Source: a virus
Length of the DNA: 47,120 nt
Direction: 5' to 3' (one strand)
IMG/VR virus record: IMGVR_UViG_3300042010_000067
Coordinates: 1-47,120 of that record
Shown: piece after piece, positions 1 to 47,120 of the stretch
Numbering within the stretch: position 1 is the first letter of the stretch
Layout of the letters: each line of letters opens with the position of its first letter
Translations under genes and position numbers: made by a program
Notes under the pieces: model-generated
What the model saw: the letters and a program-made list of their open reading frames with translations, nothing else
Told to the model about the DNA's origin: nothing
The model's database searches: none

Positions 1-127
1 CTTTGTTTTTGATCGTAGGACGGGGGCAGTTTTGCAATTGTAAAAGCCGGCCCGCCCACCGGCCAGTGCGCAGAGCGCCACAGAAGGCCGCTGTGCCGCG
101 CATACGTCCGTCGCTGCTAGAACCCGA
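1..127. repeat. Terminal direct repeat, left copy (assembly overlap)
   Basis: These 127 bases are identical to 46994-47120. The repeat lies within the polymerase exonuclease gene, and reading across the join restores one open frame, so it is best explained as the overlap left when a circular contig is written linearly. A length of 127 equals a common maximum assembly k-mer. It is not likely to be a true terminal repeat of the virion DNA. Confidence 0.93.
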
Positions 128-1021
128 TATAACCCGTTTGTACTTCGACACACTGGTACGAGACGCTTCTACACGCACCATTAAAAGCTCTTTGAGTTCG
201 AACGGCATGTCGACATCCGCCAAGGTCTTTTCAATGGTTGAACCTTTCAAGTCCGCGAGCGCAATGCCGTACTCCTCAAGGATGTGCTCAAGCATCCGAT
301 CGCGCTGGTTGGCACTGGTCACCGCACCTGCAGTCATATCGTGCGCTTGCTTAGCCAACTGCTTTTGCGCTCTCTCGCTGGCGCGGATCGCCGCATGCGC
401 CAGGTCGATGTCAAGCATTACACCACGCTCGTTAATCTTCTGGTCTAAACACCATAGGTCGCGCTCAAAACCGCGGTAATTCCAACGCGGCAGCTTCTTG
501 TAGATCTCGCGCATGGCCTCAATATCGAGACGCCCGTACTCGCGAAAGGCTTCCCACTCGACAGGATGCGTTTCGCGAGTAGCGCGCCGGAGGATCTGAT
601 TCTTTGGCCGCGGCTTGCAGAACAACTGGATCAGCGCCTTGCCGGCCTTGTCTTTCGCCTTGTCCTTCGCTATCCCGAGGATATCCCCAAGCTTCTCCAA
701 AGCGCCTGGCAATGAATGCGCCATAGCGCAGACCATCGTATCGAACGTCTCTTCCACTGGTATCGTAAAGCCGATCGCGTGGGTCATAACGGTGCGATCG
801 AAAGCGCTGTTCTGGATCACTTTCTCGTAAGAAGGGTCGGCCAGTAGCGCTAAGAGATCCGACACGTCTTCATCCCCATCCCGGATAATCACAGGCCCAT
901 CGCCGACCGCCCACTGCCACATGATTATCTCGGCGCCTTCTGCGTAACGGTGCGTACCGTTATTGATGGGCGTTTCGGAGAACGTTTCCGTGTCTAGGAA
1001 AATGCATTTATCTAGGTTCAT
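1..1021 (-). CDS. DNA polymerase I-like protein, N-terminal 3'-5' exonuclease part (start of gene, continues at 46993)
   Basis: This is the first part of a 357-residue protein that runs off the left edge and continues at 46993 down to its stop at 46941. It carries the three DnaQ-type proofreading motifs: Exo I with D10 and E12 in LDTET, Exo II N71-D75 in NSAFD, and Exo III Y162-D166 in YARLD. The end of the protein ([17 protein letters not shown]) matches the linker that leads into the polymerase domain of phage family A polymerases, but the frame stops before the polymerase motifs, which follow in another frame at 46944. The start codon overlaps the stop of the upstream gene by ATGA. It should act in replication with the two downstream pieces. 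Confidence 0.9.
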   Translation of the reverse strand, partial: MNLDKCIFLDTETFSETPINNGTHRYAEGAEIIMWQWAVGDGPVIIRDGDEDVSDLLALLADPSYEKVIQNSAFDRTVMTHAIGFTIPVEETFDTMVCAMAHSLPGALEKLGDILGIAKDKAKDKAGKALIQLFCKPRPKNQILRRATRETHPVEWEAFREYGRLDIEAMREIYKKLPRWNYRGFERDLWCLDQKINERGVMLDIDLAHAAIRASERAQKQLAKQAHDMTAGAVTSANQRDRMLEHILEEYGIALADLKGSTIEKTLADVDMPFELKELLMVRVEASRTSVSKYKRVISGSSSDGRMRGTAAFCGALRTGRWAGRLLQLQNCPRPTIKNK

Positions 1022-1368
1022 TTGCTGATCACTATCTCCATGGCTTTGATTTCCCGGTTGAGAATCACCAGCGCCTCGGCCTGCTTCTTGCGCTCCTTAT
1101 CCGGGTTTCTCGGATCTACCACGAACTCTGCAATTTCCCGGCGACGCTTGCGCATTTCCTTGGTCATTGCTCGCAGTACCGGCAGATGCGGTTTTAGCGT
1201 TCTGTACATGTGCAGCTTGTTGGTGCGCTTCAGCGATACGCCAGCCTTGCGAAGACGATAACCAACGGTCTGCTGGCTGCATCCAAGGCGATTTGCAATC
1301 TGCTGTTCCGTCATCATCTGATCGAGGTAAAGCTCGACGATGGTTTCTGTTGCGATTGGGAGGGTCAT
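1018..1368 (-). CDS. Small helix-turn-helix protein
   Basis: A protein of 116 residues. Residues about 20-45 (MTEQQIANRLGCSQQTVGYRL) form a helix-turn-helix like those of sigma-region-4 or resolvase-type DNA-binding domains. The second half is rich in Lys and Arg and likely helical. Its start overlaps the preceding gene by ATGA and its stop overlaps the polymerase start the same way, so it is cotranslated just before the polymerase. It may be a transcription regulator or a DNA-binding accessory factor; the exact role is unknown. Confidence 0.75.
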   Translation of the reverse strand: MTLPIATETIVELYLDQMMTEQQIANRLGCSQQTVGYRLRKAGVSLKRTNKLHMYRTLKPHLPVLRAMTKEMRKRRREIAEFVVDPRNPDKERKKQAEALVILNREIKAMEIVISK

Positions 1369-1994
1369 TTCCGCTCACCATTCAGCGCAGCGGTGGCGTC
1401 GAGGCAGGCGTTCCATGCGATATTTCCGTACCACTCTGCATCGGTGCCCTCAAACGAGCGGTTGATATCTGGCTTGCGCTCAGGCAGCACCACTGCGCCC
1501 GGCGCTGGCGGGGTGGTGAACAGCTTCGTACCAATCGGAACCTCATCAGCTTTGAATGCGGCCATTGTGAACCCTGACGTTCCAGGCATTGACCCAACTT
1601 CTCCAACCGGCTCACCCCTGGCACTCTCCAGCTCAGCAACCCGAGCCTGTAGCTGGGCGATGGTGGATTGCAGGGCGGCAAGTTCGGGCGAGCAGCGCTT
1701 ATCTTCCGGGGTGCGAATTTTGGAAAACTCGGCGAGTTGCCTTTGTACGATTGGCGATGCCAGTAACTCTTCAGCCTTGGCGTACATTTTACCGTCTTGC
1801 GTCACGTAAAACGGTGCAGGCTGGCACTCGACGACAGGGGCATCCAGCATCGTCGAAAGTTGCTTGATAAAGAACTCGGCATCGCCCTTTGAAAAGGTTG
1901 GTTGTTTACCGTGCTCGATGGAGAACTTGAAAGTTTCCATAAGTACGGTTAGCGCGTCCCGCGACACGCCGTCAATCCTTGGGTTATTGGTCAT
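1365..1994 (-). CDS. Early phage protein with central coiled coil
   Basis: This protein has 209 residues. A heptad-rich segment (about residues 105-125, LAALQSTIAQLQARVAELE) predicts a coiled coil. Near the C-terminus, PIGTKLFTTPP and AWNACLDA resemble short motifs that recur in variable early proteins of many siphoviruses, which are often assembled from exchangeable modules. It sits in an ATGA-overlap chain on both sides. No enzymatic motif is visible and the function is unknown. Confidence 0.75.
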   Translation of the reverse strand: MTNNPRIDGVSRDALTVLMETFKFSIEHGKQPTFSKGDAEFFIKQLSTMLDAPVVECQPAPFYVTQDGKMYAKAEELLASPIVQRQLAEFSKIRTPEDKRCSPELAALQSTIAQLQARVAELESARGEPVGEVGSMPGTSGFTMAAFKADEVPIGTKLFTTPPAPGAVVLPERKPDINRSFEGTDAEWYGNIAWNACLDATAALNGERK

Positions 1995-2125
1995 GGTTCG
2001 ATCCTTATCAGAATGTCGCGGGCTGGCTCAGCAAATTTTGTGGTGCCGATCGTAAGCCTTGAAGCCAAGCGCCGAGCGATCCGCTTGTAAATGAAGACGG
2101 GCAGGATTTGCAGCCAACTACGCAT
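1991..2125 (-). CDS. Small basic protein, unknown
   Basis: An open frame of 44 residues (MRSWLQILPVF...). It fills the gap between two well supported genes and overlaps the next gene by ATGA. AGGAA lies about 6 bases before the second of two adjacent ATG codons, which is why 2125 rather than 2128 is chosen. A hydrophobic N-terminus (WLQILPVFIY) is followed by a basic stretch, so it may be membrane-associated. Function unknown. Confidence 0.55.
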   Translation of the reverse strand: MRSWLQILPVFIYKRIARRLASRLTIGTTKFAEPARDILIRIEP

Positions 2126-2321
2126 CATGACTTCCTACCTCGGGTTTGGGGTTGACGTTCGCCAGAACAATAACTGCGTCAAACAGCCTGGCCTTTGCGG
2201 CACTTTTGGCATTCTCGACGCGTGCCTTGTCAGCGCTGCGGGCCGGTGTTCTACAGCAAACTACGGTGGCGCGCTCGAATGCATCAATCAGGCCGAGTAG
2301 CCTTGGTGGTATGCGGGTCAT
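2118..2321 (-). CDS. Small unknown protein
   Basis: A protein of 67 residues, mostly helical by composition and rich in Ala and Arg. It overlaps the preceding gene by ATGA (2318-2321) and the following small gene by 8 bases. I recognise no family. The tight packing within the early unit is the main support. Confidence 0.6.
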   Translation of the reverse strand: MTRIPPRLLGLIDAFERATVVCCRTPARSADKARVENAKSAAKARLFDAVIVLANVNPKPEVGSHDA

Positions 2322-2785
2322 TTGGATTTGCCCCCCTCATAGCCACAGTCGCATGGCCCGAGTAGTTCTGGTACGCCACGATTGTTGGTGGCGCAGTCAG
2401 AATAGTGACGCTCGGGTTTGGGGTTGAGGGCGGCGCGGATCGACTTCGAAAGCTTCGCTGTAGGGTTGAGCGCTGCCAGTGTTTGTTCGAGCAATTTGCG
2501 CAGTTGCTGATTGTCGGCGGACAGGTCCGCAATGAGCTGCTCGGCGGCGGCAAGTTTCCTGACAATCTGCTCGGCGCAATCCATAGGCGACTCGCCGGTT
2601 TGCCCGAGTCGCTCAGTGCTGTAGCCGACAATAGCTGAAAGATCGTCGAACGACTTACTGACTCCTTTCGCGTAAGCCTCAGCCGTATCGGCGCGCAGGC
2701 GTTGGGCGTCTAGCTGCTTCTGTAGTTCCAGACGATCACGCTCAGATCCTTCTGCAATCAGTTTCATTTCTTGTAATCGAGTCAT
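2318..2785 (-). CDS. Coiled-coil early protein
   Basis: A protein of 155 residues starting MTRLQEMKLIAEGSE. Two coiled-coil stretches are visible, at about residues 8-45 and 75-110 (AEQLIADLSADNQQLRKLL). The C-terminus has two Cys pairs (DCATNN and CDCGYEGG), perhaps a metal site. The start at 2785 overlaps the stop of the 25-residue gene upstream by ATGA; a start 12 bases further up (2797) would overlap that gene more. It resembles variable Ea-type early phage proteins; the role is unknown. Confidence 0.65.
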   Translation of the reverse strand: MTRLQEMKLIAEGSERDRLELQKQLDAQRLRADTAEAYAKGVSKSFDDLSAIVGYSTERLGQTGESPMDCAEQIVRKLAAAEQLIADLSADNQQLRKLLEQTLAALNPTAKLSKSIRAALNPKPERHYSDCATNNRGVPELLGPCDCGYEGGKSK

Positions 2786-2859
2786 GACATGCACCATTGA
2801 ATAAGTTGCGGAAGGCCGTTGCAGGCCAGGGCGATAAGGCAGGCGTAGTAGGTGGTCAT
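2782..2859 (-). CDS. Microprotein, 25 residues, hydrophobic
   Basis: An open frame beginning MTTYYACLIALACNG and ending QWCMS. It overlaps both neighbours by ATGA. The centre is hydrophobic enough for a short membrane segment and has three Cys. The start is placed on the overlap with the upstream microprotein. The chain of ATGA overlaps supports translation; no homology is claimed. Confidence 0.4.
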   Translation of the reverse strand: MTTYYACLIALACNGLPQLIQWCMS

Positions 2860-2924
2860 ATCAGCCACCACGACAGCGGAAGCCAGAAGCAAACCAGGCA
2901 GAAGACAATGCATTTCGTGATCAT
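2856..2924 (-). CDS. Microprotein, 22 residues, single membrane segment
   Basis: The protein starts MITKCIVFCLVCFWLPLS and ends WWLI, essentially one transmembrane helix with a short basic N-terminus. Start and stop both overlap neighbouring genes by ATGA. It may be a small inner-membrane peptide acting on host physiology. The evidence is only gene packing and hydrophobicity. Confidence 0.4.
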   Translation of the reverse strand: MITKCIVFCLVCFWLPLSWWLI

Positions 2925-3073
2925 GTCTGCTTCTCCTGCCGTGCGCGGTACGCCTTGTTCCAGCCGTCAATCCAGCGCTTGACCGAAAACGAACACTTCT
3001 TGGCGTCAAACGGGTTTTCTTCACGTTTCAGGCCGCGCAGGAATGCTTCATAGCCCTGTTCAAATGCTGTCAT
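2921..3073 (-). CDS. Rmf-like protein (ribosome modulation factor family)
   Basis: A protein of 50 residues. The pattern A-x3-GY-x-A-x3-G near the N-terminus (AFEQGYEAFLRG) and W-x2-GW-x2-A near the C-terminus (RWIDGWNKA) is the signature of the Rmf family. Bacterial Rmf dimerises 70S ribosomes into inactive 100S particles in stationary phase; phage and plasmid relatives are known but mostly uncharacterised. The usual Cys-Pro in the middle is Asn-Pro here. It is an early gene in an ATGA-overlap chain. It may tune host translation; that role is inference. Confidence 0.65.
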   Translation of the reverse strand: MTAFEQGYEAFLRGLKREENPFDAKKCSFSVKRWIDGWNKAYRARQEKQT

Positions 3074-3222
3074 TGGATCACCTCAATAATTACGGGGCAG
3101 TAAGGAGTGGCGAACTCTTCGCCGTACAGATACGCCTGATCACCTTCGGGAACGCGCCACGGGTTCACCCAGTCGATAAATCCGCGCGGCAAAAGAATGG
3201 GGGTCAAGATGTGGTAGCGCAT
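3070..3222 (-). CDS. Small unknown protein
   Basis: A protein of 50 residues (MRYHILTPILLPRGFIDW...). The start lies 11 bases after the stop of the 38-residue gene upstream, and the stop overlaps the Rmf-like gene by ATGA. It is rich in aromatic and Pro residues. I recognise no family. Confidence 0.55.
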   Translation of the reverse strand: MRYHILTPILLPRGFIDWVNPWRVPEGDQAYLYGEEFATPYCPVIIEVIQ

Positions 3223-3233
3223 GGCGTTGAGCC

Positions 3234-3350
3234 CTACTTGATGAACGGATAACGGGATTTATAGAACCTGGCCGCATGGAGCGCGGCGGCTGGTTTGTAC
3301 CCCTTGGCGCGGAGCTTCTTGTAGCACTGGACGCTGAATGTGATGTTCAT
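3234..3350 (-). CDS. Small basic protein
   Basis: A protein of 38 residues (MNITFSVQCYKKLRAKGY...). The ATG follows the stop of the gene upstream by one base (TGA-A-ATG), which suggests coupled translation. It is strongly basic with several Tyr and Phe residues, so nucleic-acid contact is possible. Function unknown. Confidence 0.5.
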   Translation of the reverse strand: MNITFSVQCYKKLRAKGYKPAAALHAARFYKSRYPFIK

Positions 3351-3351
3351 T

Positions 3352-3555
3352 TCAGTTCCCCGGCAGAATGAGATAAGTTCTGGTTGGCATGTCGGGTCGC
3401 TTATTCTGAACCCATCCGTCCGGTCGAGGCTCACACTTTTCGCCAACGTGAATGTCTTCCGCTTCTAGCAGACATTGTTCGCTGCAGCACCGGTAAACGA
3501 CCTGCAAGTCTTGGCGCTGCGTTTTCAAGAATTCGATAAGCTCTGCTACGTTCAT
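3352..3555 (-). CDS. Conserved small phage protein
   Basis: A protein of 67 residues starting MNVAELIEFLKTQRQDL, with the leader AGGGAGAAGGGAA directly before the ATG. The patterns QDLQVVYR, EDIHV and DGWVQNKRPD followed by LPGN are typical of a small protein seen in many siphoviruses. It is the first gene after promoter 3591-3619. An upstream ATG at 3591 would lie inside the promoter and was not used. Confidence 0.7.
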   Translation of the reverse strand: MNVAELIEFLKTQRQDLQVVYRCCSEQCLLEAEDIHVGEKCEPRPDGWVQNKRPDMPTRTYLILPGN

Positions 3556-3590
3556 TTCCCTTCTCCCTACTGTTTGGTTTCGATAAGCCA

Positions 3591-3619
3591 ACTGTACAAC
3601 GTGTTACTTGTGTTGTCTT
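3591..3619 (-). promoter_or_regulatory. Leftward promoter candidate
   Basis: On the minus strand AAGACA (3614-3619) and TACAGT (3591-3596) are spaced by 17 bases, a sigma70-like pair. The spacer holds ACAAG at the same place as in the promoters near 9.8 and 12.05 kb. Downstream, the 15-base sequence at 3570-3584 is repeated exactly after the 12.05 kb promoter. A terminator lies just upstream, so this promoter restarts transcription. Confidence 0.6.
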
Positions 3620-3642
3620 GCGTATCCCGACGAGCGGTCAAC

Positions 3643-3665
3643 AAAAAGCCCGACGAGAGCCGGGC
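3643..3665 (-). terminator. Rho-independent terminator, leftward
   Basis: On the minus strand GCCCG and CGGGC form a 5-bp stem around an 8-base loop, followed by TTTTT. It lies after the 97-residue gene (3687-3980) and before promoter 3591-3619. Confidence 0.7.
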
Positions 3666-3686
3666 CTTCTGGTGTTGCTTTTGCGG

Positions 3687-3980
3687 TTAGGCCCGATTGC
3701 AGAGCGGCTTTTCAGCAGCTCCCTTGTTGCCTTTCGCTACCTCGCCGATCTCGAAATCCGGACGGTTCATAACCGGTACGTCGGAAAGCACTTCCAATCG
3801 ATTGACGTCGAACCAAGACTGTTCGCCCAGTTTGCCGTCGGCCTGGAGACCTGGGTTGATGATCGCCTGGATACAACCGTAGAGGTCGAAGCAGACCGAA
3901 GTCACTACGCCGGTAAAGCCGGATACGCGATCGCGCACTCGAAGGCCGAGAAGGTTTAAGTGTACTTGAGGCTGAGACAT
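3687..3980 (-). CDS. Conserved phage protein, unknown
   Basis: A protein of 97 residues starting MSQPQVHLNLLGLRVRD. GGAG lies 7 bases before this ATG; upstream ATGs lack such a site and would run through the hairpin at 3999-4016. The pattern GFTGVVTS...DLYGC and a later WFDVNRL recur in a small phage family that looks like a single beta-barrel domain. It follows the SSB gene and is the last gene before a terminator. Function unknown. Confidence 0.75.
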   Translation of the reverse strand: MSQPQVHLNLLGLRVRDRVSGFTGVVTSVCFDLYGCIQAIINPGLQADGKLGEQSWFDVNRLEVLSDVPVMNRPDFEIGEVAKGNKGAAEKPLCNRA

Positions 3981-3998
3981 ATCTTTCTCCTTGAGGCT

Positions 3999-4016
3999 GC
4001 CCGGCTTTCGCCGGGC
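3999..4016 (-). promoter_or_regulatory. Perfect hairpin with GAAA tetraloop
   Basis: On the minus strand GCCCGGC and GCCGGGC form a perfect 7-bp stem closed by a GAAA loop. No T run follows, so it is not a standard terminator. It sits in the 43-base gap between the SSB gene and the next gene, 19 bases before that gene's start, and could set mRNA stability or processing. Confidence 0.55.
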
Positions 4017-4023
4017 GGTTGAT

Positions 4024-4572
4024 TTAGGCCAGGTCGTCCGCGTCTGCGCCATCTGCGATTTCTTCGAAGTCGCTGGCGTCTGCCGAGGTGCCGCCACCGG
4101 AGAACGCTTCGCCGTCCTTGACGAACTGGATGCCTTGAAGCTGTGCGTTAACGCGTTTGCCGTACTTGTTCTCCTGCGCCCATACGTCGATGATCACGTT
4201 GACATACGAACCCGAGTACGGTTTGCCGTCTGCGGCTACCAGCGGGCTACGGTCGCGGTCCACCACCGTAGGTCGCACAGTGTTGTAGGCGTTGAAGTAC
4301 AGGTTACCTTCGTAGCCAGCCAGGGAAGCTTTGCTGTCACCGTTGTGTGTCAGCAGCTTGTCGCCTGCCTTGAGTTCCTTCTTAACAGCCGGCCACTTGT
4401 CGCCCCACTTGGCTTTCCCTACCTGGTCGATCACCGCATCGAGCCCGGCGATACCTGGATGGTCGGGAGCGAACAGGAAAGCAGCGCTGAACTGCAGCGA
4501 ACCGCTTTCAGAAGCCTTCGGTTCGAAGATGTTCGGGAAGGAAATGCGGGCGTTTGCGAAAGTATGTTTCAT
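4024..4572 (-). CDS. Single-stranded DNA-binding protein, DUF2815 family
   Basis: A protein of 182 residues. The start (MKHTFANARISFPNIFEP), the FSAAFLF segment, SYVNVIIDVWAQENKYGKRVNAQL and the length match DUF2815, the family of the Enc34 phage SSB, an OB-fold protein. The C-terminus is acidic (ASDFEEIADGADADDLA), as in many SSBs, where the tail recruits replication partners. It is encoded just after the DUF2800 nuclease, its usual neighbour, and is expected to coat ssDNA during phage replication. Confidence 0.88.
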   Translation of the reverse strand: MKHTFANARISFPNIFEPKASESGSLQFSAAFLFAPDHPGIAGLDAVIDQVGKAKWGDKWPAVKKELKAGDKLLTHNGDSKASLAGYEGNLYFNAYNTVRPTVVDRDRSPLVAADGKPYSGSYVNVIIDVWAQENKYGKRVNAQLQGIQFVKDGEAFSGGGTSADASDFEEIADGADADDLA

Positions 4573-4609
4573 GGTAAATCCTCAGTATATGTCGTTGGTA
4601 TTTCAGTGG

Positions 4610-6163
4610 TTAAACGAGATCGTCGAAGTTATCTTCGGCGACAGATTCTTGCTCTACTGCTACCAGTGCTTCGACGATCATCGACGCACCGCTTTGGAAC
4701 TCTTCTACTTCCGCTGGCAGCTCTTCGAACTGCTCGGCAATCGCCATGCTCAAAGCGGGACGCTTATCGCTGGCCGGCGCTACGGATGGCTTGCCGTCAC
4801 TACGTCCAATCAATGGCTGCAGCTTGTTCCACTTGCGCGGGTTGGCTTCCTTCAATACCTTCTCGGCCGTTGTGGGGCTGATCAGCTTGAAGTCGTACAT
4901 TTGGTCGACCTTTAACCGCATCGCCTTCAGCGCGGCTTCGGCTTCCTCCTCGTTGGTCCAGCTGCGCGCGCCCTGCCGACCTTCAACCAGCTTGTAGCGG
5001 GCATCGGTGAACTTGCCGGCCAGTAGGCGGCGCTCAACTTCAGCGCGTACCGCTTTGGCGAAGCCTTCGATCATGTCGGCCGCGTCCATCAGCGTGGCCA
5101 ACCGCTCATCGTCAGCCGTGGCTACCGCTTCGGTTGCCGCTTCCAGCGATGGCCGAATGCTTGGCTTTTTGACGGTGAAGTGCTTCACGTCTTCATCCGA
5201 CATGTAGCTATCTACTGCCGAAGGCTTAACGCCAAACGACTGGGCGAGCAACTTCTCGGCTTGCTCGATTGATACTTGAACGAAACCCTTATCCAGATCC
5301 ACGAATTCGCCCACAATTAGCTCCATGGTGTGATCGGTACGCTCGTTGCATGTCGCAGCGCGCTTACAGAACTTGCACTGCTTCTCGCCGGGCGTGGCCG
5401 GCAGCTCATCGCCTTTAGTGAAAGCGATTCGCTTTGACGCTTGGCGAATCAGTTCGATACGCGCATCGAGTTCGGTTCTGGTCAGGACGTGCTCGTCAAA
5501 GTGCTGCAAGCGCGGCTGCAGGATGTGTAGATGGATCTCTTCCACTTCGCCCAAGAAGTCGAACTCCTGCAAACCGGCGTCGGTATACATTTCCTGCTGT
5601 TCGTTGTCTTTTGCGAAGACCTGGACGCCCATTCCCCACTTAAGATCAATCGAGTGCGCAACGCTTCCCTTGATGATCCAAACGTCTGTGGTGCCGGTAG
5701 CTGGTTCTACTTCGTGAGCGCCATAAATGTTTCCGTTATCGAAGTCGACGTACTGGCCTGCGTCAGTCAGGAAGCAAACGGCGCCCGTTTCCCTGTTCCA
5801 ATACTCGCCAGTTATATGCGCAATGCTAAGCTTCTGTTCGGTGTAGATCGTGGCGCCATCGGCGACAGCGCGCACATAGTCCAGGGCTTTCTGCATCGGG
5901 CCGATCATGTCCAAGCCGACCGGGTATTGACCGGAGGTATGGAACTCGGTTACGCCGTCCTGTACCCGGATGTGCAGACCTTGAAAGTCTTTGGCATCCT
6001 TGTTTTCGAGCAGGCATTGTTCCATGAGGAAATGTGCTGCGGTTCCTTCGTCCGCAAAGCTGCTCGACTGGTCGGGCAACCCGCGTTCCCGATGCGGCTT
6101 AGCCAAACAGCGAATTGCAGCTGGCATACCGCTAGGACTTAAGAGTGCATGTGCGCCCATCAC
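4610..6163 (-). CDS. DUF2800 protein, Cas4/RecB-like PD-(D/E)XK nuclease
   Basis: A protein of 517 residues. The N-terminus LSPSGMPAAIRCLAKPHRERG, a following ADEGTAAHFLMEQCL, and IDLKWGMGVQVFAKDNEQQ (the D-x-K core and the N-Q motif) match DUF2800, a RecB/Cas4-like nuclease family. A Cys cluster CKFCKRAATC at about residues 262-271 resembles the iron-sulfur site of Cas4/AddB enzymes. A C-terminal extension of about 200 residues follows. It is the usual partner of DUF2815 SSB and the polymerase and probably processes DNA ends during replication or recombination. The start ATGATG overlaps the upstream gene by ATGA. Confidence 0.85.
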   Translation of the reverse strand: MMGAHALLSPSGMPAAIRCLAKPHRERGLPDQSSSFADEGTAAHFLMEQCLLENKDAKDFQGLHIRVQDGVTEFHTSGQYPVGLDMIGPMQKALDYVRAVADGATIYTEQKLSIAHITGEYWNRETGAVCFLTDAGQYVDFDNGNIYGAHEVEPATGTTDVWIIKGSVAHSIDLKWGMGVQVFAKDNEQQEMYTDAGLQEFDFLGEVEEIHLHILQPRLQHFDEHVLTRTELDARIELIRQASKRIAFTKGDELPATPGEKQCKFCKRAATCNERTDHTMELIVGEFVDLDKGFVQVSIEQAEKLLAQSFGVKPSAVDSYMSDEDVKHFTVKKPSIRPSLEAATEAVATADDERLATLMDAADMIEGFAKAVRAEVERRLLAGKFTDARYKLVEGRQGARSWTNEEEAEAALKAMRLKVDQMYDFKLISPTTAEKVLKEANPRKWNKLQPLIGRSDGKPSVAPASDKRPALSMAIAEQFEELPAEVEEFQSGASMIVEALVAVEQESVAEDNFDDLV

Positions 6164-6396
6164 TCATTCTCCAATACGACTTCGCCGTAAAAGGGTTTGA
6201 ACTTGCAGATGTCCCTATTTGCTGCATACTGACCAAATCGCATAAGAGAATCTGGTGCAGCAGCAACGCAAGTCCCGGATGTTGGAGAATCAAATAACAC
6301 TACAGAACCCGCCGATCCTTGCATTAAAACCGGGAAGCGAATCTTAGGTGTTATTGCTCCTGGCTCCCGTACAGTCGCTTTCGCGCCCATTTTCAT
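6160..6396 (-). CDS. Small unknown protein upstream of DUF2800
   Basis: A protein of 78 residues (MKMGAKATVREPGAITP...). GGAGG lies 8 bases before the ATG at 6396, and the stop overlaps the DUF2800 start by ATGA, so the two are coupled. I recognise no domain. Position suggests a replication or recombination accessory role. Confidence 0.65.
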   Translation of the reverse strand: MKMGAKATVREPGAITPKIRFPVLMQGSAGSVVLFDSPTSGTCVAAAPDSLMRFGQYAANRDICKFKPFYGEVVLENE

Positions 6397-6399
6397 AAA

Positions 6400-6840
6400 T
6401 TATTCCTCCAGTGCCTGCAGGTCGGCGTAAACGGCTTCCAGCTTTGCCTGGTCGTTCACGGTGCTGAAGTCGTCTTCTTTGTCGAGTAGCACTTTCAGGT
6501 TCGCGATACCGTGCTTGGCGTTGAGCGCCTTGATCGCTTCACGCTGCGTCGGGGCCAGCTTAAGCACCAATGCGCGCACGGTTTCGTAAGGAACAGGGGT
6601 CGAATCTGGCGCTTGATCTTCTGGCGCGTCGTTGTTCTCGTCAGGCTGAACCTTTGGCTGTTCTTTTTTCTTGACTGGTTCGGCAGTCAGAAGATCGGTT
6701 ACGGTTTTCACATCTTCCTTGGCGATCTTCGCTTCCTTAGTAGGCGTACGCCCGGCCAGGGAAAGTGTCAGCAGCTTGACGGCTTCGGTGTTTGCGAGCA
6801 GCGCTTCGGTATGGGCTTGGATCAGGGCTTCGATCGACAT
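6400..6840 (-). CDS. Early protein with Lys/Pro-rich linker
   Basis: A protein of 146 residues starting MSIEALIQAHTEALLAN. AAGGAA lies about 7 bases before this ATG, while an ATG at 6894 would fall inside promoter 6876-6904. A helical N-terminal part, a charged linker of about 45 residues with many Lys, Glu and Pro, and a C-terminal helical part (APTQREAIKALNAKHG) suggest two small domains joined flexibly. It is the first gene after the promoter and precedes DUF2800 and SSB. Function unknown. Confidence 0.75.
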   Translation of the reverse strand: MSIEALIQAHTEALLANTEAVKLLTLSLAGRTPTKEAKIAKEDVKTVTDLLTAEPVKKKEQPKVQPDENNDAPEDQAPDSTPVPYETVRALVLKLAPTQREAIKALNAKHGIANLKVLLDKEDDFSTVNDQAKLEAVYADLQALEE

Positions 6841-6875
6841 GTTGCAAGTTCCTTTTCGGTTAAGGTGTGCCGCAG

Positions 6876-6904
6876 ATGGTAGAGAGCGGCACAAGGTATG
6901 TCAA
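6876..6904 (-). promoter_or_regulatory. Leftward promoter for nuclease-SSB genes
   Basis: On the minus strand a perfect TTGACA (6899-6904) is followed after 17 bases by TACCAT (6876-6881). It lies in the gap between the gene ending at 6930 and the start at 6840. This is the best sigma70-like promoter in the leftward unit and would drive the nuclease and SSB genes. Confidence 0.7.
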
Positions 6905-6929
6905 GTGGATTAATTGCTATTGCTTGTAG

Positions 6930-7253
6930 CTATTTACCGAGTGCCTCAGTGATGGCGTCTTGGGCTTTCATCCGTTCGATCATGATGCTGGATGGCGCCA
7001 TTTCTCCCGCCATAACTTGGCGCGCTGCTTCTTCCAGTTCCTGCAACGCTTTAAGCAGGAGAGGGGCAGCTTTTATTAATCGGGCGTTAGCAGCGCGCTC
7101 TTCTTTTGCTTCAGTAGATTCGCCGTAGGGCCGAAGCGCTAGACCCTCATAAGGCTCGTGATGAAGAACGTCACGTTTCAGTTCGCGGTTACGCAGGCCG
7201 AGGTAGCGGTTGTTCCAGTGCCAAGGGCCGGGTGTTCCTTTAAATTCGTTCAC
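6930..7253 (-). CDS. Conserved phage protein with TPGPW and NARLIKAAP motifs
   Basis: A protein of 107 residues. The N-terminal GTPGPWHWNNRY and the central AANARLIKAAPLLLKALQELEEA are hallmarks of a small protein found in very many phages of Gram-negative hosts. The second half is helical. The start overlaps the zinc-ribbon gene upstream by ATGA. Its biochemical role is not known to me. Confidence 0.8.
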   Translation of the reverse strand: MNEFKGTPGPWHWNNRYLGLRNRELKRDVLHHEPYEGLALRPYGESTEAKEERAANARLIKAAPLLLKALQELEEAARQVMAGEMAPSSIMIERMKAQDAITEALGK

Positions 7254-7564
7254 TGTCCTTCTCCTTTCCAGTCATGGCAGTACCACCCGTTCGCCGGGCT
7301 GGCGCTGCCTTTGCGGTGTGGGGCGCCGTAGATTTCCCAAGGGAAACCCGAGCAGTAACACCCCAATTGTTTATGCTCTTTTCGCATGCGATACAGGTCC
7401 ACCTTGTACGTGCCGCCGCAGTCACAGTGGACCTCGGGTTCTATGCCCTTGGCTCGCGACTCCTGGCAGGCTTTGCACTTGCAGCCGTTGCGCATGTACT
7501 CTGGTGGCTGTGTAAGCGTTCTGCGGCCGGCACAGCGCCGGCACCTGCACGGGAAGCGGTTCAT
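7250..7564 (-). CDS. Cys-rich zinc-binding phage protein
   Basis: A protein of 104 residues starting MNRFPCRCRRCAGRRTL. It has five CxC or CxxC pairs (CRCRRC, CKCKAC, CDCGG, CYC), likely two or more zinc sites. The later GAPHRKGS pattern followed by C and W residues is seen in small phage proteins of this type. The start at 7564 overlaps the 46-residue gene by ATGA; an ATG at 7618 lies inside that gene. It may bind DNA, RNA or a host protein. Confidence 0.75.
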   Translation of the reverse strand: MNRFPCRCRRCAGRRTLTQPPEYMRNGCKCKACQESRAKGIEPEVHCDCGGTYKVDLYRMRKEHKQLGCYCSGFPWEIYGAPHRKGSASPANGWYCHDWKGEGQ

Positions 7565-7701
7565 GCGCCGACGTAGCTCGAGTAAAGGAGGAATGCCATC
7601 ATTCCTAACCCTGCCCACGGGGCAATCTTGTACCCCTCCTTAAACCAGTCGATAGCGCAGCACAACCACATAGCTGCGAGGAAGGCGCATAGCTGGCTCA
7701 T
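7561..7701 (-). CDS. Small membrane protein, two segments
   Basis: A protein of 46 residues. Residues about 3-18 (QLCAFLAAMWLCCAI) and 28-46 (APWAGLGMMAFLLYSSY) form two probable membrane helices joined by a short basic loop. Both ends overlap neighbouring genes by ATGA. Function unknown. Confidence 0.6.
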   Translation of the reverse strand: MSQLCAFLAAMWLCCAIDWFKEGYKIAPWAGLGMMAFLLYSSYVGA

Positions 7702-7913
7702 CGTCCGGCCCTCAGATCGGCAAGTTTGCGCGTCAAGTCGAGCGAAGCGCGCTTGGCGGCCGAGTGTTCAGCCACGTCGCTCCAGTGACCTGTTTCGATA
7801 AAGCGCTCATGGCCGAGGTTCTTCGATTTACGGCTTTGACGAAGTTTCTCGAGGGCTTTCTTGGTGTGCATGATTTCGATCAGCGCCTCGTCAATCGTTT
7901 GGTCTTTAATCAC
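7698..7913 (-). CDS. Small helical protein
   Basis: A protein of 71 residues starting with GTG, preceded by GGAGAAGG. It is predicted helical and rich in Lys and Arg (EALIEIMHTKKALEKLRQSRK). It overlaps the CsrA-like gene by 8 bases and the membrane protein gene by ATGA, so its translation is linked to both. No family recognised. Confidence 0.65.
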   Translation of the reverse strand: MIKDQTIDEALIEIMHTKKALEKLRQSRKSKNLGHERFIETGHWSDVAEHSAAKRASLDLTRKLADLRAGR

Positions 7914-8196
7914 TTTCCTTCTCCTTTATCAGTTCTGTACGCAAGATGTGAACATCGCGTGGTGCGGTGAAATTGAGCTTTGCGTGGCCTTTGGCGAGGT
8001 CTACAACCTGGACGCTGATCCCTTCGGCAATTTGCAGGGAGTCACGGAACCGGACGCGTTCCACCTGGAGCGTGGACAAGATCCGCATTTTGCAGAACCC
8101 GCCGCACACATCGAGGATGTCAACGTATTCTGCTACGCCGTCGATGATCAGCCGCACCGCTTGGCCGGCTTTGCGTGTCAATACGAGATTGGTCAT
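7906..8196 (-). CDS. CsrA/RsmA-like RNA-binding protein
   Basis: A protein of 96 residues. The N-terminus LVLTRKAGQAVRLI aligns with the first strand of CsrA (LILTRRVGE), and the C-terminus AKLNFTAPRDVHILRTEL aligns with the last strand and its VNAPKEVAVHREEI sequence. The RNA-contacting residues corresponding to CsrA L4, R6 and R44 are present. Between them lies an insertion of roughly 38 residues, so it is longer than the usual 60-65 residues. CsrA/RsmA dimers bind GGA in mRNA leaders and block translation. Here it may reprogram host or phage mRNAs, or compete for host RsmY/Z-type RNAs. Start and stop overlap neighbours. Confidence 0.75.
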   Translation of the reverse strand: MTNLVLTRKAGQAVRLIIDGVAEYVDILDVCGGFCKMRILSTLQVERVRFRDSLQIAEGISVQVVDLAKGHAKLNFTAPRDVHILRTELIKEKESD

Positions 8197-8591
8197 ACGT
8201 CTTCCTCGACGATTTCGAATTTGCGGTAACCGAGCTTGTAGGCCCTAACGGCGATCGCTCTAGAGATATCGAGGTCTCGGACGATTTCATCTACCGTACG
8301 GGTGCGGTCTGTTTTGCGTGCGGGCGCTGCCTTCCCGCCTTTCCAAGCATCTTCAGTGATGCGCGCGGTGTCCCAGTCATCTGCAAGCTCAGCGATGAAA
8401 TCACCCTTTGTACCGAAGTCCCATTCGCGAGACTGCCAAACACCTTCACTGCCAAGCAAAGCGACTTCTACCGGCGCCGCGTCATGGCCCGCGAATTTTA
8501 CTGTCGTACCGCCCGACTGATCTTGCACGGCAAAGGCCGCACCTTTAGGCCAGGTCTTCAGATCACGTTTCAAAATATCTAACAGTTTCAT
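8193..8591 (-). CDS. Conserved phage protein, WP-G/VQD family
   Basis: A protein of 132 residues starting MKLLDILKRDLKTWPKGAA. The opening (L..L...L..WP.GA....QD..G) and a later ITEDAW are typical of a family found next to HNH and methylase genes in many phages. The C-terminal 40 residues (TVDEIVRDLDISRAIAVRAY) look like a helix-turn-helix. ATGA overlaps on both sides. Function unknown. Confidence 0.75.
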   Translation of the reverse strand: MKLLDILKRDLKTWPKGAAFAVQDQSGGTTVKFAGHDAAPVEVALLGSEGVWQSREWDFGTKGDFIAELADDWDTARITEDAWKGGKAAPARKTDRTRTVDEIVRDLDISRAIAVRAYKLGYRKFEIVEEDV

Positions 8592-8770
8592 TTCGCAATC
8601 ACCCTTTCAATTATCAAATCGGTTTCGTAGATAGTGGCGTGCATATCCATCTGTCGTTTCGCCTCTTTAACTCCGGCGCAAACGTCTATCTCGTTCAACG
8701 CGTATCCGGTCTGCGTGATCCAGTGCCCTGGGCGCCACGGCGCTAAGTCTGATACTGGCGGCTGAAGCAT
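8588..8770 (-). CDS. Small unknown protein
   Basis: A protein of 60 residues (MLQPPVSDLAPWRPGHW...). A strong GGAGG, which overlaps the stop region of the 22-residue gene upstream, lies 6 bases before the ATG. The stop overlaps the next gene by ATGA. No domain recognised. Confidence 0.65.
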   Translation of the reverse strand: MLQPPVSDLAPWRPGHWITQTGYALNEIDVCAGVKEAKRQMDMHATIYETDLIIERVIAK

Positions 8771-8780
8771 GGCGCACCTC

Positions 8781-8849
8781 CTAGGAGAAATAGAACGCGA
8801 TGAGCATCAAGGCAACGATGGTCAGGAACATGAAGTCGGCGTCGTCCAT
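8781..8849 (-). CDS. Microprotein, 22 residues, single membrane segment
   Basis: The protein starts MDDADFMFLTIVALMLIA and ends FYFS: an acidic N-terminus and one membrane helix. GGAG lies 7 bases before the ATG, and the ATG follows the stop of the gene upstream by one base. These signals support real translation despite its size. Confidence 0.55.
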   Translation of the reverse strand: MDDADFMFLTIVALMLIAFYFS

Positions 8850-8850
8850 G

Positions 8851-9060
8851 CTAGGTCTCCTGCTTTTGGATCAGCGCGTTGACAGCTAAGCGGATAGACA
8901 TTCCATTTAGGCGGCTATACAGGTCGGAGTCGTAGCATTCGCCATTCGCTATAATGCACATGCCGTCTGTGCTCTCTCGAACTTCAATACCTAAGCGTTC
9001 GCACGCTTCCAGCGACTCGGCCAGGGTCAGTAACGCTTCAGCCTGTGCGCGGATGATCAT
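8851..9060 (-). CDS. Small unknown protein
   Basis: A protein of 69 residues (MIIRAQAEALLTLAESLEA...). It is helical at both ends with a short strand-like centre (GMCIIANGECYD). The start overlaps the preceding gene by ATGA. No family recognised. Confidence 0.65.
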   Translation of the reverse strand: MIIRAQAEALLTLAESLEACERLGIEVRESTDGMCIIANGECYDSDLYSRLNGMSIRLAVNALIQKQET

Positions 9061-9371
9061 GGTCGTTCTCCCGGGCGTAGCAGAGCTGCTATCTGTTCTT
9101 GGTAGTGCTGAAAGCTCTGCGCCATGTCTTCAGGGGTAGCGATGCAGGAGCACACCAACCAGTTCTTGATATCTGTCAGTAGAGCGAACATTTCCGGAGC
9201 GGATTTTATTAGCTGCATATTTGCTAAGCCCTCCTCCCCCATAGGCGTTACTTTGCAGATTTCTTTGGCGGCGAATTCAGAACCCGTGCCGTAAAAGCAA
9301 TCAATAATGTGGGGTGCTTTTGGGTCTGCGGAAGTAAGGCAGCACCACTTTCCTTTGGAATGATCGTTCAC
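9057..9371 (-). CDS. Phage protein with LIKSAPEMF motif
   Basis: A protein of 104 residues with a GTG start. AGGAG is positioned 9 bases upstream, and the GTGA overlaps the stop of the 56-residue gene; ATG codons further upstream lie in that gene. LANMQLIKSAPEMFALL in the centre recalls the NARLIKAAP motif of the protein at 6930-7253, so the two may share a fold. It has four Cys residues. Function unknown. Confidence 0.65.
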   Translation of the reverse strand: MNDHSKGKWCCLTSADPKAPHIIDCFYGTGSEFAAKEICKVTPMGEEGLANMQLIKSAPEMFALLTDIKNWLVCSCIATPEDMAQSFQHYQEQIAALLRPGERP

Positions 9372-9538
9372 GGCTTGCGTACTCCTAGAAGTTGTTCGGG
9401 GACGACGCGCATGGTGGTAGGCCCTACGGCCACGTCGTAGCTCTTCGTACCGACCTTCACGACACGCGCCAGGCACTTGTGGTATGCGTTCTGCGTGTCG
9501 TTAATGCGGACAGTCTGATTGGGTTTGAAGCGGTTCAT
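9368..9538 (-). CDS. Small beta-rich protein
   Basis: A protein of 56 residues starting MNRFKPNQTVRINDTQNAY and ending EQLLGVRKP. The alternating hydrophobic pattern (ARVVKVGTKSYDVAVG) suggests a small beta-barrel. It links the zinc-ribbon gene upstream (ATGA) and the GTG-start gene downstream (GTGA). Possibly nucleic-acid binding. Confidence 0.65.
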   Translation of the reverse strand: MNRFKPNQTVRINDTQNAYHKCLARVVKVGTKSYDVAVGPTTMRVVPEQLLGVRKP

Positions 9539-9765
9539 ACGCCATTCACACCGGCGGCATGAGCTGCGGCGATAACCTCTTCCGTGCGCTCTTCGCCAGC
9601 GCGATTCAGACCGCAGGCTTTGCAGTGCATGGCCGGGATAACGCGGTTGTGGTAATGGCCGTCGTCGTAGCCCGTGGTCAGTTTGCTTTCAGCGTTGCAA
9701 TGCTCGCAAACCATGTCGGCGCTGAAGTCGCGACCGCGGATTGAAAAAGCTTTCTGGATTCTCAT
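9535..9765 (-). CDS. Zinc-ribbon protein
   Basis: A protein of 76 residues. The pairs CEHC (residues 20-23) and CKAC (about 48-51), separated by a His-containing loop, form a typical zinc ribbon. The leader AGGAGAAGGGCAAA directly precedes the ATG. It is the first gene after promoter 9800-9828. Small zinc-ribbon proteins are common in phage early regions and may bind nucleic acids. Confidence 0.75.
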   Translation of the reverse strand: MRIQKAFSIRGRDFSADMVCEHCNAESKLTTGYDDGHYHNRVIPAMHCKACGLNRAGEERTEEVIAAAHAAGVNGV

Positions 9766-9799
9766 TTTGCCCTTCTCCTATCTGCATTTGTGTGACGCC

Positions 9800-9828
9800 A
9801 CTATACAACACGAAACTTGCGATTGCTT
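9800..9828 (-). promoter_or_regulatory. Leftward promoter candidate
   Basis: On the minus strand TATAGT (9800-9805) is a good -10 box. The matching -35 position (9823-9828) reads AAGCAA and is weak. GCAAG seven bases before TTGTATAGT copies the arrangement at the 3.6 and 12.05 kb promoters, suggesting a shared regulator or activator site. Confidence 0.55.
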
Positions 9829-9858
9829 GTAGGTCCGACGAACGGTTAGGGTTTCGGC

Positions 9859-10239
9859 CTATGCCGTTCCTTGGAAATCGTCCGGGTGCATACCGTAGAG
9901 CGTTGCCATAGGCGCCCGTAGAAGCTCTTGCAAGGTTTCCAGCTTCTCTTCCAGTTGCGCGATACGCGCATCTTTTACATTTAGCTCAGGGTTATCGTGC
10001 GAAGCTTGGGCCAGTTCGTAGGTAGCGTCTGTGACGTAGCCCAATTCGCCGAAACCGGAAAGGCTGTACCCGATCAATTGAGCGAACTGCTCCCGGTCTT
10101 CCCTGCTGAATTCGAGGCAGGCCAGTTTGTTAAGGTCGAGGCCTCCATTATCAAGCAGGTGACGAACGATCTTGTTTTCCTTGAAGCGCAGTGTGCCGCG
10201 GTCGTCCAGTTCTAGGGGTTGAATAGGATGCTTACTCAT
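9859..10239 (-). CDS. Conserved phage protein, unknown
   Basis: A protein of 126 residues starting MSKHPIQPLELDDRGTLRF. AGGAG lies about 10 bases before this ATG, and the ATGA overlap with the 52-residue zinc-ribbon gene supports it over an ATG at 10317. RFKENKIVRHLLDNGGLDLN followed by QFAQLIGYSLSGFGEL is the signature of a family found across many siphoviruses, usually near replication genes. A C-terminal coiled coil (ARIAQLEEKLETLQELL) follows. Function unknown. Confidence 0.8.
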   Translation of the reverse strand: MSKHPIQPLELDDRGTLRFKENKIVRHLLDNGGLDLNKLACLEFSREDREQFAQLIGYSLSGFGELGYVTDATYELAQASHDNPELNVKDARIAQLEEKLETLQELLRAPMATLYGMHPDDFQGTA

Positions 10240-10394
10240 TTCTTCCGATCTCCTCTCGAGGTATTGATCAAAGGCTTCTGGCCGTCCTTCAACGGCCAGG
10301 GTGATTCCGTATGGCAATCCGGGCAGTGAATAATGCGCAGGCTACTCATGCGTATCACGTCCGGGTTACCGCACTTGGGGCATAGGAGAGTCAT
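10236..10394 (-). CDS. Small zinc-ribbon protein, 52 residues
   Basis: The protein starts MTLLCPKCGNPDVIRM. CPKC and CPDC lie 19 residues apart, a minimal zinc ribbon. The ATG shares one base with the stop of the gene upstream (TAATG), and the stop overlaps the next gene by ATGA. Confidence 0.65.
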   Translation of the reverse strand: MTLLCPKCGNPDVIRMSSLRIIHCPDCHTESPWPLKDGQKPLINTSRGDRKK

Positions 10395-10804
10395 TAACCT
10401 GCGTCCTTCAGTTCACTCCACTGATAGCGGTGCGGCAGGTATTCGTTGTAGTAGCCTTCGCCCGGCCAGTGGATATCACCGCCATAATAGCCATTCGACT
10501 CGTTGCGATAGTCGATCACCATATCGCCTTTGTCTGTGCTGACCTTAGAGCCGTAGAACTGGACGAATTCGTAACCGTCTTCGTTCCAAACGCCATCCTT
10601 GTTAAGTTCCAAGTTCTCCACCGCGGTGATTGTGAATGGAAAGCCGAGAGCGGGAAGCTCTACAGCTTCTACCCATGATGTTGAGCAGCAGTCGCCGTCG
10701 ACGATAGCCATAAGCTGACCGCCGCCTTCCACTTCGAACAGTAGAGCGTCTTTCTCTGCGGAGATCTTCATCCCGACGATAGTTTTTCCGATTAGTTTGT
10801 TCAC
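10394..10804 (-). CDS. Phage protein with GDCCS motif (DUF7448-like)
   Basis: A protein of 136 residues with a GTG start (overlapping the stop of the preceding 41-residue gene as GTGA). LIGKTIVGMKIS at the start, then LMAIVDGDCCSTSWVEAVE, resembles the DUF7448 family, in which a GDCCS-x2-W core is conserved. It is mainly beta-strand by pattern. The family assignment is from memory of the motif; the biochemical role is unknown. Confidence 0.7.
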   Translation of the reverse strand: MNKLIGKTIVGMKISAEKDALLFEVEGGGQLMAIVDGDCCSTSWVEAVELPALGFPFTITAVENLELNKDGVWNEDGYEFVQFYGSKVSTDKGDMVIDYRNESNGYYGGDIHWPGEGYYNEYLPHRYQWSELKDAG

Positions 10805-10926
10805 GCTATAAATCCTCCCGGCATGGTTTTCACAACACGTTGCGCCGCAGCCTCATGCATCTGGCCTTTGGCGCAGTCGCTGGTGTTGACTTTTGACATC
10901 TTGGGTTTAGCTGGGCGCTTTTTCAT
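10801..10926 (-). CDS. Small basic protein, 41 residues
   Basis: The protein starts MKKRPAKPKMSKVNTSD, a strongly basic N-terminus. GAGG lies 6 bases before the ATG. Its stop overlaps the GTG start of the GDCCS gene. It may be a nucleic-acid-binding peptide or mainly serve translational coupling. Confidence 0.5.
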   Translation of the reverse strand: MKKRPAKPKMSKVNTSDCAKGQMHEAAAQRVVKTMPGGFIA

Positions 10927-10933
10927 TTCAACC

Positions 10934-11374
10934 TCAACTGTTGGCGATTACCGGAGTCTCGCAGTTTTCCAAAGCCCAAGCTGTCCAGTATTGCAGCCAG
11001 GTTAAGCGGCATAGGGTTCCGCCGGCCGGGGTATCGAAATTCGTTTCAGTACCGGGGTGAAGCTCTTGGTACTGCTTCAGCGCGAGATCAATCCTCGCTT
11101 TCAGATCCGGCGTAACGAGGCGAAGGCCAGGGTGGCCGCCGATCAGGTGCCCGCTGTCGTAAAAGAAGATGTCGTACAGTCCAGCGTTCTGCAGGAAGTC
11201 GCTCCAAGATGAATAGCTAGGCCGCCGCTGGTTCTCATGGTCGGTAGGTTCGCCGAACGCTGGCGCGTTGTCGTGGTGAACGCCTTCTGCACCGAAGTTG
11301 ATACAGGTGCAATCCAAACCGTCTTCCGGCTCTTTGCGGATCTCGAGTTGGCCGATCGTAATTGTGTATCCCAT
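10934..11374 (-). CDS. Unknown early protein
   Basis: A protein of 146 residues starting MGYTITIGQLEIRKEPED. The ATG lies one base after the lipoprotein stop (TGA-A-ATG), so reinitiation is likely; an ATG at 11389 lies inside the lipoprotein gene. The sequence carries HHDNAPAFGEPTDHENQRRPSYSSW and a C-terminal TWLQYWTAWALEN, and looks like a small globular domain of a phage family seen in the early regions of Pseudomonas and related phages. Function unknown. Confidence 0.7.
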   Translation of the reverse strand: MGYTITIGQLEIRKEPEDGLDCTCINFGAEGVHHDNAPAFGEPTDHENQRRPSYSSWSDFLQNAGLYDIFFYDSGHLIGGHPGLRLVTPDLKARIDLALKQYQELHPGTETNFDTPAGGTLCRLTWLQYWTAWALENCETPVIANS

Positions 11375-11375
11375 T

Positions 11376-11750
11376 TCAGTAAGTCCCATTCACGTTATCA
11401 GGAAGCGAAAACATATCGCCGGTTGCTGGGTCGACCATAAGGCCCGACACCACGCTTATGCAAAAGCCGACCCAGTACCATGGCGTTACGTGCGAGTCGA
11501 GTTCCACGGTCGGGCCTTTGTCGTAGGCAACCTGATATGTCTGCCCGTCGAAGAAACCCGCTGCTGCGTCCAGGTTAACTTTAGCCGGCGTGACGCCTGT
11601 CGCGACGCGCTTGCCATCTTCGTCGGTAATGCTGAAGTGCTGACCGCTTGGCTCGGACGTGACCTGCACGTCGGTCATACGGTCGTTCATGATGGTCGAG
11701 CACCCGGAGAGGGTTGTGATCAGCGCGAGTGAGGCTAGAAGGCGTTTCAT
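11376..11750 (-). CDS. Phage lipoprotein
   Basis: A protein of 124 residues. The signal MKRLLASLALITTLSGC ends in the lipobox LSGC with the lipidated Cys at residue 17. The body resembles a PEGA-like beta domain (VTSEPSGQHFSITDEDG, then GVTPAKVNL). A hydrophobic segment near residues 93-107 (WYWVGFCISVVSGLM) may be a second membrane contact. Early-expressed phage lipoproteins often block superinfection at the cell envelope; that role is inference here. It is the second gene of the leftward unit. Confidence 0.75.
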   Translation of the reverse strand: MKRLLASLALITTLSGCSTIMNDRMTDVQVTSEPSGQHFSITDEDGKRVATGVTPAKVNLDAAAGFFDGQTYQVAYDKGPTVELDSHVTPWYWVGFCISVVSGLMVDPATGDMFSLPDNVNGTY

Positions 11751-12010
11751 GGTTGGTTCACCAGTTTGCTCAACACGAAGAGTTCGAATTCAGGCAGTTT
11801 GAAGGTTCCGAACTGTGTACCTTCAAAAACGGAACCATCGTCGAGTATGAGATCCCAATGTTGGTCACGCAGGCAGAATTTTCCGATCTGCTCGCCGCGC
11901 TTCGTCAAATAGCCCGAACTATCTACCCGGTACAAAGGCACGCTTTCCCCGAGCAAGGTGTAGCTGAAAGAATCGTCGGATGTATCAAGATCCTGCTTCA
12001 GGTATTTCAT
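11747..12010 (-). CDS. First gene of leftward early unit, unknown
   Basis: A protein of 87 residues (MKYLKQDLDTSDDSFSY...). It is acidic and probably beta-rich. AGGGACAAG precedes the ATG within a leader that starts at promoter 12044-12072. The stop overlaps the lipoprotein gene by ATGA. As the first early gene it may act on host functions; no family recognised. Confidence 0.7.
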   Translation of the reverse strand: MKYLKQDLDTSDDSFSYTLLGESVPLYRVDSSGYLTKRGEQIGKFCLRDQHWDLILDDGSVFEGTQFGTFKLPEFELFVLSKLVNQP

Positions 12011-12043
12011 TTCTTGTCCCTGCTGTTTGGTTTCGATGGGCCA

Positions 12044-12072
12044 ATACTACAAGCCCTTTCTTGCACTGTCTA
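12044..12072 (-). promoter_or_regulatory. Main leftward early promoter
   Basis: On the minus strand TAGACA (12067-12072) and TAGTAT (12044-12049) are 17 bases apart. The spacer contains one copy of the repeat at 12057-12067, so a repressor bound there would block it. Downstream bases 12023-12037 repeat those after the 3.6 kb promoter. Confidence 0.65.
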
Positions 12073-12103
12073 GCGATTTCGACAAACGGTAGTTTCTTGC
12101 ACT
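12057..12103. repeat. Two operator-like direct repeats between divergent promoters
   Basis: TTTCTTGCACT occurs at 12057-12067 and 12093-12103. The first copy fills the spacer of the leftward promoter, and the second abuts the -10 box of the rightward promoter. This placement fits an operator pair for the Cro/YdaS-like protein encoded at 12161. Confidence 0.6.
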
Positions 12104-12108
12104 ATCTT
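12079..12108 (+). promoter_or_regulatory. Rightward promoter candidate
   Basis: TCGACA (12079-12084) and TATCTT (12103-12108) are separated by 18 bases and lie about 50 bases before the start of the Cro-like gene. The pair is imperfect, but no better one lies in the gap. Confidence 0.5.
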
Positions 12109-12160
12109 GCTTAATGCCGTACCCTGCGGCGACATACCCCACAAATACGCAGGATTACCC

Positions 12161-12475
12161 ATGAGCAACAAACTGAAAGCACTGACTCAACGCGCTATCT
12201 CCAATGGTGCCAGCGGCCACATGTTGAACCGCCTGGCCGAAGCCAAGGAGTACAGCGGTATCCTTGACGCAGTAGTCACCGCCGGCAGCCTGTCCGCGCT
12301 CGCCAATAGCCTTGGCGTGTCGTTCCAGGCTGTCCAGCAGTGGGTATCGCAAGGCTACGTGCCTACCTCACGCATCCCTGAAATTGAATCGCTGTATGGC
12401 GTTCCGCGCGCCGATTTGATGAATCCGAAGTACGCTGAAATCCTGGCCGCTCCGACTTTCGCCGCTGACGTTTAA
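12161..12475 (+). CDS. Cro/YdaS-like helix-turn-helix regulator
   Basis: A protein of 104 residues. AGGA lies 6-7 bases before the ATG at 12161; an ATG at 12107 would overlap the promoter. Residues about 42-70 (GSLSALANSLGVSFQAVQQW) form a helix-turn-helix like YdaS and Cro proteins, followed by RIPEIESLYGVPRADLMNP, which is typical of that family. It is the first rightward gene and probably represses one or both divergent promoters. No CI-type partner or integrase was found, which favours a lytic lifestyle with a Cro-type switch. Confidence 0.82.
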   Translation: MSNKLKALTQRAISNGASGHMLNRLAEAKEYSGILDAVVTAGSLSALANSLGVSFQAVQQWVSQGYVPTSRIPEIESLYGVPRADLMNPKYAEILAAPTFAADV

Positions 12476-12485
12476 GGAGACCGCT

Positions 12486-12704
12486 ATGTCCGATAAAAGA
12501 ACAGACGCGGAAATGGAAGCGCTTGACCGGTTCGCCGGCATCACTCTTGCCTATCTCCTAAAGGAAACACCGCTCGGCTATATGCTCGCGGAAGAATCAA
12601 TCCTTATCGATAAGGTGAAGGCGAAATACGCGGGCTTAGCATACGACATGGCCGAAGCGATGTTGAACGAGCGCCTATTCCGGGACGAAATTGATGTCGA
12701 TTAA
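12486..12704 (+). CDS. Small acidic protein
   Basis: A protein of 72 residues (MSDKRTDAEMEALDRFAG...) with GGAG before the ATG. It is helical and acidic. It lies between the regulator and the primase-helicase, with 24 bases to the latter. It may be a helicase loader or replication accessory protein, but no motif proves this. Confidence 0.7.
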   Translation: MSDKRTDAEMEALDRFAGITLAYLLKETPLGYMLAEESILIDKVKAKYAGLAYDMAEAMLNERLFRDEIDVD

Positions 12705-12727
12705 CGCTCTCCTTCACGGGGTTTCAA

Positions 12728-14749
12728 ATGATGCCAGCCTCTGAGACATCGAACCTGGATAAGCTCCAGGCTCCTGCCGTTTTACGCGAGCTGAAACAGT
12801 GGCTCGTATGGAAGTTCGAACCAAACCCAAAACCCGGAAAGAAAGACCTCAAGGTTCCCCACTACGCCAAGTCAGGCACAAAGCGCGGCTGGTTCCCCGG
12901 CGTGCGCGGCAAGAAGATCGGCCAAGGTTCCGAAGAAGAAATGCCGCTCCTCGTAACATTTGAGGAAGCGAAGGCCGCAGCTATCCAGCGTGGGATGGAA
13001 GGCGTAGGCCTAGCCATGGTCGAAGGGTGCCCTATAACCGCCTTGGACTTCGACCATTGCGTCACCGATGGGGTTATCCATCCGGACGTTGAAGCGTTGA
13101 TAGTCGGGACATACGCAGAAATCAGCCCGTCAGGAACCGGTGTGCGCGCCTTCGTCAAGGGCAATCTAGGCGATCGCAGTGACGCGCATCCTGACGACGG
13201 ATCGTTCGGTTTCGAAACCTACAGTTCGTCCAGGTTCGTGACCTTCACCGGGAACATGACTGCGGACACCATAACCTTCGGATGCGAGAACGAAGTCTCC
13301 GAGCCATCGCCGCTGCTCCTTGAGACCTGCGAGAAACGTTTCGGCCCCCGAGTTATCCGCCAGGTATCTATAGGCAAGAGCGACAAGGAACGCGTAGGGC
13401 TTACCGACGAGCAAATAAAGGTTGTGCTGCAGTACACCGCGATTGGCGACTATCTGCGATGGATGGCCGTGGGCTCCGCGCTGCACCACGAGACGGAAGG
13501 CGAAGGCGAATGGTTGTGGGACGAGTGGAGCCAGCTAGGCGCCGACTACGAGGGCCCGGACGAGATCCGCTATAAGTGGTCAACCATGGGCAACTACACC
13601 GGCAACGAGAAGACTTTCTGGTCTGTTCTACGCGAGGCACAGGCTCAGGGTTGCCCTATTGATGTCGATACCGCTTCACCAGATGAATTCGAAGACCTGG
13701 GCGCCGACAAATCAAAACCGGCCGGCTACCATGGTTTCTTCTCTATCGATCAGTTCGAGGGCCAAGACACCAAAGTCCACTGGTTCATCAAAGGCTTTCT
13801 ACCACGTGCTCAACTGGCGATCCTGTTCGGCCCTTCAGGCTCCGGGAAGTCCTTCCTAGCCTTCGATCTGTGTGCGGCTATCGCGCGAGGCCTGGAAACA
13901 TGGAACGGCAAGCGCGTCACCAAAGGTCGAGTGGCGTACCTGGTAGCGGAAGGCGTTCCCGGGTTCCGTCAGCGGATCAAGGCTTATCGTGCCGAGCACT
14001 CTATTAAAGGAAGTGACATAGACATGACGATCATCGCCGGCGTCGTGCCTAACCTCACGGACGAAGCCAGTGTGGCTCGCCTGAAAGCCGACATGAAAGC
14101 CTTTGGCCCCTATGACCTGATCGTGTTCGACACATTCGCCCAGGTCACCAGCGGCGCCAACGAGAACAGCGGCGAAGAAATGAGCACAGCACTCAAGCAC
14201 TGCCGTGAGATCAGCCAGGTTTGCGGCGCCATGTCACTCCTAGTCCACCACAGTGGCAAGGACGACACCAAAGGCGCGCGAGGCTGGTCAGGTCTTAAGG
14301 CCGCCGCTGACGTAGAGCTGGAAGTGAAGCGGGATAAAGATGGCGCACAGCGCAGCGTCACCATTACCAAGATGAAAGACGGGGAGGACAACACCGCCCA
14401 GGGTTTCAAGCTGCGCACAGTGGTTATGGGCAAAGACGAGGACGGCGACGACATAACAAGCTGCGTGGTCGAGTACAACGACGCCGGCCAAGTAACCAAA
14501 GCCGCCAAGTTGGGTCACAACCAGTCGGCTCTTATGCGAGCTTTGGCGGACCTTCAAGGGTTCAATTCCGGGAAAGGGATCGAGGAGGAGAAGCTGATCG
14601 CGGCAACAGTCGAACTGATGCATCTAAAGGAAGGCGCAAAACAGGACATGCGTGCATTCCGCGCCAAGGAAGCTTTGACGGCCTTAACTGCAAATAATTA
14701 CGTGTTCGTGGAAGACGGATTGGTTTCTGCTGTCAAGGCGGACGATTGA
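12728..14749 (+). CDS. Primase-helicase (prim-pol, PriCT and RepA-type ATPase)
   Basis: A protein of 673 residues. The N-terminus (LQAPAVLRELKQWLVWKF) and residues about 100-165 resemble an archaeo-eukaryotic primase domain: ITALDFDHC has the acidic pair, SPSGTGVRAFV the second motif, and FETYSSSRFVTFTG the third. A PriCT-like region follows (about residues 220-290, YLRWMAVGSALHHETEG). The C-terminal half is a RecA-like hexameric helicase of the RepA type: Walker A GPSGSGKS near residue 368, Walker B LIVFDTFA near 465, and LLVHHSGKD. It would prime and unwind DNA at the phage origin; the iteron-rich region at 14757-14972 lies directly downstream. Confidence 0.87.
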   Translation: MMPASETSNLDKLQAPAVLRELKQWLVWKFEPNPKPGKKDLKVPHYAKSGTKRGWFPGVRGKKIGQGSEEEMPLLVTFEEAKAAAIQRGMEGVGLAMVEGCPITALDFDHCVTDGVIHPDVEALIVGTYAEISPSGTGVRAFVKGNLGDRSDAHPDDGSFGFETYSSSRFVTFTGNMTADTITFGCENEVSEPSPLLLETCEKRFGPRVIRQVSIGKSDKERVGLTDEQIKVVLQYTAIGDYLRWMAVGSALHHETEGEGEWLWDEWSQLGADYEGPDEIRYKWSTMGNYTGNEKTFWSVLREAQAQGCPIDVDTASPDEFEDLGADKSKPAGYHGFFSIDQFEGQDTKVHWFIKGFLPRAQLAILFGPSGSGKSFLAFDLCAAIARGLETWNGKRVTKGRVAYLVAEGVPGFRQRIKAYRAEHSIKGSDIDMTIIAGVVPNLTDEASVARLKADMKAFGPYDLIVFDTFAQVTSGANENSGEEMSTALKHCREISQVCGAMSLLVHHSGKDDTKGARGWSGLKAAADVELEVKRDKDGAQRSVTITKMKDGEDNTAQGFKLRTVVMGKDEDGDDITSCVVEYNDAGQVTKAAKLGHNQSALMRALADLQGFNSGKGIEEEKLIAATVELMHLKEGAKQDMRAFRAKEALTALTANNYVFVEDGLVSAVKADD

Positions 14750-14756
14750 GGGCTTT

Positions 14757-14972
14757 TACTCGGTTACTCGTTTCTACTCGTTTTACCCTAAACCGAGTAA
14801 CCGAGTAAGTCCGATATTACTCGTTTTACTCGGTCGGTCTTTATAGACCGAGTAACCGAGTAACGGAACTGAGCAAAAAGCGAATGAAACACGCAAAAAA
14901 TGCAGAACGAGTAAAAGCCATACCAGAACACGCAAGAAATGCAGATTCACTGATACACGCAGAAATTGCGCG
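14757..14972. repeat. Iteron-rich region, candidate replication origin
   Basis: The gap 14750-15059 between primase-helicase and the next gene holds no convincing gene. The 7-mer TTACTCG or its complement CGAGTAA occurs about nine times between 14757 and 14914, in direct and inverted order, with one CTACTCG variant. Then two 18-base copies (14889-14906 and 14928-14945) differ by one base, and a third diverged copy lies at 14955-14972. GGTCT and AGACC form a small hairpin at 14836-14848. Dense short repeats next to the replicative helicase are typical of phage origins or initiator sites. Confidence 0.6.
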
Positions 14973-15059
14973 TTTAGCTGTTAACGACCCCTGGCCGATT
15001 CGCTGTTCACTGGTGGCTGGTTCTCGGGTACGCTGATCGCACATCAGCGGAGAAATGAA

Positions 15060-15245
15060 ATGTCATGTGCGGGATGCGCTCGGCGTCGAGCGAAACTCAA
15101 AAAACTATTGGACTTAGCCAATGAACGATTCGAAGAACTCAAGCAACGGATTACTGGTACTCAAGATGGGAGTTCACCTGACCGACGAGCAGACTCAAGC
15201 GCTGATGGGTCACATCACTCCGACAGCGGACAGACTCGGCGTTGA
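15060..15245 (+). CDS. Small CxxC protein
   Basis: A protein of 61 residues starting MSCAGCARRRAKLKKLL. GGAG lies shortly before the ATG. A CAGCARRR start followed by a helix is seen in a family of small phage proteins near endonuclease or lysis genes. Its C-terminal third overlaps the next gene over 125 bases in another frame, and that part looks like a shadow (rich in Asp, Ser and Arg), so only the N-terminal half may be constrained. Confidence 0.55.
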   Translation: MSCAGCARRRAKLKKLLDLANERFEELKQRITGTQDGSSPDRRADSSADGSHHSDSGQTRR

Positions 15246-15468
15246 GCCGATGGTTCTGCCACCTGGCGCAGACATTGAACTGCAGATGGGTTCCTCGGCT
15301 TTGCTGGAGCGCGTATGCGTGGCGCTAGAGGCACTGGTCAAGCAAGGAGAGCCACCAGAGGTTAGCGAGGCTCAGATCGCACCACAGGCGCTCAACGCTA
15401 GGCAGCCATCCGAACATGAGATCGTTCAGGCGCTCTCCAAGCCTTCAGGGTTGAACACTCGTGGCTAA
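15121..15468 (+). CDS. Unknown protein upstream of HNH gene
   Basis: A protein of 115 residues (MNDSKNSSNGLLVLKMG...). No good ribosome binding site precedes 15121, so it may be coupled to the upstream gene, or start at the ATG at 15169. The centre has LPPGADIELQMGSSALLERV. The last 8 bases overlap the HNH gene. Function unknown. Confidence 0.6.
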   Translation: MNDSKNSSNGLLVLKMGVHLTDEQTQALMGHITPTADRLGVEPMVLPPGADIELQMGSSALLERVCVALEALVKQGEPPEVSEAQIAPQALNARQPSEHEIVQALSKPSGLNTRG

Positions 15469-15814
15469 GTCACGCGTCACCATGCAGCCCACCCGCGCCA
15501 AGGAGGTCAGCACGCAGGCTGTGCAGATGCTAAACCCTGACGCATGGCGCGAAGGGCTGACCACTGCGCAACGTGGGTATGGATATCGCTGGCAGAAGGC
15601 GAGGCTCAGTCACCTGGCTAAGTTCCCCTTGTGCTGGTACTGCGAACAGGAAGGACGCGTGACAGCTGCTACCGTAGTTGACCACAGCGTGCCGCATCGA
15701 GGAGATCAGAAGATCTTCTGGGACAAGGCCCTATGGAGATCGAGCTGCACCCCCTGTCACTCGGCCAAGACGGCACGCGAGGAAGGCGGCATAGGCGCTC
15801 AACGCAAAGGCTAA
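15461..15814 (+). CDS. HNH endonuclease next to terminase
   Basis: A protein of 117 residues with a GTG start that overlaps the preceding gene by 8 bases. Residues about 44-105 carry RGYGYRWQKARLSHL, the Cys pair CWYC, VDHSVPHRGD with the catalytic His, FWD, then SCTPCH and KTA. This matches the HNH proteins found beside the terminase genes of HK97-like phages, which assist DNA packaging and cos cleavage with the large terminase. Two Cys pairs bind structural zinc. Confidence 0.85.
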   Translation: MAKSRVTMQPTRAKEVSTQAVQMLNPDAWREGLTTAQRGYGYRWQKARLSHLAKFPLCWYCEQEGRVTAATVVDHSVPHRGDQKIFWDKALWRSSCTPCHSAKTAREEGGIGAQRKG

Positions 15815-15836
15815 GACCAATGACACGCAACTAATG

Positions 15837-15858
15837 GCCCTCTTTTTGAGGGCTTTTT
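15837..15858 (+). terminator. Rho-independent terminator
   Basis: GCCCTC and GAGGGC form a 6-bp stem closed by TTTTT and followed by TTTTT (15854-15858). It lies 22 bases after the HNH stop and would separate early or replication transcripts from terminase. Confidence 0.8.
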
Positions 15859-16043
15859 AATGCGCGCAATTCCTGCGGGTAGGAATTGGCGCGAAGGCTC
15901 TAGCTCGGACCTCGGGGGGCCTTATCGAATCCGCAGGAACCGCGGACTATTGATCGCGCCGACCCCTTTTAGAGATTTAATTCCCCTACAGCCTTTTGTT
16001 GACCGTGTTACGCTTTGAACAACCGCAACATCGAGGTGTAACA
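15859..16043. other. Non-coding region before terminase; possible cos region
   Basis: There is no gene here. An imperfect inverted repeat (about 15863-15894) pairs CGCGCAATTCCT with AGGAATTGGCGCG, with one bulge. GC-rich stretches CTCGGGGGG and AACCGCGGACT follow. In HK97-like phages the cohesive end site often lies between the HNH gene and the small terminase gene. Placement here is by position only; no overhang can be read from sequence. Confidence 0.35.
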
Positions 16044-16517
16044 ATGCTCAACCCGACTGACGAAAAATTCCTGCAGGCCACGCTGCGCGGCGCCACTCCT
16101 GAGGAAGCGGCTATCGCCGCCGGCCTTAGCGAAAAAACCGCACGCGTGGCCGGTGCGCGTCTGCGCAAGAAAAAGTGCATCGTCGAAGCACTAGCTGTTA
16201 TTGGTATCGCAACCCCTGGCGCACCGGCTGCGGTGGCTACCACAACGCACAGCGAACCAGAGCCGGAAGAGGTAGCTGATATCGGCCTGCCGCAAACTGA
16301 GGACTCCCTAGAATTCCTAGAAGCCGTGGTCGCTAACCCGAACATCCCCTTAGGCCGGCGCCTGGAAGCCGCAAAAACTCTGCTGCCTTTCCAGCACGCC
16401 AAGATCGGCGAGAAGGGCAAGAAAGCGACCAAGGCGGATGGCGCCGCGGCTGCCGCCGCAGAAGGAAACAAGTTCGGCGCCCGGCCAGCGCCTGCGGCTC
16501 TAAAGGCCGTTAAATAA
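16044..16517 (+). CDS. Terminase small subunit
   Basis: A protein of 157 residues. GAGGTG precedes the ATG at 16044 and is chosen over an earlier ATG at 15996. EEAAIAAGLSEKTARVAGARL at residues about 19-39 is the helix-turn-helix of small terminases, which binds the packaging site. A central Pro/Glu-rich linker and the segment LEFLEAVVANPNIPLGRRLEAAKTLLPF form the oligomerisation part. The stop overlaps the large subunit start (TAATG), so the two are made together. Confidence 0.85.
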   Translation: MLNPTDEKFLQATLRGATPEEAAIAAGLSEKTARVAGARLRKKKCIVEALAVIGIATPGAPAAVATTTHSEPEPEEVADIGLPQTEDSLEFLEAVVANPNIPLGRRLEAAKTLLPFQHAKIGEKGKKATKADGAAAAAAEGNKFGARPAPAALKAVK

Positions 16518-18187
16518 TGGGAATGCCGGCGTGGACAACCGCGTGCCCGGATTGGGAAGACCGGATCATCAAAGGCGAAAGCCTTATCCCCTTCGCACCA
16601 CTGTTCCCGGATACCGCCGCCGCGGCGCTTCAGATCCTCCATTTGCTGAAGATCGTCGACGCGCCCGGAAGCCCAACGATCGGTGAATCGTGCGAGCAGT
16701 GGGTGGACGATTTTGTGTCGGCCATTTTCGGGGCGTACAACGAAGAGACAGGCGAACAACTGATCAAAGAGATCTTCTTGCTGATCAGCAAGAAGAACAT
16801 GAAATCCACCCTGGCCGCGGCGATTATGCTGACGGTGATTATCCAGAACTGGAGGCATTCGGCGGAATTCATTATCCTGGCACCGACCAAGGAGGTAGCA
16901 GATAACGCCTACGCCCCCGCCAGGGACATGGTTAAAAAAGACCCAGAACTAGACGCCATGTTTCAAGTGCAAGACCACTTGCGTACTATCACGCACTTGG
17001 CGACCGGCGCTACGCTCAAAGTCGTAGCGGCGGACTCGAATACGGTCGGCGGAAAGAAAGCCGCCGTGGTGCTGGTAGAAGAAATCCACCTCTTCGGCAA
17101 GAACCCGAACGCCGAGAAAATGTTGTTGGAGGCTACCGGCGGTCTCGCTTCCCGTCCTGAAGGATTCGTGTTGTACCTTACAACCCAGTCGGACGAACCG
17201 CCGGCCGGCGTCTTCCGTTCGAAACTGCTCTACGCCCGCAAAGTGCGCGACGGCGAAATCGTAGATCCTCATTTCCTCCCGGTGCTCTATGAGTTCCCGA
17301 AAGCGATGATCGAGTCGAAGGCGTATCTAGACCCGGAAAACTTCTACATCACGAACCCGAATATGGGTCGTTCTACCAGTGCGGAGTACATCCAGCGGAA
17401 AATAAAGCAAGCCCAATCCATGGGCGAACCGGAATTGCTGATCGTAATTTCCAAATATCTGAACGTGGAAATCGGGCTGGCGCTGCGTACAGACCGATGG
17501 GCTGGCGCGGACTACTGGCAGGAGCAGTCCGACAAAAGCATCACGCTCGATTCAATGCTTGAACGCTGCGAGGTAATCGACGTAGGGATAGACGGCGGCG
17601 GCCTGGACGACTTGCTAGGGCTATCCCTGGTCGGCCGTGAAAAGGACACCGGGAACTGGTTCACATGGGCAGGCGCATGGGCCCACCCCTCCGCACTCGC
17701 CAGGAACAAGCAGGAGGCGGCACGCTTCCACGATTTCAGCAGAGAGAAAGATCTCGTCTTGGTCAAACGCATCGGTGAAGACGTGACGGAAGTCTGCGAT
17801 ATCGTTGAGCGAGTTTATGAATCCGGTTTGATGGACAAAATCGGCGTCGACCCGGTGGGCATCGGTGCTATCTTCGACGAACTTGTTGCACGAGGAATTC
17901 CTGAAGACAAGATCGTCGGCATCAGCCAGGGGTGGAAACTCGGCGGCGCTATAAAGACCACGGAACGACGCCTGGCCGAAGGGAAGCTCAAGCACGCCGA
18001 GCAACCACTAATGGCGTGGTGCGTCTCCAACTGCCGCGTAGAGCCCCGCGCAAACTCCATCCTGATCACCAAACAAGCTTCCGGCTCGGCCAAGATCGAC
18101 CCGGTGATGGCGCTGTTCAACGCGGTGTCGCTGATGGCACTTAACCCACCAGCGGCGCACCGCAAGCACCAAATGTTTTTCCTTTGA
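16517..18187 (+). CDS. Terminase large subunit
   Basis: A protein of 556 residues, normal for the HK97-type Terminase_1 family. Walker A-like region LLISKKNMKSTL (about residues 88-99), LAPTKEVADNAY, Walker B VVLVEEIHLF (184-193), the coupling motif LYLTTQSDE, and the C-terminal nuclease motif DVGIDGGGLDDLLG (about 355) are visible. It cuts concatemers and pumps DNA into the prohead through the portal. The start shares one base with the small subunit stop; MPAWTT six bases downstream is an alternative. Confidence 0.93.
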   Translation: MGMPAWTTACPDWEDRIIKGESLIPFAPLFPDTAAAALQILHLLKIVDAPGSPTIGESCEQWVDDFVSAIFGAYNEETGEQLIKEIFLLISKKNMKSTLAAAIMLTVIIQNWRHSAEFIILAPTKEVADNAYAPARDMVKKDPELDAMFQVQDHLRTITHLATGATLKVVAADSNTVGGKKAAVVLVEEIHLFGKNPNAEKMLLEATGGLASRPEGFVLYLTTQSDEPPAGVFRSKLLYARKVRDGEIVDPHFLPVLYEFPKAMIESKAYLDPENFYITNPNMGRSTSAEYIQRKIKQAQSMGEPELLIVISKYLNVEIGLALRTDRWAGADYWQEQSDKSITLDSMLERCEVIDVGIDGGGLDDLLGLSLVGREKDTGNWFTWAGAWAHPSALARNKQEAARFHDFSREKDLVLVKRIGEDVTEVCDIVERVYESGLMDKIGVDPVGIGAIFDELVARGIPEDKIVGISQGWKLGGAIKTTERRLAEGKLKHAEQPLMAWCVSNCRVEPRANSILITKQASGSAKIDPVMALFNAVSLMALNPPAAHRKHQMFFL

Positions 18188-18230
18188 TAAAACTATGCTT
18201 TAATGCGCGTAATTTACCGGAGCTGTATAC

Positions 18231-20225
18231 ATGAACAGAGCCTACAGTTTTCTTGAGGTCAAAGCGGTCGGCGAGGAAACTCGGACGATCACAGGCTGGG
18301 CAACTACCCCGGAAGTTGATCGCGTTGGTGACGTTGTAGAGCCTCTCGGTGTCAAGTACAAAAACCCTTTGCCGCTCCTGTGGCAGCACGAACATGACAA
18401 GCCAATCGGCTTGGTCGAGTTCGGCAAGCCGACTGCAAAGGGTGTACCGTTTACCGCAACACTGCCGCGGATCGAAGAGCCTGGTGTTTTGCAGGACCGT
18501 ATCGAAGAGGCCTGGCAGTCGATCAAGTCCGGCCTCGTCCGCGCGGTGTCGATCGGTTTCCGTTCCCTTGAGTCGGAGAACATCGCCGGCACTTGGGGCA
18601 CGCGGTACATGCAAACAGAAGTTTATGAGCTTTCCGCCGTCACAATTCCGGCGAATGCTTCTGCTACGATTAACACCGTCAAGTCTTTCGATACTGGATT
18701 ACCTGCCGCGTCCGGCAAAAAGGAATTCACTGTCGTAAGACTCGCGAAACCCGCCGGCGCTTCGGCAACCAAAACCGTTACTAAATCCGTTCCGAAGCCC
18801 CAGGAGGGCCAAGACATGAATTTCGCAGAACAAATCAAGTCGTTCAAGGACACCATGGAGCAGAAATCCGCGCGCCAAAAAGAACTGATGGAAGCCGCCG
18901 AGGGCCGTACCCTGGACGAAGCGGAGTCGGAAGAGTTCGACACCATCACCGACGAACTGAAAGCCGCTGAAGTGCATGTCAAGCGCCTGGAAGTGATGGA
19001 AAAGGCTAACGCTGCTTCCGCTGCCCCAGTTCAGGACGTGACCAAGCAAACTTCGCGCATGCCTTCCGTCGTCGCCAAGAACACCGAGAAGCTCGAGCCG
19101 GGCATTCTGTTTGCGCGTTACGCCATGTGCAAAATGGCTTCGCAGAACAACCCAGCAATGGCGGTCGAAATCGCGAAGTCGAAGTATCCACAACACGAAT
19201 CGATCGTGAAAACACTGGATCTCGAAGCGCGCGGCCAGAAGATGCAAGGCTTGATGAAAGCAACCGTGGAGGCGGGTACTACCCTCGACACCACTTGGGC
19301 GGCCCCCTTGGTCGACTACCAGAACTTCGCCGGTGATTTCGTCGAGTATCTGCGTCCCCGCACCATCCTCGGCCAGTTCGGCACCGGCGGCATCCCATCG
19401 CTGAACCGCATCCCGTTCAACGTCCGCATCGCGGGCCAGACCACGGGCGGCCAGGCTTACTGGGTAGGTGAAGGCGCGCCGAAGCCTCTGACCTCGTTCG
19501 ACTTCAACGATACCGAACTGCGCTGGAACAAAATCGCGACCATCGCGGTTCTGACCAACGAACTGATCCGCTTCAGCGATCCTTCGGCAGAACGTCTCGT
19601 GCGTGACGGCCTGGCCGCTGCGGTGATCGAGCGTGCGGATATCGACTTCGTTGACCCGGCCAAGGCTGCTGTAGCGAACGTGTCCCCTGCTTCGATCACC
19701 AACGGTATTGCCGGCATCCCTTCCAGCGGTAACACCGCTGAAGACATCCGCGCCGACATCGCCGCACTGTGGGCTCCGTTCATCGCCGCACGTAACGCTC
19801 CGCGTAACGCTGTGTACCTGATGGACTCGACCACCGCACTCGCTCTGAGCATGATGGTGAACCCACTGGGTCAAGCTGAATTCCCAGGCATCACCATGAA
19901 CGGCGGTACTTTCAACGGCGTGCCGGTGATTGTGTCCGACTACCTGCCAGTTGACTCGGGCGGTGGCATGGTGATTCTGCTGAACGCTTCGGACATCTGG
20001 CTGGCGGATGACGGTCAAGTGACCATCGACGCTTCGAGAGAAGCTTCCCTCCAAATGCTTGATAATCCAACAAATTCGAGCGCCACTGGTACTCCTACCA
20101 CTATGGTTTCGATGTTCCAAACGAACTCGACCGCATTTCTCGCGGAACGCTTTATCAACTGGCAGCGCCGCCGCGCATCGGCCGTTTCTTACCTGACCGA
20201 CGTAAACTGGGGAGCTGGTGCTTAA
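18231..20225 (+). CDS. Prohead protease-major capsid protein fusion
   Basis: A protein of 664 residues. Residues 1-170 are an HK97-type (S78) prohead protease: ITGWATTPEVDRVGD, the catalytic His in LLWQHEHDKP (53-55) and the catalytic Ser in RAVSIGFRS (107). Residues from about 196 form the scaffolding delta-domain (MNFAEQIKSFKDTMEQKS..., coiled coil). From about 280 on comes the HK97-fold capsid protein (GGIPSLNRIPFNVRI, GQAYWVGEGAPK, and the E-loop to A-domain sequences). In HK97 these are two genes. A strong internal ribosome binding site at 18801 could also give capsid protein alone. A promoter-like TTGATA and CGTAAT pair lies upstream (18184-18213). Confidence 0.92.
   Translation: MNRAYSFLEVKAVGEETRTITGWATTPEVDRVGDVVEPLGVKYKNPLPLLWQHEHDKPIGLVEFGKPTAKGVPFTATLPRIEEPGVLQDRIEEAWQSIKSGLVRAVSIGFRSLESENIAGTWGTRYMQTEVYELSAVTIPANASATINTVKSFDTGLPAASGKKEFTVVRLAKPAGASATKTVTKSVPKPQEGQDMNFAEQIKSFKDTMEQKSARQKELMEAAEGRTLDEAESEEFDTITDELKAAEVHVKRLEVMEKANAASAAPVQDVTKQTSRMPSVVAKNTEKLEPGILFARYAMCKMASQNNPAMAVEIAKSKYPQHESIVKTLDLEARGQKMQGLMKATVEAGTTLDTTWAAPLVDYQNFAGDFVEYLRPRTILGQFGTGGIPSLNRIPFNVRIAGQTTGGQAYWVGEGAPKPLTSFDFNDTELRWNKIATIAVLTNELIRFSDPSAERLVRDGLAAAVIERADIDFVDPAKAAVANVSPASITNGIAGIPSSGNTAEDIRADIAALWAPFIAARNAPRNAVYLMDSTTALALSMMVNPLGQAEFPGITMNGGTFNGVPVIVSDYLPVDSGGGMVILLNASDIWLADDGQVTIDASREASLQMLDNPTNSSATGTPTTMVSMFQTNSTAFLAERFINWQRRRASAVSYLTDVNWGAGA
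18801..18818 (+). promoter_or_regulatory. Internal ribosome binding site and start in capsid fusion
   Basis: AGGAGG (18802-18807) lies 8 bases before an in-frame ATG at 18816, which encodes Met196 at the junction of protease and delta-domain. Use of this start would give a 469-residue capsid precursor without protease and allow a high capsid-to-protease ratio. Confidence 0.6.
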
Positions 20226-20247
20226 GCTGAGCTCGTTGTAAACTGAA

Positions 20248-20310
20248 GTCCGCCACATCCGGGGTTGCTCCCGAGCGCCGTCTCCCAGCGGCCGATGTGG
20301 CGGACTTTTT
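20248..20310 (+). terminator. Terminator with 12-bp stem after capsid gene
   Basis: GTCCGCCACATC (20248-20259) pairs perfectly with GATGTGGCGGAC (20294-20305) and is followed by TTTTT (20306-20310). The 34-base loop could fold further. It lies between the capsid gene and a freestanding HNH gene, so that gene may be uncoupled from capsid expression. Confidence 0.75.
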
Positions 20311-20348
20311 CTATTTCTGGGAGCGCCAATCATGGGAGTGATTGCAAA

Positions 20349-20987
20349 ATGCCTCAAGACACACCCGAAAATCGCCGCGAATACCACAGAGCTTGGCGCC
20401 TACAAAATCCTGAAAAGGTGAAGGCCAACGCTGAGCGCTATCTTGAGAAGAATAAAGAGAAAGACGCCGAGCAGCGGAGAGTCCGCGCCAGGCGCCGCTA
20501 TGCGGAAAATCCAGAGAAATACAAAGCTATCAACAGAGAAAAATACCAAGCGAACCCCGAAGCGTATCAAGCTGCGTCTACTCGATGGAAAGAAGCCAAT
20601 GTCGACCAACAACTAGCTAAAAGAAAAGAGCAGTACGACCGTAGGAAACGCGAAGAGCGTGAGGTGTCTGCTTTGATTGGTGCGCGTAATCGAGCTAAGC
20701 AGAAAGGCTTAGAGTTCACTCTCACGAAGGAATGGGTAAAAAGCCGGGGCAGTAATTGTGAGTTGTCTGGGTTGCCCTTTCGCCCTGAATACGACGGCGT
20801 TCATGATAGAAACCCATTCGCGCCTTCTGTAGATCGAATAGATAGCAGCAAGGGGTACACCCCTGAAAACTCTAGGTTGATTTTCTCTTGCCTAAATATG
20901 GGTCTAGGCCAGTGGGGCTTGGAAGAGGTTGCCCCGATTTGGGCTGCTGTACTGGAGAAATTGGCTAAAACCGAAACCAGTGTGTAA
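20349..20987 (+). CDS. Freestanding HNH homing endonuclease
   Basis: A protein of 212 residues starting MPQDTPENRREYHRAW, with GGAG about 10 bases upstream. The first half holds repeats around NPEK (RLQNPEKVKA, AENPEKYKAI, QANPEAYQA), rich in Lys and Arg, as in DNA-binding arms of phage homing enzymes. The C-terminal half has CELSGLPF, then PFAPSVDRIDSSKGYTPEN and NMGLGQWGLEE, the GVE-type HNH pattern with conserved D, R, D and N. It sits between terminators and interrupts the capsid-to-portal order, so it is probably a mobile gene. Its target is unknown. Confidence 0.82.
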   Translation: MPQDTPENRREYHRAWRLQNPEKVKANAERYLEKNKEKDAEQRRVRARRRYAENPEKYKAINREKYQANPEAYQAASTRWKEANVDQQLAKRKEQYDRRKREEREVSALIGARNRAKQKGLEFTLTKEWVKSRGSNCELSGLPFRPEYDGVHDRNPFAPSVDRIDSSKGYTPENSRLIFSCLNMGLGQWGLEEVAPIWAAVLEKLAKTETSV

Positions 20988-20997
20988 TCTGACGAAA

Positions 20998-21019
20998 GGC
21001 CCTTCGGGGCCTTTTCTTT
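20998..21019 (+). terminator. Terminator with TTCG loop
   Basis: GGCCC and GGGCC form a stem closed by TTCG and followed by TTTTCTTT. It lies 11 bases after the HNH stop and just before the next promoter. Confidence 0.75.
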
Positions 21020-21045
21020 GAGTAATTTTCTGAAACCCGTATACT
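21018..21045 (+). promoter_or_regulatory. Promoter for portal and connector genes
   Basis: TTGAGT (21018-21023) and TATACT (21040-21045) are spaced by 16 bases. The pair lies after terminator 20998-21019 and before the 96-residue gene. A short hairpin (ACCCT/AGGGT followed by T residues) lies in the leader and might attenuate the transcript. Confidence 0.6.
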
Positions 21046-21070
21046 CACCCTAAATTTGAGGGTTTTTCGC

Positions 21071-21361
21071 ATGAGCAAAGTCGAATTCAGCTATAGCCAA
21101 GCCCGCGGCGGTAAAACCGTACCGATGGCGAAGCGCTACGCTGAGACCCTGCGCAAGATGGGTTTTGGCACCTACCAGACCCGTATGCTTACCGCCGCAG
21201 AGCCAAAGGCTCAAGACGAACAGGAAGGCCCTCTAGTTTCTAAAGAGATCGCCGCCTTCGCGGCGGAGAACAATGTGGATCTGACCAAGGTTACCGGCAC
21301 CGGTAAAGACGGGCGCATCAAAAAATCCGATGTTGAAGCCTTTATCGCTGTGCAGGTGTAA
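21071..21361 (+). CDS. Small head-region protein with E3-binding-like domain
   Basis: A protein of 96 residues starting MSKVEFSYSQARGGKTV. Residues about 55-92 (VSKEIAAFAAENNVDLTKV, then TGTGKDGRIKKSDVEAFI) match the peripheral subunit-binding domain of dehydrogenase E2 proteins, a 35-residue three-helix unit. The N-terminal half (MAKRYAETLRKMGFGTY) is not recognised. It lies between capsid and portal genes and is separated from the portal start by 2 bases. It may be a capsid decoration, head-tail or internal protein that uses the domain for protein contacts. Confidence 0.7.
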   Translation: MSKVEFSYSQARGGKTVPMAKRYAETLRKMGFGTYQTRMLTAAEPKAQDEQEGPLVSKEIAAFAAENNVDLTKVTGTGKDGRIKKSDVEAFIAVQV

Positions 21362-21363
21362 CG

Positions 21364-22740
21364 ATGCGTCTATTCGGCCGAGAACTGACCCTTAGCTTCA
21401 AGCGTGCGCCGATGTCGCCGCCCGGTACGGGCTTGGGCGGTTGGTGGCCGATGATCAAAGAGCCGTATTCCGGCGCCTGGCAGAAGAACGACACATGGAC
21501 CAATGAAACGGTCTTGGCACATTACGCGGTTTATGCCTGTGTAACACTGATCTCGAATGACATCGGCAAGTTGCGCCAGCGCTTGATCGAACTGGACGCG
21601 AACGGGATTTGGAAAGAAACCACTAGTGGTGCTTTCAGTCCTGTGCTGAAGAAGCCGAACAACTACCAAAACCACGTACAGTTCAAGCAGTGGTGGCAGA
21701 CGTCGAAGCTGATCAGCGGCAATACGTACGGGCTAAAACAGCGGGATCAGCGCGGCGTTGTTACGTCGATCTATCTACTCGACCCGTGTCGTGTGCTCCC
21801 CCTGGTCGCTGATGACGGTTCTATTTACTACCAGTTGAGTAACGACAACCTGAACCGGGTAGGTGACGGCGTTACCGTTCCGGCATCGGAAATCATTCAC
21901 GACCGGATGAACTGCCTGTTCCACCCATTAGTGGGCGTGTCCCCGTTGTACGCTGCCGCGCAAGCCGCGTGTCAGTCGTTGAAGATGCAGAAGGATAGCT
22001 CGACGTTCTTCTCTAACGGTGCGCGCCCTGGCGGCATCCTGAGCGCCCCTGGCGCGATCAGTGATGACACTGCAGCACGACTTAAAGCGCATTGGGATGC
22101 GAACTACACTGGCGAGAATGCAGGGCGTGTAGCCGTCGTCGGTGATGATCTTAAATTCCAGCAGATGAAAATGTCTGCGACCGATTCCCAGTTGATCGAG
22201 CAGTTCAGATTGACCGCAGAAATGATCTGCACCGCGTTTCACGTCCCTCCGTCCAAGGTAGGTGTAACCACTTCACCTACCGGCACAACCGCGGCGCAAG
22301 AAAACCAGAAGTATTACTCGGACTGCATTCAGGTACTCGTCGAAGAGTACGAAGCCTGCATGGACGACGGCCTATCCGTCCCGGACAAGTACGGTGTAGA
22401 GCTGGACATCGACGGTTTGCTGCGAATGGACATGGGAGCCCTGGTGGAAACTTTGAAACTTGCGGTCGGCGGAACTATCATGGCGCCGAACGAAGCGCGG
22501 AAACGCATGAATCTACCACCGGTAAAAGGCGGCGATTCCGTCTTGAGCCAGCAGCAGAACTACTCTGTCGAAGCCTTGGCAAAACGCGACGCGCAAGCAG
22601 ATCCGTTCGCTACAGGTACGGCTGCTGCGCCGGCCGTTGAACCTGCCGCGCCAGAAGAACCAACCGACGAACAAATCCAAGACAGCGCGAAAATGCTCGC
22701 TCTGCTGATCGAAAAGAGGCTCGCTAATGAACCTGCGTGA
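21364..22740 (+). CDS. Portal protein, HK97 type
   Basis: A protein of 458 residues. HYAVYACVTLISNDIGKL, NTYGLKQRDQRG and the segment IIHDRMNCLFHPLVGVSPLYAAA, followed by FFSNGARPGGILSAPG, are characteristic of HK97-type Phage_portal proteins. It forms the dodecameric ring for DNA entry. The last 60 residues are Ala/Pro/Glu-rich. Here it follows the capsid gene, while in most HK97-like phages it precedes the protease and capsid genes. It overlaps the next gene by 14 bases. Confidence 0.92.
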   Translation: MRLFGRELTLSFKRAPMSPPGTGLGGWWPMIKEPYSGAWQKNDTWTNETVLAHYAVYACVTLISNDIGKLRQRLIELDANGIWKETTSGAFSPVLKKPNNYQNHVQFKQWWQTSKLISGNTYGLKQRDQRGVVTSIYLLDPCRVLPLVADDGSIYYQLSNDNLNRVGDGVTVPASEIIHDRMNCLFHPLVGVSPLYAAAQAACQSLKMQKDSSTFFSNGARPGGILSAPGAISDDTAARLKAHWDANYTGENAGRVAVVGDDLKFQQMKMSATDSQLIEQFRLTAEMICTAFHVPPSKVGVTTSPTGTTAAQENQKYYSDCIQVLVEEYEACMDDGLSVPDKYGVELDIDGLLRMDMGALVETLKLAVGGTIMAPNEARKRMNLPPVKGGDSVLSQQQNYSVEALAKRDAQADPFATGTAAAPAVEPAAPEEPTDEQIQDSAKMLALLIEKRLANEPA

Positions 22741-23632
22741 ACTTGAAGCGCAAGCCGAATTCCTCGCGCCGGTTATCGCCGCAGCGGTGGCGAAGGCTGT
22801 TGCACCGCTGAACCTCGAACTGGCCGATCTACGAAAGTGCCTCGCCGATCGCCCCATGCCAGTTGAGTCTGAGCCGATCGATGTTGACGCTATCGCGCAA
22901 GCTGCTGCAGCACTTGTCGTGCTACCGGAAGTGAAGGATGGCAAAGACGCTGATCCAATTGACCTGGAAGCCGTGGCGAAGGCTGCCGCGGAGTTCGTTC
23001 AGTTGCCAGACATCGACATTGCTTTGCTCGCAGCCGAAGCGGCAAAGCTCGTCGACGTGCCTGAGCCGATCCCGGGCAAAAACGCGGAGCCGGTAGACCT
23101 TCAAGCCTTGGCGCGGTCTGCTGCGGAGTTGATTCCAGTTCCGGAAGTTCGCCAACCGCAAGATGGCCGCGACGCGCTGCACCTGGAGATTCTGCCGGGC
23201 ATCGACGAAGCGAAAACGTATCGGCGCAACACCTACGCCAAGCACGACGGCGGCCTGTGGCGCAGCTTCGAGCAGACCAGCGGCATGCGCGGCTGGGAAT
23301 GCATCGTCGAAGGTTTGAAGGCCGTATCGGTAACGCAGGACGGTGACCGGGAATTCTCGGTGACACTCGCCAAATCTAGCGGCGCTGAGGTCGTACAGAA
23401 GTTCGCGATGCCGATCCAGATCTACAAAGGCGTGCATAAAGACGGCGAGAAGTACGACCAGCACGATAATGTCACATGGGCGGGCAGCCAGTGGACCTCG
23501 ACTAAAGCGGAGAACACCGACAAGCCGGGCTCTAGCGATAGCTGGACCCTGGTCGTCAAGGCCGGCCGTAACGGTAAAGACCTCCGCGACAATGCTAGCA
23601 CCTTCGACCCGGCAAAAGGGGTCAAGCTATGA
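22727..23632 (+). CDS. Head protein with repeated segment and carbohydrate-binding-like C-terminus
   Basis: A protein of 301 residues. Residues about 45-140 hold three imperfect repeats of the form (P)(I/V)DLxAxAxxAAExVxxPE followed by G-K-(D/N)-A. Residues about 160-195 (AKTYRRNTYAKHDGGLWRSF) and 230-290 (YKGVHKDGEKYDQHDNVTW, then SDSWTLVVKAGRNGKD) resemble small carbohydrate-binding modules of the ChtBD3 type, seen in virion proteins. It may be a head fiber or surface-binding decoration protein. It lies just after the portal gene and overlaps the connector gene by ATGA. Confidence 0.65.
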   Translation: MNLRELEAQAEFLAPVIAAAVAKAVAPLNLELADLRKCLADRPMPVESEPIDVDAIAQAAAALVVLPEVKDGKDADPIDLEAVAKAAAEFVQLPDIDIALLAAEAAKLVDVPEPIPGKNAEPVDLQALARSAAELIPVPEVRQPQDGRDALHLEILPGIDEAKTYRRNTYAKHDGGLWRSFEQTSGMRGWECIVEGLKAVSVTQDGDREFSVTLAKSSGAEVVQKFAMPIQIYKGVHKDGEKYDQHDNVTWAGSQWTSTKAENTDKPGSSDSWTLVVKAGRNGKDLRDNASTFDPAKGVKL

Positions 23633-24003
23633 TGTACGTCACCCTGGCGCGCGCTAAGCAGCACCTGAACATGGATCACGACGAAGACGACACCTTGATC
23701 GAAGTCTACGTCCAGGCGGCGTCTGGTGCGGTTAAGAACTATCTGAAAAGCGCTTCGCCATACGAGGTTGAGCGCGACAGCAACGACGATCCGATCCTCG
23801 ATAGTTCGGGCGACCCGGTGTACGTCGTCGACAGCTCGGGCGATAAGCTGATCAGTTACCCGGTGCAAGCCGCTGTGCTACTGATGGTTGGCTTCTTGTA
23901 CAAAGACCGCGACGAGAACTCGGATCAGGCATTTCAGGCCGGCTACTTGCCGAAGCCCGTGACGGCTTTGCTGTACCCACTTCGTAAACCGGCCCTCGCA
24001 TGA
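23629..24003 (+). CDS. Head-tail connector protein (gp6-like)
   Basis: A protein of 124 residues. MYVTLARAKQHLNMDHDEDDTLIEVYVQAA at the start and AAVLLMVGFLYKDRDE near the C-terminus are typical of the Phage_connect_1 / HK97 gp6 family, which forms a ring under the portal. An insert of Asp-rich sequence lies in the middle. Coupled to the preceding and following genes by ATGA. Confidence 0.88.
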   Translation: MMYVTLARAKQHLNMDHDEDDTLIEVYVQAASGAVKNYLKSASPYEVERDSNDDPILDSSGDPVYVVDSSGDKLISYPVQAAVLLMVGFLYKDRDENSDQAFQAGYLPKPVTALLYPLRKPALA

Positions 24004-24359
24004 GCCGCGCCGGCCAGTACCGCCATCGGGTGGATATCCAAGACTGGACCGAGGTCCGCGATCCTGAAACAGGCGGCTTTACCGAAGCTTGGGTAACGGT
24101 TTTCGCGAATGTTCCTGCGAGAATCGTCGACGCTAGCGGGCGAGAGTTCAAAGAGTCTGCTGCTACTCAGTCGGAGATTATCGGACGTATAGTTATCAGG
24201 GCGAGACCCGGTTTGAAAGCCAAACAGCGAGTTTTGCAGAAGGGTAAAGCCGGTGAAATTTTAGGAATTTACAACGCCCACGCCTGGCTGCGCGACCCCG
24301 ATAGCGGCCGTGATTATGTCAGCGCTCCCGTTTCACTCGGCGTGAACGATGGTCAATAA
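24000..24359 (+). CDS. Head closure protein (Phage_H_T_join / SPP1 gp16-like)
   Basis: A protein of 119 residues. AGQYRHRVDIQDWTEVRDPETGGFTEAWVTV and ARIVDASGREF match the head-tail joining family with its beta-barrel. It seals the filled head and offers the site for tail binding. It overlaps the next gene by 11 bases. Confidence 0.88.
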   Translation: MSRAGQYRHRVDIQDWTEVRDPETGGFTEAWVTVFANVPARIVDASGREFKESAATQSEIIGRIVIRARPGLKAKQRVLQKGKAGEILGIYNAHAWLRDPDSGRDYVSAPVSLGVNDGQ

Positions 24360-24921
24360 AACCTTCGTCTGCATCGCCTCCGGCCCGAGCCTCAACGCGC
24401 ACGACTGCGAACTGGTACGCGCCGCCGGCCTTCCCACAATCGCTGTGAACAACTCCTGGCAGCTAGCCCCGTGGTGCGATCACCTTTACGCAGGTGATCT
24501 CGCGTGGTGGGATGCTCACGTCTCTGAAGTTCCCGACGGCCCTAAGCGCTGGACGTGTACCCGCCAAGCGTCCGCAAAGCATGGGTTGAATTGGCACGAA
24601 GCTTACGGTGAATATAATTCTGGCTTGAGAGCGATAGAACTGGCCTTTCAGCTAGGAGCCGAACGCGTATTGCTTCTTGGGTATGACTGCACGGTGCAAG
24701 GCGGTACGCACTGGCACGGTGACCACAGAGACACGAAGAACCCTGATGAAGCGTTGTGCAGGAAGTGGAACCAGCAGCATTGCCGGCTAGCGCAGCGGGA
24801 ACGCGTAGTGAATTGCTCACGTGACACGGCACTGACAGCGTACCGTTTGGGGTATCTCGAAAAAGAGTTGCAAAAGGTTGTTGACACTTGTGATGCTCTC
24901 GACAATACTCAGGGCTCTTAA
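24349..24921 (+). CDS. DUF115/MptE-like protein in head-tail region
   Basis: A protein of 190 residues. CIASGPSLNAHDC at the N-terminus, AVNNSWQLAPWCDHLYAGD, then LGAERVLLLGYDC and HWHGDH fit a phage family related to DUF115/MptE, whose members act on pterin diphosphates or in sugar transfer (flagellin glycosylation factors). The glycine-rich SGPSL loop and the Asp/His motifs suggest a nucleotide-type ligand. It is not a virion joining protein by sequence, yet it is embedded among them. With the GT9-like and methyltransferase genes downstream it may modify a surface glycan, virion protein or DNA. Confidence 0.65.
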   Translation: MVNKTFVCIASGPSLNAHDCELVRAAGLPTIAVNNSWQLAPWCDHLYAGDLAWWDAHVSEVPDGPKRWTCTRQASAKHGLNWHEAYGEYNSGLRAIELAFQLGAERVLLLGYDCTVQGGTHWHGDHRDTKNPDEALCRKWNQQHCRLAQRERVVNCSRDTALTAYRLGYLEKELQKVVDTCDALDNTQGS

Positions 24922-24978
24922 GCAGAAAAGCATTTTGCCGATCAACACCGACTGAGGGATTTGCAGCCATGTTTGAAA

Positions 24979-25170
24979 ATGATGAGTACGAAGGGTTCTG
25001 ATCAACCAGCGCCAACCGATAAGTGGCCGCACATGCGGCAAGTTGCACCAGGCGTAGCGATTGAAGCAGTAGGCGTCGAAACCGTATACGGTGGAGCCGA
25101 AAGTCGGATAGTGGAGCGAAAGCTGCGAAGCGAGAACGACCAGTCGCTACAAGCCTGGTGCAATTGGTAG
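24979..25170 (+). CDS. Possible small protein, unknown
   Basis: An open frame of 63 residues (MMSTKGSDQPAPTDKW...) ends inside the tRNA-like structure at 25160. No ribosome binding site is evident before 24979; a GAGGG lies nearer an ATG at 24969, which leads to only ten codons. The stretch 24922-25159 has no better candidate, so this ORF is reported with caution. Confidence 0.3.
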   Translation: MMSTKGSDQPAPTDKWPHMRQVAPGVAIEAVGVETVYGGAESRIVERKLRSENDQSLQAWCNW

Positions 25171-25256
25171 CTCAGTGGGTAGAGTGCGCGGGCGCTGTTT
25201 TTACAGCGATTTACTTCCTGCGATGTCGGGTGTTCGAATCACTCACAGTTGCACCA
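25160..25256 (+). tRNA. tRNA-like structure with enlarged anticodon loop
   Basis: GCAATTG (25160-25166) pairs with CAGTTGC (25246-25252), followed by A and an encoded CCA. The D-arm is GCTC / AGTGGGTA / GAGT (25170-25185). The T-arm is GGGTG / TTCGAAT / CACTC (25228-25244). The anticodon stem CGCGG (25187-25191) pairs with CTGCG (25218-25222), but the loop is 26 bases rather than 7 and contains the hairpin CGCTG/CAGCG (25193-25208). One extra base lies on each side of the acceptor base. No amino acid can be assigned. It may be a tRNA with an insertion, a decayed tRNA, or a tRNA mimic. A terminator follows. Confidence 0.55.
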
Positions 25257-25282
25257 ACCTATTCCCGTCGTGCCCTCACTTT

Positions 25283-25309
25283 GCCCGCCCACACTGCGGG
25301 CTTCTTTTT
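25283..25309 (+). terminator. Terminator after tRNA-like structure
   Basis: GCCCGC and GCGGGC form a 6-bp stem around CCACACT, followed by TTCTTTTT. Confidence 0.75.
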
Positions 25310-25320
25310 GGAGAATGGAA

Positions 25321-25482
25321 ATGGACTACGAAGAGCTGCTGAAGAAATATATGCAGCATGTTGGTGATTGCGAAGGTGCAGTTTTTGTTGACCGTCTAAA
25401 CGCCGGCTGCGGCGCAGATGTAGACTTCTCGGATGAAGAGGTCGCAGAACTCGAAAGAATCCGCGATGAGCTTTTCCAATGA
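25321..25482 (+). CDS. Conserved small phage protein
   Basis: A protein of 53 residues (MDYEELLKKYMQHVGDCEG...). GGAG lies 8 bases before the ATG at 25321; the ATG at 25315 is too close to it. The start D(Y/F)xELLxxYxxHVxxCEG recurs in small proteins of many phages. The stop overlaps the GT9-like gene by ATGA. Function unknown. Confidence 0.7.
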   Translation: MDYEELLKKYMQHVGDCEGAVFVDRLNAGCGADVDFSDEEVAELERIRDELFQ

Positions 25483-26312
25483 TCATCCATGGAATGCGGG
25501 GCCTCGGAGACAACTTGTTCCAGCGACCTTTCATCAAAGCGCTACCAAAGCCCGTGTACCTCGACACACCCTGGCCGGAAATTTACCAAGACATTCCCGG
25601 CGTCCAGTTCATCCGACCACAAACCACGCTGCGCACTCAGGCGAAGAACATCGCGCGCCACGCTGATTGGATTATGCCACCCGGGCGACAACCGGCCCGC
25701 CACATTCGTTACGGCGTCGAGGGCATCATACCCGGCATGACAGCATGCTTTGGCGTAGCGCCGGCCGAGTTTGATCTACCCCCACTGCCTGAAATGGAAT
25801 TGTATTGCAAGTACGTCGTCGTTCGACCGGCGACCGTGCGTAGTGAGTGGCGAGCTGATACGCGCAATCCCGATCCGTATTACATCACCCTGGCAGCGAT
25901 GGAAGCGGGTTTGCGAGGATATCGAGTAATCAGCATTGCCGATTTGCAAGACGGTCAAGAGTGGGCGGTAGGGGATCTACCACCGTCGGATGTGCAATAT
26001 CACAAAGGTGAACTCCCGGTTGAACAACTCCTGTCCCTCGTCGCTAACGCCTCGGCGGTGATCGGGGGTATTGGCTGGCTGGTGCCGGCGGCGCTCGCTG
26101 CCAAGGTTCCGGCGTGGATTATCTGCGGCGGCCAAGGCGGTTATAATGCGCCGGAGCTGATCACGCCAAAAGGTCAAAGCAACATCACATTCGCGGTTCC
26201 TGACAACTTCTGTCGCTGCCGCCTCAAACAACACAACTGCGACAAAAGGATCTCAGATTATGATGCAAAGCTTACCGCATGGGCTGGAAGATGCCTTCCT
26301 GTGGTCTCCTGA
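25479..26312 (+). CDS. GT9-like glycosyltransferase (heptosyltransferase fold)
   Basis: A protein of 277 residues. MIIHGMRGLGDNLFQRPFI matches the N-terminal GxGD motif of GT-B family 9 enzymes, and ANASAVIGGIGWLVPAALAAKVPAWIICGG matches the C-terminal sugar-nucleotide site (a VG(V/I)DSG-like turn followed by an Ala-rich helix and Pro). It ends with two Cys motifs (FCRCRLKQHNC). GT9 enzymes transfer heptose or other sugars to LPS. Substrate and target here are unknown; it may change host surface sugars, decorate virion proteins, or act on hypermodified bases. It overlaps the methyltransferase gene by 53 bases. Confidence 0.7.
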   Translation: MIIHGMRGLGDNLFQRPFIKALPKPVYLDTPWPEIYQDIPGVQFIRPQTTLRTQAKNIARHADWIMPPGRQPARHIRYGVEGIIPGMTACFGVAPAEFDLPPLPEMELYCKYVVVRPATVRSEWRADTRNPDPYYITLAAMEAGLRGYRVISIADLQDGQEWAVGDLPPSDVQYHKGELPVEQLLSLVANASAVIGGIGWLVPAALAAKVPAWIICGGQGGYNAPELITPKGQSNITFAVPDNFCRCRLKQHNCDKRISDYDAKLTAWAGRCLPVVS

Positions 26313-26880
26313 AAAGGGGCAAGGTTTTCACTCTCGCCCGGCCATGCTCTATGGAGGCGAATATTTCGCCAACTACCAAAAGCTTGACGCCACCAAAATG
26401 GGCGGCCTGCTGACCAAAGCGCGCGTCGACCTGGTTAAGAAATACCTGAACCCTGCTGAGGTCGTAGATATAGGCATCGGTGGTGGGCGCTTCGTGCAGG
26501 AATCGCAGGGCATGGGTTACGACGTTTGTCCGGACGCCGTGAAGTGGTTGCAGAGCACTTACGCTTACCGCGATCCGTACGGCAGCGAAGAAGTCCGTGC
26601 GATCACCTGTTGGGATAGCCTTGAGCACATCCCGGAGCCCGAAAAGCTTCTCGAGCGCGTAAAGGAATGGCTGTTCGTCTCGATCCCGATCTGTGAGACG
26701 GCCAGTGAGTGGATCGATTCCAAGCACATGAAGCCCGGCGAGCATATCCATTACTTCAGCTTGCAAGGCTTTATCCGCTGGTGCGGCGAACAAGGTTTCG
26801 AGTGCCAGGAAGTGAACTGGGCGGAAACCGAACTGGGTCGAGAAGGAATCGCATCGTTTGCATTCCGGCGGGTGGCGTAG
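26260..26880 (+). CDS. SAM-dependent methyltransferase
   Basis: A protein of 206 residues. VVDIGIGGGRFV (about residues 68-79) is the glycine-rich SAM motif I, and AITCWDSLEHIPEPEKLLERV the usual post-motif II segment of Methyltransf_23-type enzymes. HMKPGEHIHYFSLQGFIRW is typical of those acting on sugars or small molecules. No DNA methylase catalytic motif (such as NPPY or DPPY) is present. AGGA is 9 bases before the ATG, and a second ATG follows at once. It overlaps the GT9-like gene, so the two are probably made together. Confidence 0.75.
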   Translation: MMQSLPHGLEDAFLWSPEKGQGFHSRPAMLYGGEYFANYQKLDATKMGGLLTKARVDLVKKYLNPAEVVDIGIGGGRFVQESQGMGYDVCPDAVKWLQSTYAYRDPYGSEEVRAITCWDSLEHIPEPEKLLERVKEWLFVSIPICETASEWIDSKHMKPGEHIHYFSLQGFIRWCGEQGFECQEVNWAETELGREGIASFAFRRVA

Positions 26881-26887
26881 TAGGCTT

Positions 26888-26950
26888 TGCCTCACGCATA
26901 CCGGCGGTCTCGTAAACCGTCGTTAAAAGCCGCAGTTCAATGTGACGGCA
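26888..26950 (+). tRNA. Degenerate tRNA-like element
   Basis: TGCCTCAC (26888-26895) pairs with GTGACGGCA (26942-26950) with one bulge. A stem-loop at 26902-26922 has a 7-bp stem and the loop CTCGTAA, which is a canonical anticodon loop (T33, CGT at 26911-26913, A37-A38), and GTTCAAT resembles a T-loop. There is no D-arm and the T-stem is poor. It may be a remnant of a tRNA-Thr(CGT), or a chance hairpin. A terminator follows. Confidence 0.25.
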
Positions 26951-26955
26951 AATAG

Positions 26956-26979
26956 AGCCGCCCCATCCTGCGGCTTTTT
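26956..26979 (+). terminator. Terminator after methyltransferase
   Basis: AGCCGC and GCGGCT form a 6-bp stem around an 8-base loop, ending in a run of five T. Confidence 0.75.
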
Positions 26980-27020
26980 CTTGCCTGTGATATTCTGCCA
27001 GCAACGAACGAGGGCAAACC

Positions 27021-27464
27021 ATGGCCGACTGGATTACCTATAAGCTCAAAGGTGTTGACAAGCTGTCAGCGGCCTTCAAAAAGCTGCCCCAGGAACTCCA
27101 GCGGCAGATTGTCGTGCCCGCCGCGAAAGATGCTATGCAGATCGTTCTGCAAGACGCCATTGCGCGCGCGCAACGAATAGATGACCCTTCGACGATCCCT
27201 GACATTTCGAAGAACATCGCCTTGATCGAAGACACAAAGTATTTCGAGGAGACCGGTTCGACCAAGGTTTCCGTGGGCGTGCGTAAGACACGGCGGGGTC
27301 AGCGTGGGGGCAATACCTATTACTGGTGGTGGGTGACCCTGGGTAATTCGCGTATGCGCGCGCAGCCTTTCATGCAAAATGCGTTAAGCCAAAACCAACA
27401 GGCCGTATTTCAGGAATTCCTCAGCTCGGCCAAATTTGAACTACTTCGCCTGGACCTAAGCTAA
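27021..27464 (+). CDS. HK97 gp10-like neck/tail completion protein
   Basis: A protein of 147 residues. GVDKLSAAFKKLPQELQRQIV at the start and RMRAQPFMQNALSQNQQAVFQEF at the end are typical of the HK97 gp10 family, which helps to complete the tail at the head-proximal end. The ribosome binding site is GAGGGCAAACC-ATG. The stop shares a base with the HNH gene start. Confidence 0.87.
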   Translation: MADWITYKLKGVDKLSAAFKKLPQELQRQIVVPAAKDAMQIVLQDAIARAQRIDDPSTIPDISKNIALIEDTKYFEETGSTKVSVGVRKTRRGQRGGNTYYWWWVTLGNSRMRAQPFMQNALSQNQQAVFQEFLSSAKFELLRLDLS

Positions 27465-28138
27465 TGGAAGTCCGTATCTGTAAAGCCTGCGGGATTGAAA
27501 AGTCTTTAGGAGAGTTCCATAAGGAAAAAACCTGCGTAGGCGGTCGGCAAACACAATGCAAAACCTGTTTAAACGCTAGAAGAAAACTAAAATATTATCA
27601 AAATCACGCCCACGAAAAAGCCTGCGACGCTGCCTATCGGGCGGCTAATCCCGAGAAAATAAAAGAGCAGAGCCGCGCTTGGAACTCTCGGAATAAAGAA
27701 CACAGGAGATCTTACAAAGAAGCGAACAAAGAAAAGATCGCCGCTAAGAACGCTGAATATTTTCAGCGCGTAAAAGAAAGACGCGCTGAGTTAGCCCGGG
27801 AAAAATATCGTAACGACCCTTTGCACGCCATGAAATGCCGCTTACGATTGCGTACTCGGCTAGCAATAAAAGCTAAGGGCTTTACGAAGAAGTCCCGCAT
27901 ACGGCAGATACTCGGTTGCGACGATATCACTCTGAAAAGTCATATACAGGCACTTTTCACCGAAGGCATGACTTGGGAGAACCGAGGAGAGTGGCACTTG
28001 GATCATAAAACTCCGTTAGCTGCGGCCAATAATGAAGAGGAATTGCTTGCGCTCTGCCACTATAAAAATTTGCAGCCATTGTGGGCCGCTGATAATTTCG
28101 CTAAAGGTGGGCGCATAGCCCAGGGGGAACCCGCATAA
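27464..28138 (+). CDS. HNH endonuclease inserted between tail completion genes
   Basis: A protein of 224 residues. The N-terminus has CKACG and CKTC pairs (a zinc ribbon), a long charged middle with repeats around NPEK and NKEK, and a C-terminal HNH: GEWHLDHKTPLAAA, then HYKNLQPLWAADNFAKGG with the conserved H-D-H, N and N. This type is common among freestanding phage homing endonucleases. Both junctions are one-base overlaps (TAATG), so it is inserted without disturbing the neighbours. More AT-rich, Lys-rich coding than its neighbours suggests recent transfer. Confidence 0.85.
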   Translation: MEVRICKACGIEKSLGEFHKEKTCVGGRQTQCKTCLNARRKLKYYQNHAHEKACDAAYRAANPEKIKEQSRAWNSRNKEHRRSYKEANKEKIAAKNAEYFQRVKERRAELAREKYRNDPLHAMKCRLRLRTRLAIKAKGFTKKSRIRQILGCDDITLKSHIQALFTEGMTWENRGEWHLDHKTPLAAANNEEELLALCHYKNLQPLWAADNFAKGGRIAQGEPA

Positions 28139-28503
28139 TGAATGTGCCTTTTTACACTGTATGTAAGGCCGACCCGACTGTCCGAGCGCTACTGGGAGGG
28201 GCTGAGCCGCGTATATATCCTTTTTCTACTGCCCCTCAGGACGCAGCCAAGCCGTATGTTGTCTATCAGTGGATCGGCGGCGACCCCTACAACATGTTGA
28301 ACTGCCGGCCGGATGCGGACCGCATTAGCCTCCAAGTGGACGTGTACGCGAGTACTCAAGCGAAATGCACGGAGATCGCGAAAGCTATCCGATACGCGAT
28401 CGAACTTCAGAGCTACATCACCTTTTATGCGGGCGACATGCGGGACGAACCGACCAAGCTTTACCGTACGAGTTTCCAGCTAGACTGGCTTGTCAATCGG
28501 TAA
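28138..28503 (+). CDS. Tail completion protein, DUF3168 / gp11-like
   Basis: A protein of 121 residues. RALLGGAEPRIYPFSTAPQDAAKPYVVYQW and RISLQVDVYASTQ match DUF3168 (tail terminator family). It caps the tail tube at its head-proximal end. In other phages it directly follows the gp10-like gene, so the HNH gene has split a conserved pair. Confidence 0.87.
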   Translation: MNVPFYTVCKADPTVRALLGGAEPRIYPFSTAPQDAAKPYVVYQWIGGDPYNMLNCRPDADRISLQVDVYASTQAKCTEIAKAIRYAIELQSYITFYAGDMRDEPTKLYRTSFQLDWLVNR

Positions 28504-28504
28504 T

Positions 28505-28532
28505 TTGCGATTGTCGCATTGCGTGATATGCT
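28505..28532 (+). promoter_or_regulatory. Promoter candidate for tail tube gene
   Basis: TTGCGA (28505-28510) and TATGCT (28527-28532) are 16 bases apart. TATGCTTT also occurs before the capsid gene (18194-18201), so high-level structural genes may share an element. Confidence 0.4.
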
Positions 28533-28568
28533 TTCGCCGTCCTACCTAACTTCCACGAGGCTACACCC

Positions 28569-29051
28569 ATGACCATCAAGAGCCAGGGCACAGACCTGTA
28601 TACCATCGACCCGGATACCGGCGCCCTGCTGGACGTGGGTTGCATTACCTCCATCGACGGTATCGACACCGCAATCGATCAAATCGAAACGACCTGTCTG
28701 AACGACCTGTCGCGTACCTACGAAGCCGGTCTCGCCACTCCTGGCGCCGCTACCTTCGGTCTGCAGTTCGATCCAGCTGACGTGAATCACATCCGTCTGC
28801 ACCAGCTGAAGACCGCCGGCGTGACCCTGCAATGGGCTATCGGTTTCTCTGACGGCACCGTCGCACCGACCACTGGCACCGACAGTAATGGCGATCCTGA
28901 ATTCGTTCTGCCGCCGACCCGTAGCTGGCTGACCTTCGAAGGCTACATGAACAGCTACCCATTCACCTTCGCGCTGAACACCATGGTCACTTCGACCGTT
29001 GGTATTCAGGTGTCGGGCGAACCTGTTCTCATTCCTAAGTCGTCGAGCTAA
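28569..29051 (+). CDS. Major tail tube protein
   Basis: A protein of 160 residues. It begins TIKSQGTDLYTIDPDTGAL and includes TCLNDLSRTYEAGLATPGAATFGLQFDPAD, a pattern of siphovirus tube subunits of the lambda gpV/TTP type. Its position between tail completion and chaperone genes supports this. Hexamer rings of this protein form the tail tube. GAGG precedes the ATG by 9 bases. Confidence 0.87.
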   Translation: MTIKSQGTDLYTIDPDTGALLDVGCITSIDGIDTAIDQIETTCLNDLSRTYEAGLATPGAATFGLQFDPADVNHIRLHQLKTAGVTLQWAIGFSDGTVAPTTGTDSNGDPEFVLPPTRSWLTFEGYMNSYPFTFALNTMVTSTVGIQVSGEPVLIPKSSS

Positions 29052-29054
29052 TCC

Positions 29055-29432
29055 ATGACCTTGAACCTTAAAGACCTGGTCGCCCAAGGGGCGTTCGTCA
29101 AAGAGCCGTTCGTGAAGCGCCAAATTACTTGGCACAACACGGAAGGCGAAGAGCTGACCGCTGATATCTGCGTGCGTCTGGCGTCCTACCACACGATTAC
29201 CAATACGTGGAAGGCCGCGGAAGGTAACCAAGAGCACTTGGCCGCACGGATCGCGACCATGGTGTGCGACGAGGAAGGCGGCCCTATCTTCACCACGGCA
29301 GACATCCTCGGCACAACCGGTATCGAAGGCCGCGGTGCAATGTGCGACACGCTGTTCCTCGCACTGATCACCGCGGTTAACGAAGCACAATCGGCAAAGA
29401 CGAACCCCCGGAAGACCTCTGGTTCGAACTAG
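29055..29432 (+). CDS. Tail assembly chaperone G-like
   Basis: A protein of 125 residues (MTLNLKDLVAQGAFVKEPFVKRQITW...). It lies between the tube and tape measure genes. Like lambda gpG, it is expected to hold the tape measure during tail assembly and to be partly extended by a -1 frameshift at 29405-29411 into the next frame, giving a GT-like fusion of about 220 residues. Confidence 0.85.
   Translation: MTLNLKDLVAQGAFVKEPFVKRQITWHNTEGEELTADICVRLASYHTITNTWKAAEGNQEHLAARIATMVCDEEGGPIFTTADILGTTGIEGRGAMCDTLFLALITAVNEAQSAKTNPRKTSGSN
29405..29411 (+). promoter_or_regulatory. Programmed -1 frameshift site in tail chaperone
   Basis: The zero-frame codons are AAC-CCC-CGG. A -1 slip on the five-C run re-pairs CCC with CCC and gives CCC-CCG-GAA-GAC, which continues PEDLWFELVMNGIGGRTI, a well known T-part sequence of these chaperones. 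CCCCCGG is not a canonical XXXYYYZ heptamer but fits slippage on C runs used by some tail chaperones. Confidence 0.75.
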
Positions 29433-29716
29433 TGATGAATGGGATCGGCGGTCGAACGATCGCCGAAGCCCAGCAAAACATGTCACTGGTTGAAGCGCGG
29501 CAATGGGCTCAGTACATGCGGCGCCACGGGGGTCTGAACGTTGCTGAACGGGTAGAGCAGGCCGCCGCTTTGATTTGCGCCACGGGCGCGAAGCTAATGG
29601 GTCAAAAGAAAGATGTAGCGGATTTCTTGCCAAATAGGGAATCGGATGACGAGCTGCGAATAGCCACGCCGCAAGATTTCTTCAACATAGTCAAAGCATC
29701 TATGAGGTCTAAGTAA
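29432..29716 (+). CDS. Tail assembly chaperone T part (made as GT frameshift product)
   Basis: This frame of 94 residues is annotated from ATG at 29432, but the conserved part begins upstream in the same frame at 29411 (EDLWFELV), so it is made as a fusion by frameshifting. IGGRTIAEAQQNMSLVEARQWAQYMRRHGGLN is the typical core. The stop overlaps the tape measure start (TAATG). Confidence 0.82.
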   Translation: MMNGIGGRTIAEAQQNMSLVEARQWAQYMRRHGGLNVAERVEQAAALICATGAKLMGQKKDVADFLPNRESDDELRIATPQDFFNIVKASMRSK

Positions 29717-32559
29717 TGGCGGTTTCCAGCCTCGGATCGTTGACGGTTGACCTGGTAGCGAACACCGCCGGCTTTGAGCGCGGTATGGATCAAGCCGAAC
29801 GCGCTTTAGCCTCCGCAACGAAAGAAGCGAAGCGGCAGGGCGAAGCACTGGATAGGCTAGTCGGACAGATCGACCCGACCGTTGCTGCCTACTCCCGCCT
29901 GGACAAGATGGAGCAGCAGCTCGAAGCGCACCGCAAAGCGGGACGGCTGCCGACAGACGACTACAACGTCTATATCAAGAAGCTCAACGAAACTCGTGAT
30001 GCGCTCTCGAAGACTGATCAGCTCATGGCGAAGAATGGTCAGACGGCTAAACAGTACGCAGCCAATCTTCGTGGCGTTCCTGCCCAGTTCACCGACATCG
30101 CGACATCCCTATACGCGGGCCAAGCACCTTTGACAGTGCTGCTGCAGCAAGGCGGCCAGCTCAAGGATATGTTCGGGGGTATAGGGCCTGCTGCCGCCGC
30201 GTTAGGCGGCTACGTCGTTGGGCTGATTAACCCTTTTACTGTTCTCGCCGCTACTCTCGGCACTATCACCGCGCTGTTTATCGACGCGGAGAAAGAAGCG
30301 AGCGCGTTTAATAAGGCGCTGTTCAGCGGTTCGGCTAGCTCAGGGCAGACTGCTTCCTCACTAGGCGAATTGGCCGAAGACGCTGCGACTTTGACGGGAC
30401 GTCTAGGTGAAGCGCGCCAAGCTGTGATAGCTTTGGCCGGCAGCACGGGCTTAAGCGAGACCCAGTTTCGCAACTTAGCCCTGGCCGCTACGGCCATCGG
30501 GGAATTTACCGGTAAAGGCGCCGCTGACGTAGCAAAGTCTCTCGGCGATATGGGCGACAACGCGACTAAGGCGGCGCAAAAGATCAGCGCGCAGTACGGA
30601 TTGATCACGTCGGAACAGTACAACGTCATAAAGGCCCTAGACGATCAGGGCAAGAAGCAGGAAGCGCTTGACGTTTTGAGCGCCACTCTGGCTTCGAATG
30701 CCCAAGAACGTTTGAAGACTTATCGCAATTCGCTTTCGGATCTTGAACGCGATTGGGATGACATTGGTACGGCTATTAGCAATGCTTACAGCAAAGTGCG
30801 GGGCGAGCTTTTTCCAGATACTGCCAAGCAAATAGAACTGCTTGAAAGGGTTCTGAAAACCCGAGCCGAAGGCGGTATTTCCGGTGCTATATCCAACGGG
30901 TTAGCGAGCGTGGCGGGCGGCTTGGGACTCGCCGATGAATCGACCGAGACTCTTCAAAAACAGCTCGATCTGTTGAAGCAAGGGGAGGCTTCCAAAAAAG
31001 CTCAAGCCGAACAGGACGCCCAAGCCACTCGTCAAAATCAGGCACGAATTAAAGCTGATGAGGAGTGGAGTTCGCTTGTTAAGGGCAACATGTCTGAGGA
31101 GAAAAAGCTCGCTCAAGACATCGCAAAAGCGCGGCAGCTCGGAGTAGAAGCCGGGAAATCGCAAGCGCAGATAGACGCCACAGTGGCCGATATCCAAGCG
31201 AAGTACGACAAAGCTCAGGCTAAACCTAAAGCGTACCGCGAAGACGCCGGCATGAAGATGCTGGACAGTCTCCGCCAACAGGCGGCGGCGCTTCAGGTTC
31301 AATCCGAGACCAACGAAAAGCTTGGAGCTCAGGCGCAAGCTCTTGCGCGCTTCGAGCAAGAAATCGCGGACATCAAGAACAAGGCAGTTCTTACCGCGGA
31401 TCAGAAATCGCTACTGGCTTCTGAGGAACTGCTGCGCGCCCAGCTCAAGCGTAACGTGGCACTCGAACAGGAAATCGCCGCACGCAAACAGGCAACCTCT
31501 GAAGCTGAGAAGCTGGCCGCGTTCCAGGAGAATCAATCGTCGAAGCTTTCCCAAGCACAGGACGGGCTAAGCTCGCAACTGTCGGGTCTCGGGCAAGGCG
31601 AGAAGCTTCGTGAACGTCTGCAGGAAGATTTGCAGATCCGGAAAGAATATCAGTCCGAAGTCGACAAGCTAAACAAGCAACTAAACACCGGGCAGATCAG
31701 CGAAGACCTGTACACGCAAGAGACGGCTATCCTCGAAGAGAACCTAGCCTCTCGCTTGGTCATGCAGCAGGACTACTACAACCAGCTTGACGAAGCACAG
31801 GGCAATTTCTTCCTCGGCGCCTCTGAAGGCTGGATGAACTGGGCGGAGGAGGCTACCAGCTATAGCGAGCAGGCTTCAGAGTTCGTCCGCGGCACCCTGG
31901 ACACGCTGAGCAGCGGACTCGCCGACAGCTTCATGTCGATCCTCGACGGCACCAAGACCGTAGGCGAAGCGTTTACGGATCTCGGCCGGACGATGGTGCA
32001 AGCGGTGGTGGGCGCCTTGGTGAAGATGGCCGCGCAGTGGCTCGTATACCAAGCTGTTCAGTTACTGGTTGGTAGTACGTCGTCCGCAGCGTCGATCGCC
32101 CAGGCGGGCATCACAGGTACTGCGATCGCAGCCGCGTACGCGCCTGCTGCCGCGTTGGCTTCCCTGGCGTCATTTGGTTCGAATGCCATCCCAGCTACCG
32201 GCGCCATCTTGTCGACCACTGCAGTGGCTGAAGGCGTGGCCCTGGCCGGTATGGCGCACGACGGTATCGACAGCATCCCGGAAACTGGCACCTGGCTTCT
32301 GCAGAAAGGCGAGCGCGTGACTACTGCACAGACCAGCGCCAAGCTGGATAAAACGCTCAACGATATAAAATCCCCAACCGGAAATGGTGGCACTACGGTA
32401 AACTTGATCGAAGACGCATCACGCGCCGGGCAATCGGAAGAGCGCACTGGTGATCAGGGGGAAAAAATGATTGACGTGTTCGTAGCGGACCTGCTCGGCG
32501 ATGGCCGCACTACTGACGCGCTGAACCGTAAGTTCGGCCTGCAATCGGTGGGCCGCTAA
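29716..32559 (+). CDS. Tail tape measure protein
   Basis: A protein of 947 residues. LGSLTVDLVANTAGFERGMD at the N-terminus and PAQFTDIATSLYAGQAPLTV, followed by LLQQGGQLKDMFGG, match the lambda gpH-like family. Residues about 420-700 are long helices with heptads rich in Ala, Gln, Glu and Lys. Two hydrophobic stretches lie at about 155-195 (transmembrane-like) and 740-850 (Ala-rich). It sets tail length and is ejected to help DNA cross the inner membrane. At about 3 bases per 1.5 angstrom the tail would be on the order of 140 nm, an inference from the family rule. Confidence 0.93.
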   Translation: MAVSSLGSLTVDLVANTAGFERGMDQAERALASATKEAKRQGEALDRLVGQIDPTVAAYSRLDKMEQQLEAHRKAGRLPTDDYNVYIKKLNETRDALSKTDQLMAKNGQTAKQYAANLRGVPAQFTDIATSLYAGQAPLTVLLQQGGQLKDMFGGIGPAAAALGGYVVGLINPFTVLAATLGTITALFIDAEKEASAFNKALFSGSASSGQTASSLGELAEDAATLTGRLGEARQAVIALAGSTGLSETQFRNLALAATAIGEFTGKGAADVAKSLGDMGDNATKAAQKISAQYGLITSEQYNVIKALDDQGKKQEALDVLSATLASNAQERLKTYRNSLSDLERDWDDIGTAISNAYSKVRGELFPDTAKQIELLERVLKTRAEGGISGAISNGLASVAGGLGLADESTETLQKQLDLLKQGEASKKAQAEQDAQATRQNQARIKADEEWSSLVKGNMSEEKKLAQDIAKARQLGVEAGKSQAQIDATVADIQAKYDKAQAKPKAYREDAGMKMLDSLRQQAAALQVQSETNEKLGAQAQALARFEQEIADIKNKAVLTADQKSLLASEELLRAQLKRNVALEQEIAARKQATSEAEKLAAFQENQSSKLSQAQDGLSSQLSGLGQGEKLRERLQEDLQIRKEYQSEVDKLNKQLNTGQISEDLYTQETAILEENLASRLVMQQDYYNQLDEAQGNFFLGASEGWMNWAEEATSYSEQASEFVRGTLDTLSSGLADSFMSILDGTKTVGEAFTDLGRTMVQAVVGALVKMAAQWLVYQAVQLLVGSTSSAASIAQAGITGTAIAAAYAPAAALASLASFGSNAIPATGAILSTTAVAEGVALAGMAHDGIDSIPETGTWLLQKGERVTTAQTSAKLDKTLNDIKSPTGNGGTTVNLIEDASRAGQSEERTGDQGEKMIDVFVADLLGDGRTTDALNRKFGLQSVGR

Positions 32560-33074
32560 TGGCGATTCCGGCATATCCTGCGGGGCTCCCTTGCCCTCTG
32601 CGAGACAGCTACGCCTTCACGCCTGTCAATAACATCCAACGCACACCAATGGATAGCGGGCGGGCTAGACAGCGTATCGAGTTCACCAATGTTCCGACAA
32701 TGGTGAATCTACAATGGATCATGGATCCTGTTCAGGCTAGGTTCTTCGAGGCATGGGCAGCGCAAGTAGTAGGGGCCGGATGGTTTGAACTGACGCTGCT
32801 GACGCCGCTCGGGTTTGAAGTCCAAGAGGTAAGGTTTACGGAGACCCCCGTAGGCGGGGAGTTGACCGGGAAATTTCTTTGGCGCTATCGGGTAACCTGC
32901 GAGCTACGCAACAGACCTTTACTTGAGCCAGGATGGGTGGAAATTTTGCCGGACTATGTTTTTGAAGCTGATATATTCGATTACGCCATGAATCAGGAAT
33001 GGCCTTTAAGCCCTTGGCAGATATACGCAGAAGCCTTGGACAACGCAATTAATGAGGACTGGCCGCAACCATGA
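32559..33074 (+). CDS. Minor tail protein
   Basis: A protein of 171 residues (MAIPAYPAGLPCPLRDSY...). RARQRIEFTNVPTMVNLQWIMDPVQARFFEAW is typical of a tail protein that lies after the tape measure in many siphoviruses. The C-terminal third repeats (Y-A-M-N-Q-E-W-P-L and N-A-I-N-E-D-W-P-Q). It shares one base with the tape measure stop and overlaps the next gene by ATGA. Probably part of the distal tail. Confidence 0.75.
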   Translation: MAIPAYPAGLPCPLRDSYAFTPVNNIQRTPMDSGRARQRIEFTNVPTMVNLQWIMDPVQARFFEAWAAQVVGAGWFELTLLTPLGFEVQEVRFTETPVGGELTGKFLWRYRVTCELRNRPLLEPGWVEILPDYVFEADIFDYAMNQEWPLSPWQIYAEALDNAINEDWPQP

Positions 33075-33973
33075 GCCTATACCAAACTAACAATCCAGTT
33101 CCCTCGAATGATCCACGAGACCTTGACGATAACGCCAAGATCTTCGATCTATTGCTAAATGAAGAGGTCCCCAGTGTATTGGATCGCCTGTTGGTGCCCC
33201 GCAAAACCTGGTGGCAAATGGAGCAGGACGCGAATGCCCTTGTAAGCCCCAATGTTTCGGCACTTGCGGGTCTGACACTTGCGGTCAACAAAGGCATCTA
33301 CGCAACGGGTGCCGGGGCTTTGGCAACCTACGACTTGACGGCGCAGGCGCGCACCTTTGCAGCTGCCACGACCGTTGCTGACCAGCGCACCGTCTTGGGT
33401 TTAGGCACCGTCGCCACCGAAAGCACTGTGCCGCTTAACAAGGGCGGGACCGGGGCGACCACGGCAGCGGCGGCACGTACCGCACTGGGTGCGGCTCCAA
33501 CCGTTTCTCCCGCGTTTACAGGTAGCCCGACAACGCCGACACCCGCACTTGGCGGCAGCACACTGGTCGCGAATATGCTGGCAATTTACGCCACCATGGT
33601 CGGCACCGTGCAGGATACCGGGGGCGTGCCGTCCGGAGCCGCAATGGAATTTACAACTGGGGCGGGCGGCGATTGCTACCGCTTCGCAAGCGGTTTGCAG
33701 ATATGTGTCAAGTCAGTCGCCACAGGTGCCGTAAACAATGCGGCGGGTGGTTTGTTTACTTCTTTGCAAACCGGGTCTGGCAGCTTCACCAAAGCCTTTG
33801 TTGGCGTGCCAATTGTTCTGCCTGAGGCGCATTTGTCGAGCGGGGGTGGCTGGGCCAGCGGGGCGTACACTGCTTCAACGGCTACGACGTGGGGTACGTA
33901 CGCCTTGTACAACCATGTCACATCCGCCAATACTGGCACACTTAATCTTGTAGCTATTGGACGGTGGAAATAA
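33071..33973 (+). CDS. Tail fiber-like protein
   Basis: A protein of 300 residues. The N-terminal DPRDLDDNAKIFDLLLNEEVPSVLDRL and KTWWQMEQDANAL resemble the particle-binding domain of the tailspike gene that follows (DRLGRRRQSWAGMELDF), so both may attach to the same tail site. The middle has Ala/Thr/Gly repeats (LNKGGTGATTAAAARTALGA), typical of phage fibers. The C-terminal domain, from about residue 175, is beta-rich and likely binds the receptor. Confidence 0.78.
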   Translation: MSLYQTNNPVPSNDPRDLDDNAKIFDLLLNEEVPSVLDRLLVPRKTWWQMEQDANALVSPNVSALAGLTLAVNKGIYATGAGALATYDLTAQARTFAAATTVADQRTVLGLGTVATESTVPLNKGGTGATTAAAARTALGAAPTVSPAFTGSPTTPTPALGGSTLVANMLAIYATMVGTVQDTGGVPSGAAMEFTTGAGGDCYRFASGLQICVKSVATGAVNNAAGGLFTSLQTGSGSFTKAFVGVPIVLPEAHLSSGGGWASGAYTASTATTWGTYALYNHVTSANTGTLNLVAIGRWK

Positions 33974-33975
33974 GC

Positions 33976-35622
33976 ATGAATAAATACCCTACAGCGGATT
34001 TGCCCATTGGCACGACTTCGCCGAAGGCGCTGTACAACAACGCCTCGAACCTCGACGACCTTCTCTTAGGCGATGCACCCGCTTACCCTGATAGGTTGGG
34101 CCGTCGCCGTCAGAGTTGGGCCGGTATGGAACTGGACTTCGCAACCTTCCTTTCCAATTCTGGCTACGAAACGCCGGTCCCCTACGCCCCTGGTATTTCT
34201 CTTATTCGCCCAACTCAAACGGTTACATACTTAGGCGAATTGTATTCGGCGAAACAAGCTGCGCTCCCCTTCACTACGACCACCTGGGCGTCGGATGAAG
34301 CGAAGTTTGTAGCGCGCGGTGATGCGGCGTTGCGGCAGGAACTGGCGGACCCATCGGGCGCGGGGCTCAGCGGTTTTTCAATGTCGGAATCCTATCTCGC
34401 CGGTTCTATTGGCGCAGCAATTAAAGGCTTCACAATCCCGGTTACCTTCTTTGGCGCTGTGGCTGACAACGCCACCGATTGCGGCGTTGCGGCGAACGCC
34501 TCCATAGCAGCGCTGGGTTATGCGTTTTTCCCGGTTGCGTATGGCCAGACCTTTCGAATTCTGACGACCATCAATATCGGTTCGAACCAAGCTTTGATTG
34601 GCGCTGGCCGAACTTCAACATTGTTATCGTCCATCACTGCTGGTCACACAATCGTGATCGCGGACTTTGCGGAAAACTACGAGATTGGCGGCTTCACGTT
34701 GACGCGCCCGCTCGGCAACTACGGCAACACCACGGGGCACGACGGTATCCACTGTGTCGGCTACTCGCAACTCGGCCTGATTCGCGACATTCGAATCTAT
34801 CGGCATTGGAAAGGGATGTATTTAGGCCCAACCAGCTATTCAGAAGTCCGTGATTACCTGGTCGACAACTGCTACTCGCATGGTGTTCACGCGGAAGGCA
34901 CGTCTACCATCGCAGCCTTGCAGTGGACGTTCAACAAGGGTATCAGCCAGCGGTGTAACGGCTACGGAATGCTATTTAGCACCGTTGTGCCTATTCCGGG
35001 AGGGCCAGCGGGCGCCAGTATGGGCGACATGTCGTCGGTCAGCACCTATGGCAACCTGCTCGGCGGGATCGCCTGGATTGGGCGCCCTGAATGTGGCATT
35101 AACGCGATCCGCGTACACAGTGCCTTCGTTGGTGAAGAAGGTAGCCATGGCATCCATCTGGATACGTACGGCGTATCGACTATCAAGCTTTCAAATGTGT
35201 TCTCCGAGATTTGCGGAACGCTGGCCTGCGGGGTTGATGGTACGACCCCGGCCACTAACCAAGGGCGCGGTTTCAACATCACAGCAAACAATACTGAAGT
35301 CGTAATGACCGGTTGTAACTCCATCGGTAATAGCTGGTGCGGCTTGACCAGCGCTGCACCAAGAGTAAGCATCGTCGGGGGCAGCTTCCGCTTAAATGGT
35401 GCAGCGCTTCTTGCCGGTGAAATAACGGGTATTTTTGAGGCAGCTGGCTGGATTCTTGTAAACGGAACCCAGTGCAACGGCAACAAAGGGTTCGGTATTT
35501 ACCTCGCCACGGATAGCTACCACACTGTCGTCGGGAATAATGTCCGCGAAAACGTCATAGGGGGCTTGGGCTCGGGCGTGACTCAAACACTGAGTCAGAT
35601 TGGCTTGAACGTGGGGGCCTGA
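33976..35622 (+). CDS. Tailspike with beta-helix, probable polysaccharide depolymerase
   Basis: A protein of 548 residues from ATG 33976; a GTG 12 bases upstream would overlap the preceding stop. Residues about 1-60 form a particle-binding domain (SPKALYNNASNLDDLLLGD and DRLGRRRQSWAGMELDFATFL). From about residue 150 (VTFFGAVADNATDCGVAANASIAAL) the sequence follows the pattern of pectate-lyase-type right-handed beta-helices, with runs such as YEIGGFTLTRP, GHDGIHCVG, RDIRIYRHWKGMYLG, TGCNSIGNSWCGL and VVGNNVRENVIGGLG. Such spikes cut or bind capsule or O-antigen. The active residues cannot be fixed from sequence alone. Confidence 0.85.
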   Translation: MNKYPTADLPIGTTSPKALYNNASNLDDLLLGDAPAYPDRLGRRRQSWAGMELDFATFLSNSGYETPVPYAPGISLIRPTQTVTYLGELYSAKQAALPFTTTTWASDEAKFVARGDAALRQELADPSGAGLSGFSMSESYLAGSIGAAIKGFTIPVTFFGAVADNATDCGVAANASIAALGYAFFPVAYGQTFRILTTINIGSNQALIGAGRTSTLLSSITAGHTIVIADFAENYEIGGFTLTRPLGNYGNTTGHDGIHCVGYSQLGLIRDIRIYRHWKGMYLGPTSYSEVRDYLVDNCYSHGVHAEGTSTIAALQWTFNKGISQRCNGYGMLFSTVVPIPGGPAGASMGDMSSVSTYGNLLGGIAWIGRPECGINAIRVHSAFVGEEGSHGIHLDTYGVSTIKLSNVFSEICGTLACGVDGTTPATNQGRGFNITANNTEVVMTGCNSIGNSWCGLTSAAPRVSIVGGSFRLNGAALLAGEITGIFEAAGWILVNGTQCNGNKGFGIYLATDSYHTVVGNNVRENVIGGLGSGVTQTLSQIGLNVGA

Positions 35623-36116
35623 TGAGCACCATCTTGGCAGAAGTAAACGCCGGGGCCAACGAGCGTACGGACTGCATTATCCGTACGCTCGAATTGACCT
35701 GTGCCGCATGGGCCGAACCTGTGTTTATCTGCACCGGTTTTGAGGACGTCACGGCGGTCACCGAGGACGGTCGAACAGTTACATTCATCGGTGCCAACAT
35801 CGATATTGCGCTGGCTGCGAAGAACAATAAGGGGAACCAGACCTTGGCCTTCGCAGTGGACAACACCACAGGTGAAGCGTCACGCAAGATCGACGACGCG
35901 ATTCAAGCGAACGCCAAGGTCACTGCAATCTATCGCACCTATATGGACAAGAATTTGCTGGCGCCTGCTGAGAAACCCTATGTGTTGACGTTGCTGTCTG
36001 GCAGCATCCAAGGGCAACAGGCGCAGTTGCAGACTGGCTACTTCAACATGATCGGCGTGGCTTGGCCGCGCCTTCTGTACACTGTCAACTTCGCGCCTGC
36101 GCTCAGGTACATTTGA
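35622..36116 (+). CDS. DUF1833 tail protein (gpL-like)
   Basis: A protein of 164 residues. CIIRTLELTCAAWAEPVFICTGFEDVTA and FAVDNTTGEASRKIDDAI match DUF1833, a tail-tip family usually encoded before an NlpC/P60 protein and the central tip protein, as here. It is coupled to the tailspike gene by one base. Confidence 0.82.
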   Translation: MSTILAEVNAGANERTDCIIRTLELTCAAWAEPVFICTGFEDVTAVTEDGRTVTFIGANIDIALAAKNNKGNQTLAFAVDNTTGEASRKIDDAIQANAKVTAIYRTYMDKNLLAPAEKPYVLTLLSGSIQGQQAQLQTGYFNMIGVAWPRLLYTVNFAPALRYI

Positions 36117-36118
36117 TT

Positions 36119-36514
36119 ATGGAATGGGTGAACAAATACCTGTCCTGCACCTACGAAGACGGCGCGCGCGGGCCAGATAGATACGACTGCTGGGGGATGT
36201 GCCGACATGTTCGTCACGCGGAGCAAGGTAAGCGGCTGTTGGCCGAGTACGGTTCGTTGCGCAATACCGACCCGCGTGAATTCACCCGAGCATATGAAGA
36301 AGAATCTTCAGTCATGGAACGGTGCGAACCAGAAGACGGAGCCATTGCTGCCGTGCTGATCGGGCGTATCTGCGTGCATGTCGCCCTGGTCGTAGCGTAT
36401 CCTGACGGCCTGCGGATATTGGAAATCAATCCTAAGCGCGGGCCGCGTTCGATTCCTCTGCACAAGTGGGCGCGAGACCATTCGACTGTGACCTACCACC
36501 GAGACAAACCATGA
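36119..36514 (+). CDS. Tail tip NlpC/P60-like protein (gpK-like)
   Basis: A protein of 131 residues. RYDCWGMCRH contains the probable catalytic Cys24, ICVHVALVV the His87, and ILEINPKRG a third polar site: the NlpC/P60 arrangement. It may cut peptidoglycan or only assist tail-tip assembly, like lambda gpK. The start at 36119 follows the DUF1833 stop by two bases; an upstream ATG at 36062 lies within DUF1833. The stop overlaps the tip gene by ATGA. Confidence 0.8.
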   Translation: MEWVNKYLSCTYEDGARGPDRYDCWGMCRHVRHAEQGKRLLAEYGSLRNTDPREFTRAYEEESSVMERCEPEDGAIAAVLIGRICVHVALVVAYPDGLRILEINPKRGPRSIPLHKWARDHSTVTYHRDKP

Positions 36515-39222
36515 TCGAAATCTACGCGAGCCGCCTTTCCGATGATGGCAAGGAAACTTATAAGGTTCGCAAGCGCCAAACCTTAGCGGAGTGGTTGTAT
36601 CGCCACGGCATTTCTAGGCGTACCGATCTGAACAAACTGGCCATCAGTCTTTATCTGAATGGCGAGCGGTTGCTGCCTTTCCAGTGGCGCACAACTCAGT
36701 TCGACGCGAAAGACCATGTCGAGATTTACCGGGAGCCGAAAGGTACTGACCCGTTTTCGATTACGTTCGCGCTGGTGTTCGGTGCAAAGGCTGTGCTTGC
36801 TGCGTTGATGCCAAAGATCCCTGGTGTCAATACTGGTTCCGGCGGTACGGGGGAAGCCCTCGATCAAGGCAGCAGCAAGGGCAACAAAGTAAAGATCAAC
36901 GATGTCCGTCCAGAGCTGTTCGGCTTCAACCCGCAGCGTTACCCGGACTACTTGGTCCCCCCGCGCTCCTACTACGCCGCTCCTCGTGAGCCCCGTACAG
37001 AAATGTGCTTGGGTATCGGACAGGGTTCGTATCAGATAAACCTCAGCGACGTGAAGACTGGCGAGACCCCGCTCTTGTCGCTGGGAGTGGATGCGACATT
37101 CTCTATCTACGGCCCGGGGGTCTATATCGGTGCTGATCCTGCGCATTACTTCTGGTACACCGCACCGGAAGTAGGCTCGAGTAATACCGGTGCGTCAGGG
37201 CTTGAGCTTACCGTTGAATCAAGCTTGACCGGTTCGGCTACGGCTTCAGTGTTCACTTTCAATGACGACGTGGTCGGCATTCCCGTGGGCGCCGGCAGCT
37301 TTCCTGCTGACTGGGTGGCGGGCACCTTGATAAATCCGGCAGCGCCTTACAACTACACCGTTGACGATGGTACGGGTTCGGGAGGACGTGACGTAATCAA
37401 TGGTCCTATCGCGCAGCACAACTTTATCGTCGGCGACACGATCCAGATTGTCGGACAGAACCAAGGGTTCTACGTCGTGCATGCGGTAACAGCTACCACA
37501 ATGGAAGTCGATTATGAAGGCGGTGCCCCGGGCACAGGATTGGTAACCGGCCCCGTGGTTATGGCAATGTCCTATCGCGGGTTCAGGTTCCGTGTTTTGA
37601 GCTATTCAGCGCAGGCCTTACAGGTCAAACGAATAAAGTCGGGCGGTACTGATGACAACGCTTGGCCAGGTTGGGATAGCACATCGAGCAACACGGCGCA
37701 GGTACTACTTGACAGCTCCAATCTTTCTGGCGGCTACCGTGGCCCGTTCCCCGCGTGCCCACAAGGTCAGTTGGTCACGGCTATTGAGGTCGATATCTTC
37801 TACCCTAGTGGGTTGGTGTTCCTCGACGCCAAGGGTAACTACGGCGAACTGATTGGTTACCAGTCACTGGAATGGCGTGACATGGCCATTGGCGGCGGAT
37901 GGAACGTCACAACCATACAGGCCGAGTCAAACAACCTTGACGCGCAGGGTTACACCTACCGCGTCAACTTGCCGTACCCGATGCGACCTGAAGTGCGAAT
38001 GAAGAAAATCTTTGTCAACCAAGGCAGCGGCGACCCCGACAAAGAACAGAACGACACAATGATGTGGCAGCGCTTAAAGGCGTTGATGATTTATTCATCG
38101 CCAACGTCGTATGAAGGCATGACGACCATGACCTGCGACATTCGAGGCGGGGACCGCATTTCGTCGCAAAGTGAAAGTCTTATTAACCTGGCATGCACTC
38201 GGATTCTTCCCGTCCTGCGTGGCGGCGCGTGGCAAGCGCCTCAACCGACCCGTGAGATATCTGCGGCCATTGGGCATATCCTTCGCAGCGTCGGGTACTC
38301 GGATACGACCGATGTTGACCTGGTTGAACTAGAACGCCTTGAGTCGACTCGGTGGACGCCTCGCGCCGATTACTACGACCGTACTGTGACGGAGCCGAAG
38401 ACAGTTAAAGCGTACCTGCTAGAAGCGCTGCAGGCCGGCTTCTCGGAACTGACGATCGATCGTGGCTTGCTCGTACCAGTGCGTGACGAGCCGCGCGGCC
38501 CGAGCTTTGATCAGATGTACAACCCCGAAATCATGCTTGCGCCGCTGTCTTACGATTTCACGATGCCGGATCAGCCGGATGACTTCGACGGCGTGGATGT
38601 CGAGTATTACGACCACGTCACCAAGCAAGACGAAACCGTTGAGTGCCGTCTGCCGGGGGACGCTGGCGAACGCGTTGAAAAGTTGAAGCTAGAAGGCGTG
38701 GGCGTCCGGTACAAAGCCTGGCGGTGGGGCATGCGTCGGCGTCGCGCCCATTTGTACCGCCAACGTGAATACAGTTTCGAAACAGAGCTGGACGCGCTCA
38801 ACAGTTCTTACTTCGACTACGTGGCGCTCGGCGTTGCCACGCCAGGGTACGGGCAGAGCGCCGAAGTGGTTGGATACATCGCTGGCCCTCCCGTGACTCT
38901 AGAGTCCTCAGAGCCATTAGACTGGTCCACTCCAGGCCAGTACAAGGTTCTGGTACGACGCAAGGATGGCAGCGCCTCGGGGCCGTATATCGCAACGCGC
39001 ATCGACGACTACACGTTCTCGATCCCTACTTTGGATTTCGTGCCTGACTTGAGCGGGAACATTGATACGCCGCCAATCATCCAGTTCGGGCATGAATCAA
39101 AATGGATGTTTCCTGCTTTGATCACCGACGTAGCGCCGCGCGGTACGCGTACGTGTAACGTGAAGGCAGTGAATTACGATGCGAGGATGTACCTGAGCGA
39201 CGATGCGTTTCCTCCCGGGTAG
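36511..39222 (+). CDS. Central tail tip protein (TipJ/gpJ-like)
   Basis: A protein of 903 residues starting MIEIYASRLSDDGKETYK. N-terminal residues up to about 90 resemble the gpI-type beta-grasp domain, then the GAKAVLAALMPKIPG hydrophobic segment, VNDVRPELFGFNPQRYPDY-like sequence and beta-rich domains typical of TipJ-family tip proteins (equivalent to lambda gpJ). FEARLYRQREYSFETELDALNSSYFDYV-type sequence near residue 750 is the usual hub feature. It forms the hub of the tail and contributes to host recognition. The start overlaps the NlpC gene by ATGA; an upstream ATG at 36466 lies inside it. Confidence 0.83.
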   Translation: MIEIYASRLSDDGKETYKVRKRQTLAEWLYRHGISRRTDLNKLAISLYLNGERLLPFQWRTTQFDAKDHVEIYREPKGTDPFSITFALVFGAKAVLAALMPKIPGVNTGSGGTGEALDQGSSKGNKVKINDVRPELFGFNPQRYPDYLVPPRSYYAAPREPRTEMCLGIGQGSYQINLSDVKTGETPLLSLGVDATFSIYGPGVYIGADPAHYFWYTAPEVGSSNTGASGLELTVESSLTGSATASVFTFNDDVVGIPVGAGSFPADWVAGTLINPAAPYNYTVDDGTGSGGRDVINGPIAQHNFIVGDTIQIVGQNQGFYVVHAVTATTMEVDYEGGAPGTGLVTGPVVMAMSYRGFRFRVLSYSAQALQVKRIKSGGTDDNAWPGWDSTSSNTAQVLLDSSNLSGGYRGPFPACPQGQLVTAIEVDIFYPSGLVFLDAKGNYGELIGYQSLEWRDMAIGGGWNVTTIQAESNNLDAQGYTYRVNLPYPMRPEVRMKKIFVNQGSGDPDKEQNDTMMWQRLKALMIYSSPTSYEGMTTMTCDIRGGDRISSQSESLINLACTRILPVLRGGAWQAPQPTREISAAIGHILRSVGYSDTTDVDLVELERLESTRWTPRADYYDRTVTEPKTVKAYLLEALQAGFSELTIDRGLLVPVRDEPRGPSFDQMYNPEIMLAPLSYDFTMPDQPDDFDGVDVEYYDHVTKQDETVECRLPGDAGERVEKLKLEGVGVRYKAWRWGMRRRRAHLYRQREYSFETELDALNSSYFDYVALGVATPGYGQSAEVVGYIAGPPVTLESSEPLDWSTPGQYKVLVRRKDGSASGPYIATRIDDYTFSIPTLDFVPDLSGNIDTPPIIQFGHESKWMFPALITDVAPRGTRTCNVKAVNYDARMYLSDDAFPPG

Positions 39223-39263
39223 CAGAGTGGTATCATGCGCAGTAATCTAAAAGGGGCCTGCGC

Positions 39264-39677
39264 ATGATCGATCTGAATTCACAGGGCCAGTGCCTGGCCC
39301 TAACCTGGCTCTGCATTTTCGCCCTGGCCGAGCAACTGCATCCAGCTTCCGCCATGGGTACTTCCTTCGGGTGCTTCTGCTTTCTGGCTTTTGCCGATCC
39401 GACCGTCGGTAAGTGGTACGAAAAACTTCTCCGCAAAATTGCACTCTTAATATTCTCATGGGGCGCGGGTTACGCAGCCGGTTCAGCTATCGCCGGTTCC
39501 ACAGACCCTGACGTTGCCAAGTACGCCATGATCGTAGCGGTGATCGCCGCCGCCGTATCGGCTACCTTGTTGGGCGCGGTGAACTTGATGATCCGCAATG
39601 ATGGCCCACTGCCCAAATGGCTTGGGGCTATCGTTGACCGCATCCCTGTACTGAGGAAAGGAAACGATGAGACTTAA
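39264..39677 (+). CDS. Holin candidate
   Basis: A protein of 137 residues with three to four hydrophobic segments (about 8-25, 33-50, 60-78 and 88-110) and a basic C-terminus (VDRIPVLRKGNDET). GGGG precedes the ATG. It is the first gene of the lysis cluster and overlaps the next membrane protein by 11 bases. It would form pores that release or activate the endolysin. Confidence 0.7.
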   Translation: MIDLNSQGQCLALTWLCIFALAEQLHPASAMGTSFGCFCFLAFADPTVGKWYEKLLRKIALLIFSWGAGYAAGSAIAGSTDPDVAKYAMIVAVIAAAVSATLLGAVNLMIRNDGPLPKWLGAIVDRIPVLRKGNDET

Positions 39678-40026
39678 GGCAAAGGATCGTATCTACATAG
39701 TGGGAACGATTCTAGCAATCGTTTACGTCTTTTCAGTTCCCGGCACTTGGCTTGTCGGCACAAGGGTTGCGCTTTTGGGGATCGGCATTTTAGCCATTCT
39801 CGCTTACATGAGCGAACAGCGAAGCCGGCCAATGGCGACGGTTATCGCTATTCTGATCGGCGGCTCATCACTCGCCATGGTGTTTCAAGGTCTAACTAAT
39901 TACTTCCAGCTTTCCGCGTCGGCCGAACCTTGGCTAGTGGTCTACGTGTTTGCCCAGACTTGTATTCTCGTCGGCAACCGCGGCAATACCGCTAAATTTC
40001 TTCCTCCCCTGGGCACCCAATCCTAA
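39667..40026 (+). CDS. Second lysis-cluster membrane protein (holin or antiholin)
   Basis: A protein of 119 residues with four hydrophobic segments (about 8-27, 33-47, 57-75 and 88-103). It has no signal peptide or enzyme motif. Placed between the first membrane protein and the endolysin, it may be a second holin or an antiholin. Confidence 0.6.
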   Translation: MRLKAKDRIYIVGTILAIVYVFSVPGTWLVGTRVALLGIGILAILAYMSEQRSRPMATVIAILIGGSSLAMVFQGLTNYFQLSASAEPWLVVYVFAQTCILVGNRGNTAKFLPPLGTQS

Positions 40027-40040
40027 AGCAGGCTCTCCTC

Positions 40041-40571
40041 ATGGACGCAACCGAACTCATGTTGGCGATGAACATCCCCCTGGCTCGCGCGCAGAAGTGG
40101 GCGCCGGCATTATCCTTGGCGATGGAAGCGGCAAACATCAACAATCGACGCAGGCAAGCGGCTTTCTTAGCGCAGATCGGCCACGAGTCGGGCTCATTGG
40201 TTTACGTCAAAGAACTGGGCGGCGACAAGTATTTCGCGAAGTACGATGGGCGGGCAGACCTGGGCAATACGCAACTCGGAGACGGGGCGAAGTTTGCAGG
40301 ACGTGGCCTCATTCAGATCACCGGCCGCGCCAACTACGCCAAAGCGAGCAAAGCACTCTTCGGTGACGATCGCCTGTTGAAGAACCCTGAATTGCTGGAA
40401 CAGCCGGAGTGGGCCGCCAAGTCCGCGACCTGGTACTGGACGACTCGCAATCTGAATGCGCTGGCCGATCAAGATCGGTTTACCGATATCACGAAAGCGA
40501 TCAACGGCGGCACGAACGGTCTTGAGGATCGCAAGAAGCGATACCGTCTCGCGCTGAGCGTTCTGTTATGA
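40041..40571 (+). CDS. GH19 endolysin
   Basis: A protein of 176 residues. FLAQIGHESGSL carries the catalytic Glu49 and YVKELGG the second Glu58; FAGRGLIQITGRANY is a further GH19 hallmark, as in chitinase-like endolysins. It would cut the glycan chains of peptidoglycan. There is no signal peptide, so it depends on the holin. Coupled to Rz by ATGA. Confidence 0.9.
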   Translation: MDATELMLAMNIPLARAQKWAPALSLAMEAANINNRRRQAAFLAQIGHESGSLVYVKELGGDKYFAKYDGRADLGNTQLGDGAKFAGRGLIQITGRANYAKASKALFGDDRLLKNPELLEQPEWAAKSATWYWTTRNLNALADQDRFTDITKAINGGTNGLEDRKKRYRLALSVLL

Positions 40572-41035
40572 CTGGGATAATCTGGCGCTACGGCGGCGTG
40601 ATGCTGTTCGGTTTTCTCGTAGCGTGGTACGTCCAGGGGCTCCGCTGGGAGACTGATGTACAGGAACTCGATCTCGCAACCGCTACGGCGATCAGCGCGA
40701 ACGTGGACGCGGTGAACCAACACCTAATTGCGTCACGCGCACAGACAGAAGCCATCCGGCAAACCTTCATCGAGTACAAAGCAGGTAAAGAGAATGAGAC
40801 GAGTGCTCTTGAGCGGGCTGTTGCTGATGGTACTAAGCGGCTGCGGATCAAAGCCAGTTGTCCAACAGTGCGCGCCGATGGAACCGTTCCCGGCGGAGCT
40901 GTCAGCGGAACCGCAGAGCTTACAGCCGAAGCTGGACGCGCTTATTGGGATCTGCGAAGAGGACTCGACCGGCAGTTTGCCGAGTTGCAGTTCTGCCGGT
41001 CGGAATTGAGGAAGCGTTCTAGTCCGCCGAAGTAG
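40568..41035 (+). CDS. Rz: Rz-like inner membrane spanin
   Basis: A protein of 155 residues. One N-terminal membrane anchor (about residues 8-24, GGVMLFGFLVAWYVQGL) is followed by a long periplasmic helix. It has the usual lengths and position after the endolysin, and contains the Rz1 gene in another frame. With Rz1 it spans the periplasm and fuses the membranes in the last lysis step. The last 17 bases overlap the convergent gene. Confidence 0.85.
   Translation: MTGIIWRYGGVMLFGFLVAWYVQGLRWETDVQELDLATATAISANVDAVNQHLIASRAQTEAIRQTFIEYKAGKENETSALERAVADGTKRLRIKASCPTVRADGTVPGGAVSGTAELTAEAGRAYWDLRRGLDRQFAELQFCRSELRKRSSPPK
40794..41009 (+). CDS. Rz1: Rz1-like outer membrane lipoprotein, nested in Rz
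   Basis: A protein of 71 residues in another frame within Rz. MRRVLLSGLLLMVLSGC is a lipoprotein signal with lipobox LSGC, and several Pro residues follow (PVVQQCAPMEPFP). AGGT lies upstream of the ATG at 40794. This nested arrangement is the classic Rz/Rz1 pair. Confidence 0.85.
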   Translation: MRRVLLSGLLLMVLSGCGSKPVVQQCAPMEPFPAELSAEPQSLQPKLDALIGICEEDSTGSLPSCSSAGRN

Positions 41036-41249
41036 GGCAACCCGCAAACGCTTTCTGGACTAGATACTTCGCCGCCTCCGGCGTGACTTCGTACCGGAAC
41101 TCAATCGGCTTTGTCGTCTCAAGTTCAACGTCTCGTGGAAACTGATATCCAGCGTAGAACCCCGCAGCTATTAGTACCGATAAGGTCAGCACTCTATACC
41201 CCGGTTCCAGTAGCAACGGAGCGTAAAATCTAGGTCTTGATTCACTCAC
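41019..41249 (-). CDS. Small membrane protein, last gene of leftward unit
   Basis: A protein of 76 residues with a GTG start and GAGGAG 7 bases upstream. One membrane segment lies at about residues 18-36 (YRVLTLSVLIAAGFYAGY), with a periplasmic or cytoplasmic C-terminal domain. The last 17 bases overlap the end of Rz on the opposite strand. Function unknown. Confidence 0.6.
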   Translation of the reverse strand: MSESRPRFYAPLLLEPGYRVLTLSVLIAAGFYAGYQFPRDVELETTKPIEFRYEVTPEAAKYLVQKAFAGCPTSAD

Positions 41250-41394
41250 AGTAATACTCCTCTTCCTCGGTTGCATTTTGCGCAGCGGCTGTCGCCTGGC
41301 AAATAACCTGGGCGTCCCGCGTGAAGTACGCGGCCACTGGCTGGGGCGCTGCGCCGGGGAAAGCGATAACGTAGAGCATGGCTAGGATTTTCAT
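41242..41394 (-). CDS. Small protein with signal-like N-terminus
   Basis: A protein of 50 residues. MKILAMLYVIAFPGAAPQPV looks like a short secretion signal with possible cleavage after the Ala/Pro region; the mature part has two Cys and an acidic end (EEEEYYCE). ATGA overlap upstream and 8-base overlap downstream. Probably periplasmic; role unknown. Confidence 0.55.
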   Translation of the reverse strand: MKILAMLYVIAFPGAAPQPVAAYFTRDAQVICQATAAAQNATEEEEYYCE

Positions 41395-41597
41395 TTCTGC
41401 TCTTCCCATTGCGGCGGATTGCCGACTACGACAAACGGTTCGCCGTCGGCAAAATAGCCCTGGCCGATCTCGTGTTTGGGGCACGCGCATTTCTCGCTTT
41501 GCCGAACGCCTTGACTGATCACGTCAAGCCCGCGAAAGCTGTAGAACCACACTGCGCGGTGCCCATTTTGACATTTCACCGGTACGCCGATTTTCAT
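41391..41597 (-). CDS. Small Cys-containing protein
   Basis: A protein of 68 residues. GVPVKCQNGHRAVWFY and KCACPKHEIGQGY suggest a zinc ribbon-type fold of beta-strands. It overlaps the neighbouring genes by one base (TAATG) and by ATGA. Function unknown. Confidence 0.6.
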   Translation of the reverse strand: MKIGVPVKCQNGHRAVWFYSFRGLDVISQGVRQSEKCACPKHEIGQGYFADGEPFVVVGNPPQWEEQK

Positions 41598-41899
41598 TAA
41601 ATGTCCTCGTCCATGGAGCGGTTACGACGGAGATAATCGAGCCGTGCGCGGCGATTCAAACCTCCCAATGTAAGGCACAAGATCGGGAATAAAACAGGGC
41701 TCAGTAGCAATACGGCCGTAGCGGCTAAGATATTGCCGGCGTGTCCGGCTAGCCTCCACAGAGCCTCCCCGAGGGACGATAATGCGTATCTCCAATCCGG
41801 CTGACGGCACGCATCGAAAACCCCGAGAAAGCAAACTCGCGCCAAGTGCTTGTAGTTGGGTTTAAATTCTTTTTTCGTGTCCCACTGTCTGTTGCTCAT
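41597..41899 (-). CDS. Membrane protein, unknown
   Basis: A protein of 100 residues. One long hydrophobic stretch (about 55-80, AGNILAATAVLLLSPVLFPIL) is probably a membrane helix or hairpin, followed by an Arg-rich tail (RRARLDYLRRNRS). ATGA overlap with the DUF3310 gene. Function unknown. Confidence 0.6.
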   Translation of the reverse strand: MSNRQWDTKKEFKPNYKHLARVCFLGVFDACRQPDWRYALSSLGEALWRLAGHAGNILAATAVLLLSPVLFPILCLTLGGLNRRARLDYLRRNRSMDEDI

Positions 41900-42249
41900 T
41901 CCGCTTCACCCCTTTTTGCGGCCCGCACCATGCGAGCGCCGAAGAATTCGACTTTCTCAGCGTTGTATAACGCTTTGTTGTCAGCCTTTACCGCGCCGCC
42001 CATGCGGCCAGTGCAGGTACGCCAGATCGCTTTAAACGCTTCGCCTTCCGCAAAGGTCATGCCTAGCGCTTCGATAATGTCGATGCTCTCAGCGGTGTAG
42101 GCTGGGCCTCCGCTGATCGGGTCTGCGACATGGCATTTGTAGTAGTCGACGCTGCCGCCGGTTTTCTGCGCGGCTTCGCTGCGATTCATATCGCAGGTCG
42201 CACATGTGACGCCGGCGTATGTTCCATGCAATAGGCAGTTGTTAATCAT
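41896..42249 (-). CDS. DUF3310 protein
   Basis: A protein of 117 residues. The segment VDYYKCHVADPISGG followed by SIDIIEALGMTFAEGEAFKAIWR matches DUF3310 (small phage proteins once called nucleotide kinase-like), with the conserved Y, E, GL and R positions. The N-terminal CLLHGTYAGVTCATC adds a Cys cluster. Such proteins may take part in nucleotide metabolism or replication; the activity is not proven. Confidence 0.75.
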   Translation of the reverse strand: MINNCLLHGTYAGVTCATCDMNRSEAAQKTGGSVDYYKCHVADPISGGPAYTAESIDIIEALGMTFAEGEAFKAIWRTCTGRMGGAVKADNKALYNAEKVEFFGARMVRAAKRGEAE

Positions 42250-42261
42250 GCTGAATCCTCT

Positions 42262-42492
42262 TTAGTAATGCTTTAGATCCCTATAAGGCGTTGGAAGACC
42301 GGAAGATAAAGCCCGAAAAGCCCACCAAGCGCCCTTCAGATAGACCGATACGTATTCACCTTCCTCGTCCCTCGCCAAGCAGCGTAGGAGGCCTTCGGCG
42401 GTAAAATCAGGCATACCATGAGGAGTGAATGGTGGAAGGTGGCCTTCTACGAAGAGTTCTTCAAACTTCTTTCTCTCATCCGAATCGTTCAT
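42262..42492 (-). CDS. Small conserved phage protein
   Basis: A protein of 76 residues starting MNDSDERKKFEELF. GAGAGG lies 7 bases before the ATG at 42492; a TTG at 42498 is less likely. FTPHGMPDFTAEGLL and YLKGAWWAFRA look like a compact domain seen in small phage proteins. Function unknown. Confidence 0.65.
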   Translation of the reverse strand: MNDSDERKKFEELFVEGHLPPFTPHGMPDFTAEGLLRCLARDEEGEYVSVYLKGAWWAFRALSSGLPTPYRDLKHY

Positions 42493-42503
42493 GCTCAAAC
42501 CTC

Positions 42504-42731
42504 TCAGCAGTCGTCGCAGTTATCGGGGATGGGTTGTTCGTCTTCTATGCGCTTGACAGCTTCCTCAACGGCATCACCAGAGAGTCCTTTGAGGATTACT
42601 GAGCTGTCTGCGATCCCGCTCAGATACATCTCGCCTTCCGATAGGACTACTGCGATCCCGACGCTTTTCAGATGCCGCAGGGCATCGGCCAGTTCTTCAA
42701 GTGCCCATTTCTGCTCGATACGAATTTCCAT
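42504..42731 (-). CDS. Small unknown protein
   Basis: A protein of 75 residues starting MEIRIEQKWALEELAD. The leader AGGAGAAGGGCA before the ATG is nearly identical to that of the gene at 9535-9765. It forms a small alpha/beta pattern and ends with two Cys (NCDDC). It is the first gene after promoter 42764-42792. Confidence 0.65.
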   Translation of the reverse strand: MEIRIEQKWALEELADALRHLKSVGIAVVLSEGEMYLSGIADSSVILKGLSGDAVEEAVKRIEDEQPIPDNCDDC

Positions 42732-42763
42732 TGCCCTTCTCCTGGACTGGTTTAAGTAACGCA

Positions 42764-42792
42764 AGCTTATGCAAGATTCGACTTGTAGTCAA
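42764..42792 (-). promoter_or_regulatory. Leftward promoter candidate
   Basis: On the minus strand TTGACT (42787-42792) and TAAGCT (42764-42769) are spaced by 17 bases. The -35 box overlaps the helicase stop codon. The spacer contains ACAAG, as in other leftward promoters. Confidence 0.5.
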
Positions 42793-44180
42793 GCTGCGTC
42801 GTCTAGGTAGCCACGTTCTTTCATGGCTTCCATCAAGATATCCTGCACCTCGCGTTTGCTGTGCAGGCGTTCCAGTACCAGTTCGTCGATCGTGTCTTTC
42901 GCCATGATCATGTGCATGAACACCGGACGCTTGAACCCGGCTTGCAACTGGCGGGTGGGTCCAATGCGTTCGATCGCCTGCAGGTAGTTCTCCAGCGACC
43001 AGGAGTAGCCGAAGAACACCATGATGTTCGTGTGATATTGGAGACCATCGACCCCGTGGCCCATACTGGCCGGGTGGCCGAACCATATCCGCCCTTCGCC
43101 TGCCTGAGCCCGTTCCAGCGCCCCTTTCTGCGACAGGTCAATCCCATCCGGGAATCGCTTCTTGAGACGCGCCAAGTCGCTTTTGAAGTTGTATAGGCAC
43201 AGGATCGGCATACCGGCGGCTTCCTCTACGATCTCCTCAAGCGCTTCCAGCTTCTCGTTATGCACAACCTCCCACGCTTCGCCACCTTCAAGGTACATGG
43301 CGCCGTTCGCGACCTGCATAAGCTTCATCGACTTAGCCGCAGCGTTCAGTGCTTCAATCTGCGTTCCGCTTTCCAGTTCCAGGAAGAACTGCTTTTCCAT
43401 CTGCTTGTACATGACCTGCACCGCAGCTGGCAGCTCAACCATGATCTTGTTGATGATGGGCGCTTCCAGGTCGAACCAGTCGGCGGCATCGATTGTGATA
43501 CACACGTCGCGCAATGCTTCCTGCATCTGCGCCTGGGCGTTGTCGTTCGCCTCTACGCCGAACCCGGTGTGCGAAGCGTGAAACCATCGCTGCTTGAAGG
43601 CGTCGAAGGTTCGCCCAAGGCGGTCACCTTTATCGACGAACCACATCTGCCCCCAAAGATCCTGTAAACCGTTCGGACTGGGCGTACCGGTCAGGAGGAT
43701 GATGCGTTTAACCTTCGTGTGAGCGACCCTCGCAAGTGCCTTGGCGCGCTGCGTGCCCTGCCGTAAGCGGAAGCCCTTCAACTTGGTCGCCTCATCCGCT
43801 ACGACGGTCTTGAAGGGCCAGCGGTCGCCCAACTCCTCCACCAACCACGGTAATTGCTCGAAATTGGTCGTGTAGATGTCCGCCGGAATGCGTAACGCGG
43901 CGCGGCGTTCCTTCAGCGTGCCGGTGACGACAACAACCCGAAGATGCTTGAGATGGTTCCACTTGCGCACCTCGTTCGGCCAGGTGGTACGCGCGACACG
44001 GAGCGGCGCCACTATCAAAGCCGGGTACACGTCTTCAACGAACGTCAGGTCTTCGAGTGCTGACAACGTTGCTCCCGTTTTCCCTGTACCGGGAGACGAC
44101 CATACAGCACAACGCTTGTTGCCGACGATGAAGCCGCCGATCAGCTCTTGATAGCGGCGGGGGATGAAGTCAATTGCCAT
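42789..44180 (-). CDS. SNF2-type helicase
   Basis: A protein of 463 residues. Walker A SSPGTGKT (28-35), motif Ia VAPLRVARTTWP, motif II VVADEATKLKG (DEAT 129-132), motif III LLTGTPSPNGLQDLWGQ, the second-lobe ILCLYNFKSDL and GRIWFGHPASMGHGVDGLQ, and motif VI QAIERIGPTRQ place it in the phage SNF2 (DEAD-like) translocase family. Motif VI reads IGPTRQ where most relatives have an HRPGQ-like end, so the arginine finger region is slightly altered. It accompanies the polymerase and VRR-NUC genes in replication or recombination. TAATG junction with the VRR-NUC gene. Confidence 0.9.
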   Translation of the reverse strand: MAIDFIPRRYQELIGGFIVGNKRCAVWSSPGTGKTGATLSALEDLTFVEDVYPALIVAPLRVARTTWPNEVRKWNHLKHLRVVVVTGTLKERRAALRIPADIYTTNFEQLPWLVEELGDRWPFKTVVADEATKLKGFRLRQGTQRAKALARVAHTKVKRIILLTGTPSPNGLQDLWGQMWFVDKGDRLGRTFDAFKQRWFHASHTGFGVEANDNAQAQMQEALRDVCITIDAADWFDLEAPIINKIMVELPAAVQVMYKQMEKQFFLELESGTQIEALNAAAKSMKLMQVANGAMYLEGGEAWEVVHNEKLEALEEIVEEAAGMPILCLYNFKSDLARLKKRFPDGIDLSQKGALERAQAGEGRIWFGHPASMGHGVDGLQYHTNIMVFFGYSWSLENYLQAIERIGPTRQLQAGFKRPVFMHMIMAKDTIDELVLERLHSKREVQDILMEAMKERGYLDDAA

Positions 44181-44500
44181 TAGCCGTAGACCTGATTCGA
44201 GTGAAGGGTCGCCGCAACAGGGTTCTTCGTTTCAAGCGCACGGATTACGTTGTCCACGGCTTTACAGCTATCCAGCCAAACCACCTCGGCACCCGCAGCA
44301 CGGCGACGCTCGTGGTCGCGCACCTGAGCTTCGGTAGGCTTTTTGCCGGTCGCTTTCAGCTCAACGAACAACACGCGACCATTGAAGGTGATCAGCCGAT
44401 CAGGGACCGAACGACGCTGGGGGCTAGTAAACTTGTCGCAAAGCGCTCCGATTTCCTTACACCGTTTCACCAGATACGCTTCGATATCGCGTTCTAACAT
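44180..44500 (-). CDS. VRR-NUC domain endonuclease
   Basis: A protein of 106 residues. The motif PDRLI (D34), then VLFVELKATGKKPTEAQ (E47, K49, Q59) is the VRR-NUC PD-(D/E)XK core; it is the minimal one-domain form common in phages. It is a structure-selective nuclease, probably resolving DNA branches together with the SNF2 helicase encoded next. Confidence 0.9.
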   Translation of the reverse strand: MLERDIEAYLVKRCKEIGALCDKFTSPQRRSVPDRLITFNGRVLFVELKATGKKPTEAQVRDHERRRAAGAEVVWLDSCKAVDNVIRALETKNPVAATLHSNQVYG

Positions 44501-44501
44501 T

Positions 44502-44735
44502 TCACACCGCCTTCAGTTCAAGACGCGCGAGACGTTCGCGGAGGCTGTTGATCTCGTCTTGGTACTGGTCGGCCAGTTTTGCGATGTCGTCAAAATGAAT
44601 CCAATGGCCGTGCTTTGCTGGGACACGAATCACGCTGCCTTTCTCGTCTTCACCGCCGCGCCAGAAGTTGAAGCGCGGCAATTCATGAACTTTGTCCCAT
44701 AGGTCAAAACCTTCACGCGTTTGGATATTGCGCAT
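44502..44735 (-). CDS. Small replication-region protein
   Basis: A protein of 77 residues starting MRNIQTREGFDLWDKV, preceded by AGGAGGTAA. The ATG shares one base with the preceding stop; a start at 44801 would lie within that gene. The C-terminal half is a coiled coil (LADQYQDEINSLRERLARLE). Function unknown. Confidence 0.7.
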   Translation of the reverse strand: MRNIQTREGFDLWDKVHELPRFNFWRGGEDEKGSVIRVPAKHGHWIHFDDIAKLADQYQDEINSLRERLARLELKAV

Positions 44736-44890
44736 TAGCTTACCTCCTGAAATATGGTTTTCTTCGAATCGCGATATCTCTTCGCGTAGATCCGCAGGCA
44801 CTCAACGCAGCGGTAGGACTTGATCCAACGTTCCCCTCTAAACTCAGGGTGCTTCGGGCAAAGCCGACCGAAATATACTTGTTCGCGCAT
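44735..44890 (-). CDS. Small zinc-finger-like protein
   Basis: A protein of 51 residues starting MREQVYFGRLCPKHPEFRG. LCPKH and RCVEC, with a basic helix after them (YAKRYRDSKK), match a small phage family of the form C-x2-H-P-E...C-x2-C. It may bind nucleic acid. A second overlapping frame from the ATG at 44895 lacks this pattern. Confidence 0.65.
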   Translation of the reverse strand: MREQVYFGRLCPKHPEFRGERWIKSYRCVECLRIYAKRYRDSKKTIFQEVS

Positions 44891-44900
44891 CGCATTTAAC

Positions 44901-44941
44901 CTATCTAGAAACCGTAGAATCTAGATAGTATTCCTAGATAG
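44901..44941. repeat. Three 8-base CTATCTAG / CTAGATAG elements
   Basis: CTATCTAG (44901-44908) and two copies of its complement CTAGATAG (44921-44928 and 44934-44941) lie in the 60-base gap after the polymerase. The first and second can pair with a 12-base loop. They overlap the -10 box and the spacer of promoter 44925-44954, so they could be operators. Confidence 0.55.
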
Positions 44942-44954
44942 AACTCGCCGTCAA
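44925..44954 (-). promoter_or_regulatory. Leftward promoter at end of polymerase
   Basis: On the minus strand TTGACG (44949-44954) and TACTAT (44925-44930) are spaced by 18 bases. The -35 box overlaps the polymerase stop. It would drive the zinc-finger, VRR-NUC and helicase genes. Confidence 0.5.
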
Positions 44955-45145
44955 CCTTTCCGGTAGCGATACGCTTCGAAGCCGGCGGCGGCGAGCGGTA
45001 AGCCTTCTGTCCAGTCTTCACCTTGGGCCATGAGGGCTGAGAGGATGTGGTGTGAAAAAGCAGGATCATCAGGAGCTTCGCAGATCACTTCGTCGTGTAC
45101 GGTTACGACGATCTCCAGGCCTGATTCAAACTCTACGGGCGCCAT
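44951..45145 (-). CDS. DNA polymerase I-like, C-terminal piece with motif C
   Basis: A protein of 64 residues starting [25 protein letters not shown] (H17-D18-E19) is motif C of family A polymerases, with a catalytic Asp that binds metal; the rest (SALMAQGEDWTEGLPLAAAGFEAYRY) is the normal C-terminus. It lies in the -1 frame relative to the middle part and overlaps it by 13 bases. CGAGGAT with GAGG 8 bases before the ATG could serve as a ribosome binding site. Either it is made as a separate small subunit, or ribosomal frameshifting or a sequencing error joins it to the middle part. Confidence 0.8.
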   Translation of the reverse strand: MAPVEFESGLEIVVTVHDEVICEAPDDPAFSHHILSALMAQGEDWTEGLPLAAAGFEAYRYRKG

Positions 45146-46944
45146 GCTTCGATCCTCGGCATTGAGTGGGCGAGTACATCCCTCGCAACTGCTTGTGTAG
45201 TGTTTTCCGCCAATTTCCCAGAATATGTGCGCAATCTTTCCCATTTTCGGGAATATTGATTAATACCCATAAACGTGATTTGCCCATCGTCCTCAACGCG
45301 AGGCGACGGATAGCAGAGGTAACGCCCGCTCGGCAACATGACGCGAAGCCAAGCACCGTCGCGGCGTACCTTATGCATCCGACAGGTCAACGTCTGCCCC
45401 GGATTGTTGATCGCGTTTCTGCAGGCGTTCTCCAGCTCTTTCCAGTAGCTAGCCACGTTAGGGTGCGCCTCCCGCCACAGGCGCTTGAAGCTATCGCACA
45501 CGATGAACGCCTGATCGCTAAGACCGTACTGGCTCTTACCCTGGCCGAGCTGCCACTCAAGGAAGCCGGCCGCTTCATCAAGCGTCGATTTGGGAATCGT
45601 GCTAACCGCCTTCTCGGCCATTGCTTCCAAGTCGATGTTGAATGCCAGCGAAAAGGTAATAAAGGCACCTACGCCGCCGGCATATCCGCAATTGTGAGCG
45701 ATCAGCGGGCCGCGGTCAGAGAGAATCGAGAAGCAGTTCCTCGGCCCGCAGAAGGCGATGTCGTAAGTCTCGATTTTCAGCTTCGAGTCGCATGATGGTT
45801 TTCTGCATGGTTCCGATTTTTCTTCGGTTCTGTGCGTTTTCGGTTCGAGTGATGAACCGCAGGTTGCCTGGCTCGTACCCTTTGTTAACGTCTTCTCGAT
45901 CCAGTTCGTAAGACGCGATATCCCAGTTTTCCAGGGTGACGATGTAGGCGAGGAAAGCTCGCCGGTCTTCACGCCAAGGTCCATGGACGTGAATGCCTCG
46001 ACCCCCGTAGTTTTTGTACCCGCCGTCCTTTGGGTTGTGGCAACGATTAATGCAGGCGGATATACGGCCCAACAAGCGGCGCCGATGATCGTCTGAAGGC
46101 ACGATGTCAGCGTATGCCCAGTAGTTTTTACGCCAGTGGCCCGCTTTCTTTTTGGCGCAGGAATTACACCGGGTCGATTTCCCTTTACGCAAGTTGTAGT
46201 CGTAAACGTGATGAGGTTCCGCCCCGCATGAGCACTGGACGGTAAGAATCCCCGACGGACCTCCGGCCGGCCCGAGGTTGTGTCCGACAACGGTAAGCTC
46301 TTCGAACCGGTCTCCAATGCTTGGCAAAGGTATTTTTCGTTTGAAACGAGTTCCGCGACCGGCTTCCATGTTTGCCGGGTTTTGATTAAATGATCCGGCG
46401 TTGCCAGAATGCCGGCGACACGTACAACCGGCTTCACACCTCTCCGAACCAAACCCTGATGTCTTACCCACTCTTCACCATCCCATAACTGAACGTCTGT
46501 AGTTACATCCCGAATGGCAATGTATCCTTTCTCCTTCGTCAGTACTAGGGTGTCGCCGCCCAGGCAAGCCAGTTCCATGGTCTTGCCGATCTGCCGCATC
46601 ATGCCGTCAACTTCATCGACGCTTACGCCGAACGCCTTCGCGTAGGCGAGCTTGTACAGGTCAGAGCCAAGCGTCACCGGATCACCCTTAGCGTTAAGCT
46701 CTACAGGAACAGGCGTACCGGCTAAGGCAGCGGCTCGCAGCTCGTCTCCGCTATACCAGCGTCCGTCTAGTCCCATCTGCGTGTCATACTCACGGAACGC
46801 CTGGAGCTTCCATTCTTCGCCGGCTAACCACGCTAGCACTCGGCCCTCAATATTTGACAAATCTGCTATAACCAGTTTCTTTTTAGAAGGTGCGGTTATA
46901 AGACCGCGAACCGCGCTGCTGCACGCTTCCATCACCGTTGTCAT
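45133..46944 (-). CDS. DNA polymerase I-like, palm and fingers part, with intein
   Basis: A protein of 603 residues before splicing and 311 after. Motif A is [12 protein letters not shown] (about 24-35); motif [21 protein letters not shown], is split by an intein (residues 127-418) between Ala126 and Cys419. The thumb and later parts run to [20 protein letters not shown], then the frame stops at WRP. Motif C lies in the next frame. The start ATGA overlaps the stop of the exonuclease part, with GGAAG 7 bases upstream. After splicing the conserved O-helix is restored exactly. Confidence 0.9.
45691..46566 (-). other. Intein in polymerase motif B
   Basis: The intein spans 292 residues. It starts with Cys1 in [14 protein letters not shown] (block A). 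Block B is [13 protein letters not shown], with the conserved T-x-x-H. Blocks F and G read [16 protein letters not shown], then RGPLIAHN, ending with His-Asn before Cys+1 of the C-extein. All residues needed for class 1 splicing (Cys1, block B Thr and His, penultimate His, Asn, Cys+1) are present. The middle (about residues 205-390) has no LAGLIDADG or HNH pattern in this frame and is rich in Thr, Ser and Lys. It is the shadow of the endonuclease frame, kept free of stops. Confidence 0.92.
45716..46471 (-). CDS. HNH homing endonuclease nested out of frame in the intein gene
   Basis: A frame of 251 residues from GTG at 46471, offset -1 relative to the intein frame. The conserved part begins at about residue 43 ([16 protein letters not shown]), so an ATG at 46369 giving 217 residues may be the true start; neither has a strong ribosome binding site. 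The order is: a strand region, then a zinc ribbon (VQCSCG and CNSC), then the HNH domain: [32 protein letters not shown], and [19 protein letters not shown] with TENAQNRRK. This is the I-HmuI-like HNH pattern of phage homing enzymes. A C-terminal helix with heptads follows. It probably drives homing of the intein or its own gene into intein-free polymerase genes. Confidence 0.87.
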   Translation of the reverse strand: MGKTSGFGSERCEAGCTCRRHSGNAGSFNQNPANMEAGRGTRFKRKIPLPSIGDRFEELTVVGHNLGPAGGPSGILTVQCSCGAEPHHVYDYNLRKGKSTRCNSCAKKKAGHWRKNYWAYADIVPSDDHRRRLLGRISACINRCHNPKDGGYKNYGGRGIHVHGPWREDRRAFLAYIVTLENWDIASYELDREDVNKGYEPGNLRFITRTENAQNRRKIGTMQKTIMRLEAENRDLRHRLLRAEELLLDSL

Positions 46945-47120
46945 ACGAGATCTTCCGCATCTGCTTTAAGGGCTTCGATCCATAGATCGATTTCTTTGTT
47001 TTTGATCGTAGGACGGGGGCAGTTTTGCAATTGTAAAAGCCGGCCCGCCCACCGGCCAGTGCGCAGAGCGCCACAGAAGGCCGCTGTGCCGCGCATACGT
47101 CCGTCGCTGCTAGAACCCGA
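46941..47120 (-). CDS. DNA polymerase exonuclease part, 3' end of gene
   Basis: This is the end of the 357-residue protein that starts at 1021. It includes [31 protein letters not shown] and the end [13 protein letters not shown], then the stop at 46941-46943. Bases 46994-47120 repeat 1-127, so only 46941-46993 are unique here. In single-chain relatives this linker continues into the polymerase domain. Confidence 0.88.
46994..47120. repeat. Terminal direct repeat, right copy (assembly overlap)
   Basis: Exact copy of 1-127; see the left copy. The unique genome is 1-46993. Confidence 0.93.

Follow-up and report, generated by a model that had tools for sequence, protein, structure and literature searches.

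Layout of the locus

The locus raises the question of what a cassette of three genes, encoding a DUF115/MptE-like protein, a GT9-like glycosyltransferase and a SAM methyltransferase, is doing inside the head-tail block of a phage. It was studied in a window of 47,120 nucleotides, the whole stretch analysed, from virus record IMGVR_UViG_3300042010_000067. An earlier sequence-only reading had placed the trio between the head closure (Hc1) and gp10-like genes, and its coordinates and gene order were verified by Pfam and PHROG matches (Table 1). Its premise that these two border genes are normally neighbours also held, since they overlap or lie at most 3 nt apart in 13 of 57 non-redundant relatives.

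Table 1. Features of the interval between the head closure and gp10-like genes, with window positions.
Feature	Position	Strand	Role	Match or method
Head closure Hc1	24000-24359	+	Left border of slot	Phage_HCP E 7.6e-18; phrog_25
DUF115/MptE-like	24349-24921	+		phrog_4603 E 1.3e-51; PF01973 MptE-like E 2e-4, sub-cut-off
Degenerate tRNA-Gln-like element	25160-25256	+		ARAGORN
Terminator-like hairpin	25283-25310	+		Consensus scan
55-aa ORF	25315-25482	+		phrog_21984 E 6.9e-17
GT9-like GT-B glycosyltransferase	25479-26312	+		phrog_6804 E 1.7e-120; Pfam: none
Class I SAM methyltransferase	26260-26880	+		Methyltransf_23 E 6.3e-12; phrog_6564 E 5.1e-92
HK97-gp10-like tail completion gene	27021-27464	+	Right border of slot	PF04883 HK97-gp10_like; phrog_5

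The DUF115 gene overlaps Hc1 by 11 nt and the GT9-like gene overlaps the methyltransferase gene by 53 nt. The DUF115 and GT9-like genes are separated by a gap of 557 bp holding the tRNA-like element, the hairpin and the 55-aa ORF, and the trio is therefore not a single tight run. Rfam gave no match within the window, the tRNA-Gln-like element included, and terminator-like sites from the consensus scan were no commoner than in shuffled sequence, a caveat that applies to the hairpin. In relatives the spacer accumulates tRNAs and HNH genes, with real tRNAs in L012, L028, L036 and L018, and the phrog_21984 ORF, directly 5′ of the GT9-like gene, is also found in L028, L029, L030 and L036. GC content gave no signal of recent import. 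A temperate lambdoid identity of the phage was not supported, as it has no tyrosine integrase and has its own DNA polymerase, primase and helicase; likeness to a prophage such as PAJU2 thus applies to the structural block only.

Recurrence and co-inheritance of the three genes

Relatives of the GT9-like protein were encoded on 401 viral stretches. Among 80 retrieved relatives and the named ones, the methyltransferase gene was 3′ of the GT9-like gene in all 85 loci and the DUF115 gene was 5′ of it in 75 of the 76 loci with enough flank to be counted. The overlap of the GT9-like and methyltransferase genes was nearly always 50 or 53 nt, and in two Bordetella prophages the DUF115 and GT9-like proteins are naturally fused. 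Because the trio recurs on backbones that are unrelated and has evolved under purifying selection (median dN/dS 0.11-0.18), its arrangement is not a matter of chance. Distance correlations were no different for the trio than for flanking genes, and this test thus does not show co-evolution over and above linkage.

In most relatives the trio genes lie among late virion genes. In prophages of Mixta and Buttiauxella they are found between lysis and terminase genes, a divergent homologous pair adjoins a gp14 neck gene in a cyanophage, and the jumbo phage Eowyn carries the trio as an operon of its own with no recognised virion genes beside it. Single-sequence viral scans with the GT9-like proteins of the cyanophage and Mulvp2 gave no matches. 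A survey of the same position in other phages found the same three families in PAJU2 (ORF010-012) in identical place and order, the proteins being about 55-61% identical. All three are also present in D3 (orf7, orf12, orf13), with the DUF115 gene 5′ of Ad1. Both are Detrevirus members with a GT9-methyltransferase overlap of 50 nt, and their spacer differs in having neither a tRNA-like element nor a small ORF. The function of the trio is likewise unannotated in D3 and PAJU2.

A swap slot between Hc1 and gp10

What is chiefly new here is the exchange of contents between Hc1 and the gp10-like gene, an interval that forms a swap slot. In a set of 57 non-redundant portal relatives the slot was empty in 22 and filled in 35; a DUF115 gene came first in every filled slot and was found in none of the empty ones. 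It was followed by the GT9-like/methyltransferase pair in 22 of the 35. Other filled slots held, behind DUF115, apparent sugar enzymes, namely other methyltransferases, glycosyltransferases of the P1 PmgQ type (as in L138) and a 2OG oxygenase (E 5.5e-19). One partial contig carried a polysaccharide pyruvyltransferase in the slot (E 3e-12), and in L211 the slot held DUF115 alone. No membrane flippase, bactoprenol transferase or acetylase was recognised among the slot contents, and none of the trio proteins has a membrane helix of typical strength (maximum KD19 1.84, within the GT-B core). The probable use of the slot is to place modified sugars on the phage's own particles or on the surface of the host.

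The DUF115 protein might instead be a minor virion component, with the other two genes carried independently of it at a hot spot of recombination. The tRNAs and HNH genes gathered in the spacer and the solitary DUF115 of L211 would fit, as would the PAJU2 record, which in the stretch examined applies the label 'structural protein' only to the DUF115 protein, the capsid and ORF015 (tail-tube position). The near-total co-occurrence of the trio, the DUF115-GT9 fusion, the glycan-type alternative contents and the enzyme-like residue set conserved in DUF115 speak against this explanation, which we regard as quite improbable.

Protein families and predicted folds

The family assignments of the sequence-only reading were supported by fold, and the PHROG profile matches of the trio (Table 1) are all full-length. 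The GT9-like protein is 277 aa long, with the invariants G8-x-G10-D11, R116, R121, E123-W124, R129, E161-W162 and C245-x-C247-x4-H252-x-C254. It cannot be named from Pfam and NCBIfam alone. The GT9 family PF01075 (gathering score 22) matched neither the window protein nor the 42 relatives aligned with it, the Eowyn homologue reaching 12.9 bits, and the sole NCBIfam match was a non-significant one to the Aah/TibC model TIGR04414 (E 0.042). Sequence-profile searches of the PDB were weak and the fold search alone was decisive: with the AF2 model (pLDDT 92.6), 21 TibC chains ranked first (E 1.7e-9 to 1.4e-7), followed by the LPS transferases WaaF (5e-6) and WaaC (6e-6).

TibC is a protein heptosyltransferase with a catalytic Asp110, an N-terminal barrel and an iron finger, and its activity is abolished without the barrel (PMC4358343). 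The model shares with the published TibC structure a four-stranded N-lobe and has a CxCx4HxC motif in the same C-lobe stretch, past the donor site, as the iron finger; it may also share a catalytic Asp behind a glycine-rich start (PMC4358343). D11 and R129 are invariant and, by sequence, plausibly placed when set against the catalytic Asp110 and the donor residues (Arg286, Trp305, Lys230) of TibC. The metal-type motif (three Cys and one His) is invariant in 14 of 14 homologues, and the four-Cys iron finger of TibC is absent. So is the N-terminal beta-barrel (residues 1-97), the model starting straight at the catalytic domain. Arg286 and Trp305 of TibC, which contact the adenine and the sugar (PMC4358343), align with L184 and P203 in a weak sequence-profile PDB alignment; the donor may therefore differ from ADP-heptose. 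Membership of the TibC/Aah family (BAHT, TIGR04414) was rejected on the score (12.8 bits against a cut-off of 200), the missing barrel, the altered metal motif and the apparently changed donor residues.

The DUF115 protein has the invariant residues D50, W53-W54, S91-G92, D113, H121 and N155. It scored 21.6 bits against PF01973 (MptE-like/DUF115), below the gathering score of 34.6, as did its Eowyn relative with 30.1; the family was matched in 27 of 34 members. Its AF2 model (pLDDT 90) had no significant match in the PDB fold search and among viral models chiefly matched its own superfamily. The PHROG is named 'alpha-2,3-sialyltransferase', and the GPSL and NSG..A..LG..L.G.D signatures align with CstII of GT42. 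No sequence match to GT42 CstI/CstII was significant (CstII chains E 0.7-1.3), and these are absent among the PDB fold matches listed. The phage protein is smaller than CstI/CstII and the Maf/DUF115 flagellin transferases.

The methyltransferase is a member of Methyltransf_23 (46 bits, gathering score 27), which is not a DNA methyltransferase family. Another reading is that the cassette modifies phage DNA or RNA, the bases being glycosylated or methylated to resist restriction; for DNA this was implied by the nucleoside analysis that the sequence-only reading suggested. Phage DNA glycosyltransferases exist and the cassette has a methyltransferase, but no thymidylate-synthase-type hydroxymethylase was found in the record, the genes are in a late expression position away from replication genes, and the GT9/TibC fold is not that of the T4-type DNA glucosyltransferases. 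This role is accordingly disfavoured as very improbable.

Proposed function

A joint sugar-modifying function, as earlier suggested, is supported by the fold, the co-inheritance, the DUF115-GT9 fusion and the replacement of slot contents by glycan-type enzymes. The cassette would be expressed late and modify glycans. The GT9-like protein, predicted to be a minimal GT-B enzyme resembling TibC and carrying a metal-knuckle motif, would transfer a sugar from a host nucleotide-sugar to an acceptor. The DUF115 protein (MptE-like/GT42-like superfamily) would belong to that pathway too, probably as a second transferase that uses a nucleotide-sugar, and the methyltransferase would cap or diversify the glycan. 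The likeliest acceptor would be at least one virion protein (of the capsid, neck or tail), so that the particles would be decorated, and exchange of the cassette would alter the decoration.

Late-made glycan decoration of virion proteins is thus proposed as the best reading, with about an even chance of being correct; its donor, acceptor, order of steps and benefit are conjectural, whereas gene content, conservation, the predicted GT9-like fold, the fusion and the slot exchange were observed. It is favoured because TibC precedes WaaF and WaaC in the fold matches, because the trio is co-inherited, fused in part and swapped for glycan-type contents, because the genes are mostly among late virion genes, because of the PAJU2 'structural protein' label, and by analogy with the actinobacteriophages (PMC11600133). 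Counted against it are the absent TibC barrel, the lack of a significant PDB fold match for DUF115, the apparently changed donor residues, the Eowyn trio apart from virion genes, and the dispensability of P1 pmgO and pmgQ in the laboratory (PMC10695390).

The main rival is late modification of host LPS or another surface glycan, by which progeny would avoid debris or superinfecting phages would be excluded. GT9 is the LPS heptosyltransferase family, with WaaC and WaaF as next-best fold matches; P. aeruginosa is the host of several carriers, and its phages frequently use LPS; pyruvyltransferases normally act on polysaccharides; and in the Mixta and Buttiauxella prophages the trio sits between the lysis and terminase genes. 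Yet TibC outranks WaaC and WaaF, the genes are inside the head-tail block in most carriers, the slot genes lack the membrane flippase and acetylase of classic O-antigen conversion, the trio has no typical membrane helix, and a divergent homologous pair occurs in the cyanophage, whose host is not known to have heptose LPS of the typical kind. On balance we find this rival rather unlikely.

With virion decoration as the preferred reading, we tentatively suggest, with some doubt, that the space between Hc1 and gp10 serves tailed phages infecting Gram-negative bacteria as a dedicated island for virion glycosylation. A constant DUF115 would be combined with interchangeable transferases, methyltransferases, pyruvyltransferase or oxygenase, yielding serotype-like particle diversity, and P1 pmgO-pmgQ would be a member. 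If true, unexplained genes of classical phages (D3 orf7/12/13, P1 pmgO/pmgQ) would gain a function, phages of Gram-negative bacteria would decorate their particles too, and decoration would be exchanged as a module.

Comparison with other phage systems

To our knowledge, phage-encoded virion glycosylation is established mainly in actinobacteriophages. No literature on the function of phage DUF115 or GT9 proteins was found, and the earlier statement that no pathway is described for this exact set stands for the function; it does not for the gene set, which public records (among them PAJU2, D3 and Eowyn) and PHROGs already contain. O-antigen conversion cassettes differ from the trio, which has no membrane flippase, bactoprenol transferase or acetylase. 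The P1 pmgO-pmgP-ppp-pmgQ genes are in a separate late region and without the GT9-like/methyltransferase pair, but PmgO is related to the DUF115 protein (39.8% over 86%), PmgP matches the same Pfam family, PF01973, and PmgQ-type transferases are the ones found behind DUF115 in the L138 slot. In actinobacteriophages, glycosyltransferases adjoining an O-methyltransferase modify the capsid and tail tube, and virion glycosylation in cluster O mycobacteriophages is credited to Freeman et al. 2023 (cited in PMC11600133). The passage on this makes no mention of DUF115, a fixed head-tail slot or exchange, which sets the two systems apart by description; they share glycosyltransferases beside a methyltransferase in a tailed phage (PMC11600133).

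Genome and structural block

The window spans a whole IMG/VR virus record (47,120 bases). Its structural block comprises terminase, a capsid-protease fusion, portal, Ad1, Hc1, gp10-like, tail terminator, tail tube, chaperone and tape measure genes, in the same gene order as in the Pseudomonas phage PAJU2. The replication genes are unlike those of PAJU2: the window encodes a family A DNA polymerase, a primase and a helicase of its own, and no tyrosine integrase was found in it. The sequence-only reading had placed a sugar-modification-like trio between the head closure gene (Hc1) and the gp10-like gene, and this is borne out: a DUF115/MptE-like gene, a spacer, a GT9-like glycosyltransferase gene and a SAM methyltransferase gene follow each other in that order.

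The DNA polymerase gene is divided over both record ends, and its larger part includes an endonuclease-like stretch (phrog_93, residues 147-454), which suggests an intein or homing insertion together with a circularly permuted record. Two endonuclease VII/HNH-type genes stand among the structural genes, and similar HNH genes were found within the Hc1-gp10 slot in the relatives L096, L100, L103, L106, L131 and L135. A small gene probably encodes the carrier of the E3_binding domain detected among the window proteins. A second variable spot was seen in close relatives, where a protein of about 217 aa with no known function is encoded; this protein is absent from the window.

Coordinates of features in the window and in related loci
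Feature	Position	Remark
DNA polymerase, smaller part	5-1021 (-)	
Endonuclease VII/HNH-type gene	20265-20987	
Small protein gene	21056-21361	capsid-portal interval
Hc1	24000-24359	left of trio
DUF115/MptE-like gene	24349-24921	
DUF115-GT9 spacer	24922-25478	degenerate tRNA-like element, terminator-like hairpin, 55-aa ORF
GT9-like gene	25479-26312	
Methyltransferase gene	26260-26880	
gp10-like gene	27021-27464	right of trio
Endonuclease VII/HNH-type gene	27464-28138	
DNA polymerase, larger part	45136-46944 (-)	
DUF115-GT9 fusion	L093:7545-8966	473 aa
DUF115-GT9 fusion	L094:7233-8948	571 aa
Two PmgQ relatives	L138:10645-12431	after DUF115 in slot
~217-aa protein	L111:10582-11235	between Ad1 and Hc1
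~217-aa protein	L130:6521-7180	between Ad1 and Hc1

Recurrence of the trio

By tblastn, the GT9-like protein was matched in 29 phage records and the methyltransferase in 32. All three families are present in PAJU2, D3, Psp6, Enterobacter phage Mulvp2 and the jumbo Klebsiella phage Eowyn. In IMG/VR, a scan picked up 401 stretches that code for GT9-like relatives, and 80 loci kept from these were combined with the named phages. The methyltransferase gene lies downstream of the GT9-like gene in 85 of 85 loci, overlapping it by 50 nt in 41 and by 53 nt in 34, and DUF115 lies upstream in 75 of the 76 loci with sufficient flank, the sole exception being a cyanophage. Two Bordetella prophages have the DUF115 and GT9-like domains fused in a single ORF with both domains present. 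Median dN/dS values of the trio genes were 0.18, 0.14 and 0.11, and those of flanking virion genes 0.08-0.11. Most carriers have the trio among late genes, usually in the head-tail block; in Mixta and Buttiauxella prophages it is placed between lysis and terminase genes, not in the head-tail slot.

The spacer is a tRNA hot spot (L012, L014, L018, L023, L026, L028, L029, L036 and L037). Trp tRNAs are commonest in relatives, with Gln, Gly, Asp, Ser and Met also present (four loci confirmed with Rfam), whereas the window retains only a degenerate remnant.

Exchange of slot contents

Hc1-gp10 contents were scored among relatives of two portals, the window's own and a more distant one, in 57 loci made non-redundant by a simple filter, with IMG/VR loci overlapping between scans. 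Types were assigned by HMM and BLAST matches, most alternative genes being without a Pfam name. The slot was empty, without DUF115, in 22 loci; Hc1 and gp10 overlapped or lay at most 3 nt apart in 13 of these, and several others had no recognised gp10, the spacing there being measured to the next gene instead. DUF115 was present in all 35 remaining slots, 12 of which held other sets and one DUF115 alone. The GT9-methyltransferase pair occupies the slot, behind DUF115, in 22 of the 57 loci, and in PAJU2 the trio has the same two neighbours as in the window.

The other sets included methyltransferases of different types (L173, L140, L165, L161), two transferases of L138 related to phage P1 PmgQ (at most 36% identity), proteins weakly similar to GT8, and an oxygenase of the 2OG-Fe(II) type scoring above cut-off (L223). 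L170, a partial contig beyond the 57, encodes a divergent GT9-like protein that shares the CxCx4HxC motif and, after it, a polysaccharide pyruvyltransferase (E 3e-12). At least 12 changes of slot contents are required on a quick portal tree, although several long branches make the exact count uncertain; the window's type forms a single clade on it, and slot types B and C recur. The slot is swappable, and its contents point to glycan modification as its theme, not to a chance set of three morons.

Proposed mechanism and comparison with known systems

The DUF115 protein (model pLDDT 90) belongs to the MptE-like/DUF115 superfamily, its resemblance to the GT42 sialyltransferase CstII being weak and non-significant, and the methyltransferase is of the ordinary class I type. 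The GT9-like enzyme and the DUF115 protein would assemble a short glycan using host nucleotide-sugars, and the methyltransferase would modify it. The observed basis is the conserved gene set, the predicted transferase fold, the fusion, the slot exchange and the late-gene position in most carriers.

For the GT9-like protein, the AlphaFold2 model (pLDDT 92.6) matched TibC best (E 1.7e-9), then WaaF (5e-6) and WaaC (6e-6). The latter two are LPS heptosyltransferases, and LPS modification by the trio is the main rival reading; DNA modification is unlikely. Virion proteins, one or several, would be the most likely acceptor, since the closest fold belongs to a protein glycosyltransferase, the trio usually lies within the head-tail block, the PAJU2 record labels ORF010 a 'structural protein', and actinobacteriophages decorate virion proteins by glycosyltransferases adjoining an O-methyltransferase (PMC11600133). 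In the sources searched, no acceptor experiment turned up.

TibC is an iron-containing heptosyltransferase acting on autotransporter adhesins. Its N-lobe sheet is four-stranded (PMC4358343), as in the GT9-like model, and its four-Cys iron finger, 20-51 residues past the aligned glycine, occupies the region corresponding to an invariant CxCx4HxC of the GT9-like protein, 28-37 residues beyond the donor-site glycines. The invariant G-x-G-D start would supply the catalytic Asp. Membership of the TibC family was rejected, since the protein scores far under the cut-off of the family profile, lacks the N-terminal barrel, has a His in the finger motif and does not keep the donor-contacting Arg and Trp. 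The PmgQ-type genes in the slot of L138 connect the unexplained pmg genes of P1 to this slot; pmgO and pmgQ are dispensable in P1 (PMC10695390), which fits a decoration of use outside the laboratory.
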